Shown here: piece after piece, positions 1 through 42,900 of the stretch | How positions within the stretch are numbered: the first letter of the stretch is position 1 | How the letters are laid out: each line of letters begins with the position of its first letter | Source of the DNA: a virus | Length of the DNA stretch: 42,900 nt | Direction: 5' to 3' (one strand) | Virus record (IMG/VR): IMGVR_UViG_3300033141_004410 | Span: 1 to 42,900 of that record | Position numbers and translations under genes: made by a program | The notes under the pieces: model-generated | Seen by the model: only the letters and a program-made list of their open reading frames with translations | Databases searched by the model: none | What the model was told of the DNA's origin: nothing

Positions 1-37
1 TTTTTTTTTTATTTTTGTTTTTTTTTTATTGTTTACC

Positions 38-102
38 GACTAGTTTAAAATTAGGGGTATATTATAGTTCTGATACTCTTTTTTTTTTTTTTTTTTTTTT
101 TT
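38..102 (+). repeat. left copy of the end repeat, running into poly-T
   Basis: From GACTAG at 38 this stretch matches the far right end of the window (42839-42900) with only a few mismatches over about 50 bases, and both copies then run into a T tract (24 Ts here, 79-102). The core GGGGTATATTATAGTT lies at 54-69. Positions 1-37 before it are also almost pure T, broken by single A and G bases. If the window is circular, the two copies form a tandem pair around the junction. The T-run lengths are the least trustworthy bases in the window. Confidence 0.8.
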
Positions 103-131
103 GAGTAACAGAAACTATAGTATACCCCCTA
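51..131. repeat. imperfect inverted repeat flanking a 24-T tract
   Basis: The left arm (51-78) and right arm (103-131) are reverse complements apart from a few mismatches and one inserted A, and the spacer is T24. The right arm contains, on the minus strand, GGGGTATACTATAGTT (113-128), identical to the copy at 42855-42870. The structure lies in the only long non-coding AT-rich part of the genome, between two minus-strand gene blocks. It could be a replication origin with an easily melted tract, a promoter region or a genome end; the sequence alone does not decide. Confidence 0.7.
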
Positions 132-138
132 TTTCTAC

Positions 139-159
139 TTAGTCGTTAGTCGTTAGTCG
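139..159 (+). repeat. three tandem copies of TTAGTCG
   Basis: TTAGTCG occurs three times head to tail at 139-145, 146-152 and 153-159, the last copy overlapping the stop codon of the minus-strand gene ending at 153. The reverse complement CGACTA also begins the two end repeats at 37-42 and 42838-42843. The heptamer may therefore belong to the same iteron-like end structure. Confidence 0.6.
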
Positions 160-371
160 AACAAACACTTAAGCATGTCTCTAAACTCTTGACAGGAGTG
201 AAAAGACATAATTGGGTTTCCTTCGAGAAGGAGCTCGTAATCCTGTCCGGTCTCGAAGTTGAACATAGGACCTCTCAGGTCCCAGAACACGTCGCGGAGG
301 TTTCGATAGCGCTTTACGAGCTGATGCGAGACCTTCATCACTAGAGCAAGGGGTTTTTCGGAGGTTTCCAT
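153..371 (-). CDS. hypothetical protein, 72 aa
   Basis: I do not recognise this small soluble protein. It has a basic, helical N-terminal half (roughly residues 12-30) and an acidic, aromatic C-terminal half, with no membrane segment or cysteine motif. The start is supported by an AGGA-type ribosome site about ten bases upstream of the ATG. It is the last gene of a leftward group with the genes at 385 and 557. Its stop codon lies in the TTAGTCG repeat at the genome end. Confidence 0.65.
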   Translation of the reverse strand: METSEKPLALVMKVSHQLVKRYRNLRDVFWDLRGPMFNFETGQDYELLLEGNPIMSFHSCQEFRDMLKCLFD

Positions 372-384
372 TTTCGAGCTTTCC

Positions 385-582
385 TTACTTGACCTTTGTT
401 ATCAAGCCGTCTTTCATAAAAACCTGAGCATAATACTTTCTCTGATAAGGTGAGGGTCCAACTACGGTTAGAACACCGTTCTCACGATACTCCGGTCCAA
501 ACATCGAGGTTTCGATAAATCTTAGAGGTTTCCCGATCTGAGCCTTGAGCTCTTTCTTAGTTCTGTACGAGACGGCTAGCAT
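385..582 (-). CDS. hypothetical protein, 65 aa
   Basis: This is an unrecognised basic protein with a beta-strand pattern in its C-terminal half (GVLTVVG, then YYAQVFMKDG). A good GGAG site precedes the ATG, which lies inside the end of the upstream gene (26-nt overlap with 557-763). That overlap suggests translational coupling. No function can be inferred. Confidence 0.65.
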   Translation of the reverse strand: MLAVSYRTKKELKAQIGKPLRFIETSMFGPEYRENGVLTVVGPSPYQRKYYAQVFMKDGLITKVK

Positions 583-763
583 TTCTCAGTTCTCCTTTCT
601 CGATCTTGAATAACTTGAGGGATCTAAGAATTCCTCTCGAATCGACCATGACGAAAGATAGATACGAAGGGTCGTCAAAGCCGATACAGAAGAAACCTAC
701 GATCTTGCCGAATTCTCGGACGAATACAAAGTCATGTGCTCGGTCTAGTTTCTCTCGGTTCAT
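557..763 (-). CDS. hypothetical protein, 68 aa
   Basis: This is an unrecognised small alpha/beta protein. The leader is GGGGAACCTAAG before ATG, much like the leader of the nuclease gene that starts at 33873. It is the first gene of the short leftward group 763-153 and lies just past the terminator-like hairpin at 788-826. No cysteine motif or membrane segment is visible. Confidence 0.65.
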   Translation of the reverse strand: MNREKLDRAHDFVFVREFGKIVGFFCIGFDDPSYLSFVMVDSRGILRSLKLFKIEKGELRNASRLVQN

Positions 764-787
764 CTTAGGTTCCCCATAAATAGAAAT

Positions 788-826
788 AAGGGGCAGAACC
801 TACAAAAGTCTCCGGTTCTGCCCCTT
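788..826 (-). terminator. intrinsic terminator after the 191-aa gene
   Basis: A perfect 13-bp stem, AAGGGGCAGAACC (788-800) with GGTTCTGCCCCTT (814-826), encloses a 13-nt loop. On the minus strand the stem is followed by a T-rich stretch (ATTTCTATTTA). It begins 10 bases beyond the stop codon of the leftward gene at 837-1412, where an intrinsic terminator is expected. It would also separate that gene from the group at 763-153. Confidence 0.75.
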
Positions 827-836
827 GGAAATACCT

Positions 837-1412
837 TTAGCTAATGATAATGTCCAAAGGTATTTCAATTGTCTTGCGGTTTTCACGAAGTGCCTTAGCC
901 TTTTCAAGGAAAGCTTGGTGTCGTACTTTGCCGTCTTCCTTCGACAGCAACAATCCCTTACCCTGGGCCTTGCGATCTTGCCGGATCAAGTTTTGCAGGA
1001 ATTCAATGTAATCGGTCAGGTTTGTTTTGCGTTGCAATTCGGCTTTAAGCTTTTTGTCATTGCCAGCTAGGATCTCCTGCTGTTTCTTGTTGCATTCCTC
1101 GATTGACGGCTTGTCTTCACCGCCTAAGGCATGCTTGCGGGCGATATGCGAGTAACGGTAAAACAAACCTGCTTCGAGACAAGCAACAAGGACTTGATCC
1201 TTGATTCCGCGGACGTTCATTAGATCATCCACGAAGTCTTTAATCTTGGCGTCCTTAGAGGCCACTACATGGGCAATTGGAATGTCGCCATCCAAACCTT
1301 GGGCTGTGATCGCGTCTGGAATTACGGCATACGAAGGATGCTTCGCAACGGTGGGCTTGACTTTCGTTTCCACTTTCGATACTTCTGGTTGTACAGTTTC
1401 CACCTGTTCCAT
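837..1412 (-). CDS. hypothetical protein, 191 aa, charged and helical
   Basis: I do not recognise this protein. Residues 1-30 are rich in V, E, K and P and probably disordered. The middle (about 35-90) looks globular, and residues 100-185 are strongly charged and helical, possibly coiled coil. A GGAG site seven bases upstream supports the ATG. It has its own terminator-like hairpin downstream and hairpins in its leader, so it may be a separate unit. Codon use looks different from the late genes, with fewer TCTCG/CTCGAG-type strings; this is a visual impression, not a calculation. A host-takeover or structural role is possible, but nothing in the sequence shows it. Confidence 0.7.
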   Translation of the reverse strand: MEQVETVQPEVSKVETKVKPTVAKHPSYAVIPDAITAQGLDGDIPIAHVVASKDAKIKDFVDDLMNVRGIKDQVLVACLEAGLFYRYSHIARKHALGGEDKPSIEECNKKQQEILAGNDKKLKAELQRKTNLTDYIEFLQNLIRQDRKAQGKGLLLSKEDGKVRHQAFLEKAKALRENRKTIEIPLDIIIS

Positions 1413-1439
1413 GACTTGTCTCCTATTCAGTTGCCAATT

Positions 1440-1493
1440 GGCCCATTACGCGTGGGCCGCACTAATAGAACTTGCGGACGCGACTCCGCAAGT
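1440..1493 (-). promoter_or_regulatory. two hairpins between the 1511 and 837 genes
   Basis: The 98-base gap holds two perfect stems. ACTTGCGGA (1470-1478) pairs with TCCGCAAGT (1485-1493) around a 6-nt loop, and GGCCCA (1440-1445) pairs with TGGGCC (1453-1458). On the minus strand the first is followed by TCTATTAG, a weak T tail, so it may be a terminator or attenuator for the upstream gene. The second sits about 28 bases before the ATG at 1412. Confidence 0.5.
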
Positions 1494-1510
1494 CCTAGAA
1501 TGTTAGGCGA

Positions 1511-1708
1511 TTATCGTATCTGTGTTCTTGGGACCGCGTGGATCGTGGCGATGAAAGCAGATCCTGCGAAAGCATCATATTCGCCTGGGGGTACTGCACC
1601 AGATATTAACGCCACGATTAGTTCCTCAGCACTTTCAAACCATTGATCAGAATTGCCGTCTTGTGATTGTAATTCAAATACAACGTTTTCAAACATGGAT
1701 CTTCGCAT
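1511..1708 (-). CDS. hypothetical protein, about 65 aa
   Basis: This is an unrecognised small acidic protein; the frame is open from 1789. The recognisable part is the stretch containing WFESAEELIVALI followed by a small-residue segment (SGAVPPGEYDAFAGSAF). The promoter at 1761-1789 would start the transcript near 1754, which rules out the upstream ATG at 1789 and makes the one at 1756 unlikely. I chose the ATG at 1708, which has GAGG nine bases upstream; 1717 and 1696 are alternatives. It is the first gene of the leftward unit that faces away from the terminase genes. Confidence 0.55.
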   Translation of the reverse strand: MRRSMFENVVFELQSQDGNSDQWFESAEELIVALISGAVPPGEYDAFAGSAFIATIHAVPRTQIR

Positions 1709-1760
1709 TCCTTTCATCCTCAAAAGTTCTTGGCGGATCTTCGGAACCACCTTCATAGTA

Positions 1761-1789
1761 AGTATACAACATAGATCGGCGAAAAGCAA
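1761..1789 (-). promoter_or_regulatory. sigma70-like promoter for the leftward genes
   Basis: On the minus strand TTGCTT (1789-1784) and TATACT (1766-1761) are separated by exactly 17 bases, matching the -35 and -10 consensus at 4 of 6 and 5 of 6 positions. It points at the gene ending at 1511. This is the best host-type promoter I can see in the window and would suit immediate-early expression. Confidence 0.6.
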
Positions 1790-1948
1790 GGAAAACTTTA
1801 GGAAAACTTTGTTTGGCCTACCCTACCCCCTCCCCCCGCGCGGCCCGGCGAAAGGAAGATTGAGACTTTCTTCCTACATGAGAACTTTCGATAGTCCAAC
1901 GATATCTCGCGAGTCCTAGAGCTAACCCCCAAGCGTTAGACCTCCGAG
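1790..1948. promoter_or_regulatory. divergent intergenic region before the terminase genes
   Basis: About 160 bases separate the leftward unit from the rightward late operon. It holds the repeated word AAAACTTT (1792-1799 and 1803-1810), a C-rich then GC-rich stretch around 1822-1855 unlike the rest of the genome, and a small inverted repeat GGAAGA/TCTTCC (about 1854-1874). I see no good sigma70 promoter reading rightward and no copy of the 19-nt motif, although a late promoter is expected here. Confidence 0.45.
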
Positions 1949-2401
1949 ATGTCCATAAAACGCCTACTACCCAGACACTTCAAAATCCTCGAGCTATGTC
2001 TCGAAGGCTTTGATAACAAGACAATAGCCCAAGCCCTGGGGATAAGCACCGTGACCGTTTCTTCGATCATAAACGCCCCCCTATTCCAGCACGAACTTTC
2101 TCGCCGAAGAAGAGACCACGAGCGACAGAGCGACGAGCTTAGACTAAAGACCCTCCAGCAAGCAAAGGCCCAGCTAGAGAACGCGGCCACTCAAGCCGTA
2201 GAGAAACATATCTCTCTAATGGAGCACTCCGAGGACGAGAGAGTCCAATTAGCTTCTGCAAAGTCAATTCTCGATCGAGTATTCCATCCCTCTGAGTCAA
2301 GGGACTCTCAAAAGGGAATAGTCCTAAACGCAGATTCCGTTAAGATCCTTCAAGTAGCAATTAAAGAATCTCTACCTCAAGATGAGCGACGAGCTGAATA
2401 A
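1949..2401 (+). CDS. terminase small subunit (TerS-like)
   Basis: The protein has 150 residues. Residues 15-45 form a clear helix-turn-helix (DNKTIAQALGISTVTVSSII), followed by a long charged helical region (about 50-110) suited to oligomerisation. The size and N-terminal HTH are usual for small terminase subunits, which recognise the packaging site and regulate the large subunit. The gene overlaps the large-subunit start by 20 nt, the classic arrangement. The ribosome site is weak. A generic HTH regulator is the alternative, but the position argues for TerS. Confidence 0.75.
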   Translation: MSIKRLLPRHFKILELCLEGFDNKTIAQALGISTVTVSSIINAPLFQHELSRRRRDHERQSDELRLKTLQQAKAQLENAATQAVEKHISLMEHSEDERVQLASAKSILDRVFHPSESRDSQKGIVLNADSVKILQVAIKESLPQDERRAE

Positions 2402-3992
2402 GATCAAAGACATTGCAAAGCGAGATCTCTATATCTTCGCAAAAGGAGTCCTCGGTTTCTCTTGGTTCGTCCCTCACATTCATATGCCTCTCTGTCGCTT
2501 ACTAGAACTCTATGATGGTTGGAATGATTCTCTCTTACATCCCTGGGAGGAGTATCAAAAGATCCTTCCTGACGGTTGGGAGAAAGACAAGGGTTTAAAA
2601 AAGCTCTTAATTGTCCTCCCTCGAGGATGGCTCAAAACTACTCTCGGCTCTCAAGCATATCCCCTCTGGAGAGCAATCCGTGACCCAAATGTTAGAGTCC
2701 TAGTGACTCAAAATACTTACCATAACGCAGTTGCAAAGCTCTTGACGATAAAGAACACCGTCGAGAAGAATGAGCTATTTAGAGCTCTCTTCCCTGAGCT
2801 TTTACCCTCAAAAGATTGTGTCTGGAGAGGAGATTCCCTATGCTTGAGTCGTCCAAAAGCTCTTAATGAAAGTACCTTTGAAGCCGCTGGGACGAGAACT
2901 CAAGTTATCTCCCGACATTATGATCTAATAATCGAGGACGACACTGTTGCTCCAGAGCTCTCGGACCTAGAGGAATCAAATATTTGTCCCACGAAAGAGG
3001 ATATAGAGCAAGCTATCGGCTGGCATAGACTTGTCCCGCCTCTCTTGATCTCGCCTAAAGAGTCTCAGAACCTCGTAATTGGGACTCGCTGGTTCGAGAA
3101 AGACCTTATTTCTTGGATTCAACAAAACGATAGAGGGTTCCAAATCTACGAGAGGGCCTGCCGTGAGGATGAGAAAGGAAGACCTTCTGAGGATGGGAAA
3201 GTAACATATCCTGAGAGGTTCGACGACGAAGTTCTAGAGAGCCTTGAATCCTCGATGGGACCATATCTCTTCTCTTGTCTCTACCTAAATAAACCTCTTC
3301 GCTCGAAGGATATGGTCTTTCATCAAGAGTGGATCAAGTTCTATGAAGAGTTTCCTCTTGGACTCCTTTGTTATACTACAGTTGATCTGGGAGGAGATCC
3401 AGAGGACACGAAAGGAGAACCTGATTATAATGTAGTCCTCACCTGCGGTAAAGATATGAAGAAGGGAACGATCTATGTCCTTGATTATTGGAGAAAGAAG
3501 TGCAGTCCAGGTGAGGTGATCTCGGAGATCTTCAACCACGTGATTAAGTACCATCCGGTTAAAGTAGGTTTAGAGACTGTTCAATATCAGAAGTCTCTAA
3601 AGTATTGGATTCGAGAGAGACAAAAGAAAGAAGGTCTTTGGTTCCTAGTTGAGGGCCTTACTCATACGAGGCACTCAAAGAACGCGAGAATAATGGGCCT
3701 TCAACCCCTCGTTGCAAACGGGACGCTCCTATTCCGTAAGCACATGAACGCTCTTATCTCAGAGCTCTTAGCCTTCCCGCTTGGGAAGAACGATGATCTC
3801 ATTGATGCTCTAGCCTCGCAGCTAGAGCTCTGGCAAGTTACGATGTCGAGGACTGAGGAGACTCAGAAGCTCTTTGGAAAAGATCCGTTGTCCGTAGATG
3901 AGGCTATTAAAGAGATTCGAGAGAGAAAGGATGAGACGCTTAATGAGCCTCTAGTCTTCGACGTATATAGGGAACCCCTCGTTTTTGCTTGA
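2382..3992 (+). CDS. terL: terminase large subunit (packaging ATPase-nuclease)
   Basis: This 536-aa packaging motor has all expected parts. They are an atypical Walker A PRGWLKT (residues 80-86), a Walker B DLIIEDD (181-187), a coupling-like segment LVIGTRWFEKDL (231-242), and a C-terminal RNase H-like nuclease with acidic residues D335 (TTVDLGG), E398 (GLETVQ) and the NDDLIDA triad region (470-476). It translocates DNA into the prohead through the portal and cuts it. The length is normal. The 19-nt repeated motif starts seven bases past its stop codon. Confidence 0.95.
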   Translation: MSDELNKIKDIAKRDLYIFAKGVLGFSWFVPHIHMPLCRLLELYDGWNDSLLHPWEEYQKILPDGWEKDKGLKKLLIVLPRGWLKTTLGSQAYPLWRAIRDPNVRVLVTQNTYHNAVAKLLTIKNTVEKNELFRALFPELLPSKDCVWRGDSLCLSRPKALNESTFEAAGTRTQVISRHYDLIIEDDTVAPELSDLEESNICPTKEDIEQAIGWHRLVPPLLISPKESQNLVIGTRWFEKDLISWIQQNDRGFQIYERACREDEKGRPSEDGKVTYPERFDDEVLESLESSMGPYLFSCLYLNKPLRSKDMVFHQEWIKFYEEFPLGLLCYTTVDLGGDPEDTKGEPDYNVVLTCGKDMKKGTIYVLDYWRKKCSPGEVISEIFNHVIKYHPVKVGLETVQYQKSLKYWIRERQKKEGLWFLVEGLTHTRHSKNARIMGLQPLVANGTLLFRKHMNALISELLAFPLGKNDDLIDALASQLELWQVTMSRTEETQKLFGKDPLSVDEAIKEIRERKDETLNEPLVFDVYREPLVFA

Positions 3993-3998
3993 AAAAAG

Positions 3999-4017
3999 TT
4001 TAAGGTGGGAATATCAT
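3999..4017 (+). promoter_or_regulatory. 19-nt dispersed motif, copy 1
   Basis: TTTAAGGTGGGAATATCAT, one of five copies of the consensus YYYAARGTGGGAWTATCWY, in the sense of the downstream gene and overlapping its ATG at 4016. Here AAGGTGGG also serves as the only visible ribosome site, so this copy could act on transcription or on translation. Confidence 0.6.
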
Positions 4018-4429
4018 GAGCGGTGAAAATGCATTTCTAAAGATGCTCGTAAGTCGGAAGGCTTCCTGGCAGTTGGCCTATCGGACTATTACAGGAGCAG
4101 ATTCCTCTTACGTAGATCTCTCTGCAAAGGATGCAGAGATCTCTGATGAGCCAATCGACGTAAGCTTAGCCTCGACTTTGAGGCTAAGACTTAGAGCAGC
4201 TAACTCGGCAGCCCAAGTTGATTATAAGGTCGTAGCTTGGGACAAGGATGAGAACCCAGGAGAGGTCTTGCTCTCAGGGACCCTTGCTGTAGGCTCTGAA
4301 GTCGATGGGAGTGGAAACTATATCTCAGAAGCCGACAGCTGCGACGTTTGGGGAAACCACTTCGTTCAAATCTTCATCACGTCGGTCACGAATATCTCGA
4401 GTGACTCAATCGACGTGATGGTTCTATAG
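4016..4429 (+). CDS. putative small virion protein, 137 aa
   Basis: I do not recognise a family. The protein is rich in S, A, D and V with alternating hydrophobic strands (LRLRLRAAN, VDYKVVAWD, HFVQIFITSVT), suggesting a compact beta-sandwich. It has no cysteine motif, membrane segment or long helix. It lies between the terminase and the tailspike, so a virion role such as decoration or a spike-associated part is likely. The upstream motif supplies its ribosome site. Confidence 0.7.
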   Translation: MSGENAFLKMLVSRKASWQLAYRTITGADSSYVDLSAKDAEISDEPIDVSLASTLRLRLRAANSAAQVDYKVVAWDKDENPGEVLLSGTLAVGSEVDGSGNYISEADSCDVWGNHFVQIFITSVTNISSDSIDVMVL

Positions 4430-4444
4430 GAGAGAGTTCAAAAA

Positions 4445-6595
4445 ATGAATCTTCGAAGGTTTATCTTGGGCTCGAAGAGACTCTTGAAAGCTCTAAGAGA
4501 TGAAGGGGCCTCATCGTTCTCGAACTCCTATATCTGCGGGACAACTGATAGACTAGATAAGGCTTATTCATATTTGAAGTCGAGTGCCCGAGATAAGGAT
4601 ATGGGGGCTCTTAGTGCTGAGAATCCGAGGTTCCTATACTTGACTCCAGGGAGGCATCAGATCTCAAGCACTCTACACCTCGATACGGATTACGTCTATC
4701 TGAAGGCTCTCTGCGGAGGACCTTGTGTAGTCGAGAATACAGGTTCTGGAAGAGCTCTAAACGTAACTACGGCTTTCACGAGCTTTAATGGGATCCTCTT
4801 CTTAGACTCCGAAGATAAAGCAGACTCAATTCTCCATGTAAGTTCTCCTGGAGAGCTTGAGCCTCGAACTTTATTGAGACCTAAAGAGAGAACTCCCTTT
4901 GGGATGAAGGTTCTCTGGAGGATGCCTTGCGATAATGCAGATGAGATCTCAAGTGTCTCTAATTGTACGAAAGCTACTTCGACTGCAAGGGCTCGAGAAT
5001 CTAACGCAGAGACTCCGAGTTCAATTAAAATTACGGGAGACTCATCAGGTTCGTACTTCAACTTCACTTCTACAACCTTCAGTCCTAAGGTTGATATAAA
5101 GGGCAAGTTCATTCTCGTGAGGTTCTACCTTGAGGAGGGGACTCCAGCAACTGAAAGTTCTTGCTATATGCTCGCGACGATCTCGATGACCCTTTATAGC
5201 AAGTACTCAAGTCCTCGTGAGTATGTCACGGGGACTATCTATACGGTGAGTGGAGGACTCGAGAGATTCTATCCCGGCTGGCATGAGATAGTAATTGGTC
5301 CGGGGGATTGGGAAACTAGGACCTCAGATTTCGATCCTACATCGATTGAGAACCTCAAACTACAGTTTAATGTTGGATATTATGATACTCCAAATGCAGG
5401 ACAGACTATTTATTTAGATTCGATTCAAGTCTTAGAGCCTCTCGAAACAGGAATCCTTTGCTGGGTTCTAGACGACGCTTTCGAGTACGACGAGACGATC
5501 CAGGGAAATATCACGGACACGAATATAGAGATTCTCGACTATGCAGCTTCTAGGAATGTCCCGATCTCGGTTATGGTAACTCCCTCTTTCGTGGGGACTT
5601 CGAGTGGGACTGCTCCGAATAGAAGGCTCTATATGGATTGGGATGAGCTGAGAAATGCTCAAAACCAAGGACACTTGATTTGTAATCATACTCACGAGCA
5701 CTTGGACTGCAAGTGGAGGGACTCCGATGGTTTGGATAACTTCCTTGCGGGAATAGAGAATGCTGCGAATGCTCTGATCTCTAGGGGCTTCGTCGAAGGA
5801 GCGAGACTCCTAGCCCTTCCTTATGGGAAGTTCGAGACCGATAATGATTTCACAGTCGACTATACGACTTGGGATGACGCAGCTTGTGATAACAATACAC
5901 TCTGGTTTAGGAATCAAGACCTCGTGAGTGTCTTTAAGAAGTATAATTATATTTATTATCCAAGTGGAGCTGATGAGGGCTGGTATGAAATCTCTAGTGT
6001 CTCGCTTGCGGATTGTGGAGATGGCGAGGGAGACGCAGATGATACTAAGATTGAAATGGCAGATGCCCTCCCGACCCTCACTTGGAGGAATATAAATATC
6101 ACGAGCGTGAGGAGAAAGGACACGGAACTTGCTCTTCCCCTCCATGATGATGAGATGATGGAGAGGATCTATAAAGCAGTTGATTTGATTAGAATTGGAG
6201 GCTATAGAACTTCGACGGCTATTTATAATCCTAAACTTGTTAGGAGCTCCTGTGCTCCAGATCACGTTATTGTAAGGAATGGAACTCCATCGTTCTATAC
6301 AGTTGCGAATCTTGTTGTTCAGGATAGAGGTGTAGGTCTCGTTTATGGACACTATCCTAGTGCAACGGGAACTTATGGATATACGAAACAGGAGCTCTAT
6401 GACTTCATTGATTATATTGCAGATCTGAGAGATCAAGGAAAACTCACGCTTTGTACCTTGAAGGATTTGAGAGATATGAAATTCGTCGAGTCTGAGCCCT
6501 TTAAGGCTAAGGCTCCCGAATATGAACCTGCAGATGATCTCCTAGTGTATGAGGGAGATCTCGTCACAGTAGATGGAAATGTTGTTGCTGTCTAG
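4445..6595 (+). CDS. tailspike with polysaccharide deacetylase domain
   Basis: This 716-aa protein has a short basic N-terminal part, a beta-helix-like segment (about 65-120, FLYLTPGRHQIS onward), a beta-sandwich that looks carbohydrate-binding (about 195-332), and then a NodB-type deacetylase (about 335-465). Visible catalytic motifs are VLDDAFE (341-347), NHTHEH (414-419, the metal-binding histidines) and ALPYGK (457-462). Such enzymes remove acetyl groups from surface polysaccharide using a divalent metal. The layout fits a receptor-binding spike that modifies host capsule or O-antigen. Residues after about 480 continue the fold and include inserted segments. The anchoring site on the tail is not identifiable. 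Confidence 0.8.
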   Translation: MNLRRFILGSKRLLKALRDEGASSFSNSYICGTTDRLDKAYSYLKSSARDKDMGALSAENPRFLYLTPGRHQISSTLHLDTDYVYLKALCGGPCVVENTGSGRALNVTTAFTSFNGILFLDSEDKADSILHVSSPGELEPRTLLRPKERTPFGMKVLWRMPCDNADEISSVSNCTKATSTARARESNAETPSSIKITGDSSGSYFNFTSTTFSPKVDIKGKFILVRFYLEEGTPATESSCYMLATISMTLYSKYSSPREYVTGTIYTVSGGLERFYPGWHEIVIGPGDWETRTSDFDPTSIENLKLQFNVGYYDTPNAGQTIYLDSIQVLEPLETGILCWVLDDAFEYDETIQGNITDTNIEILDYAASRNVPISVMVTPSFVGTSSGTAPNRRLYMDWDELRNAQNQGHLICNHTHEHLDCKWRDSDGLDNFLAGIENAANALISRGFVEGARLLALPYGKFETDNDFTVDYTTWDDAACDNNTLWFRNQDLVSVFKKYNYIYYPSGADEGWYEISSVSLADCGDGEGDADDTKIEMADALPTLTWRNINITSVRRKDTELALPLHDDEMMERIYKAVDLIRIGGYRTSTAIYNPKLVRSSCAPDHVIVRNGTPSFYTVANLVVQDRGVGLVYGHYPSATGTYGYTKQELYDFIDYIADLRDQGKLTLCTLKDLRDMKFVESEPFKAKAPEYEPADDLLVYEGDLVTVDGNVVAV

Positions 6596-6610
6596 AGGAG
6601 AAGTTTTAAG

Positions 6611-7018
6611 ATGGCTGATTTAAGGGCAAATGCGATTACCCTGCTTGCGAGCGTTAGTGGCTGTGATTTGAATGCAGCTGGAGGGACAGAGAAGGAGCTC
6701 TATACAGTTCCTGCAGGGAAGAAATGTCTCGTTACTCACGTAGTCCTCCATTCTTTCGACGATACTGCTGCAAGTGCCGTGATTACCTTTGGGAAGACTG
6801 GAGGGAATTGCGACGAGTGGCGAGGGAACCAAGCGCTCTCGAACATGACGGGGAGTACTCTCTATACGGTTTTGTACTTAGATCAAGATACGCATAGTAC
6901 TCCTGAAGCTGGGTTGATTCTAAACGCAGCGGAAGTCTTTGGAATGGAGATTACTACTCCTCAAGGTGCTGCTGTAACCTGTACTATCGATGTTTTTGGA
7001 TACCTCTTTGATGCATAG
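6611..7018 (+). CDS. beta-sandwich virion protein, 135 aa
   Basis: The sequence contains a pattern common in small phage structural proteins: KELYTVPAGKKCLVTHVVLHS (about 28-48), then strands ending in VTCTIDVFGYLFDA. No enzyme motif is visible. A GGAG site precedes the ATG. It follows the spike closely and is probably virion-associated, but I cannot say whether on head or tail. Confidence 0.65.
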   Translation: MADLRANAITLLASVSGCDLNAAGGTEKELYTVPAGKKCLVTHVVLHSFDDTAASAVITFGKTGGNCDEWRGNQALSNMTGSTLYTVLYLDQDTHSTPEAGLILNAAEVFGMEITTPQGAAVTCTIDVFGYLFDA

Positions 7019-7029
7019 GAGTTCCTGTC

Positions 7030-7416
7030 GTGGCTTTGGAGGAGTTAGAGGGGATAGCGAAAGCTATATACTTCGAGAGTCTATCGAGAGATTTAGGCCC
7101 CTCGAGACTGAAGAGGATCTCGACTCAAGAAGGGACACTATTGATGTCGGGACTTCTGAGTCGGAAGGAGATAAGCATTGCAGATTGTTGGGCGAGTGAG
7201 GATGCTGAGCTCCAAGAGCATTTGCATGATTCTGAGATCTTCTACTTGGTCTATGATGGGGAGATGAGAATACGTATTAAGGGAGCTTGGGTTACTTTAA
7301 GGAACGGACAGCTTTTTAAGCTTGACGCGAGAACAAAACATAGTGTTAGGTGGACTAAGGAGACAAGATTCATCTCGATTGCGGTCCCCAGAGGGAAGGG
7401 ATTTCCGAATGTCTGA
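7030..7416 (+). CDS. cupin-domain protein
   Basis: The GTG start has TAGGAG eight bases upstream. Residues 55-120 form a single cupin barrel. Motif 1 shows H64, H66, E69 and G77 (EHLHDSEIFYLVYDG) and motif 2 supplies H104 (ARTKHSVRW), giving a full metal-binding set. Cupins range from sugar-modifying enzymes to binding proteins, so the activity is open. Its place behind a carbohydrate-active spike suggests, as inference only, a sugar-related or spike-assembly role. It overlaps the next gene by eight bases. Confidence 0.75.
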   Translation: MALEELEGIAKAIYFESLSRDLGPSRLKRISTQEGTLLMSGLLSRKEISIADCWASEDAELQEHLHDSEIFYLVYDGEMRIRIKGAWVTLRNGQLFKLDARTKHSVRWTKETRFISIAVPRGKGFPNV

Positions 7417-7606
7417 TAACAATACTAGGTTGATTCAACTTGTGATGGATAGCATAAAGGAGAATCGAAAGGAGATTCGTCTTAATAGGGATGAGATTCA
7501 GAAGCTAAGAGAACACGTAGCAGGTCTTAACGTTAAGGCTGGGCTTTGGGGTGCTGTAGGGTGTGCGCTCTTATATGCACTCCTAAGCTATGTTCTAAAG
7601 TTCTAG
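7409..7606 (+). CDS. holin-like/XhlA-like small membrane protein, 65 aa
   Basis: I chose the ATG at 7409, which has GAGGGAAGGG upstream and overlaps the cupin gene; the frame stays open further upstream but without support. Residues 8-42 are a charged, coiled-coil-like helix (IKENRKEIRLNRDEIQKLRE) and residues 44-63 a single membrane span (AGLWGAVGCALLYALLSYVL). This resembles XhlA-type lysis-associated proteins and small holins. It starts the lysis-gene group that continues with three lipoproteins. Confidence 0.65.
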   Translation: MSDNNTRLIQLVMDSIKENRKEIRLNRDEIQKLREHVAGLNVKAGLWGAVGCALLYALLSYVLKF

Positions 7607-7621
7607 GTTAAGGAGTATGTC

Positions 7622-7768
7622 ATGAGAAAGTTCCTTTGGTTGTTTCTAGTCTGTGTTGGGGGTTGTACGTCTGAGGAGCTAGCTTCAGCTCTCCAGTACG
7701 CAGACAACGTGGCTTCTGGTGTGAGTATTATTGCAAGTGTCTTAAATCAACTTCTAGGTGCAGCATGA
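7622..7768 (+). CDS. small lipoprotein, 48 aa (lysis group)
   Basis: This gene is very short but well supported. AAGGAG lies six bases before the ATG and the stop overlaps the next gene in ATGA. The product begins MRKFLWLFLVCVGGC, a signal peptide with a lipobox-like VGGC at residues 12-15, followed by a 33-residue mature part with a weakly hydrophobic end. It fits a small outer-membrane lipoprotein such as an o-spanin or lysis peptide. Confidence 0.65.
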   Translation: MRKFLWLFLVCVGGCTSEELASALQYADNVASGVSIIASVLNQLLGAA

Positions 7769-7995
7769 GGAAGTTTTTTATTCTCCCCTTAGCTCTAGCG
7801 CTCTTAGGTTGCGAAAGGAGAACGGAAGTCGATGTAACGAAGGAAGTCCTTGAGGTTTTAAAGACCACGAATGTAAAGGATTGCAGGATTTCGGTGAGGA
7901 CACAGAATGCGTCGGTTTTCCAGAAGATCGAGTTTGGCTTGCAGCCTCCTGTTTCCCTTGATCTTGACGTTAGTTTCTTTCGCAACGCTGACTAG
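7765..7995 (+). CDS. lipoprotein, possible o-spanin, 76 aa
   Basis: MRKFFILPLALALLGC gives a textbook signal peptide with lipobox LLGC (13-16). The mature part is 61 residues with charged, beta-prone sequence. It overlaps the previous gene by four bases, and the next gene starts inside it in another frame (89-nt overlap), as commonly seen with Rz/Rz1-type pairs. The outer-membrane spanin assignment is inferred from position and lipobox. Confidence 0.65.
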   Translation: MRKFFILPLALALLGCERRTEVDVTKEVLEVLKTTNVKDCRISVRTQNASVFQKIEFGLQPPVSLDLDVSFFRNAD

Positions 7996-8332
7996 TTGTG
8001 CTTCGGCTAAGAGGAAGGTTGGGGGTGGAGAAGGGCAGGTCTTGCGTCAGGAACAGAGTGCAGGAGGAGATATTAGGAATTACTCTGTTAATGTTGCAAG
8101 TGGAGCTTTAGGCTCTCTTGTCCTTCTCGCCCTCATTCTCCTCTGGCGAGACTCAAGGAGAATTAGAAAGACTCTTCATGCTGTGATCGAAGGAGTTGAG
8201 GAGTTCTCGCCTCAGAAGAATGGAGTAAAGGCTTTTATTAAGAAGAGGGCTCAAATGAGGAGAGTGAAAGAGGTTCTTGACGTTGAGGTCTCGAAGGTGC
8301 TTTCAAAGTGTGGAAAGAACTTGATCCAATAG
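7907..8332 (+). CDS. lipoprotein with inner membrane span (u-spanin-like), 141 aa
   Basis: The N-terminus has two arginine pairs, a hydrophobic core and a lipobox LTSC (28-31). A second hydrophobic span follows at about 65-83 (ASGALGSLVLLALILLW) and then a basic cytoplasmic-type tail (about 86-141). Lipoproteins with an additional membrane span resemble unimolecular spanins, which fuse outer and inner membranes at lysis, although u-spanins usually end with the span. The start lies 89 nt inside the preceding lipoprotein gene and has GAGG upstream. Confidence 0.6.
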   Translation: MRRFSRRSSLACSLLFPLILTLVSFATLTSCASAKRKVGGGEGQVLRQEQSAGGDIRNYSVNVASGALGSLVLLALILLWRDSRRIRKTLHAVIEGVEEFSPQKNGVKAFIKKRAQMRRVKEVLDVEVSKVLSKCGKNLIQ

Positions 8333-10041
8333 AGTGGTTTGAAGAGATCGATAACGGTCTCGAGTATAGAAAGCTCTATGGGCTAGAAGCTCATTGGGCT
8401 GAGCTAGAAGCTCTTTTCTATAATGTCCATAATTCTAATGTGAGAGAGGGTCCAAATATAGTTGCTTCGACAGGGGACTCGCTCTTGTCGAGCCTTACGG
8501 TTCCGAGTCCGAAGTTTAGAGTGAGTGCAACGTCGAAGACTCAAGTAATGGCGGCGAGGATTTTAGAGAGTGTAGATAATCAACTGGTTAAGCTCCTTGG
8601 GTTGAGAGAGGAGATCGAGAAGTGTGTCCTTCATGCTTATCTTTGGGGAAGAGGGATTTTGAAGATAGGCTATGACTCCGAGTGGGGCTGGACCGAGAAT
8701 GAGAAGACGATTCAAGCTATTCCTGGGATGAGTCTCTCCCAGTTTGATAAGAAGGGCCGAAGGATTGAGTTTAGCTCTCGAGTGAAGCCTGGGACTCCCT
8801 GGGTGAAAGCTTGCTTGCCTCATGATATCGTAGTCCCCTTTGGTTGTACTAGCTTTGAAGATGCTCCTTGGGTTGCTCATCGAGTGGTGAGGCACATAGA
8901 TGATTTGAAGAGTGATTCTAAATATACTAACGTGAGAGATCTCTTTCCTGTGATGACGATGGAGGATTATACGAAGTCTTATCAAAGTGTTCCTAGAAGG
9001 TTGAAGTCTGGAGGGGAGATTTCGTCCTACTCTCAGGTGAGACAAGGAACTCATGGGAAGGCCGAGTTTTGTGAGTTGTATGAGATTCATGATCGAAGAA
9101 CTGGGAAAGTCCTTGTTATTGCGACGGGGTCGGAGAAGTTTTTGAGGAACGACGAGGATCTCCTTCAGTTGAATGGCCTGCCTTTTGTCTCGATAGGCTT
9201 CGTTCCCTCAGCGAGAACCTTTTGGGTTACTCCGGATGCTTATTATTTGAAACAGGCTCAAGCAGAGCTTTCGGATATCTCGCTTCAAGCTCAAAAACAG
9301 AGAAGAGCTTCAATCTTGAAGTTCCTCTATAGTGAAGATGCAATTGATGAAAGCGAGTTTGAGAAGCTAATGTCTGCTGAGGTGGGAGTTGGAGCTAAGG
9401 TGAGAGGCGGTCATAGTTTGAATGAAGTATATGCTCCGGTTACTCCTTACAATAATAATATACAACTTCAACAAGACGCAGAGTACGTGAGGAGAAATGC
9501 AAGAGAACTTGTTGGGTTCTCGAGAAATCAGATGGGAGACTTTGAGGCTCGAGGACGGAGAACTGCAACTGAAGCTTCAATTGTTCAACAGGCTGGGAGT
9601 TTGAGACTAAGTCGAAGACAACTTGAAGTGAGAAGAGCTTATATTGAGACGATAAAGAAGATAAATAGTTTGATTTTTAAATATTGGACGATGCCAAAGT
9701 GGGTTCAAGTTTTAGGTGAGAATGGAGCAAGAGAGTGGGTTGGGTATCAAGGGGTTGCCCTAAAAGGAGATTACACTTACGACGTTGGGCTTTCACTTGA
9801 GGGTGAGCAAACCCTTGAGGCTCGGAGACAGCAGGCAATTGCGATTTTCCAGACCTTTAGAGGTGATCCAACTATTGATCAATCTGCGCTCTTGTCTTAT
9901 CTCTCGAGTGCTTTTAACGATCCGGAGTTGAAGGGAGTCTTGAGAAATGCCAATTTACCAGTACAAATGCAAGGAGTGCCAGGAGGTCAAAGAAATCTTC
10001 CGACCCCTTCGAGAGAGATTAAAGCTCCCCAGGTGTCCTAA
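8308..10041 (+). CDS. portal protein (head-tail connector)
   Basis: The 577-aa protein resembles podovirus portals. It has an N-terminal helical region, the segment YLWGRGILKIGYDSE (about 111-125), central beta sections with PFVSIGF, and a long C-terminal stem-like helix region (about 395-460, containing GFSRNQMGDFEARGRRTATEAS). It forms the dodecameric gate through which TerL pumps DNA. The GTG start overlaps the preceding lipoprotein by 25 nt. The 3' end overlaps the zinc-ribbon gene by 95 nt. Confidence 0.88.
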   Translation: MWKELDPIEWFEEIDNGLEYRKLYGLEAHWAELEALFYNVHNSNVREGPNIVASTGDSLLSSLTVPSPKFRVSATSKTQVMAARILESVDNQLVKLLGLREEIEKCVLHAYLWGRGILKIGYDSEWGWTENEKTIQAIPGMSLSQFDKKGRRIEFSSRVKPGTPWVKACLPHDIVVPFGCTSFEDAPWVAHRVVRHIDDLKSDSKYTNVRDLFPVMTMEDYTKSYQSVPRRLKSGGEISSYSQVRQGTHGKAEFCELYEIHDRRTGKVLVIATGSEKFLRNDEDLLQLNGLPFVSIGFVPSARTFWVTPDAYYLKQAQAELSDISLQAQKQRRASILKFLYSEDAIDESEFEKLMSAEVGVGAKVRGGHSLNEVYAPVTPYNNNIQLQQDAEYVRRNARELVGFSRNQMGDFEARGRRTATEASIVQQAGSLRLSRRQLEVRRAYIETIKKINSLIFKYWTMPKWVQVLGENGAREWVGYQGVALKGDYTYDVGLSLEGEQTLEARRQQAIAIFQTFRGDPTIDQSALLSYLSSAFNDPELKGVLRNANLPVQMQGVPGGQRNLPTPSREIKAPQVS

Positions 10042-10213
10042 GTGTGGGAAAAAGATGCCTCAGATGATTTCGAGAGTGAATATAGATCCTTGGAAGCCGA
10101 TAACTCTCGAGCATATAAATGTCGAGGGAGAAGAGCCCCTCACTTTTGAGACTCGAAAGTCTCTGAGGGACTATTGTCGGAAGCATAAACTAAGCTCAAG
10201 TGCATTACTTTAG
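9947..10213 (+). CDS. FmdB-like zinc-ribbon protein, 88 aa
   Basis: MPIYQYKCKECQE followed by PRCPKCGKKMPQMIS is the signature of the FmdB family zinc ribbon (C8, C11, C30, C33). The C-terminal 40 residues are charged and family-specific. The gene starts inside the portal gene in another reading frame, with GGGAG upstream, giving a long 95-nt coding overlap. Position suggests a role in head assembly or regulation of late expression, but the family's function is not well established. Confidence 0.8.
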   Translation: MPIYQYKCKECQEVKEIFRPLRERLKLPRCPKCGKKMPQMISRVNIDPWKPITLEHINVEGEEPLTFETRKSLRDYCRKHKLSSSALL

Positions 10214-10222
10214 GAGATTTAA

Positions 10223-10429
10223 GTGGAAAAGGATTATAGACAAAAGATTATTTTAAAGAAAGGTCTTGATGGAAAGTGGAGTGTGAGGTTTTTCGAGACG
10301 AAGCCTCTAGAGGATCCTATCACACTTCGAGATCTTACTTTCGCAAATCGGACGATTAGAATAGGTTATCGAGAGCTCCGAAGGAAGGAGAGGCTCGAAA
10401 AAGTTCTAAAGGAGAAAGCGAATGGCTGA
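10223..10429 (+). CDS. hypothetical protein, 68 aa, basic
   Basis: The GTG start has TAGGAG six bases upstream. The first half is beta-prone (KIILKKGLDGKWSVRFFE) and the last third is a basic helix (YRELRRKERLEKVLKEKA). I recognise no family. It lies between the zinc ribbon and the scaffold, overlapping the latter by eight bases, so an assembly role is likely. Confidence 0.65.
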   Translation: MEKDYRQKIILKKGLDGKWSVRFFETKPLEDPITLRDLTFANRTIRIGYRELRRKERLEKVLKEKANG

Positions 10430-11120
10430 CGAAGAGGAAAAAGTAGAGAACGAAGAGAAGGAACCCGAAGAGAAGGAGTCTCTCCAAGAGAAGCTTGCGA
10501 AGCTTGAGGAGAAGGTCGATGCAGGCAAAGATCTTGCTAGGCTTATGAGTGATCCTCAAGTGAGGGAAATTATTGAAGCTCGCAGGGAGGGCAAGATGGT
10601 GAGGGTTGTGCCTCTTGAGGAGGAGGAGGAGAAACAGGAGGAGGACTCTCCAGAGGAAGAAGATGTCGATCTTGAGGGGATGACTACGGAAGAGGTAGCG
10701 AAGTTTCTCTCGAAGAGGATTCTGAAGTCTGTTGAGGGAGTTATCGAGAAGAGAGTGAATCCTTTGAAAGAGGAACTTAACTATATGAAGACTTATGTTC
10801 AAACTTCAGAGCAGCGTAATTTAAGGAAGCAGATAGAGGAAGTAAGGAAGGAGTTTCCAGATTTTGACGCTTACCGTGAGGACATGATTCAGCTTAGTAA
10901 GGAAAATCCGAGTCTGAAGGTTAGGGAGCTTTATGTTTTAGCGAAGGTAAGGAGAGGAGATCCGCTCGTCACGAGTGATAAGATTGAATCTGAAAAGCCT
11001 ACGAGCTCCTCAGCGAGACCGGCACAACGAAGGCAGAGAACAAAGGCTTTACCTCCGGGAAGAAAGGGTTTTCGAGAGCTTCTTCAAGAAGCTACGAAGG
11101 AAGTGATTCTCGGAGAGTAG
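10422..11120 (+). CDS. scaffolding protein
   Basis: This 232-aa protein is acidic, with long glutamate runs (about 4-35 and 65-88), a coiled-coil-like centre (about 95-150) and a basic C-terminus (about 205-232) that could bind the coat protein. Composition and position directly before the major capsid gene are typical of phage scaffolds, which template prohead assembly and then leave. No protease gene is visible nearby. Confidence 0.82.
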   Translation: MADEEEKVENEEKEPEEKESLQEKLAKLEEKVDAGKDLARLMSDPQVREIIEARREGKMVRVVPLEEEEEKQEEDSPEEEDVDLEGMTTEEVAKFLSKRILKSVEGVIEKRVNPLKEELNYMKTYVQTSEQRNLRKQIEEVRKEFPDFDAYREDMIQLSKENPSLKVRELYVLAKVRRGDPLVTSDKIESEKPTSSSARPAQRRQRTKALPPGRKGFRELLQEATKEVILGE

Positions 11121-11130
11121 GAGGTAAGAA

Positions 11131-12174
11131 ATGGCTGTACCGAGTTACACGAAAGAGATTGATGACTATTTTGTCTCTACCTGGTATGAAATCAGGAAAG
11201 AGGCGATTGACAACATCTTGGACTCTACTGTACTCTGGGCAGCCCTCAAGGAAAAAGGTTGCTTGACTCCTCAAGTTGGAGGCAGGCATATTGATAGGAC
11301 GATTCGCTATGGCGAGGAGACTACTCAGTATGTCAAGAAAGGCTCTGTGTTTGAGCAGGGTGAGCCTGAACTGAAGACGATGGCAATCTGGAATTGGAGA
11401 TACCTTGCGGGGCACGTTCAGAGGAGCATCTTTGACGATCAGCAGAATAGCGGGAAGTTCAAGATTGCGTCGCTCGTTGAGGATAGACTCCAAGCGACTC
11501 GAGAGGCTTTGAGAAAGACTCTTGAGGATGATCTTGTGAGGGCCTCAGCGTCGGATGAGACTGGAGACGAGATTCAGGGCTTGAATGATCTCTTGCCGGA
11601 GAGTACGTCGAAGGTCGTTAAAGGTGGTGGGTCGAGTGATACCTATGGAGGTATTGATAGACCTACTGCTTATAGTGCGGGAGCGAATGGAGTTTACGCT
11701 CCGAGTGCAGGGAATACTTGGTGGGGAGGCAAGATTATGCCTCTCAACACGCCGATTGCTGTAAATCTTCTTAGCGACATGAAGAAGATGTACAATTCGG
11801 TGCACAACAATCAGATTCCACCGGATTTGATTGTTTGTGACCAAGTTTTGTTTGAGCTTTACGAAGACTTTGCTCTTGATGCAAGTCAGATCGTCAAGGA
11901 CGAGGGTACGAGACTTGCAGATCTTGGTTTCGAGGTGCTTAGGTTCAAGGGTAAGCCCCTCGTGTGGACTCCGAATCTCTATATGAGCTCGAAGTCTCAT
12001 ATGTTGTTCTTAACGACCCAGTTCCTTGAGATAGTTTATGATCCGAATTTGTGGTTTGATATGACTGAGTGGAAGTCTATTCCGCTTCAGGGTGAGAGGA
12101 TTGCTCATATCTTGAGCGCAATTAATGTAATTGGAACTCAACCCCGAAGGTTTGGACGTCTCTACGAAGCGTAA
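11131..12174 (+). CDS. major capsid protein
   Basis: A 347-aa coat protein with features of the HK97-type fold. It has an N-terminal arm, a helix-rich region at about 110-135 (QATREALRKTLEDDLVRA), a glycine/serine-rich stretch at about 160-200, and a conserved-looking C-terminus (QGERIAHILSAINVIGTQPRRFGRLYEA) of the type often seen in phage coats. A GGAG site precedes the ATG and it follows the scaffold by ten bases. No N-terminal processing site is obvious. Confidence 0.88.
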   Translation: MAVPSYTKEIDDYFVSTWYEIRKEAIDNILDSTVLWAALKEKGCLTPQVGGRHIDRTIRYGEETTQYVKKGSVFEQGEPELKTMAIWNWRYLAGHVQRSIFDDQQNSGKFKIASLVEDRLQATREALRKTLEDDLVRASASDETGDEIQGLNDLLPESTSKVVKGGGSSDTYGGIDRPTAYSAGANGVYAPSAGNTWWGGKIMPLNTPIAVNLLSDMKKMYNSVHNNQIPPDLIVCDQVLFELYEDFALDASQIVKDEGTRLADLGFEVLRFKGKPLVWTPNLYMSSKSHMLFLTTQFLEIVYDPNLWFDMTEWKSIPLQGERIAHILSAINVIGTQPRRFGRLYEA

Positions 12175-12191
12175 GAAAGGAGATTTTTAAG

Positions 12192-12698
12192 ATGGAGAAA
12201 CAGCTCTTTGTTACTAAATCTGTAACGGAGACGAAGTCCTCCGATGTCGAGGGTGTTGGGACTCTCCGATGGGTAGGGAATAACTGCTATCGGTGGGTTT
12301 ACAACAATCACTCGACGGGCTTCGTCGAGGGCTCCGTCGTGTTCCATACCTTCTCGGATGGAGCGAATGCTTTGGAGAAAATTGCTGATGGAGCGACTGC
12401 TGATCTTGGTTTTATGGCTGGGATCGTGATGGCAGAGACTCTTGCAGCAGGTGAGTATGGGTGGATCCAGTGTCTGGGGTATAATGCTACAGCGCTGGTC
12501 CTTCCCGATACTAATGCGACGCCGGCTGCAGGGGCTACGCTTAAGGGTGTGAATGGTCAGTCCTATGCTACGGGCCAAGATGTCGAGGCGATGGGTTCTC
12601 CTCCTCTCTACACGAGGAACCTTGTCCTGCTTGAGGCCGTAACTAAGATGACTACTCCCGCAGCTACTTCTACTAAGGTTTATGTGAATTGTCTGTAA
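12192..12698 (+). CDS. putative head surface/decoration protein, 168 aa
   Basis: AAAGGAG precedes the ATG. The protein is rich in G, A, T and V and probably beta-structured, with no catalytic motif. It directly follows the coat gene and ends in a TAATG overlap with the glycosyltransferase gene. Position suggests a capsid decoration protein; it could also be a substrate for the neighbouring sugar enzymes, which is inference. Confidence 0.7.
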   Translation: MEKQLFVTKSVTETKSSDVEGVGTLRWVGNNCYRWVYNNHSTGFVEGSVVFHTFSDGANALEKIADGATADLGFMAGIVMAETLAAGEYGWIQCLGYNATALVLPDTNATPAAGATLKGVNGQSYATGQDVEAMGSPPLYTRNLVLLEAVTKMTTPAATSTKVYVNCL

Positions 12699-13372
12699 TG
12701 AGAATAGCATTGGGCATTCCGGTTGTTGACCACGTACCTGGTGAGGCTGTGTTCTCTCACTATGCCCTCTGCGCGACGATTGGGCGGAGGGGACAGGTTG
12801 TTGTCCCCTCTGTCCTCAATCTTATGCCTCATGACAAGGCGAGAAACCTTATTATGACGGTTGCGAGGGAGAATAATGCTGATTACTTGATGTTCGTTGA
12901 TAGTGATATGGTCGTGAAGCCGGATGCTTTTGATTTGCTCTTAGAGACTCTTCAGAAGAACAAATGCGTGATGGCAGCGGGGCACGCATATAGGAGAGGG
13001 TATCCCTTCACTCCTACTTGGTTTAAGTTTAAGGGAGAAGAGCTCTTTCAGGTAACTGCAAGTCAAGGTGTTCATGAGATAGATGCTTGTGGTCTTGCTT
13101 GTAATTTAATTGATCTCAAGTGGATCTGGGAGAATCTAGAGAAACCATATTTCTTTACAGGGAAAGATGGAGATAAGAGAATCTGGGAAGATACTTTCTT
13201 CTGCAAGAAGATTCGAGATAAGGGAGGAAAGATTTTTGGGGATGCAAGAGTAAGGTGTGGGCATTTGAGAACTAGAGTTGCTGTGGATGATAGCAATGCA
13301 GATAGGTTGAGGCAGGAGTTTATGAAGCAAGTTGAGAGGAAGGAAATCTTCTTGGAGGAGCCTGAGCGTTGA
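12698..13372 (+). CDS. GT-A fold glycosyltransferase
   Basis: I take the ATG at 12698, which overlaps the previous stop (TAATG); an upstream TTG in frame is less likely. The 224-aa product has ADYLMFVDSDMVVKPDAF (61-78), where DSD (68-70) is the metal- and nucleotide-sugar-binding DxD motif. Further on, DACGLACNLIDLKWI and WEDTFFCKKIRDKG match the acceptor half of GT2-type enzymes. It would transfer a sugar from a nucleotide donor. It lies between the decoration protein and a pyruvyltransferase-like gene, inside the head operon. Confidence 0.8.
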   Translation: MRIALGIPVVDHVPGEAVFSHYALCATIGRRGQVVVPSVLNLMPHDKARNLIMTVARENNADYLMFVDSDMVVKPDAFDLLLETLQKNKCVMAAGHAYRRGYPFTPTWFKFKGEELFQVTASQGVHEIDACGLACNLIDLKWIWENLEKPYFFTGKDGDKRIWEDTFFCKKIRDKGGKIFGDARVRCGHLRTRVAVDDSNADRLRQEFMKQVERKEIFLEEPER

Positions 13373-14076
13373 GATTCGTCTGTTGCGGAGTTGATAATCT
13401 GGGAGATAAGCCTCTCAACGAATTCTTGCTTCCAAGGCTCTTTAGTGAGATTTTAGGACTTGAGGGTGAGTGGTCGATTCTGGGAATGGGATCGATCTTG
13501 GGGATGCTCAAGGAGGAGGACTGTGATAGAAAGCTCCTCGTATGGTCTTCGGGCTTTCAATATGATGGGGGGACAAGACCAAGAAATGCAAAGTATTTTT
13601 GTGTGAGAGGAGAATACACTTGTAAGGCCCTTGGATTGGACTCTAGCTTGGCTGTCGCAGATGGATCGATTCTAATGCCTATGTTTCTTCCTAGGGATAG
13701 AGAACCTTCGGAGAAACTTGGAATTGTGATGAAGTATGTTTGGGAAGGGCCTCAAAGTGAGTGGCTTTGGACTACGAAGGTAGGAGATCTTGGGATTGTA
13801 GGTTGGATGAGAAAGCTCTGGAGTTTTGAGAATATATTAACTGATTCTCTCCATGCTGCAATCCTTGCGGACGCCTATGGGATTCCTTGGAGGCCAATGA
13901 GATGGGAGCCTAAGTGGGAGGATCATTTTAAGCAGCTTGGAATGAGTAGGGGAAGAGAGTTTCTTTCTTTCTCGAGTAGAGATCTAATGCTTCAAAGGCA
14001 AAGGGAGCTTATGCAAGCTGCGGAGAATTTGGTGAGATTTGTGAAGGAAGAATATTCCCAAAGTGGGAATATCTAG
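13369..14076 (+). CDS. polysaccharide pyruvyltransferase-like protein
   Basis: The TTG start overlaps the glycosyltransferase stop (TTGA) and has GGAGGAG eight bases upstream. The 235-aa protein shows the family pattern: NLGDKPLN (10-17), LGMGSILG (38-45), CVRGEYTCKALGL (78-90), then ILTDSLHAAILADAYGIPW (156-174). Family members add pyruvyl ketals to surface polysaccharides or related sugars. It is shorter than many members. The last codons are supplied by the 19-nt repeated motif, so that motif is translated here. Confidence 0.75.
   Translation: MRFVCCGVDNLGDKPLNEFLLPRLFSEILGLEGEWSILGMGSILGMLKEEDCDRKLLVWSSGFQYDGGTRPRNAKYFCVRGEYTCKALGLDSSLAVADGSILMPMFLPRDREPSEKLGIVMKYVWEGPQSEWLWTTKVGDLGIVGWMRKLWSFENILTDSLHAAILADAYGIPWRPMRWEPKWEDHFKQLGMSRGREFLSFSSRDLMLQRQRELMQAAENLVRFVKEEYSQSGNI
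14051..14075 (+). promoter_or_regulatory. 19-nt dispersed motif, copy 2, in a perfect palindrome
   Basis: The motif copy CCCAAAGTGGGAATATCTA (14057-14075) sits in a longer perfect inverted repeat, ATATTCCCA and TGGGAATAT around AAG (14052-14072). It spans the end of the pyruvyltransferase-like gene and lies 16 bases before the ATG at 14092, in the same sense. There is no T tract, so it is not a standard terminator. Confidence 0.6.
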
Positions 14077-14091
14077 AAAGGAGTTTTAATA

Positions 14092-14334
14092 ATGGCTACT
14101 TTTACTGCAGAACCTCAGCACATGGGTTTGAGGAAGGAGATTAAGAAGCTCCTTGGGAAGAGGATGGGACTGCTCAAGCATTGCAATGTCTTTCAAAAGG
14201 ATGCTGCTCCGACTAAGGACACAGACCTTGCTAGCTTGAATGGGGATCTCTGTTATGATACTGCGAATGGAGATCTCTACGTAGCTTCTAGCGTTACTGC
14301 AACGACTACTACGTGGACTAAGATCGTTGACTAG
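14092..14334 (+). CDS. small structural protein, 80 aa
   Basis: AAAGGAG lies nine bases before the ATG. The N-terminal half is basic and helical (RKEIKKLLGKRMG). The C-terminal half (LASLNGDLCYDTANGDLYVAS, then TTTTWTKIVD) matches a short repeat-like segment common in phage fiber and tail proteins. It probably belongs to the virion. I cannot place it more exactly. Confidence 0.65.
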   Translation: MATFTAEPQHMGLRKEIKKLLGKRMGLLKHCNVFQKDAAPTKDTDLASLNGDLCYDTANGDLYVASSVTATTTTWTKIVD

Positions 14335-14345
14335 GAGATCTCAAT

Positions 14346-15011
14346 GTGAATAGATCTGAGATGAGGTCTATCGTACAAGATCTTACGGGGAGAGATGATA
14401 AGGACTCTCTTATTAATAGTGCCTTCGATCTCGCGTATAGGCACTTCTGTCAGAGACATGATTTTAGGAGTATGATTTCTGAGGAAAGTGATTCAATCTC
14501 TGAGGGAGATGCTTATGTAAGTCTTCCCTCAGGAACTCATCACTTGCTTGAGGCTAGAATCATTGATGGTCAGCTCTCCTATGCTCTTGATATAAGGTCG
14601 AAGCTTTGGCTCGTGAAGAGATGGCCGAATATAAGCGCTCTTGCAGAAGCGAAGCCTTCGAAGGGTTATGTTGAGGGCTCGAAGCTCTATCTCTATCCCG
14701 TGAGTGATGGAGACTACGACGTTTATTTTACGATAACGAAGATCCCTTCGTTTTCTGACGACTCGACGGATAATACGATCCCGGAGCTCGATAATGCTTT
14801 GGTCTATTGGGCCTCTGCTTTCGTCTTTCAATCCTTGAAGATGATTCCTGAAGCAAGAGAGTGGTTCTCGATGGCCGAGAAAGAATTTATCGAGGCTAAG
14901 AGGACTGATATGAGGGATAATCGAAAGCTCAAGCACGTAGGCTTTAACGAGGATGTTGAGGACCTTCATACAGTTTACGCATATCTTGATCCCTTTGCTA
15001 AGGAGAGTTAG
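14346..15011 (+). CDS. head-tail adaptor (gp4/gp11-like), 221 aa
   Basis: The GTG start follows TAGGAG. The helical N-terminus (SIVQDLTGRDDKDSLINSAFDLAYRHFCQ), a central beta part and a helical C-terminus (ALVYWASAFVFQSLKMIPEAREWFSMAEKEF) form the pattern of podovirus adaptor proteins that sit between portal and tail nozzle. The gene order, adaptor before nozzle, agrees. Confidence 0.75.
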   Translation: MNRSEMRSIVQDLTGRDDKDSLINSAFDLAYRHFCQRHDFRSMISEESDSISEGDAYVSLPSGTHHLLEARIIDGQLSYALDIRSKLWLVKRWPNISALAEAKPSKGYVEGSKLYLYPVSDGDYDVYFTITKIPSFSDDSTDNTIPELDNALVYWASAFVFQSLKMIPEAREWFSMAEKEFIEAKRTDMRDNRKLKHVGFNEDVEDLHTVYAYLDPFAKES

Positions 15012-15013
15012 AA

Positions 15014-15175
15014 ATGCCTAAGGATTTCGAGGATGCCGTTAAGAGAGGCGCGAGGGTAAGAACGAAGAGGCTCTCTAAGGGGAGGTATATCAAGATTGCC
15101 TTCATTGATGGGAAGAGCTATGCGGGAGAGGTACATCAGAGGAAGAAAAGGAAGCCTAGAAGGAGGAAGAAATAA
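15014..15175 (+). CDS. small very basic protein, 53 aa
   Basis: This short gene starts three bases after the adaptor stop and shares its last base with the next ATG (TAATG). The product has lysine/arginine clusters at both ends (KRGARVRTKRLSKGRY and RKKRKPRRRKK) around a short beta segment (IKIAFIDGKSYAGEV). It could bind DNA or an acidic partner. No family is recognised, but spacing and codon use support it. Confidence 0.55.
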   Translation: MPKDFEDAVKRGARVRTKRLSKGRYIKIAFIDGKSYAGEVHQRKKRKPRRRKK

Positions 15176-15858
15176 TGGCAGTAGGAGACGATTGGGACGA
15201 AACCAAGCCGGCTGATAGTGATAATATCAGTGCTGGTGCTAGTGAGATCCGAGAGCTTAAAGTAGCTACTCGAAAGAGGATTGAGAGAGAGCACGAAGAT
15301 CTTGGGGCTTCAGATACTGGAGGTGAGCATTTAGAGGGATCGGCGAGGGCTTATGTTAATACTACAGGGACTCAACCTACACTAAGGCCCGATGGAGTTA
15401 CCTCGATAGGCTCTGACGATGAGGGGAGGCTCTACATTGACGATAGTACCGATAAGCGCTATCTTTACTTTGTAGATGCGAGCGGCAATTGGCAAGGGAC
15501 AAGGCTCAAGCCTCCGAGTAAAGGGACTCACGCGACGGAGAATGGAGTTTGCGTTGTGGCTTGTGGTCAATATACGGGAGATGGGACTGATAATAGAGTC
15601 ATTACGGCCTTTCCGACGATAGTTACTCTTGTAAGAGTAACTGTCCGTATTGGAAACTCAAAGTGTATTGAGGGAATGTATGCGGACGGGACGTCGAAGA
15701 CCTGGAGGCCCGAGGAGCCCTATCCGGAAGTGTCTGAGTTGGTGCTCCCCGGAGATAATACTTTTAAGGTTAGTGGGGACAAGGCAGGGCTTCCTAACGA
15801 GAATGGAGAGGTCTTCTTCTGGACGGCCTTCGGTATCTTTGGAGCACAAGGGACGTAA
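15175..15858 (+). CDS. tail fiber/structural protein with WDETKPA motif, 227 aa
   Basis: The N-terminus contains DDWDETKPADSDNIS then SEIRELKVATRKRIEREHEDL, a pattern common near the start of phage fiber and baseplate-type proteins. The centre has DDEGRLYIDDSTDKRYLYFVD (about 81-101), and the end is a beta-rich region ending in FWTAFGIFGAQGT. It is probably a short fiber or tail-surface part, and its neighbours are adaptor and nozzle genes. Confidence 0.72.
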   Translation: MAVGDDWDETKPADSDNISAGASEIRELKVATRKRIEREHEDLGASDTGGEHLEGSARAYVNTTGTQPTLRPDGVTSIGSDDEGRLYIDDSTDKRYLYFVDASGNWQGTRLKPPSKGTHATENGVCVVACGQYTGDGTDNRVITAFPTIVTLVRVTVRIGNSKCIEGMYADGTSKTWRPEEPYPEVSELVLPGDNTFKVSGDKAGLPNENGEVFFWTAFGIFGAQGT

Positions 15859-17460
15859 ATGAAGCCTTCGGTTGGATTTCTCCCTGTCGATTCAATGTAT
15901 CCCCTTTTAGGGGAGAACAAGACCGTTGCGTCGACTCATATCTCGGCGAGTTTTGCTTCAAGGACGAGGAACTTGGATTACGACGCAGGGATTCTTAAGA
16001 GTCGAGGAGGTTTCGTCAATCTAAAGACGGGAACTTCGTCCGTAGATGGAACTCCAATTGGGATAATTGACTTTGAAGATCTCAATGGAGCGCGACACCT
16101 CGTTCTTGTCACGACGACGGAGCGCTATAAGTACGAGGATAGTGATGGGACTTGGTCTAAGATCTCAGACGCTAGCTCGTGGACTGGAGATGAAGATGAT
16201 GTTCTAGATTGGACTGTGATTCAAGATGCAAGTGGAAAGTACCTTGTAATCACGAATGGAGTTGATGCTCCTGAGATCTGGGACGGTAGTGGCTATTTTA
16301 GTGATCTCGATATGGGAGATAGTGGGATTACTAAGGTTAAGACTGTCGAGAGCTATTATAATAGGCTAGTTGTGGGAAATGTCTATGCAGGCGCGGCTTG
16401 GTATAAGAAGGATCTCGTGTGGTCTGTTCCCGGAGACATCACGGATTGGACCTCTGTTGGAAGTGGTTCAAATATGATGCCTGGGCTGGAGGGAGAGATT
16501 AAGAAGATCTTGAGGATTGGAGATAGAGTTGCAATCTACTCGGAGGACTCGATAGGCTTGATGGCTTATCAAGGAGGAGCCTTTCCTTTTTCCTTCTCGG
16601 TCGTGCTGGGAGGAATTGACTTGGTAAGCTCTAGGGCGATAGTTTCGCTAGGAGCTCTTCATCTCTTTATGTCGAAGGAGAATATTTATGTCTTTGATGG
16701 AAGCTCGTCCTTGATTCCAGTTGGGGATCCTATTAGAACTGACTTGAGAGATCACCTTAAGCATGATGAACTTTGGAGGGCTCATGCGACGAGAGATCCT
16801 TCTAGGAGGAGAGTTTATTGGTTTTATCCTCGAGCGAACGATGAGGAGATCGAGGGCCAGATTTACGTTCAGGATTACAGCTTAGGAGACTTGAGGAGCT
16901 CTGTCTGGCTCGACTGGGACTTCTATGGGAGTCAAGCTTCTGCCTCTGGGATGTACACCGCGGGAGTGTCTCCTGAGTGGGATGATGCAGCGATTGCGGG
17001 AGAAACTTGGGACAACCTTACATATAATGCTCTTACGCAAGATTGGAGCTATGCAAGTAGAGACGCAGCTCCAAGAGAGCTCGTTGTTTGCAATATTGGA
17101 GCCGAAGCTGCGGTTTATAGTGAGACTCAGGACTTAGATGTCACAACTCCAATTTGGGTGGAGTGGGAGAGTAAGGATTTTACAGTCCCTCAAGCCTATC
17201 GAAGCCTCTATGCACGGTGGGAGGAGATTGAGTTTGAAGCTAAGGGGACGAGCGTTTCGATTTATTTAAGTACAGATCTTGGTGAAACTTGGGAGAGCAC
17301 TTATTATTCGAAGGCTCTTACGTCGAGTTGGAGTAGATATAAGATTCCGATTGATATACATAGTCAGTCCTTGAGAGTTAAGTTCTCTGCTTTGAGGAGT
17401 CAAAGCTATTTTGACCTCAAGTGGCTACGTGTTTGGTTCTCTCCGGACGCTGGAAGATGA
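15859..17460 (+). CDS. tail nozzle protein, beta-propeller type
   Basis: The 533-aa protein begins right after the previous stop. The early segment NLDYDAGILKSRGGFVNL (about 38-55) is typical of propeller proteins in short tails, and repeated strands such as RHLVLVTTTERYKY, KYLVITNGVDAPEIWDG and NIYVFDGSSSLIPV continue the propeller. The C-terminal 120 residues look like a separate beta-sandwich. It would close the tail channel below the adaptor ring, comparable to T7 gp12 or P22 gp10. Confidence 0.75.
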   Translation: MKPSVGFLPVDSMYPLLGENKTVASTHISASFASRTRNLDYDAGILKSRGGFVNLKTGTSSVDGTPIGIIDFEDLNGARHLVLVTTTERYKYEDSDGTWSKISDASSWTGDEDDVLDWTVIQDASGKYLVITNGVDAPEIWDGSGYFSDLDMGDSGITKVKTVESYYNRLVVGNVYAGAAWYKKDLVWSVPGDITDWTSVGSGSNMMPGLEGEIKKILRIGDRVAIYSEDSIGLMAYQGGAFPFSFSVVLGGIDLVSSRAIVSLGALHLFMSKENIYVFDGSSSLIPVGDPIRTDLRDHLKHDELWRAHATRDPSRRRVYWFYPRANDEEIEGQIYVQDYSLGDLRSSVWLDWDFYGSQASASGMYTAGVSPEWDDAAIAGETWDNLTYNALTQDWSYASRDAAPRELVVCNIGAEAAVYSETQDLDVTTPIWVEWESKDFTVPQAYRSLYARWEEIEFEAKGTSVSIYLSTDLGETWESTYYSKALTSSWSRYKIPIDIHSQSLRVKFSALRSQSYFDLKWLRVWFSPDAGR

Positions 17461-17753
17461 CTCTGGGTGAAGTTAATACAAAGGGATATTTGCCGAATAC
17501 TCTTGGGAGCTTCTCTAAGGAGAGTTTGAGCCTTGAGGATCTAAGGGCCTTTATCGAGGATGTCATTTCAAAGCTGACTCCGAAGAATCTCATTTCAAGC
17601 TTTGCACCTCCGACGGGGGATAGAGATCTTTGGTTAAAGTACGATAGAAATGGAGATCTTGTTCATTGGTTCGATTTGGTGTTCTTCGAGAACGAGATCG
17701 TTATCGTCAATAATGAGTTCGTAGATTTAGGAGTCTCTGATGAGGTTGATTAG
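17457..17753 (+). CDS. hypothetical virion-region protein, 98 aa
   Basis: I take the ATG at 17457, which overlaps the nozzle stop as ATGA; the open frame upstream has no support. The protein is acidic in its second half with a predicted helix at about 20-40 (KESLSLEDLRAFIEDVISKLT). I recognise no family. It overlaps the next gene by 14 nt, so it is probably co-translated with the ejection-protein genes. Confidence 0.65.
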   Translation: MTLGEVNTKGYLPNTLGSFSKESLSLEDLRAFIEDVISKLTPKNLISSFAPPTGDRDLWLKYDRNGDLVHWFDLVFFENEIVIVNNEFVDLGVSDEVD

Positions 17754-18189
17754 AGTAAAGAATCCAAAGGGCATTGAGTTTATGAGGGAGTTCCTCTATA
17801 AGGAAGATGAGAGCATGGATCTTAAACTTCTAGAGGAAGGTCTAAAAGATGCTCTCGTCTTACATCCAGATAATACTTTTATACTTCAGGTTTGGAATGA
17901 AGAATCCGATGAGCTTGATGCTTTTTTAATTGCTCTTGCTCCTCAGGGAGTTGACTATATATATGTTTTTCAAGTTTGGTTAAGAGAGCCACGAGACGAG
18001 ATTGTTACGAAGTTCTTCACGAGGTTATGTCTTTGGGCAGAGACTCTTGGAAGAAGGAGCTTAAGGGCTCAGGAGGGAGAGGGAACGAAGGCATTTACGG
18101 AGAAGTGGAAGTTTAAGGATCTCTTGAAAATCGTGAAGTTTGATATTCCTGAGAACTTTGAAATAAAGTTTCTTGAGGAGGAGAAATAA
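17740..18189 (+). CDS. GNAT-like virion-region protein, 149 aa
   Basis: The arrangement of strands and helices (FILQVWNEESDELDAFLIALA, then VYVFQVW-like strand and FFTRLCLWAETLGRRSLRA, ending in FTEKWKFKDL) resembles an acetyltransferase fold. The usual acetyl-CoA loop (RxxGxG/A) is not clear, so activity is doubtful. Similar proteins occur next to the internal-virion genes of short-tailed phages. The stop overlaps the next ATG by one base. Confidence 0.55.
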   Translation: MRLIRVKNPKGIEFMREFLYKEDESMDLKLLEEGLKDALVLHPDNTFILQVWNEESDELDAFLIALAPQGVDYIYVFQVWLREPRDEIVTKFFTRLCLWAETLGRRSLRAQEGEGTKAFTEKWKFKDLLKIVKFDIPENFEIKFLEEEK

Positions 18190-19868
18190 TGTCTTTTCTA
18201 GATTGGGCAGGGACCTTAGTAGATGTCGCTCTTGGAATCCCTCGAGCTGTTCTTGATATCGGACAAGGAATTGATATTGCTCGAGAGAGAGCCGCTGCGA
18301 GGACTCCTTATGTGGGTCCTGGAGCAGTGGGAGCTAAGGGCGAGTGGCTCGTTCCAGGTTTGATTGATCCAATTATAGAATCACAAAAAAGGCTCTTGGG
18401 CTATTGGGATGAGGTCCCAGTTGAGCCTTCCCAAAGTGCTGGGCCTCATTGGCGAAGCGAGCTTATTAGAAGAGCTATGGAGATGATTCAGCCCTCGGGA
18501 GTGAGGGACTTTGGAGTTCCGAGCTCTGAGAAGGAGTGGAATATCTTCACTCCTTTGGAGGGCTTAAGGGAGATCTTCGAGGGGAGAAGAGGAGAGAAGA
18601 CTGAAGCTCCTAAGACTAGGAGAGTCTGGAGAGAGGGTTCTTGGCAGCCTGAGAAGCTTATCCCTGATTATGAGAGACTCGCAAAGGAATTTCTAAGTGG
18701 AGAGATCTCGTATAAGCCTGATTTCTACACTCGGCCGAGAACTACGATCGAGGTTGCAGATCTCTTGAGAGAAGCTCCTTCGATGCTTGAACCTTCTCTT
18801 GAAGGAGGTACTAGAGTTTCTCTGGAGACTCCAAGGATTGGAGGCGATGTAAGACTTGGGCCGATCGGGAGAATCGAGACTCCGGAGCTTTCTCCAGAAG
18901 CTACTGCGAAATATTACGAGAAGGCAGTGGGTCCGGCTCTTAGGAGGGAACTCGAGGAAACGGTTCTTCCGAATATAAGGGAAGCTGCTGCTACAAAGGG
19001 AGCTTTCTTTGGATCTCAGAAAGGAAGGTTGATTCAGGATGCTCTTGCGAGGTATGAAGAAACCTATGGATCGGGACTCGCAGCGCAGCAGCTTGAAAAT
19101 ATGAGGCTCTTGGCTAAGATGAAGCAAGAGGCCGATATAGAGAGGGCTCGCTTAGGTTTGGAGAGGGAACTTGAAAGGGAAAAACTTGAAAGCACTAGAG
19201 AGATTTCTCAAGCTGATCTAGAGAAGGCTCTTAGAATCGCAGAGGGCGAATTGGGAACTCGAAGGGCTCTTGGCCTTATGGAGGCAGAGAATCAAAGGAA
19301 TATCGAGTACTCACAGATGCTCGCAGATCTCTTGAAGGCTAGAGAGAGCCTCTCAACGAAAGGTCAGATTGCGAGGATGTTATCAGATGAAGATAGAATA
19401 AGGCTCTTTAACGAAGCTATGATGAGGCTCAGCGAGAGTGCTAAGGCAAGGCAAGTTGAAGGGCTTAAACTAAGAGAAGCCGCAGCTGAAATTCCTCTCC
19501 GAAGGTATGGGATTGAGCAAGATATTTGGGGAACACACCAAGCGAGGAAGGATGCACGAGCAGAAGCTCTGTATAAGGAATGGTTGAGGCAGCAAGGGAG
19601 TGCTCAAGATTGGGCTAGGCTTGGGATTGGATATTTGGGTGCACCTCCTCTCGGAGGGATTTACGGTCCTTCGGGACCTTGGGGTTATCAAAATCAAGGA
19701 GGGGGAGGATCTACTGCGGCTAGTAGAGGTTCTGGGAGCGGTTGGCTCAAGGGCGCAGGTATGGGAACTTCTACCGCTGGAGCTATTCTAGCAAGCGGCT
19801 CGAATCCTGTAACTCCTTGGATCACGGTTCCAATGATGATTGGGGGCTCGATGGCGATGGGGGGTTAG
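18189..19868 (+). CDS. internal virion/ejection protein, 559 aa
   Basis: The N-terminal segment is weakly hydrophobic. A helical region at about 240-310 (YYEKAVGPALRRELEETVLPNIREAAATKG) matches a pattern I associate with podovirus DNA-ejection proteins. About 310-460 is long coiled coil, and the last 80 residues are rich in G, S and A with hydrophobic stretches suited to membrane insertion. It would leave the virion and help form the DNA channel through the envelope. Confidence 0.7.
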   Translation: MSFLDWAGTLVDVALGIPRAVLDIGQGIDIARERAAARTPYVGPGAVGAKGEWLVPGLIDPIIESQKRLLGYWDEVPVEPSQSAGPHWRSELIRRAMEMIQPSGVRDFGVPSSEKEWNIFTPLEGLREIFEGRRGEKTEAPKTRRVWREGSWQPEKLIPDYERLAKEFLSGEISYKPDFYTRPRTTIEVADLLREAPSMLEPSLEGGTRVSLETPRIGGDVRLGPIGRIETPELSPEATAKYYEKAVGPALRRELEETVLPNIREAAATKGAFFGSQKGRLIQDALARYEETYGSGLAAQQLENMRLLAKMKQEADIERARLGLERELEREKLESTREISQADLEKALRIAEGELGTRRALGLMEAENQRNIEYSQMLADLLKARESLSTKGQIARMLSDEDRIRLFNEAMMRLSESAKARQVEGLKLREAAAEIPLRRYGIEQDIWGTHQARKDARAEALYKEWLRQQGSAQDWARLGIGYLGAPPLGGIYGPSGPWGYQNQGGGGSTAASRGSGSGWLKGAGMGTSTAGAILASGSNPVTPWITVPMMIGGSMAMGG

Positions 19869-19888
19869 AACGAAAGGAGATTTTCTAA

Positions 19889-20521
19889 ATGCCTAGACTT
19901 AGACCTTTGAAGAGAGAAAAAGAGAAAAAGAAGGGTCCGTCTCTTGCAGAGCTCCTAGCGATGCAGCAGATGATGCTCCAGTGGCTGAACTTTGGTCAGA
20001 GACAGAGTGCTTTGAAGGAAAAGAAGAAGGACGCAGAGTCCTTAAGAGAGCTCAGAAAAGCTCAAACAGCCCGTTTACTTCGAGGAGGACCTTCAATCAC
20101 GGAGAGCCCAAAGGCTTATCAAGACTTCCTTGCGAAAGGGAATAAGATCGTAAGTGCTCTCCTTGGGCAATATAAGGAGGAACCTGCACATAACTGGCTT
20201 GCGAGACTTTTTGGAGCAGGCGATGAGAAGGTTCTTCAAAAGGGGATCCTTACTCCAGAGGGAGAGGTCGAATGGACTCCTGCAACTCCGGAAGAAGTCG
20301 CTCGAAGGGAAGAACTTTTAAAGCTCCAAAAGAGTATTCAAGGGGCTCTCCAAGGGACGCTCAGGTCTGTCGTTGGAACTACTACTCAGCCTAAGAAAAG
20401 CGATCCCGATCAAGAGGTTCTCCGTCAGCTTAAGACTAAAGAGCTTAAGGAATGGTATATGAGGCAGTTCGATAAAGAGACTGCAAGGCTTCTTTTGAGA
20501 AAGAGAGGGCTCATTCAGTGA
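19889..20521 (+). CDS. internal virion protein, 210 aa
   Basis: A GGAG site precedes the ATG. The protein is basic at the start (RLRPLKREKEKKKG) and mostly helical, with a possible coiled coil near 20-60 and another near 130-155. I recognise no family. It lies between two large ejection-type proteins and ends in a GTGA overlap with the next gene, so an internal virion role is likely. Confidence 0.65.
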   Translation: MPRLRPLKREKEKKKGPSLAELLAMQQMMLQWLNFGQRQSALKEKKKDAESLRELRKAQTARLLRGGPSITESPKAYQDFLAKGNKIVSALLGQYKEEPAHNWLARLFGAGDEKVLQKGILTPEGEVEWTPATPEEVARREELLKLQKSIQGALQGTLRSVVGTTTQPKKSDPDQEVLRQLKTKELKEWYMRQFDKETARLLLRKRGLIQ

Positions 20522-23500
20522 GTTCGATCGTAGATGAGCTCAACGAGGAAATGGAGGAGATCCAAGAGAGGGAGACTCCTTTCGAGCTTGACGTTACGAT
20601 CCCTTCTTTTGGACCGAGACCTGAAGTAAGAGCAGGGAGGACTTTAAGCAAAGAAGAGGCTCTAGGGGTTGAGAGGGAGCTAAGAGAATCTGCGTTCCTT
20701 AGAGAGCAGACAAGGAAACTCCCCGATTGGATACTCAGACCTGCGTATGAAAATCCTTGGATCCTAGATAGGGCAGGCTCCTTTCTTGCAGCTCTCCCTA
20801 AGAGGATATCCTTCCTTCAAGGAATTGCTTCTGGAATCAAGCAAAGAGCTCCTGGGGCTTTGACTGAGAACTTGAGGGACCTCCTTCGTGGGACTAGAAG
20901 GGATATCGTAAACCTAGGTCTCTTGCAAACGGTTGGAGTTCCTCTTGGAGGGAAGGAACAAGAGGAACTTGAAGCTGCCATGAAAGATAGTTTCCTTGGA
21001 GGGAAGGTTCAAGAAGCAATTGATGCACTCGATGATCTTATTGCACGACACCCTGAGTGGAAGGCTCCACAGCTTGAGAGGCTCTCTGATCTCTTGAGGA
21101 AGCCTAAGGTTTTAGGTTCGGCTATCGCTGATATGGGTGTTTATATGGGAGCTTCAGGCTTCGCTAAGGCGGTTGGAGGGACTCCTCTTGCCTTTGGAGT
21201 GATCTACGAAATGCTTGGGGAGGATTCTAGAAAGAGGGCTTTAAACGAAGGAGCTCCTGTTTGGAAAGCAGAACTTAATAAGCTGATAGATGGGGGAATA
21301 CAGACTCTTATTGAGCTTGCTCAGCTTAAAGGTATTGGGAGGCTCTTGACGGGAGATGAGGTCTCTCGAATCTCCAAACTTGCAAGACAGTCGGTTTGGA
21401 GGAGGATAAGGAACGGCGGTTTGATGCAGGGGGTTTGGGAAGTCTTAAGAAATGGAGTTGAGGAAGCTCTGCAGCAGGTGTCTCAGGAGACTGTTCCAAT
21501 ACTCACGGGGACGGAAGAAGAGATTCGGCCTGGATTTCTTACGAGGGTCGTGGGATCGGGAGTTGCAGGTCTTGGTTTCGCTACGGGCTTTGGGCTTGCA
21601 GGAGCTGGTGCGAGGAGTCTCCTTAAGGGTCTAGGGACATCAATCGGGGATGTGAAGATCTCTGAGGAAATGATGATCCCAGAGGCTAATGTAGATCTTG
21701 GGAAGCTAAATGTCTTGGGGAATGTTCTTGACGAGACTTGGAAAGCTCCCTCGGCGACTCCTGAGCACTTCATGTCCACGGTCTTGAAGGAGGATTTGAA
21801 TAATCAAGAGGTCTTGAGGGATCTCTCGGCTCAGGTTGAGTCTCTTGCAAATACAAGGACTTACGTGAGTGGAGAGCCGAATCTCTGGCTTAAGGAGCTC
21901 TCTCAGAAGCTAAAGGAAAGAGCCCTTCATTTAGAAAGCTCAAGTACTCCAATTGAAGAGAGTCTTGATCGAGAAATAGAGAAGATTAGAGCTCAGCGTG
22001 AGGAAGACACGAGGAAGTTTTATGAACTTCGAGATAGAAAGAAGAAAGCAGATCTTGAGGGTTTGAAGAAGAAGCTCCGTCTGGGTATGAGTGCAAGAGA
22101 GCAGCTTGACCTTGCGCTAGAGGGTAAGGATCTCACGAGGGGCGATCTTTCAGATAGGCTCGAGAACATAGGGTTTGGAAACTTTGTGAAGGATCTTCCT
22201 GCATGGGTAGGAGTTGAGAATCTTAAAGTGAAGCGTAGGGAGCCTCTAAAGCTAAGTGCTCTCTATCAGAGCGAGCAGTTTAGGCTCTATCCAGGACTCG
22301 AGGGGCTTAGAGAAGTATCCCATAGGCTTTGGAGCTCACTCTCGAGTTCTTCTAAGAAGGCTCTAGGGAGTATTTTAAGTGAAGTCAAGCTAGAAGATGT
22401 TGTATCGGACGAAGCTTTGAAGGCTAGGCTGAGAGAGTTTCAAGCTAAAAATCCTTCGAAGGTTCCCGAGGAGATTTTCTCTCTTGCTTTAGAGAAGTCT
22501 CTTGGAATGGGAAGGGAAATTAAACTCCCTCAGCAGGAAATGTTCTCTAGTATTATGAATATGAAGGGGCTTCCTTCAATAAGATATAAGAATGGAGAGA
22601 TAATACTTAAAGAGGGAAAACTTCCTAAAACGCCTCGAGAGATAAAGAGTCCTTGGGAGGAGGAGGTTTCTCAAAAGCTTCAAGAAAGGATTCAAGAGAC
22701 AGTTGAGGAAAGAGGGATCTCAAAGAAGGCTCTAGAGGAGATTAAGAGAAAGTTCACAGGACAGACGAAGTTAGATGAAATGTCTGTTGACTCGCTGAAA
22801 GGACTCCTTGTTGCAGTTTCTAAGGCGAGACCTAAAGGGATTTTTCGGAAAGGGAAAATCTTAAGACCAATTACTCCAGATCTTGAGAGACGGATTCTTA
22901 CGTATAAGGCGAATCTCGAGTCAAGGGGTTTGCTCTCAGAGGCTGCTTGGGGGAAGGTTCTTGTAAGAGCGTCGAGAGGGAAGCCTCCAGGTTTCAGGTC
23001 GAAGAAGGATTTCACGACTCAGAAAGAGGGCTTTGAGATTCTCAGGCAGCTTCACAAGGAGGAGGAGCTTCTTAAATACTCTGGCAGGTTTGAAGCTGCG
23101 ATTCAGAGGACTCCTCAAATAAGGGAGATTGTTGATGATATAAGGAGGAGACGAGCAGGGAAACCCAAGTTCTCGCTAGCGAAGTCCTTTAGATATTACA
23201 TCCAGGACCTTGGGAGAATTTGTGGAGAGAAACTCTATCACGCTTATCATGCGCTGTTAGAAACTCATAATGAGGTTGAGTATTTGAGAACTCAAGTTCT
23301 TGAGGAGCTGAGAAGTCTTCCTGGTTATGAGAGGATAAGGAAGGATCCAGATGCTCTTCAAAGGATAAGCGACTGGATTGCCTCACAGTCGGAAAGAGAG
23401 GATGCTCCGAAGCCTCCAGAAAAGATCAGTCAAGAGGAGATTGCTCTTGCAAAGAATATTCAAGAGATCCTGAGGTCTTACGAGTGGAAGGCTAGGCTTG

Positions 23501-25161
23501 CGGAGTTTCTAGATCTTCAAGAGAGAAAGAAGAGAGTTGAAGAGCATAGACAGTATAAGAAGTATCAAGAACAGCTTGATGAAGCTCAGAGAGTTTACGA
23601 TACGGAGGGAGTTGATGCTCTTCCTGAGTTGCTCAAGAAGCAGAGTTGGGGTGTTATAACTAAGGGCTATGATCCCCGAAGGACCGTCATTTGGAGGATC
23701 TCTGAAGATCCGGTGGATCCTGATCCTCTCTTGACGGGCTTGGGAGATAAGACTCACATAAAGCCTCGAAGGAAGGGATTCGTAAGGCAAGAGAAGAATA
23801 TTCTTCAGAGACTTATCTCTTATATGAGGAAGATGGATGCTCTTTCTCTTGAAAGACCTCGCTTTAGTGCTCTTGTAGAGCTCTTGAATCGGAATATGGA
23901 TTCTTTTAAAAGACCCGATGAGGTCGTTAATGTGATGAGGGATTTCTCGAGGAACCTCCGAGGAGTCGTCATTGATCGGGGTATTGTTACAAAGACTTTG
24001 AAAAGACTCTATGGTCAAGCAATAACGACTAGAGTCCTTGCAAGTCCTTGGCATATCTTGAGAAATTCTCTTCAGAACCCTGCGTTCTATCAAGATAAGA
24101 AGTGGCTTGCTAAAGAGGGTTGGAAGCGTTTAGATGAGAGAGCTTTAAGATACTTCGATTCTCAAGTCGATAAGCATCGCCAGCTCATGGAGTACTGGGC
24201 TTGGTCTGAGGAGAAACCAATTTGGGGAACCGGATGGCTCGTAGATTTTGTGAGGAAGTATAGCCCTTATCCGAAGACGGACTGGAGAAACAGGATAGTA
24301 AGCTTCACTGCAAGGCTTGGTCAGCTTAGACATGAGTGGAATAGATCTAAGGATTTGAAGACCTTCTTGAAGAGAATTGGCTTCTCGGAGCTTCAACCCG
24401 ACGAACAAGAGCTAGCTCTAGGCAAGTTAGCTGCAGATGGGAGAGACGAGTTCTTCTATTATCTTGCTAAGGTGAGAACCGATAATACTCATTTCCTCTA
24501 CTCGAGATTCGAGAGATCTCCTGTTGAGCAATCTCCTTTTGGATACTATTTCTTTAATCTATTTCTCTTTGGGAGAGCAGCCTCCGAGAAGATGCTCCTT
24601 CAAATGAAGAACGCAGTTCAGAAGGGAGCTACTCTTGAGACGAGAATTAGGGCTGCGAAGAATATAGTTTCTATCGCCGCAGGGAGTTGGGTCTGCTCGG
24701 AGATTTTGAGAAAACTCTCGGGGAGACGGTCTGGAGCTTATAGCTTCTTCAACTTCTTGGATTTCTCCCTTGGAGGGCTCATGGGAGGGATAGTTGATCT
24801 TGCGAATACTACTTGGCACTCGATGTTCATGGCACTTCAAGGAGACTCTAGAGCTCTTGGAGTTTTCCTAAGCAATCTTCCTAAGCTCGGAGATTATCTA
24901 GTTCCCTTCTATGATATTGGATTCAGGCTCTTTGAAGGGTTTATGGGAAGGGGAGCTCTTGACCTCGAGGCTCTTAGGAGGATCAGAGAACTCATTGATA
25001 GGGAGTATAAAAGAAGAGGAGGTGTCAATAAGGTTGAGAGAACTTGGTATGAAACCTTTCAATATGTATTTGGAGGCCCGTCGATAGATTATCAAAAGAG
25101 AAAAGAGAGGGCGAGGATGCGAAAGGCTGCAAAGGCTTTTAAGAAGGTAACTTCCTACTGA
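20518..25161 (+). CDS. giant internal virion/ejection protein, 1547 aa
   Basis: This is the largest gene. The GTG start overlaps the previous stop. The N-terminal third contains glycine-rich hydrophobic segments (about 343-368, VVGSGVAGLGFATGFGLAGAGA). A long charged helical middle (about 430-1070) follows, then a C-terminal part with aromatic, partly hydrophobic segments (about 1330-1460, FFNLFLFGRAASEKM and SFFNFLDFSLGGLMGG). This fits a large podovirus inner-core protein that is ejected into the envelope. I see no lytic transglycosylase or protease motif in it, so the peptidoglycan-degrading function, if any, lies elsewhere. Confidence 0.72.
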   Translation: MSSIVDELNEEMEEIQERETPFELDVTIPSFGPRPEVRAGRTLSKEEALGVERELRESAFLREQTRKLPDWILRPAYENPWILDRAGSFLAALPKRISFLQGIASGIKQRAPGALTENLRDLLRGTRRDIVNLGLLQTVGVPLGGKEQEELEAAMKDSFLGGKVQEAIDALDDLIARHPEWKAPQLERLSDLLRKPKVLGSAIADMGVYMGASGFAKAVGGTPLAFGVIYEMLGEDSRKRALNEGAPVWKAELNKLIDGGIQTLIELAQLKGIGRLLTGDEVSRISKLARQSVWRRIRNGGLMQGVWEVLRNGVEEALQQVSQETVPILTGTEEEIRPGFLTRVVGSGVAGLGFATGFGLAGAGARSLLKGLGTSIGDVKISEEMMIPEANVDLGKLNVLGNVLDETWKAPSATPEHFMSTVLKEDLNNQEVLRDLSAQVESLANTRTYVSGEPNLWLKELSQKLKERALHLESSSTPIEESLDREIEKIRAQREEDTRKFYELRDRKKKADLEGLKKKLRLGMSAREQLDLALEGKDLTRGDLSDRLENIGFGNFVKDLPAWVGVENLKVKRREPLKLSALYQSEQFRLYPGLEGLREVSHRLWSSLSSSSKKALGSILSEVKLEDVVSDEALKARLREFQAKNPSKVPEEIFSLALEKSLGMGREIKLPQQEMFSSIMNMKGLPSIRYKNGEIILKEGKLPKTPREIKSPWEEEVSQKLQERIQETVEERGISKKALEEIKRKFTGQTKLDEMSVDSLKGLLVAVSKARPKGIFRKGKILRPITPDLERRILTYKANLESRGLLSEAAWGKVLVRASRGKPPGFRSKKDFTTQKEGFEILRQLHKEEELLKYSGRFEAAIQRTPQIREIVDDIRRRRAGKPKFSLAKSFRYYIQDLGRICGEKLYHAYHALLETHNEVEYLRTQVLEELRSLPGYERIRKDPDALQRISDWIASQSEREDAPKPPEKISQEEIALAKNIQEILRSYEWKARLAEFLDLQERKKRVEEHRQYKKYQEQLDEAQRVYDTEGVDALPELLKKQSWGVITKGYDPRRTVIWRISEDPVDPDPLLTGLGDKTHIKPRRKGFVRQEKNILQRLISYMRKMDALSLERPRFSALVELLNRNMDSFKRPDEVVNVMRDFSRNLRGVVIDRGIVTKTLKRLYGQAITTRVLASPWHILRNSLQNPAFYQDKKWLAKEGWKRLDERALRYFDSQVDKHRQLMEYWAWSEEKPIWGTGWLVDFVRKYSPYPKTDWRNRIVSFTARLGQLRHEWNRSKDLKTFLKRIGFSELQPDEQELALGKLAADGRDEFFYYLAKVRTDNTHFLYSRFERSPVEQSPFGYYFFNLFLFGRAASEKMLLQMKNAVQKGATLETRIRAAKNIVSIAAGSWVCSEILRKLSGRRSGAYSFFNFLDFSLGGLMGGIVDLANTTWHSMFMALQGDSRALGVFLSNLPKLGDYLVPFYDIGFRLFEGFMGRGALDLEALRRIRELIDREYKRRGGVNKVERTWYETFQYVFGGPSIDYQKRKERARMRKAAKAFKKVTSY

Positions 25162-25165
25162 TATG

Positions 25166-25184
25166 TTTACTTTGGGATTATCTA
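25166..25184 (+). promoter_or_regulatory. 19-nt dispersed motif, copy 3
   Basis: TTTACTTTGGGATTATCTA lies three bases before the ATG at 25188, in the sense of that gene, and just after the stop of the giant ejection gene. It is the most divergent copy: the left half of the CCCA-N3-TGGG palindrome is missing. Confidence 0.55.
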
Positions 25185-25187
25185 GAA

Positions 25188-26096
25188 ATGCGTATCTTAT
25201 TAAAGGGTCAAAAGGCACAAGCACTCGAGAGGGTCCTTACTCTCGAGGGAGATGAAATCGTAGATGAGAACCCAGATTTTGTTATCACTTCTCAGCTTTT
25301 GAAGCCTGAGGAGGATCAATATAACTGCCCGGTTGTCGGGGGAGACTGTATCTTTCCTGAGGTTGTGCTCGCCTCCCTATCCCTCCCTTTCCCTGTTTCA
25401 GTACAGTCTCCCCTGAGCTTTTTAGTTTTCAAGTGGTTTGATCTCGACTGGAGAGAGCAGACACTCTTTGGGATCCCTCTTAAGACTCTAATGAACGAGG
25501 ATCTGGGGCCGAAGTGCGAGAATGGGATGGTATGCAACTTTGTTTCAAAAGGTCCTCTCTTGAAGCTCTTCGACAATGATAAGCTCAAGAAACTCTTAAG
25601 AGAGCTCAATTACTTAGGTTTCGTCAGTTTTGGAATCTCTCTCGACGAAATCCCAAAGATCAAGTTCATCCAAACGGGAGTTCCTTTCAATGGATTCTTC
25701 AACGTGATGGAAGCTACTCGTGGGAGGACGAGTGATTTCATTACGGGAGAGGATCCTACACTCTTTGAGTCTTGGACTGCAAATCTTGTGCTCTCAGTAT
25801 CGCCTTGGCCCTTTAGAGAGATTTGTGGAAGAGTCTGTATAAGAGGAGTCTCTCCAATAGTAGAGAAGCATCTCTATCTTTTCGGAGTAGAGAACTATCG
25901 AAAGAGTTATTATACGGAGAGAACTCTAATTGGTATTGCAACTGCTTGGAGCTCTTCGCTTAAGGGCGCTACGTCGAGAGTCCTTCAGACCCTGAGGAAT
26001 ATTGAGCTCAAAGAAAAGCAATTCAGAACTGATCAAAGGTTCGCTGCGCTCAAGGTTTATGATAAGCTTCAAGAGATGAAACTCTTAGGGGAATAA
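25188..26096 (+). CDS. degenerate ATP-grasp/PurD-like protein, 302 aa
   Basis: The layout recalls glycinamide ribonucleotide synthetase-like ATP-grasp proteins carried by some phages. It has a short N-terminal alpha/beta domain (MRILLKGQKAQALERVL, then DFVITSQLL and CPVVGGDCIFPEV) and a C-terminal ATP-grasp-like part (about 130-190, LKKLLRELNYLGFVSFGISLDE then FIQTGVPFNGFFNVMEATRG). Many family residues are not recognisable, so a catalytic role is doubtful. It is preceded by motif copy 3 without a normal GGAG site. Its 3' end overlaps the oppositely transcribed ATPase gene by 28 nt. The assignment is tentative. Confidence 0.5.
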   Translation: MRILLKGQKAQALERVLTLEGDEIVDENPDFVITSQLLKPEEDQYNCPVVGGDCIFPEVVLASLSLPFPVSVQSPLSFLVFKWFDLDWREQTLFGIPLKTLMNEDLGPKCENGMVCNFVSKGPLLKLFDNDKLKKLLRELNYLGFVSFGISLDEIPKIKFIQTGVPFNGFFNVMEATRGRTSDFITGEDPTLFESWTANLVLSVSPWPFREICGRVCIRGVSPIVEKHLYLFGVENYRKSYYTERTLIGIATAWSSSLKGATSRVLQTLRNIELKEKQFRTDQRFAALKVYDKLQEMKLLGE

Positions 26097-27262
26097 AAGA
26101 TTCCTCTAGCTCCTCGCTCGACACACTGGATTCGATTCGAGTGAGAAAGAGTCTCGATAATCGTGCTAAGATCTCTTGAATCTAGGCGATGTGAGAAGGC
26201 TCTCAACAACTCGGCTCTAGATACCTTTTCCTTACTTTGAATGAATCTATAAACTGCGTCAACTAGAGCTCCTCGCTCGTTTGTCATAATAAGATCAAGT
26301 ACTCGTGGGAGTAAGAGCTCACTTTGAGCTAAGATCTGTTTCGCTCCCTCGACGTGACGCCTTTCAACAAGAAGGGTCCTCTCTGAAGCTGCTAGGATCA
26401 TTGAGACTTTGAGTAAATGAACGTGTCTGCGGGATGCGTATCCCGACAGAGAAGGGTCGTTATAGAAGGGTGAATTATGATAGAAGTCTCTATAGATCTC
26501 TTCATAAAGATCCCAAGCATCGTCCTTGAGGACGACCTCTCCGTCAAGTGTTTGAATCTCAGAGAGGAGCTTAATAAGATTCTCATTTATTTTAAGCTCT
26601 TCCTCGGATAATCTTGGGCGAGGAACGGGGTCGGGATACTCTTCAACAAAGACGAAGATGATCCTTGACGTAAGTCCTCCTCCAATAGCGTCTGGAGGAA
26701 TTGCCTGCCTAACCCAATCGACAGTTGAGGCTCCAAGGAGTCCTAGACAAGCGTTTCGGATCTTCTCTGAGCCTCTCCCTTTCGTTCGATATTCGAAGCT
26801 ATCCTTACAATCATAGAGTGGTATTAAGAGAGATCCTAACCCTGCTTCATAGGATTTCTTATTAAGAAACGTATTAAGCTCATCTACTATAACAAAGCCT
26901 TCGGAAGTCTCTCGGAGGAACTTCTTATCCTCCATATGAGTTACTCTAAGAGCTCCGATAAGAGCTTCTGGAGTAATCTTCTGGCCAATGAGATTCGGGA
27001 GCGGGTCGAGGTGTCGTATAAGATTCTCGGCCATAGACACTGCGGAGGACTTTCTAGCTCTTCCGGAGGCTGCAACAAGGATGACGAAGAGGTTTGGGTA
27101 TATGACGAAATGTCCCATATCGAGCCAAACTCTTCGCCCAAGAGCACACGATACCGTCGAGATCCCACACCAGAGGGAGAACATATCTGGGATCTCCGTG
27201 TTCTCGGTGAGTCTGACGTAATCTCTGAGGAAGTTCCTTTCTTCGGAGGGAGTGTCTTTCAA
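26069..27262 (-). CDS. DUF3987-type replication ATPase/helicase-like protein
   Basis: This 397-aa protein has a P-loop SGRARKSS (66-73), a Walker B FVIVDE (123-128), then NACLGLLGASTVDWV and GGGLTSRIIFVF (about 188-230), where sensor and arginine-finger functions are expected. That order matches DUF3987-type proteins, often placed in phage replication modules as primase-helicase partners. The C-terminal 80 residues look like a winged helix. The start is probably TTG at 27262. It is the last gene of the leftward replication block. Confidence 0.75.
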   Translation of the reverse strand: MKDTPSEERNFLRDYVRLTENTEIPDMFSLWCGISTVSCALGRRVWLDMGHFVIYPNLFVILVAASGRARKSSAVSMAENLIRHLDPLPNLIGQKITPEALIGALRVTHMEDKKFLRETSEGFVIVDELNTFLNKKSYEAGLGSLLIPLYDCKDSFEYRTKGRGSEKIRNACLGLLGASTVDWVRQAIPPDAIGGGLTSRIIFVFVEEYPDPVPRPRLSEEELKINENLIKLLSEIQTLDGEVVLKDDAWDLYEEIYRDFYHNSPFYNDPSLSGYASRRHVHLLKVSMILAASERTLLVERRHVEGAKQILAQSELLLPRVLDLIMTNERGALVDAVYRFIQSKEKVSRAELLRAFSHRLDSRDLSTIIETLSHSNRIQCVERGARGIFYSPKSFIS

Positions 27263-27268
27263 TTGCCT

Positions 27269-27496
27269 TTATTCCTCGAACGAAAAGTTATAACCGCAGC
27301 TTCTACAGGAATAAGTGTCGGTGCCTCCGATAATGATTGTGAAATCAATTTCCCTCCGACATTTGTTGCAAACTAGTTTTATCTTATTTAAGAGATCTGC
27401 AACCTCTAGGTCACTCTCTAGAGGAGGGATAAAACTCAGTTGTCCATCTTCCTCTTTCGTGAGAAGTTTTAGGGAAAATCTCTCTTCAAGCTCCAT
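27269..27496 (-). CDS. zinc-ribbon protein, 75 aa
   Basis: AAAGGAG precedes the ATG. The C-terminal half has two CxxC pairs (VCNKCRREID and YSCRSCGYNF, about 42-70) spaced as in zinc ribbons. The N-terminal half is acidic. It lies between the MazG and ATPase genes and may be a small replication or transcription cofactor. Confidence 0.7.
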   Translation of the reverse strand: MELEERFSLKLLTKEEDGQLSFIPPLESDLEVADLLNKIKLVCNKCRREIDFTIIIGGTDTYSCRSCGYNFSFEE

Positions 27497-27497
27497 T

Positions 27498-27824
27498 TTA
27501 GACCTCCTTTAAATCTCCATGCCGATAGTCTCGAGTCTTATTGTAGAGCATCTTCTCTTCCGTCCTAGCTTGGAGATCAATTCCATAAAACTCACAGAGA
27601 TCTAAGAGTCTTATGAAGAGATCCGCGAGCTCTGACTCTACTCCACAGGGCTTATTACTCTCGTGCCAGAAGGCAAAGCCTCTCTTCCGATAGGCTTCAA
27701 GAGCCTCTGAGAGCTCGCTATGAAGAAGGGCAATCAAAGCTCCAAAGCTCCGATCCGAGTCCCAGAAACCCTTCTCTACCGCAGTCTTGTGAGCCAGTCT
27801 CTGAAGTTCCTTGATCGTCCTCAT
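27498..27824 (-). CDS. MazG-like nucleotide pyrophosphohydrolase
   Basis: The 108-aa protein has the all-alpha NTP pyrophosphohydrolase signature: SELSEALEAYR (36-46, with E37 and E40) and ESELADLFIRLLDL (63-76, with E65 and D68), which together bind magnesium. It would hydrolyse nucleoside or deoxynucleoside triphosphates and so adjust pools or an alarmone. The ATG overlaps the polymerase stop (ATGA). Phage MazG proteins are common; the substrate cannot be read from sequence. Confidence 0.82.
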   Translation of the reverse strand: MRTIKELQRLAHKTAVEKGFWDSDRSFGALIALLHSELSEALEAYRKRGFAFWHESNKPCGVESELADLFIRLLDLCEFYGIDLQARTEEKMLYNKTRDYRHGDLKEV

Positions 27825-30136
27825 TTTAATTCCTCCATATCATACCAATTCTTGCCAATAGAGAACTCAATTGGGATTTTAAGTGGAATCTCAACTCCTT
27901 CTATCTTAATCTCAGGACTTAGACACTCTTTCATTATCTCAACACACTCTTTCGTTCTGCTCTCGAGAGCTTCCACTACGATCTCGTCGTGAACTTGCAA
28001 GAGAGGGAAGCAACCTTTAGGGAGTTTTCGATCGAGGAGAAAGAAAGCCCTATTTATGATGTCTGCAACAAGGCTTTGAGGAAGAAAAGAATAAGCACTC
28101 TTGAAGGTCTCGTGATCGAGTCTCCCTAGGAAGATTTGAATTCTCCCAAAGGGAGTATCCAGTCTTCGAGTTCTAGTAACTTCTTGCTCGATGTATCTCC
28201 ACCATCTAAGGAGCTCTGGGTTCGAAGCTTTATATCTATCGAGAGCTCTCTTTGCCAATGAATAAGGAACTCCAGCTTGTTTGACTGCGATTCTAGGTCC
28301 TCCTCCATAGTTCGCAGCGTGGAGACAAGTCTTTGCAATTTGCCTTTGCTCTTTCGTTATACTAGATGTGTCGAAAATCTGAGAAGCATTCCACTTATGA
28401 ATGTCGAACTTAGGATCGAGGAAGTTCTTAATTAGAGTCTCGTTCTTTGAGAGCCAAGCAACTGCTCGAGCTTCGGCTTGAGAGAGATCAGCCTTAATTA
28501 AGAGCGAGCCCGGAGAAGCTATGAAGATCCTTCTAATCTCCCCACGAGGGATGTTCTGAAGATTTCCTCCGAGTCCCCTTGGAGTCTTAGAGCTTGAGAT
28601 TCTTCCAGAAACCGTCCCTGTAGCATTATAGGAGGTCCGCATTCTCATCCTGCTATCAAGCTTTGCTCTTAGGACTGTCGAAAGGAGCTTGATGTTTCGT
28701 CGATATTCTAAGCATAGATCGAAGATCTCGGAGTATTGAAGATATTTAGATCTTAGCTTCAAGAGGGCTTCCTCATCGACTGTAGTCGATCCAGTTGAGC
28801 GCTTCCTTTGAGGAGGCAAGCCCAAGTCCTTATAGAGAAAATCCTTCATTTGCTTCGGAGAATTTGGATTGATCTTTCTCTTCGTAACTCTCTCGAGCTT
28901 CTCAAGACACTCTTTCGCTTTCCTCTCAGTCTCCTTAGCAAGCTTTTCTCTAAGATCCAAGTCTATCAAGATTCCTCTATTCCCTGCTCGCGCTAGAGCA
29001 ATCATAGCGGGTTCAGCAAGACTCTTATAGAAGTCCCAAACTCCAAGCTCCTCGGCTTCTTCTCTTAGTCTCTCCGAGACCTCGAAAGTAACACAAGCAT
29101 CGTAGCAATTGTATCTCCAGGTTGAGAGATCACTTTGAACATCGTAGTCCGAATATCGAGGGACTTTCGTATAGATCGAGCATAAGAAATCGAGGCTCTT
29201 TGGAAGCTGAGAATAGCAACAATGTTGAACTACCATTGTATCCATATAGAGGTTCTCGATCTCGAAGCCAAACTCTCTTGCGAGGAAACTTGCGTCGAAG
29301 GGGAAGTTCTGAGCGATCTTCTCGACTTCCTTATCTCTAAACATTTGATCTAGAGCGACGAGGATTTGCTCTTCTTCAGATTCGGTCCAATAGGACCCAG
29401 AGGCTTCGGTTTTTAAGAGAGTCCTTCCCTTAGTACTTAGGGAGTATTGAGTTCTCATGAAGGGAATACTTAGGACCCTTGTAGGAGACGAAGCTAGAGC
29501 AAGGCATCTTACACGATCTCCAGAGGTCTCGATGTCGAAGGAGATCCTCCCGTTTCTCTCAGAGAGGAAGCTTAGAACTTGATCTATCGAGGGCTCTAAG
29601 ATAAATTCTCGCTCAGGGAGATCTAAGGTTTTAGTTTCGGATTCCTCGAGGACTCTCTTAAGATCAAGTTCTAAAATAGCTCTCTTGTTATACATTCTTA
29701 GGACGAACGCAGGATGATAGGTTGGAATAACTTTGAAGTTCTCTTGCTCGATTATGGAGCCTCTCCATTTCTCTATCGAGAGAGGTCTCCCTACGAGGGC
29801 TCTAAGAGCTTCTGCCCCAAGACAGCATACTACATTTGGGGAGCGAGATTGAATCTCCTCCCTTAAAGCTTCGATTGATTTTAAGAGAAAGGTCGAGGGC
29901 TCCCTTCGAGACTTATCTCGGTAGAAGGAAGAAAAATCATTTCTTGGAGGTCTTTGTTTTACGACATTCGTGATATAGCAAACTCTTCGATTTATTCCTG
30001 CTCTCGCGAGGCAAGCATCTAGGAGTCTCCCAGAGGCTCCAACAAAGGGTCTTCCCTTAAGCTCTTCGTCCTTGCCTGGAGCTTCTCCTACGAAGACTAT
30101 CTTGGCTCGAGATGGTCCTTCTCCTGGGACGATCAT
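27821..30136 (-). CDS. uracil-DNA glycosylase fused to 3'-5' exonuclease and PolA-family DNA polymerase
   Basis: The 771-aa replicase has three domains. Residues 1-165 are a UDG like families 4/5: GEAPGKDEE (17-25), GRPFVGASGRLLD (28-40), NVVKQRPP (57-64) and HPAFVLR (141-147). Residues 195-370 are a proofreading exonuclease with DIET (201-204), NFPFD (277-281) and YNCYD (342-346). Residues 375-771 are a family A polymerase: motif A KADLSQAEAR (549-558, D550), motif B RQIAK...NYG (598-611) and motif C VHDE (715-718). The position equal to E. coli Pol I F762 is His606. The fusion would link uracil recognition with replication. Confidence 0.92.
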   Translation of the reverse strand: MIVPGEGPSRAKIVFVGEAPGKDEELKGRPFVGASGRLLDACLARAGINRRVCYITNVVKQRPPRNDFSSFYRDKSRREPSTFLLKSIEALREEIQSRSPNVVCCLGAEALRALVGRPLSIEKWRGSIIEQENFKVIPTYHPAFVLRMYNKRAILELDLKRVLEESETKTLDLPEREFILEPSIDQVLSFLSERNGRISFDIETSGDRVRCLALASSPTRVLSIPFMRTQYSLSTKGRTLLKTEASGSYWTESEEEQILVALDQMFRDKEVEKIAQNFPFDASFLAREFGFEIENLYMDTMVVQHCCYSQLPKSLDFLCSIYTKVPRYSDYDVQSDLSTWRYNCYDACVTFEVSERLREEAEELGVWDFYKSLAEPAMIALARAGNRGILIDLDLREKLAKETERKAKECLEKLERVTKRKINPNSPKQMKDFLYKDLGLPPQRKRSTGSTTVDEEALLKLRSKYLQYSEIFDLCLEYRRNIKLLSTVLRAKLDSRMRMRTSYNATGTVSGRISSSKTPRGLGGNLQNIPRGEIRRIFIASPGSLLIKADLSQAEARAVAWLSKNETLIKNFLDPKFDIHKWNASQIFDTSSITKEQRQIAKTCLHAANYGGGPRIAVKQAGVPYSLAKRALDRYKASNPELLRWWRYIEQEVTRTRRLDTPFGRIQIFLGRLDHETFKSAYSFLPQSLVADIINRAFFLLDRKLPKGCFPLLQVHDEIVVEALESRTKECVEIMKECLSPEIKIEGVEIPLKIPIEFSIGKNWYDMEELK

Positions 30137-30137
30137 C

Positions 30138-31460
30138 TTATTTCTCCTTAAGTCTCTCTTGAGCTCTTAGAAAGTGTTCTCTATCTAGCTCGAAGCCTAA
30201 AGCTCTTCTGCCTAGAGCTTTCGCAGCAACTAGAGTCGATCCACTTCCTGCGAAGGGATCGAAAACTAAGTCTCCAATGTTTGTAGATTGCCTTATGAGG
30301 AACTCTAGGAGCTCTTGAGGTTTCTCGAAGGGATGGCGCTTCTCTTGGGAGCTCAAGGGAGGATAAAGGAGGACCTTCCTTGCAGGAGCATTTAGTCTCT
30401 TCTCTCGAGGCTCCTTACATCCGAAGAGAATAAGCTCATAACATGGACAGTAGGTGAGTCCACTGAAGGGAGCTGTCGGGCGTCCCTTGTCCCATACGAG
30501 AGGGACTTCATCTACGATCAAGTGATTAGCTTTGAGGGAGTAAATGAGATGATCATATAAGCAAATCGTATGGAAGAAATAGAAATGACCTTTTGGTTTT
30601 AGGACTCTCTTGAGTTCCGGAGCGAGCTTTCCTAAGAGCTCTGAGATCTCAAGGGAATTTAAATTATCTGAGTCTTTCAAGGTCCGAGAATAGGTTATTG
30701 CTTTTCTTTGAATATCTTTCTCTCGACGTTCCTCGATCGCTTCGACTCCGAAGGGAGGATCAGTTAAAATTAAGTCGACAGACTCGTCTTCAAGACTCTT
30801 AATGAGTTCTAGACAATCTCCTAAGAGGAGCTCCGAAGAAAGCTCAACCTTCCCTAGCTTGTGGAGCCTCTCAATACGCTCCGCTTCGAGCTTCTGATCG
30901 ACGCTCTTCATTGCAACTTTGAGCGGCAGAGTCTTTACTTGCTCTTTGAGATCCGGTCTTTCTCTCAAGATCTTTGCAAACTTGATCTCACGAGCAACCG
31001 CAGAGCGAGATCTCCCTATCGTTTCTGCAGTTTTCTCGATAGTCCAGCCTTCACCTCCCTCAGCTCCTTGGAGCTTTGAGCCATGAAGCTCGCGCTTAAG
31101 CTCGTCGAGCTGGCGAGTTAGTTCAATCTGTTCTGACCACTCAAGATCTTCTCGTTCAAGATTCTCTTCAAGCTCAATTTCTTTTTGCTGGATTCTAGAA
31201 AGCTCTTCTCTGAAAGTACAGGGAACTTCTCTCCAGCCGAGCATAAGAATAGCTCGAAACCTTCGTTCTCCTGCAACGAGCCTATATTTCCATTTGGAGT
31301 CTCCTTCAATTCTGGTAACAACCAGAGGATGAAGTAATCCGAGTCTTCTAATTGAATCACAGAGACTCTGAATTCGCTTGAAGTCTTTTCGTCCTCGGTC
31401 TTTCTCGACTTTGATCTCCTTAACATCTATTAGGACTCCCTTCTTATATTGCTTCGACAT
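30138..31460 (-). CDS. ParB-like domain fused to DNA methyltransferase
   Basis: This 440-aa fusion starts with a ParB/Srx-type domain: [10 protein letters not shown] (61-70) and [10 protein letters not shown] (96-105). An HTH follows (about 140-163, [20 protein letters not shown]). A beta-class amino-methyltransferase completes it: catalytic motif DPPF (234-237) before the AdoMet site DPFAGSGST (401-409). DPPF suggests N6-adenine methylation. Such fusions occur in phages and may protect DNA from restriction. It ends one base before the polymerase gene. Confidence 0.88.
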
Positions 31461-31488
31461 TTCAGAAAACCCTTTCTCTTTAAGAAAA

Positions 31489-31528
31489 GGAGAGAGGATT
31501 TCTCCTCAAGAGAGAAGATCCCCTCTCC
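31489..31528 (-). terminator. terminator or attenuator before the ParB-methyltransferase gene
   Basis: On the minus strand an imperfect 10-bp stem, GGAGAGGGGA (31528-31519) with TCCTCTCTCC (31498-31489), is followed by TTTTCTT. It lies between the SSB-like gene and the methyltransferase gene, about 29 bases before the latter's ATG. It could reduce read-through into the downstream replication genes. Confidence 0.5.
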
Positions 31529-31544
31529 TCGGAGAAGAAGAAAC

Positions 31545-31931
31545 TTACTCGACGATGTAGTCGTCAACTCGGACCGAGACACGAGTCTCTCCAGTATCTG
31601 GATCCTTCCAGGAACGCTCCTTTAAGAGCGCCCTTACTTCAGCTCCCGTGAGCTCCTCAGTGTCGATCCCAGAAGCTCCAGGTTTTAGACCCGCAGAGAG
31701 GAAGAGCCTCTTGATTCTCGTAAGCATCTTGATCGAGATGTGATCCTGCAGGGCTCGGCCTTTGAACTTCTCAGGCTCGATCACCTCGAATCTCACGACA
31801 AGCTTCGTGCTCGTTCCATCATTCGTCGGTTCAACTTTTGGTGCTTCAGCTACTCCAAGCCTGTAGATCCCAGGTTCCAAAGGGACAATTTCATCAGGTA
31901 CGTCGTCGAAGTTCATGTCAAGTCTTGGCAT
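31545..31931 (-). CDS. SSB-like protein (DUF669-type), 128 aa
   Basis: I take the ATG at 31931 with AGGAG seven bases upstream; the frame is open to 31949. The centre STKLVVRFEVIEPEKFKGRALQDHISI looks like an OB-type strand pattern known from DUF669 phage proteins, which are found with Sak4-type ATPases. It lies directly downstream of such an ATPase here. A role as single-strand binding partner in recombination is inferred from this pairing. Confidence 0.65.
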   Translation of the reverse strand: MPRLDMNFDDVPDEIVPLEPGIYRLGVAEAPKVEPTNDGTSTKLVVRFEVIEPEKFKGRALQDHISIKMLTRIKRLFLSAGLKPGASGIDTEELTGAEVRALLKERSWKDPDTGETRVSVRVDDYIVE

Positions 31932-31981
31932 TTCTGAGCTCCTCTTCAAAAAAGTTCTCGATTTCCACTAAATCCTTTCTC

Positions 31982-32719
31982 TCATTCGATTACATAATTC
32001 ATCCTCCTTAAAATCTCCCGTAAACCCAAGTTTTGATTTATGTCGTCCTCAACCTGAGAACGAGTCCTACAGGGAATCAGGGTTGAGCCTCTGGTTTGAA
32101 TCGTGTATTTCTGCTGAGTCCCTGTGCCTCTAATCTGAGTCGCCCAAACCTCGTCGAAGTAAGTAGGAATCTTCTCGGGAAGCTTCTGCCCAGGAGTTGC
32201 AATCTCGTAGCGAGAGACTCCATCGTCTTCAATTCTCCTCAAATGAGCAATCACAATTACTGCAATAGGAAGGGAGTGTAGGATCAGGAGGAGGTTCTCA
32301 ATCTCGAGGAAGGCCATCCCCCAGTGCTGGATGCGAGGAGGTTTTCCTAACATCCCATTTTGATCCATGATATGTCTCACAGCTCCATCCGCTAGTTTCG
32401 TATAAGAATCAAGGACCAAAACCTTGTACTCGGATTTGCCCTCCCTAATGTCTCTTGCGATCCCTGTGATGAACGAGCGGGCTTTGAGAAAAGAAACTGC
32501 TTTCTCTGGATCATCCTCCCAGCACTTCTTTACTTCGATCTCCTGTCGAGCTTTGTGGAATTGATCTTGAAAGGTCCTGACGCTTTTGAGGCCATTATCG
32601 AGATCAATCACGACAGTCCCTTTCCCTGCACTCGTTGCAAAGACTGTCTTCCCAGTTCCGTAGATTCCCATGAGGAGAATCTTCGGAGCATGTGGTTCAA
32701 TCTCCTTCAGCATTGACAT
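31982..32719 (-). CDS. Sak4-like RecA-type ATPase
   Basis: I take the ATG at 32719 with GGAG upstream. Of 245 residues, GIYGTGKT (18-25) is Walker A, KVLVLDSYT (99-107) Walker B, and AVIVIAHLRR (about 150-159) fits the sensor region. This is the compact core of the phage AAA_24/Sak4 group, which assists single-strand annealing recombination. The gene overlaps the ArsR-like gene upstream by 23 nt and precedes the SSB-like gene. Confidence 0.8.
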   Translation of the reverse strand: MSMLKEIEPHAPKILLMGIYGTGKTVFATSAGKGTVVIDLDNGLKSVRTFQDQFHKARQEIEVKKCWEDDPEKAVSFLKARSFITGIARDIREGKSEYKVLVLDSYTKLADGAVRHIMDQNGMLGKPPRIQHWGMAFLEIENLLLILHSLPIAVIVIAHLRRIEDDGVSRYEIATPGQKLPEKIPTYFDEVWATQIRGTGTQQKYTIQTRGSTLIPCRTRSQVEDDINQNLGLREILRRMNYVIE

Positions 32720-32993
32720 CTTGAGTCTCCTTTTGTTCAAAAAACTCGTTTAGGTTCTCGAGGAAGCTTGAAAATCCTTCTATCGACCAATAGTAGAGTC
32801 TATATTGTCCGCTTTGTTCAAAAAAGACGAAGCCCTCTCGAGAGAGAATGTTCAAGTGATGAGAGCATACCGAAGGTCTCATCCCAAGGGCCGAGGCAAT
32901 TCCTTGGACATATCGAGGAGATCTCTCTTTTAGTGTCCTTAAGATCTCGAGTCTCTTTTGATCCGAGAGGGCTTTAAGTTTCTGAAGAATCAT
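32697..32993 (-). CDS. ArsR-type winged-helix regulator, 98 aa
   Basis: The protein fits the ArsR/SmtB pattern closely: KALSDQKRLEILRTL (7-21), YVQGIASALGMRPSVCSHHLNILSREGFVFFEQSGQYRLYYW (28-69), with the recognition helix near 40-53. Metal-sensing cysteine pairs are missing apart from C43. It overlaps the nuclease gene before it by 20 nt and the ATPase gene after it by 23 nt. It is a candidate regulator of the early block or of host genes. Confidence 0.82.
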   Translation of the reverse strand: MILQKLKALSDQKRLEILRTLKERSPRYVQGIASALGMRPSVCSHHLNILSREGFVFFEQSGQYRLYYWSIEGFSSFLENLNEFFEQKETQDVNAEGD

Positions 32994-33873
32994 TGTCTTT
33001 CTCGCTTAGAAGGAAGGGTCTCTCTTCCTCAATCTCATATAAACCTAAAGCGCTCTTCCAATCCGCTTGGAGGCACAAGCTTTGATACTCGCAAGTATAA
33101 CCCGGTTCTCCGAATTGAGCATAAGAATTACAAGCTGCTAAGTTCTTAGGCCAATAATCAAGTTCCTCGCAAGCCTTTATCTTTCGATATTGCTCACCAT
33201 ACCAAGCTAGAAGGTCCTCGTAAGCTTGCTCCTCAAAGTAGATTGGAAACGAGAGGCTCTCCGCGTTCACAGCAGAGGTTCTAAGGGCCTCGAGGAAAGT
33301 GCCTCCAACTTTCTTATTCTCGTACATTGAGAGCGCTAGAGCATAGGTGATAAATGAAGGCATTAAAGAAAAGCCTGAAAGGAACCTTGTTGAGAGCTCG
33401 GAGGTTGTTTTAAACTCGATGGCCCAGAGCTCTTTCGTCTGTAAGTGCTCTCCTATTGCGTCGATCCTTCCTACGACAGGGATCTCTAAGCCAATGTCAA
33501 TAGAGAAGGGAAGCTCTTTGTCTGAGATTGAATTAACGACGGGGACCCCTTCTGGAGGATCGACTAAACGATATGGAGCTCCTTGGATGCGACGAGCGAA
33601 CTCCTCGAAGACCTTATAAGCTCGCTTTGGGTTTCTCTTCTCGTCTCCCTCGAGATCTCCCCAAACCCTCATGAAGCCTTCCATTGCCTTGTCGACGTCA
33701 TTCTCATAACAAGCCGCAAGACCGCAGTGGATTGCTTCTCCATAGGTGAGATAGAGAGTCGAGCGCCCCGGAGCTCTTAGACCCAAACCATATTGGTAGA
33801 AAAATCTCCTTAGGCATCTCGATGCGCAGGACATTGAGCTTGGAGACAAGTGCTTTCTTGGTCGATAGTTCAT
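32974..33873 (-). CDS. PD-(D/E)XK nuclease with probable Fe-S cluster (RecB/Cas4-like)
   Basis: The 299-aa protein has a GxxxH-like motif (GEAIH, 45-49), the catalytic D138 (VGRIDAI) and EFK (153-155, WAIEFKTT). Cysteines C16/C20 near the start and C248, C261 and C267 near the end are spaced as in Cas4/AddB-type iron-sulfur nucleases. It would resect or trim DNA ends together with the Sak4-like ATPase downstream. There is no CRISPR array in the window, so a Cas4 role in adaptation has no support here. Confidence 0.82.
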   Translation of the reverse strand: MNYRPRKHLSPSSMSCASRCLRRFFYQYGLGLRAPGRSTLYLTYGEAIHCGLAACYENDVDKAMEGFMRVWGDLEGDEKRNPKRAYKVFEEFARRIQGAPYRLVDPPEGVPVVNSISDKELPFSIDIGLEIPVVGRIDAIGEHLQTKELWAIEFKTTSELSTRFLSGFSLMPSFITYALALSMYENKKVGGTFLEALRTSAVNAESLSFPIYFEEQAYEDLLAWYGEQYRKIKACEELDYWPKNLAACNSYAQFGEPGYTCEYQSLCLQADWKSALGLYEIEEERPFLLSEKDNDSSET

Positions 33874-33874
33874 C

Positions 33875-34486
33875 TTAGGTTCCTTTCTGTGAGATTTCTA
33901 GAATCCATTTTTGAATCTTGATTATTGCGTTCTGAACTAAGCGATTTGCCATCCTTAGAGAAACTCCATATCGACGGCCGATCTGCTCTCCCGTAAGGCC
34001 CTGATAGAATCTTAGGTAAATATATTGTTTGTCTGATTTAGAGAGACTCGGACACTTCATTAAACAATCTAAGAGTTGAATCCTATCGAGGCGAGTGTTA
34101 ATCTCGTCGAAAGCTTCTCGCTCGGAGAGTCTTACGACTTCACGGAAGACCTCAGGGTTTTGATCGAATGAGACTTCTTTAAGTCTCTGATGCTTGCGAA
34201 TAGCGTCGATGCATCGGCTCTTCACTATAGTCCAAGTGAGAGGCTTTTTGTGGGTCCAAAGCTCGGTCCAGATTCCCACGGAGATCTCCTCAACGTCGAG
34301 GGATTTCAAGCCTTTGAGAAAGAACCTCACGCGAGCTTCGATCTGATGGAGATCGTCGATCGTCAGAACCCCGCGAGCTTTCTCTGCTCTGGAGTCATTA
34401 GGCTCAAGATCCTCTCTAGGTCCTTCTGCTCTCGACTCTTTTGCTTTGGATTCTCTGTCCTTAGGAGTCTCAGCTTCTCGAGCCAT
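33875..34486 (-). CDS. sigma-70 family (ECF-like) RNA polymerase sigma factor
   Basis: Region 2-like sequence spans about 41-105 (DLHQIEARVRFFLKGLKSLDVEEISVGIWTELW, then SRCIDAIRKHQRLKEVSFD). Region 4 spans about 136-195 with its HTH at 164-188 (LTGEQIGRRYGVSLRMANRLVQ). The ATG at 34486 has AGGTG upstream, but residues 1-40 are low-complexity and overlap a plausible small gene in another frame; the true start may lie near 34366. A phage sigma factor would redirect host polymerase to phage promoters, with the 19-nt motif as candidate target. Confidence 0.8.
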   Translation of the reverse strand: MAREAETPKDRESKAKESRAEGPREDLEPNDSRAEKARGVLTIDDLHQIEARVRFFLKGLKSLDVEEISVGIWTELWTHKKPLTWTIVKSRCIDAIRKHQRLKEVSFDQNPEVFREVVRLSEREAFDEINTRLDRIQLLDCLMKCPSLSKSDKQYIYLRFYQGLTGEQIGRRYGVSLRMANRLVQNAIIKIQKWILEISQKGT

Positions 34487-34533
34487 GCGTCACCTCGCTT
34501 TCTAAAAGGAGTTTCTAAGGGTTCAATCATCAT
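34363..34533 (-). CDS. possible small protein, 56 aa, overlapping the sigma gene
   Basis: ATG ATG follows the stop of the XRE gene by one base. The product is helical and basic with ordinary composition (containing DAWLEKLRLLR and KDLERILSLMTPEQRKL), which looks more protein-like than the sigma frame over the same bases. It would end at TGA overlapping a CTG codon of the sigma gene. No family is recognised and the ribosome site is weak. Either this gene or the annotated sigma N-terminus may be the artefact. Confidence 0.4.
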   Translation of the reverse strand: MMIEPLETPFRKRGDAWLEKLRLLRTENPKQKSREQKDLERILSLMTPEQRKLAGF

Positions 34534-34534
34534 T

Positions 34535-34819
34535 TTACCATCTCTTGTCTTGGAAAATCAAGATTAGATCAAAGTTTAAGGTATCCGCAATGTCGGAAAG
34601 TGTCCTTAGGAGAAAGCTCTCATTAGTTCGAGAGCTCTCATATTTTTGGACACTCGTTTTTCCATGCCCAAGCTTCTCGCCTAGCTCCTTCTGCGTGAGT
34701 CCCTTAGCCTTTCTTATGCGCTTTATAATATCTCCGAGGAGACAATTTGTTTCTACTACTCGCTTGAGCTTCGAGGGCTCAAACATCGGTTTTCTGAAGT
34801 GATAGAATCTTACTTCCAT
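34535..34819 (-). CDS. XRE-family HTH regulator, 94 aa
   Basis: Residues 30-85 form a Cro/CI-type HTH: IIKRIRKAKGLTQKELGEKLGHGKTSVQKYESSRTN, then LRTLSDIADTLNFDL. AGAGG lies eight bases before the ATG. No C-terminal oligomerisation or protease domain is present, so it is a small repressor or activator rather than a CI-type lysogeny switch. It sits directly upstream of the sigma gene and could control it. Confidence 0.8.
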   Translation of the reverse strand: MEVRFYHFRKPMFEPSKLKRVVETNCLLGDIIKRIRKAKGLTQKELGEKLGHGKTSVQKYESSRTNESFLLRTLSDIADTLNFDLILIFQDKRW

Positions 34820-34831
34820 TTCTTTAAGCCT

Positions 34832-35122
34832 CTAAAGGGATCTTTTCTCCTTCTCAATGAGAGCTTTCAGTTCGGGACTATGGCGCTCGATGAGGCGCAG
34901 TAGGGCCTCTCCGCAAGTGTAACACAGGTCGCATTGCTCAGGCTCATAATCACCATCGATTGAATACCAAATCTCCAACTTGCCTGCTCCAGTGCCCATG
35001 CCGCCCCACTCCCAGCAGAAGTTGTGCGGATACTCGGCCTTTTTACCACATATATCACAATATAGCCCGACGCATACTTTGCGCTCTACTATCGTCTTTT
35101 TTATATCTTTATACTGTCTCAA
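34832..35122 (-). CDS. CDICGK-family zinc protein, copy 1, 96 aa
   Basis: The start is probably TTG at 35122, which overlaps the stop of the small membrane gene. Metal-binding pairs are CDICGK (22-27) and CDLCYTCG (about 64-71), followed by a helical end (LLRLIERHSPELKALIEKEK). It shares this plan with the gene at 41714-41974 (CDICGKEA, then CPSCSRSLINLISREPQALSKL). The function is unknown; the ribbon could bind nucleic acid or a host protein. Confidence 0.7.
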   Translation of the reverse strand: MRQYKDIKKTIVERKVCVGLYCDICGKKAEYPHNFCWEWGGMGTGAGKLEIWYSIDGDYEPEQCDLCYTCGEALLRLIERHSPELKALIEKEKRSL

Positions 35123-35265
35123 GATCTTTTCTCTCTCCCTTTATATAAATCATCTCTCTCAAATCTGTGAGGAGCCTCTCGTTGAGAACCTATCCACCAG
35201 AGAGTGAAGACGAGTCCTAAGATGAATCCAATTCCTGCACTTGAGCATTCTCTGATTATCCACAT
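35119..35265 (-). CDS. small single-span membrane protein, 48 aa
   Basis: GGAGGAG, the strongest ribosome site I noticed, lies eight bases before this ATG. The start overlaps the upstream stop (ATGA) and the stop overlaps the next TTG (TTGA). Residues 8-27 (SSAGIGFILGLVFTLWWIGS) are a membrane span, followed by a charged tail of about 20 residues. It could be a holin or an early membrane-acting peptide. It occupies what otherwise looks like a gap. Confidence 0.65.
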   Translation of the reverse strand: MWIIRECSSAGIGFILGLVFTLWWIGSQREAPHRFERDDLYKGREKRS

Positions 35266-35675
35266 CAGCGATTCTCCTCCACGATCTTACGCCACTTGTC
35301 GCGCAGCCTGGTCACAGCCCTGTTACCGCCTTTCGTGTAAGCATCTCGCACGTCCTCCAAGAACTGTAGTTCCAAGCGAGCCAACCGAAGGCAGCGCTTG
35401 CAATGGGGGACGCGGTTCCACAACCCTTTTAGGTGCCTATCATGTTCGTGCCGCTGATGATAACTCCACAGGCAGTACGGCGAGAGATAGCAATCCTCGT
35501 GGGAGGCTGTAGCTACCGGGCAGAGGAATTCGCCCCAACAGCAGTCCCGCAGGAATAGCGCACACAGCGGACAATCGTCTCTCCCGCGGTCCGCGGTCTT
35601 ACACGACCGTACGATCCGCTTCCACTTCGCGATTGAGCCGTCTAGTGCCTTCAACACTTCTGCTTTCGTCAACAT
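35265..35675 (-). CDS. KALDGSI-family zinc protein, copy 1, 136 aa
   Basis: This is one of three paralogues (also 35691-36047 and 38251-38649). Shared parts are EVLKALDGSIAKWKRIVRS (6-24), a cysteine cluster CPLC...CC...CPV (about 35-52), a central PYCLWSYHQRHEH, and HCKRCLRLARLELQFLEDV (about 90-109). The cysteines and histidines could bind two zinc ions. This copy is visibly richer in G and C than its paralogues and neighbours, which hints at separate acquisition. The function is unknown. Confidence 0.72.
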   Translation of the reverse strand: MLTKAEVLKALDGSIAKWKRIVRSCKTADRGRDDCPLCALFLRDCCWGEFLCPVATASHEDCYLSPYCLWSYHQRHEHDRHLKGLWNRVPHCKRCLRLARLELQFLEDVRDAYTKGGNRAVTRLRDKWRKIVEENR

Positions 35676-35690
35676 CAGTCTCGCTCCTGC

Positions 35691-36047
35691 TTAAGCATTG
35701 TTTGCGAGAACTCCAGATCCTAAGACGAAGGCTGTTTTTATTCTCTCCAGGAACTCGCGTTCTAGTCGAGCGAGTCTAAGACACTCCTTACAGTGAGGTT
35801 CTCGATGATATCTGAATCTCTTTCTCTTGTGTGCTAAACGCTGATGTCGAACCCAAGCCTCGTAAGGTGTCGATACACATCCAGGAGCTCCTACGTGAGC
35901 CATGATGGGACAGTCAAAACATACTCCTAATTGACATAGAGGACAATTGGAGCTCCCTCGATCTTCAGCTTCTGTAGATCTCTCGATTCTTTTCCATTTA
36001 AGAATCGAGCCATCGAGAGCTTTTAAGACTTCCTCTTTCGCTGGCAC
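35691..36047 (-). CDS. KALDGSI-family zinc protein, copy 2, 118 aa
   Basis: The GTG start with AGGAG upstream shares one base with the preceding stop. It has EVLKALDGSILKWKRIERS, CPLCQLGVCFDCPIM, PYEAWVRHQRLAH and HCKECLRLARLEREFLERI, matching copy 1 almost block for block. Its codon use is like the rest of the genome, unlike copy 1. The function is unknown. Confidence 0.72.
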   Translation of the reverse strand: MPAKEEVLKALDGSILKWKRIERSTEAEDRGSSNCPLCQLGVCFDCPIMAHVGAPGCVSTPYEAWVRHQRLAHKRKRFRYHREPHCKECLRLARLEREFLERIKTAFVLGSGVLANNA

Positions 36048-36286
36048 TAATCTTGCTCCTGAGCTACCTTAGCCTCTAGTCGATAGTATAAGTCCTCCCA
36101 GACCAGATTCAAAATGTGCTCGCGCAACAGGTCGTCGGTCTGGATTCTTTCGTCGAGCCAGTCCATGAACTCGCTTACTGTGAGAGATTTAGAGTAATCA
36201 TCTTCTAGGTGCTTCGCAATGTTGTACTGGAAGTTTAGATAAGCTAGGATCTCTTTTGAAAGTTCCTTGAAAACTTGGATCTGCAT
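36047..36286 (-). CDS. hypothetical protein, 79 aa, acidic helical
   Basis: AAGGAG lies seven bases before the ATG. The protein is almost entirely helical by composition (IQVFKELSKEILAYLNFQYNIAKHLEDDY, then EFMDWLDERIQTDDLLREHIL). No family is recognised. It is the first gene of the group running into the two KALDGSI copies. Confidence 0.65.
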   Translation of the reverse strand: MQIQVFKELSKEILAYLNFQYNIAKHLEDDYSKSLTVSEFMDWLDERIQTDDLLREHILNLVWEDLYYRLEAKVAQEQD

Positions 36287-36307
36287 CGGAAGACTCCTTG
36301 GAGCCTC

Positions 36308-36365
36308 GAGGAGCTTAGGAAACCCTTGGAGTTACTATCTCCTTTCGAGCTCCGCTAAGCTCCTC
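36308..36365 (-). terminator. 11-bp perfect inverted repeat after the acidic-tail gene
   Basis: GAGGAGCTTAG (36308-36318) and CTAAGCTCCTC (36355-36365) are perfect reverse complements around a 36-base spacer that holds its own GGAG/CTCC stem. It lies 18 bases beyond the stop of the gene at 36383-36748. There is no clear T tail, so it may be a terminator aided by a factor, an attenuator or an RNA-processing site. Confidence 0.45.
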
Positions 36366-36382
36366 AAGACCCACAGAAAGGG

Positions 36383-36748
36383 TTAACTTTCGTCGTCTTC
36401 GTCGTCCTCCTCGATGGAGGGAGCTCCTGCAGCGTACTTGGCCTCGAGCTCGGCGACCTTGCGATTGATGAGGTTTCGGAGCTCGACCTGATCGCCAGCG
36501 CAAGCTTGGAACTCTTCGATGGTGATTAGGCTTAGAGCCTCGGCTTCGAGGGCCTTGCGAGAAGGCTTGCCAGTCGCCTTCGCACGAGCGAGATTCATTG
36601 CATTTGTGCGAACTTGAGCATTGATCAAGTTCAAGATCGATTGTTCGCCCTTGGCCTCGACGGCTTCTGCTACGCTGTCGAAAACCTCGTACTCGCAAGT
36701 CGCTACGACACGACTCTTCGACCTTACCTCAGACGTTGCTTTCTTCAT
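36383..36748 (-). CDS. hypothetical protein with acidic tail, 121 aa
   Basis: The helical body has regular alanine- and glutamate-rich helices (about 25-100) and ends in the acidic tail EEDDEDDES. Such tails occur on single-strand DNA-binding and DNA-mimic proteins, but I see no OB-fold pattern. Motif copy 4 lies 33 bases upstream of the ATG and an inverted repeat follows the gene, so it may be a separately regulated, strongly expressed unit. Confidence 0.7.
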   Translation of the reverse strand: MKKATSEVRSKSRVVATCEYEVFDSVAEAVEAKGEQSILNLINAQVRTNAMNLARAKATGKPSRKALEAEALSLITIEEFQACAGDQVELRNLINRKVAELEAKYAAGAPSIEEDDEDDES

Positions 36749-36781
36749 TTCTCGGTCCTTTCATTTAGAGAGTGAAGTTTA

Positions 36782-36800
36782 ATGATAATCCCACCTTGGG
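36782..36800 (-). promoter_or_regulatory. 19-nt dispersed motif, copy 4
   Basis: On the minus strand CCCAAGGTGGGATTATCAT, in the sense of the acidic-tail gene whose ATG lies 33 bases downstream. It has the full CCCA-N3-TGGG palindrome. It starts one base past the stop codon of the small zinc protein at 36802. Confidence 0.6.
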
Positions 36801-36801
36801 A

Positions 36802-36975
36802 TTATTTCCTTTTAATCTCCTTCCAGAGTTCCTCGAGCCTTTGCCTCACCTGCTCTTCGGTTAGATCCTTTGTGGCTTCGAGGGGACGAGAGAAGTAAGG
36901 GTTCTCGCTCTCGATGGTCAGGTAAAAGAGTCTCTTACAAGATGGACACCTAAGGGCTATGATTGAACTTGGCAT
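36802..36975 (-). CDS. small CxxC protein, 57 aa
   Basis: The product starts MPSSIIALRCPSCKRLFYL, a half zinc-ribbon with C10 and C13, and ends in a charged helix (LTEEQVRQRLEELWKEIKRK). Only one CxxC pair is present, so it may dimerise around a metal or be a remnant. The gene overlaps the preceding one by 19 nt and has TAGAGA as a weak ribosome site. Confidence 0.5.
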   Translation of the reverse strand: MPSSIIALRCPSCKRLFYLTIESENPYFSRPLEATKDLTEEQVRQRLEELWKEIKRK

Positions 36976-37196
36976 TTCTCTAGGTTCTCCGAAAGTCTCT
37001 CTCGAGCGTCTCTAAGGTACTTGAGGATTTCGTCCTCGAATAGGGGCATGGGATGTCGACCGTGCTGATCCTCGGAGTAGGCTACGAGCCTTGGAGAAGC
37101 CGTCGCGAATGTTACTTCAATGACTCGAGCTCCTATGCCTGAGGTCTGGCGATACTCGACGGTCTTGTGGCGAATTGTTATTTTGGGGTTGTGCAT
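36957..37196 (-). CDS. hypothetical protein, 79 aa, beta then helix
   Basis: I use the ATG at 37196; a TTG at 37220 is the longer option and neither has a good ribosome site. The first 50 residues are beta-prone (KITIRHKTVEYRQ, VIEVTFATASPRLVAYS), and a helix follows (DEILKYLRDARERLSENL). The plan resembles the small proteins at 39374-40081 only loosely. The function is unknown. Confidence 0.6.
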   Translation of the reverse strand: MHNPKITIRHKTVEYRQTSGIGARVIEVTFATASPRLVAYSEDQHGRHPMPLFEDEILKYLRDARERLSENLEKCQVQS

Positions 37197-37249
37197 TGAT
37201 AGTCTTACGATATGTTGCAAGGTGTTGGCATTTTAATAAAAGTTAAATG

Positions 37250-37597
37250 CTACTTAAGGTTCAGCCATCCGTTTCTCTCAAGTGTGTCGTATAAAGCAAC
37301 TGAGAGTACCGAGAGATCGTCATGGTCCTCTTCGAGAGAACTTAGTCTTAGCGAATAGATAATCCCGTGAAGCGTCTCGTGGAGGATCGTCTCTAAGATG
37401 TCGTCGATAGTCCTCTTTCCTCGGAAGACCCGGATCTTTCTTTCCCAGTAATTTATTTGTCCCATGAGGGATTCTCTTCGATTCTCGTCGACCTCGTTTA
37501 TCGAGTCGAAGTACTCGATTTGATAGAGTTTCCCTAGGATCCTCAAGCTCGAAGGGAGGTATTTGATCTTATCTAGGAATGGGAAAAAATCACTCAT
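37250..37597 (-). CDS. HExxH metallopeptidase-like protein, 115 aa
   Basis: A zinc-protease motif HETLH (69-73, inside ILETILHETLHGIIY) is followed by EEDHDDLSVLSVALYDTLERNGWL, where the third ligand may be an acidic residue. The pattern matches small phage proteins that I know as putative metallopeptidases. The N-terminal part has beta strands (LRILGKLYQIEYFDS). It might cleave a host regulator, as ImmA/IrrE proteases do, but this is not shown. Confidence 0.68.
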   Translation of the reverse strand: MSDFFPFLDKIKYLPSSLRILGKLYQIEYFDSINEVDENRRESLMGQINYWERKIRVFRGKRTIDDILETILHETLHGIIYSLRLSSLEEDHDDLSVLSVALYDTLERNGWLNLK

Positions 37598-37620
37598 TTC
37601 TTTGTGTCCTTTCTAAAGCT

Positions 37621-38235
37621 TTAAAGTTCTAAGATTCTTAGGTCCTCGAACCTCGACGGCCACTTATTCTCGAGTTTACAGCGCTTGAGCTCTGAGATGC
37701 TCTCTTCAATTGAGTTTTCTGCGTTATCGAGGGTGTAGTCTGATACTCTCCATACTCCACAGCGAGTGGGTTCTAAGATCTCGATTACAACTACGTAGGT
37801 CGGATATGTGTGTCCCGAGTTCTTCTCGATTAGGGCTCGAGTGAAAGCGTAGTCGATGGCGAGTTCTTTTTGTCGGGCGGATCTTGGAAAATAGTCGAGA
37901 GAAGCTGTGAATTGGATGGAGGTAATTCCTCTCTCTGGGTTGAAGAAATCTACTCGAGCCTGACAGGGGAGATCGTAGAGGGTCCCTCTTACGGTTGAGA
38001 GGGCTAAACCCTTGGAAAGTAAGAGGGAGGCAAAGTGGTGGCTCTTGAGGGTCTTGGAGAAACGCGAGAGGTCCTTAACGAACTCCTCGTGGAGGGCAAA
38101 GTGCTCGAGATGCTCCGACTCTCTTTGACGATAGTGAAGAGGACTCTTGCGAAAGAGTTTGAGGTCCTCGATTATGAGGAACTCTTTCCTCTTCTCGAGA
38201 TAGGTTTCAAGGCTTTCTTTTAGGAGGAAATCCAT
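37621..38235 (-). CDS. RecE-like PD-(D/E)XK protein lacking the catalytic D/E-x-K
   Basis: The overall pattern of this 204-aa protein follows phage exonucleases of the RecE/YqaJ type: LYDLPCQARVDFFNPERGI (about 86-104), then a long helix (RQKELAIDYAFTRALIEK) and a strand (YVVVIEI). D96 is in place, but where the family has DLKTT or similar, this protein reads SIQFTAS (106-112), so both the second acidic residue and the lysine are missing. It is probably inactive and may have a binding or regulatory role. Confidence 0.6.
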   Translation of the reverse strand: MDFLLKESLETYLEKRKEFLIIEDLKLFRKSPLHYRQRESEHLEHFALHEEFVKDLSRFSKTLKSHHFASLLLSKGLALSTVRGTLYDLPCQARVDFFNPERGITSIQFTASLDYFPRSARQKELAIDYAFTRALIEKNSGHTYPTYVVVIEILEPTRCGVWRVSDYTLDNAENSIEESISELKRCKLENKWPSRFEDLRILEL

Positions 38236-38250
38236 TTTGAAACTCCTTTC

Positions 38251-38649
38251 TTAACAACGATACTCGGAAAAGTCATGGTTCCTGACTGCATTATAACCTC
38301 CCTTGGAGAACTCTCGATAAACTTCCTCAAGGAACTTAAGTTCTCTCCTCGAGGTGTAGAGACATTCCTTGCAATACGGGTGACGGTGAAAGGCTTTAGA
38401 TTTCTCTGCTCTATGCTCAAGGCTCTGGTGACAGAGCCAAAGACTGTAAGGAGAGTCCACACAGCCTCTCGCCCCAGTTGCCCAAAAAACTGGACACTGC
38501 GAGCAGCCTTCGTCACGGAGAACGGCTGAGAAGAGCTTGCAGAGGGCACAGTTCTCTGGTCCAAGGTCTAGAGCTTTCGTGGATCTTACGATCTTTCTCC
38601 ACTTGGATATGGATTGCTTAAGAGCCTTTAATACGATTTTCTCGTTCAT
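38251..38649 (-). CDS. KALDGSI-family zinc protein, copy 3, 132 aa
   Basis: I take the ATG at 38649, six bases after GGGGAG. It has VLKALKQSISKWRKIVRSTKALD, CALC and CSQCPV, DSPYSLWLCHQSLEH, and YCKECLYTSRRELKFLEEVY, matching copies 1 and 2. It lies two kilobases from them, behind the first beta-solenoid gene, so the copies are dispersed rather than strictly tandem. Confidence 0.72.
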   Translation of the reverse strand: MNEKIVLKALKQSISKWRKIVRSTKALDLGPENCALCKLFSAVLRDEGCSQCPVFWATGARGCVDSPYSLWLCHQSLEHRAEKSKAFHRHPYCKECLYTSRRELKFLEEVYREFSKGGYNAVRNHDFSEYRC

Positions 38650-38650
38650 T

Positions 38651-39370
38651 TCAATTCTCCCCAAGCGTTTGAATAGAGACATTCCGAGGGATTAGCTCTA
38701 AGTTCCTCAGATTAAGTTTTCCAAAGCACTGGATTTGGACCTTCTCTCCGACTAAAGAGAGCTTCGAGAGGTTCAGAGAAGCTAAGCTATAGATGATTGA
38801 ACTATGTCTCAGAGATGATAGGTTGGAGAGCGCGAGCCATCCCGATGAAGAGAGATGACAGTTTCTCTCGATTGAGGCTAGGGATGGAGCGGAGATGAAG
38901 TTTCTTGCAAAGATCTTGCAATCATCTTCGATTGTCTCTAGCTCGGAGAGGGAAATACTTTCGGCTTGGAGGAAAGAACCCTTGGGGAGGATTTTGAGAG
39001 CCTTTAAGGAAAGGGTTCTCAAAGTCTCTATGATGAGGGGTCTTGAAGAGAACTCGAGGTCGTCGAGGATTAGAGAATCTCTCGAAGAGAGCTTTCCTTC
39101 TCTAGTGCGAGCTTTCCAAACCTCATAGAGCTGAGCTCGAGCGTCTCTTTCGTGAGCTTGAGTCCACCAGAGGGGCCTTTCTCCGGCGAAGACTAGGTCG
39201 AAGTTTTCTAGGCCCTCGAAGTCTCGACGGGGACGGAGCTCGATCGATAGGGAGTCTCTGAGAGAGAAGTGCTTGCGGATTTTCTCGTGGGAGTCTGTGT
39301 GTTTTAGTGAGTAGACTCTGAGGGAGCTCTCGTCTATTCTAATCGCTACTCCAGCTTGAGCATGGCACAT
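38651..39370 (-). CDS. MCxAxSGVAV beta-solenoid protein, copy 1, 239 aa
   Basis: This is one of three paralogues (also 40093-40884 and 40917-41711). The N-terminal domain (about 1-95) has the shared blocks MCHAQAGVAI, YSLKHTDSHEKIRKHFSLRD, WWTQAHERDARAQLYEVW. The C-terminal part (about 100-239) is built of roughly 20-residue repeats with regular leucines and isoleucines (LSLKALKILPKGS, ISLSELETIEDDC), as in leucine-rich or solenoid folds. A GGAGG site precedes it. Similar proteins with the MCxA start occur in other phages as I recall; their function is unknown. Confidence 0.75.
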   Translation of the reverse strand: MCHAQAGVAIRIDESSLRVYSLKHTDSHEKIRKHFSLRDSLSIELRPRRDFEGLENFDLVFAGERPLWWTQAHERDARAQLYEVWKARTREGKLSSRDSLILDDLEFSSRPLIIETLRTLSLKALKILPKGSFLQAESISLSELETIEDDCKIFARNFISAPSLASIERNCHLSSSGWLALSNLSSLRHSSIIYSLASLNLSKLSLVGEKVQIQCFGKLNLRNLELIPRNVSIQTLGEN

Positions 39371-39373
39371 CTT

Positions 39374-39610
39374 TTAAGGCCTCCTCATAAGGTTCGTTGC
39401 GATGGTCTCGTCCCAGGGTTTCTCTTCGTCTTCAAGGATGTGAATGGGCTTTGAGCCTGAGGGGAAGACAGTGACCTCAGGACCGCGCAAGCCATCGTCG
39501 CTCATGAAAGTGATGGTGAGCCAGCGAGTTCCTTTGAAAGAACCTGTCTTTAGAGAGACTTTGTCAACATCATGGACATTGATGCTGCCTGCGTAAGGTT
39601 TCTTTGTCAT
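39374..39610 (-). CDS. small beta protein, copy 1, 78 aa
   Basis: This is one of three neighbouring paralogues. The shared pattern is INVHDVDKVSLKTGSFKGTRWLTITF, then EVTVFP (about 10-50). Histidine, tryptophan and the FP pair are kept in all three. The gene has GGAG nine bases upstream of the ATG. It looks like a compact all-beta protein of unknown role. Confidence 0.7.
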   Translation of the reverse strand: MTKKPYAGSINVHDVDKVSLKTGSFKGTRWLTITFMSDDGLRGPEVTVFPSGSKPIHILEDEEKPWDETIATNLMRRP

Positions 39611-39837
39611 TTTCGAGTCTCCTTAATAGAACAAACCGAAGGTTCAGAGAGATCCAAGGTCAAGGGCATGGGAGTCTCTAGGTCGAGGGGGAAGATTGTG
39701 ATCTCGAAGTATCCTAGACGACCCTTTAGTCTAATGGTGAGCCACTTGCTTGAGCCTACAGCCCTTGTGCTCATTTCGATCTCCTTCACGTAGTGGATAC
39801 AAAATCTCGAAGGTCTGGGTCTGTCGTCGTAAGACAT
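39607..39837 (-). CDS. small beta protein, copy 2, 76 aa
   Basis: Shared blocks are FCIHYVKEIEMSTRAVGSSKWLTIRL and FEITIFP. GGAG lies before the ATG in the same leader (GGAGACCTAAAATG) as copy 3, showing that the leaders were duplicated along with the genes. It overlaps copy 1 by four bases. Confidence 0.7.
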   Translation of the reverse strand: MSYDDRPRPSRFCIHYVKEIEMSTRAVGSSKWLTIRLKGRLGYFEITIFPLDLETPMPLTLDLSEPSVCSIKETRK

Positions 39838-39838
39838 T

Positions 39839-40081
39839 TTAGGTCTCCTTTGGAAAAGAGGTTAGTTTCAGGAGATGAGGGTCGAAGTGGTTGGAGAGGG
39901 GAAAGAGCTCGATGGAACTTAGGTCCTTGCGAGGGAACACCATAATGGTTCGAGTACCCTCCTTTCCTCGGAGATAGAAGGTGATCCATCGAGTTCCCCG
40001 ATAGTCTCCAGTTGACACTTCGATTGACTCTACGTGATGGATGCAAATTGTGCCGACTGAGGGTTCTAGAGGCTCAGACAT
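39839..40081 (-). CDS. small beta protein, copy 3, 80 aa
   Basis: Shared blocks are ICIHHVESIEVSTGDYRGTRWITFYL and TIMVFP; it is closest to copy 2 over the first strands and to copy 1 at RGTRW. The leader is GGAGACCTAAAATG. The end is variable. The function is unknown. Confidence 0.7.
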   Translation of the reverse strand: MSEPLEPSVGTICIHHVESIEVSTGDYRGTRWITFYLRGKEGTRTIMVFPRKDLSSIELFPLSNHFDPHLLKLTSFPKET

Positions 40082-40092
40082 TTTAGGTCTCC

Positions 40093-40884
40093 TTAAATGA
40101 GGTCCTGGATTTTGGGAAAACCTTTGTAGACTCCTTTCGAGAGATAGATTGTTGGGGCTTGGATTAGGGAGGTCTTGGAGATCTCTTTAGGGTCTCGAAG
40201 TTTGATGTGATCCCCTGAAGCTATCGTGACTCGGTCTTTGACTCTCTTTAGAGAAGGAAGCTCTATCGACCAGCTGGCGCAGATGATTGAGTCTTGGTGG
40301 ATTGACTGAGTGAAGTTCAGTCCAATGGCTCCTCCCATAATGATCGATCTCTGGGGGATTGAACTGAGTCTTGAGAGGATGAGGGTGTCTGCTGAGAGCA
40401 TTATTTTGGTGCCGGACTTCTCGACGATCCTTAGGTTGAGTGTCTTCCTGGCTTTCAGTTTTGTGCCTGAGGGAAGCTCGGTAAGGCTGCTAAGGATAAG
40501 GGACCCTTGGGCACTGATCCCAATACCTTGAGGGAGGGCCTTTAGAGAGCTTAAGTCTAGGTCCTCGGGGAAGGGAAGAGCTCTCTTGTCGATCCAACGG
40601 GAGAGCCAAGCTTGGTGGAGTTGAGAGATGGCGTCTTGAGTGTGGGAGTCGGTCCACCATGAGGGTCGACCTCCATCGAAGATGAATGTCATTCCTTTGA
40701 CGTCGAAGAGGTCGTCGACGGGAATGAGCTCGACGGGGGTTTGATACGCACTAAGGGGATTGTTGTGGTCTCGGAGTTTGTAGTACTCGCGGATCCTTTG
40801 GTGAGAGTCTGAGTGCTTTAGGGTGAAGACTTCAACGTGAGACTCATTTTTCATAACTGCGATGCCTGAGATTGCTCTACACAT
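40093..40884 (-). CDS. MCxAxSGVAV beta-solenoid protein, copy 2, 263 aa
   Basis: I take the ATG at 40884 (GGAG nine bases upstream), which begins MCRAISGIAV as in the other copies; the longer open frame is not supported. N-terminal blocks are FTLKHSDSHQRIREYYKLRD, PVELIPVDDLF and WWTDSHTQDAISQL. Solenoid repeats follow from about residue 105 (LDLSSLKALPQGI, LILSSLTELPSGT, LILSRLSSIPQRS). The spacing of the repeats is regular to near the end. Confidence 0.76.
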   Translation of the reverse strand: MCRAISGIAVMKNESHVEVFTLKHSDSHQRIREYYKLRDHNNPLSAYQTPVELIPVDDLFDVKGMTFIFDGGRPSWWTDSHTQDAISQLHQAWLSRWIDKRALPFPEDLDLSSLKALPQGIGISAQGSLILSSLTELPSGTKLKARKTLNLRIVEKSGTKIMLSADTLILSRLSSIPQRSIIMGGAIGLNFTQSIHQDSIICASWSIELPSLKRVKDRVTIASGDHIKLRDPKEISKTSLIQAPTIYLSKGVYKGFPKIQDLI

Positions 40885-40916
40885 TTCTGGTCTCCTTTCT
40901 CTTGAGGAATGGTTTC

Positions 40917-41711
40917 TTATTTTGAGAGCTCCTTTAGGAGTTGTTTGAGAGTGAGGTTCTGGCCCTTCCATGAGATCTTGGAGGCTCTAACTCGAGCGGT
41001 TGGGGATATTCTTTCTATGTCTCGAAGGTAGAGAGTCCCTCTAATGTTTAGGACTACTCCAGAGTGGATTGCTCTCAATCGGTGTAAGTTGGTTGAGGCG
41101 AGGATCGTGACTATTGAGTTTCTGTGAATCGTCTCGAGGTCAGGGAGATATGCTTGAGTGGAAGCGAAAACGATAGAGCTTGGAGGGAGGGCTCTAAGGG
41201 CTGGCGCAGAGAGGGCTCGACAGTCAATAATAAGCTGGCTCTTGGCATTGAAGACCTGGCTGAGTCGAATTTCTCCAGAAGTCAAGAGAGTGACGTCCTT
41301 GGGGATTGAGGAGATGGAGCTAAGAATGAGTGATCCACAGGTGCTTAGCTCGACATTTGGAGGGAGGGCTTTTAGGTCTCGAAGGTTGATGTCGCCTTTC
41401 ATGAAGAGTCTCTTGCCTCTGAAGCGACGTTTCCAAGCTGAGGCTAGTTGGGAGATCGCAGAGTGTGAGTGTGCTTCGGTCCACCAGTTGGGAACTGGAG
41501 CGTCGACTTTGAAGTGGCCGCTCGAGATGTTGAGGAGGTTTTCAAGAGGGATTAGCTCGACAGGTACTTGGTAGCGACAGAGGGGGGATTGAGTGTCGTT
41601 TAGATTATAGTGCTCGCGAACAACTTGATGGCTGTCGGAATTGACTAGGGTGTAGACCTCTACTTCGGTCTCGGATTTGCGAACGGCTACTCCTGAGATT
41701 GCTTGACACAT
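40917..41711 (-). CDS. MCxAxSGVAV beta-solenoid protein, copy 3, 264 aa
   Basis: It begins MCQAISGVAV with AAAGGAG upstream. Shared blocks are YTLVNSDSHQVVREHYNLND, PVELIPLENLL and WWTEAHSHSAISQLASAW. Solenoid repeats start near 105 (INLRDLKALPPNV, LILSSISSIPKDV, and so on). It is closest to copy 2. The conserved histidines, tryptophans and cysteine of the N-terminal domain could form a binding or active site. Confidence 0.76.
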   Translation of the reverse strand: MCQAISGVAVRKSETEVEVYTLVNSDSHQVVREHYNLNDTQSPLCRYQVPVELIPLENLLNISSGHFKVDAPVPNWWTEAHSHSAISQLASAWKRRFRGKRLFMKGDINLRDLKALPPNVELSTCGSLILSSISSIPKDVTLLTSGEIRLSQVFNAKSQLIIDCRALSAPALRALPPSSIVFASTQAYLPDLETIHRNSIVTILASTNLHRLRAIHSGVVLNIRGTLYLRDIERISPTARVRASKISWKGQNLTLKQLLKELSK

Positions 41712-41713
41712 TT

Positions 41714-41974
41714 TTAATTCTCCTTTCTTTGGAAGAGCTTGGAGAGGGCTTGGGGCTCTCGAGAGATTAGGTTAATCAGGGATCGAGAACAAGAGGGACA
41801 GAGGTCGACGGTGTAGAAATAGGTTATGCTCAGACCCTCGAGTTTCGTGGGGTAGAGAGGGTTGTTTGAGGCCCAGAGACCCTGCTTGGGGTCGTCGGCC
41901 TCCTTTCCACAGATGTCACACTTGAGTTTCGTGCAAGTTTGAGTGAAGGTTTTGATTCTCTTGAGTTCCTTCAT
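41714..41974 (-). CDS. CDICGK-family zinc protein, copy 2, 86 aa
   Basis: CDICGKEADDP (19-29) and LCPSCSRSLINLI (about 58-70) give two metal-binding pairs, as in the gene at 34832-35122. The ATG overlaps the preceding stop (ATGA). The middle part differs between the two. It may be a nucleic-acid or protein adaptor of the early block. Confidence 0.7.
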   Translation of the reverse strand: MKELKRIKTFTQTCTKLKCDICGKEADDPKQGLWASNNPLYPTKLEGLSITYFYTVDLCPSCSRSLINLISREPQALSKLFQRKEN

Positions 41975-42282
41975 TTTTGGGTCTCCTTTCTTTTCTCGAG
42001 GGTTTTTAGGAGTTCAAGAGCGGATCTTAGCTGAGGTCTTGGGCCTCGATTAGTTTGAGGTTTATTCTCTTTCGAGGGTTTCCTTCGAGTGTGAGAGAAG
42101 GCTTCGGCTAGGGCTCCTGGGCCGTAGAGGGAGTGGAGGTAAGTGTTGCGACAGATGATGGCGTCGCTTAGGTTCTCACATAGAGCGATGTGTTTGCCCT
42201 TGTAGAGGACCTGGTATTTTCCTCTCAGGGAGTGCCAGTAGATTTTCCAGAAGCGCTTGTCGGTTTTCTTTCGTTTTCTCAT
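41971..42282 (-). CDS. AP2-like DNA-binding protein, 103 aa
   Basis: I take the ATG at 42282, which overlaps the endolysin stop; the long upstream frame is out-of-frame translation of the endolysin gene. Residues 10-55 (FWKIYWHSLRGKYQVLYKGKHIALCENLSDAIICRNTYLHSLYG) follow the AP2-like pattern found at the end of many phage HNH endonucleases: three strands and a helix. No HNH nuclease part is present. The C-terminus is basic and proline-rich. It probably binds DNA. Confidence 0.6.
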   Translation of the reverse strand: MRKRKKTDKRFWKIYWHSLRGKYQVLYKGKHIALCENLSDAIICRNTYLHSLYGPGALAEAFSHTRRKPSKENKPQTNRGPRPQLRSALELLKTLEKRKETQK

Positions 42283-42656
42283 TTTGAGTTCTCTAGTTGT
42301 TTTAAGATAGAGATTAGGGTCTTGGCTCGTCTCCAATAAGGGAGGGTTGAATTCTTTCTCCAGCCGAAAGGTCCTCCGTTGTGTATGCGAGCGCGGAGCT
42401 CGAGCTCGGGGAGGGTACAGCCTTGAGAGCGGGCTAGTTTTGAGTAGTGAGAGGTGTAGATGAGAAACATGTGGATGGACTTTGAGATTGAAAGGCGGTC
42501 CTCGAGGGTGAAGAGGTCTCGGTTGAGAATGCGGTTTACGTCTCTGACGTAAATAGGGTGGATCTGGAGGATGCCGAGAGCCTGCTCGCGAGGGTTGTAG
42601 GCTTGGGGGTTTAGGGAGGACTCGATTATGGATAGGGCTAGGATTAGGGTTTTCAC
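42279..42656 (-). CDS. SLT/lysozyme-like endolysin, 125 aa
   Basis: The GTG at 42656 with AGGAG upstream is the best start. Residues 5-35 show ALSIIESSLNPQAYNPREQALGILQI: the catalytic glutamate E12 with the following serine, then the G-(L/I)-x-Q-I block, as in goose-type lysozyme and lytic transglycosylase (SLT) folds. It would cut the glycan strands of peptidoglycan. It has no signal peptide and is far from the lipoprotein/holin-like group at 7.4-8.3 kb, in the early-oriented block. Confidence 0.72.
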   Translation of the reverse strand: MKTLILALSIIESSLNPQAYNPREQALGILQIHPIYVRDVNRILNRDLFTLEDRLSISKSIHMFLIYTSHYSKLARSQGCTLPELELRARIHNGGPFGWRKNSTLPYWRRAKTLISILKQLENSK

Positions 42657-42787
42657 TTCGAGTCTCCTTTGACGTTGGGGGAGGACTTGGGTTTGGGCTT
42701 CTCCTCTTTGCACTCTCCCATGAGGGCACGGTACTGTCGGAGGAGGAACTCTTCGTGAGCGCGTTGCTTTTTAGTTTTGGTTCTCAT
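42653..42787 (-). CDS. small basic protein, 44 aa
   Basis: It is the first gene of the leftward block, with AAGGAG eight bases upstream of the ATG, and its stop overlaps the endolysin GTG. The product is lysine-rich (RTKTKKQRAHEEFLLRQYRAL, then KEEKPKPKSSP) with one cysteine. Its role is unknown; it could couple translation into the endolysin gene. Confidence 0.55.
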   Translation of the reverse strand: MRTKTKKQRAHEEFLLRQYRALMGECKEEKPKPKSSPNVKGDSK

Positions 42788-42800
42788 TTTGAAACTCCTT

Positions 42801-42819
42801 GTGATATTCCCACTTTGGG
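42801..42819 (-). promoter_or_regulatory. 19-nt dispersed motif, copy 5
   Basis: On the minus strand CCCAAAGTGGGAATATCAC, 13 bases before the ATG at 42787 and followed by AAGGAG. It heads the whole leftward early block and has the full CCCA-N3-TGGG palindrome. Its first 17 bases are identical to copy 2. Confidence 0.65.
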
Positions 42820-42838
42820 TTTATGTCTATGGTCTAAC

Positions 42839-42900
42839 GACTAGGTTAAAATTAGGGGTATACTATAGTTCTGATTCTCTTTTTTTTTTTTTTTTTTTTT
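42839..42900 (+). repeat. right copy of the end repeat
   Basis: This stretch matches the left repeat from 38 with a few changes (including a C for T in GGGGTATACTATAGTT at 42855-42870) and ends in a T tract that reaches the window edge. Together with the left end it gives a tandem pair if the window is closed into a circle. The rest of the gap (42788-42838) holds motif copy 5 and no gene. Confidence 0.8.

Follow-up and report, generated by a model that had tools for sequence, protein, structure and literature searches.

The window, by which we mean the whole stretch of DNA analyzed, is the complete IMG/VR viral record IMGVR_UViG_3300033141_004410 of 42,900 bases. Structural genes (terminase and an SU10/P22-type portal) occupy the plus strand from ~2 to 26 kb, and the replication arm lies on the minus strand, running from 42.8 down to 26 kb, with polymerase, DUF3987, ParB-methyltransferase, AAA, and PDDEXK genes. 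The 5' part of this arm, a dense and co-directional stretch at its presumed promoter-proximal end, contains three families of three genes each (MC, b, and K) and a pair of CDICGK genes (Z). These genes and two single-copy neighbors that belong to no family are listed below.

41714..41974, minus strand: Z1, 86 aa, CDICGK zinc-ribbon-like protein (blastp and alignment)
40917..41711, minus strand: MC1, 264 aa, N-terminal MC domain and LRR-like solenoid, the solenoid with a net charge of +13
40093..40884, minus strand: MC2, 263 aa, same architecture as MC1, nearest to the relative at locus L003
39839..40081, minus strand: b1, 80 aa, small beta-type protein
39607..39837, minus strand: b2, 76 aa, exact GGAGACCTAAAATG leader in common with b1
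39374..39610, minus strand: b3, 78 aa, member of the b family
38651..39370, minus strand: MC3, 239 aa, the most divergent copy
38251..38649, minus strand: K3, 132 aa, Cys-rich, start moved to the ATG at 38649
37621..38235, minus strand: DUF3799/exonuclease VIII-like PDDEXK nuclease, single-copy, context (Pfam E 2.8e-10; phrog_412 E 1.3e-4)
37250..37597, minus strand: protein with a HETLHGI (HExxH) motif, single-copy, weakly SprT-like, context (phrog_1233 E 1.1e-8)
35691..36047, minus strand: K2, 118 aa, Cys-rich KALDGSI protein, outside 37250-42282
35265..35675, minus strand: K1, 136 aa, Cys-rich KALDGSI protein, outside 37250-42282
34832..35122, minus strand: Z2, 96 aa, CDICGK zinc-ribbon-like paralogue of Z1, outside 37250-42282

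Along the minus strand, the order is Z-MC-MC-b-b-b-MC-K, the DUF3799 nuclease, the HExxH protein, four small genes, and K-K, with six other genes separating K3 from the K-K run. The nuclease sits between K3 and K2, with K3 directly upstream. For K3, a start at 38649 rather than 38682 is most likely. The preliminary description had delimited the block as 37250-42282, a span that leaves out K1, K2, and one CDICGK gene (34832-35122) and takes in the nuclease and the HExxH-type gene. It had also called the families interleaved, which is too strong for tandem runs (MC-MC-b-b-b-MC-K and then K-K) that barely interleave. Its labels “lytic” and “early” derive from position, and it is from position that we, too, infer early expression of the block.

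We compared all ORFs of the window with each other by blastp, the E-values referring to a small database. The proposed homology of three MC, three K, and three b copies and of the two CDICGK proteins was borne out, with E-values of 1e-27 to 1e-52 for MC pairs, 1e-26 to 1e-30 for K pairs, ~1e-8 for b1-b2 and b1-b3, only 0.003 for b2-b3, and 3e-8 for Z1/Z2. Conserved motifs are visible throughout the family alignments. Every copy is intact and retains its Cys and motif residues, and protein identity between copies is 28-50%.

A leader sequence common to the families had been proposed as well. The exact 14-mer GGAGACCTAAAATG precedes b1 and b2 alone; at the other genes, the leader consists of an AAGGAG Shine-Dalgarno site and an A-rich spacer, which also precede the first ORF, the SLT-domain gene described below, the DUF3799 nuclease, and the polymerase. 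Because the same Shine-Dalgarno site is present before genes outside the families, the leader is no evidence of common descent, and the argument for a common origin drawn from it was rejected. The exact 14-mer before b1 and b2 fits a tandem duplication.

The replication arm's second gene (42279-42656, minus strand) encodes a transglycosylase-SLT-domain protein of 125 aa far from the structural genes, and a muralytic-type gene at this place is unexpected. To the eye, the 102-aa protein at 41975-42282 (minus strand; phrog_99 E 0.0057) is similar to the AP2-like DNA-binding portion of an HNH endonuclease, with no evident HNH part.

As controls, we used 11 phage records of 38-44 kb, a small and non-random sample taken from polymerase and terminase hits, all processed with the same ORF caller and at a single blastp threshold. 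They contained 0-2 multi-copy families each and none in six of the 11; ANMV-1 alone had a three-member family, made up of genes with the annotation capsid tail fibre and a neighbor. The window yielded three multi-copy families by the caller, and four with b added, a family masked in this count because a shadow ORF displaced b1. Relative to these 11 controls, such an excess of families is unusual for a genome of this size. Manatee Spring phage ctMlz233 (MW202489), which is related through its polymerase, shares with the window the replication order PDDEXK, AAA, methyltransferase, polymerase and a structural arm on the opposite strand; unlike the window, it yielded neither a multi-copy family nor any relative of MC, K, or b.

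The preliminary description recognized no function in any of the families, and this held in Pfam, NCBIfam, PHROGs, and PADLOC. MC, K, and b gave no significant match in Pfam, NCBIfam, or PADLOC, whose models cover defence proteins and not counter-defence in general, and their PHROG matches were at noise level. Scans with short degenerate motifs, which may miss rarer or more distant relatives, located relatives of K in 11 further viral contigs, of which two are near-identical, and relatives of MC in two, each with a single copy; b relatives were found nowhere beyond the window. Searches of isolate phages and plasmids by tblastn (K and MC against 50,697 phage records, K against plasmids) returned nothing convincing and nothing beyond matches at E 0.2. 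When cellular genomes were scanned for MC with a degenerate DNA pattern, 76 loci of genome_contigs matched, none of which was a true relative by profile, and a looser viral pattern gave three matches, all by chance. Searches run with no positive control returned no MC in 294 genomes of one phylum and no K in 398 genomes of Thioclava's phylum. The literature offered nothing directly relevant, either on an anti-defence role of LRR proteins in phages or on early genes present in triplicate.

The MC proteins combine a conserved N-terminal domain of ~97 residues with a solenoid of 20-residue LRR-like repeats. An AF2 model built from five sequences (pLDDT 88.8, pTM 0.80) shows an alpha/beta N-domain to about residue 97 followed by a strand-rich beta solenoid, with regular strands across residues 101-253; its best fold matches have TM-scores of 0.3-0.5. 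In each of the five MC proteins, the autocorrelation of hydrophobicity has its peak at 20 residues. Tandem 20-29-residue repeats with hydrophobic/leucine periodicity, by which leucine-rich repeats are recognized, are thus present in MC; no curated LRR model in Pfam, NCBIfam, or PHROG matched any MC protein. Foldseek matches in BFVD were the phage proteins A0A8S5PVB3, A0A6J5SXX7, and A0A6J7X9U5 (probability 1.00, 1.00, and 0.82); the best structural neighbors are uncharacterized phage proteins and one phage “leucine-rich repeat” protein, and the PDB gave no confident match. Compared with phage LRR-like solenoid proteins, the TM-scores of MC are low (0.3-0.5), and a Pfam LRR match is lacking. 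MC shares ~20-residue repeats and LPx-like turns with LPX-type LRR proteins of the SspH/IpaH kind. The MC profile touches the SspH1 LRR at noise level, however, and unlike those proteins, MC shows no sign of an E3 ligase domain.

At the DNA level, the repeats of two relatives are tandem 60-bp units, 96% alike at locus L017 and 85% alike at L003; no such repeat is left in the window copies. The L017 contig ends inside the repeats because its units are so alike. The 60-bp repeats of this MC relative (L017:9600-10091 and L122:1-333) reach across both ends of a 39-kb contig, which overlap by 20 bp; the assembly was thus closed or broken within the array, and the number of units it shows may differ from the true one.

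Residues M1, C2, A4, G7, D26-S27-H28, P74, and W76-W77 are invariant in the five MC proteins. Removal of the initiator Met by methionine aminopeptidase would leave Cys2 N-terminal; a class II glutamine amidotransferase or other Ntn hydrolase would need such a Cys together with the Ntn fold. Cys2 is invariant in 5/5, but the N-domain, of only ~97 residues, matched none of the family libraries searched and no fold in the PDB. As far as the alignment goes, a catalytic role of Cys2 is suggested and not demonstrated. Among the window copies, N-domain identity is 38-53% and solenoid identity 24-29%; the solenoid also diverges faster than the N-domain between MC copies in different viruses. The solenoid net charge is +13, +8.9, and −1.1 across the three copies. 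The “varied targets” of the preliminary description gain indirect support from the divergence of the solenoid and from this charge range, although the faster solenoid change may reflect weaker constraint alone. MC as a DNA mimic was rejected, as the solenoids are basic or neutral, and so was a pentapeptide-repeat DNA mimic, the period being 20 and not five, with no Pfam match and no acidic surface.

The 13 K sequences have in common a K-A-x-x-x-S-I-x-x-W core, a CxxC, a C..CP, and one further Cys. Cys35, -38, -52, and -62 are invariant in all 13, and Cys46 is present in nearly all. A His- and CxxC-containing insert occurs in the window copies and some relatives and is absent from other relatives. 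The AF2 model of K1 (pLDDT 88, pTM 0.86) is essentially all-helical around the Cys cluster and matched no fold in the BFVD viral structure library. Every K protein is basic (net charge +7 to +9). In the reading preferred below, K would probably bind zinc, followed by nucleic acid or a host protein.

Duplication with divergence, the origin proposed for all three families, is supported for b, a tandem trio found only in this window, two members of which have the same leader; it fits K and is plausible for MC. A branch with support of 94/98 separates the three window K copies from nine of 10 relatives, and a single clade of these copies was not rejected (p-AU 0.245). In the best MC tree, MC1-3 form one side of a branch with support of only 64/74, and the N-domain of MC2 is 61% identical to the L003 relative, 53% to MC1, and 42% to MC3. 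Since L003 is closer to MC2 than MC1 is, the MC sequences do not establish duplication in this lineage and would also allow an older duplication or separate acquisition.

These observations bear on a broader alternative, in which the copies came in independently, by horizontal transfer or recombination, from a phage pool of related accessory genes rather than arising here by duplication. The position of MC2, the single copies of K and of MC in other viruses, and the other genes that part MC3 and K3 from their kin all point that way. The K topology, the tandem b trio, and, despite its low support, the MC1-3 grouping argue against it, and we regard separate acquisition as a possible but rather unlikely account of the block.

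Counter-defence gene amplification is known in phages, as for T4 tifA (PMC9391042) and in a SegB-driven form (PMC13096335), which makes a counter-defence reading of the block plausible, though it is no test of that reading. T4-like segmental amplification likewise produces extra accessory-gene copies in a phage genome. The T4-like segments are recent, however, whereas the window copies are fixed and diverged. Their 28-50% identity excludes recent amplification of the tifA type, in which near-identical copies lie adjacent.

A different account takes the paralogues as subunits of a hetero-oligomer (e.g. MC1-MC2-MC3 or K1-K2-K3), so that the copies would answer a structural need and not varied targets. 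Exactly three intact copies in each of three families, apparently in one transcription unit, would agree with this, but one copy of K or MC suffices in relatives, and conservation in MC is lowest at the solenoid surface, contrary to what a conserved interface would show. We consider the subunit model improbable.

To the same degree, we doubt that K assists phage homologous recombination or protection against host nucleases, with the rest of the block made up of unrelated small accessory genes. A recombination exonuclease, sometimes with an annealing protein, lies within a few kb of K in four of ~11 independent loci, a count made with no chance control: the window (DUF3799), L003 (YqaJ), L004 (ERF and YqaJ), and L014 (ERF and DUF3799). 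Most other K loci have no such neighbors in the stretch seen, however, and modules for recombination are frequent in the early regions of phages.

The reading that we tentatively prefer, although we place it a little short of an even chance, is that accessory proteins of a binding type, serving host takeover or counter-defence, expanded long ago in this particular lineage. In its most economical form, selection kept the copies of these accessory binders, which most likely act on host components, and we infer this last step from position, architecture, and copy number. The counter-defence or host-takeover role suggested in the preliminary description found no family match, PADLOC match, or telling genomic partner in our searches. 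Under the preferred reading, old tandem duplication and divergence would have produced an early accessory block, made up of three otherwise unrelated orphan families and one pair, in a phage with a P22/SU10-type portal. The MC proteins would be soluble binders whose conserved alpha/beta N-domain, with its invariant Cys2, carries the solenoid of LRR-like repeats. The N-domain would do one and the same job in all three copies, and the solenoid would serve as a recognition surface, altered in each copy toward a different host molecule or defence component; both ligand binding and the difference in targets are predictions from this architecture. K would contribute small, basic, Cys-rich helical modules and b small beta adaptors. 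A more specific version, which we think very improbable, makes MC an evolvable recognition system, in which a fixed effector domain acting through its N-terminal Cys would be kept in several copies against several host targets while the 60-bp units of the solenoid expand and diverge.

Phage early regions are among the main sources of unknown proteins for host takeover and counter-defence. That so compact a genome retains three orphan families, each in three diverged copies, suggests selection on them. MC offers a concrete module, a constant domain with a changeable binding surface. If partners are found, the three copies would form a natural series for how phage binders change target; if all copies have one target, the pattern would instead be one of subunit diversification.

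Several further features of the window deserve mention. In the replication arm, a uracil-DNA glycosylase domain is fused to the N terminus of a family A DNA polymerase (27821-30136, minus strand; Pfam UDG E 1.5e-31, DNA_pol_A E 4.5e-62). At least 80% of this fusion is covered in 79 phage records, each with <60% identity, and among the matches listed most are annotated as DNA polymerase. A ParB N-terminal domain is fused to an N6/N4 DNA methyltransferase at 30138-31460 (minus strand). At 33875-34819 (minus strand), a gene for a sigma-70-region-4 protein adjoins a Cro/CI-type HTH gene, a pair that could possibly form an early-to-late transcription switch. In the structural arm, a 716-aa protein with a polysaccharide-deacetylase domain (4445-6595, plus strand) is encoded between the terminase and portal genes. 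A run of 21 T closes the contig (42880-42900) and may be an assembly edge artefact.
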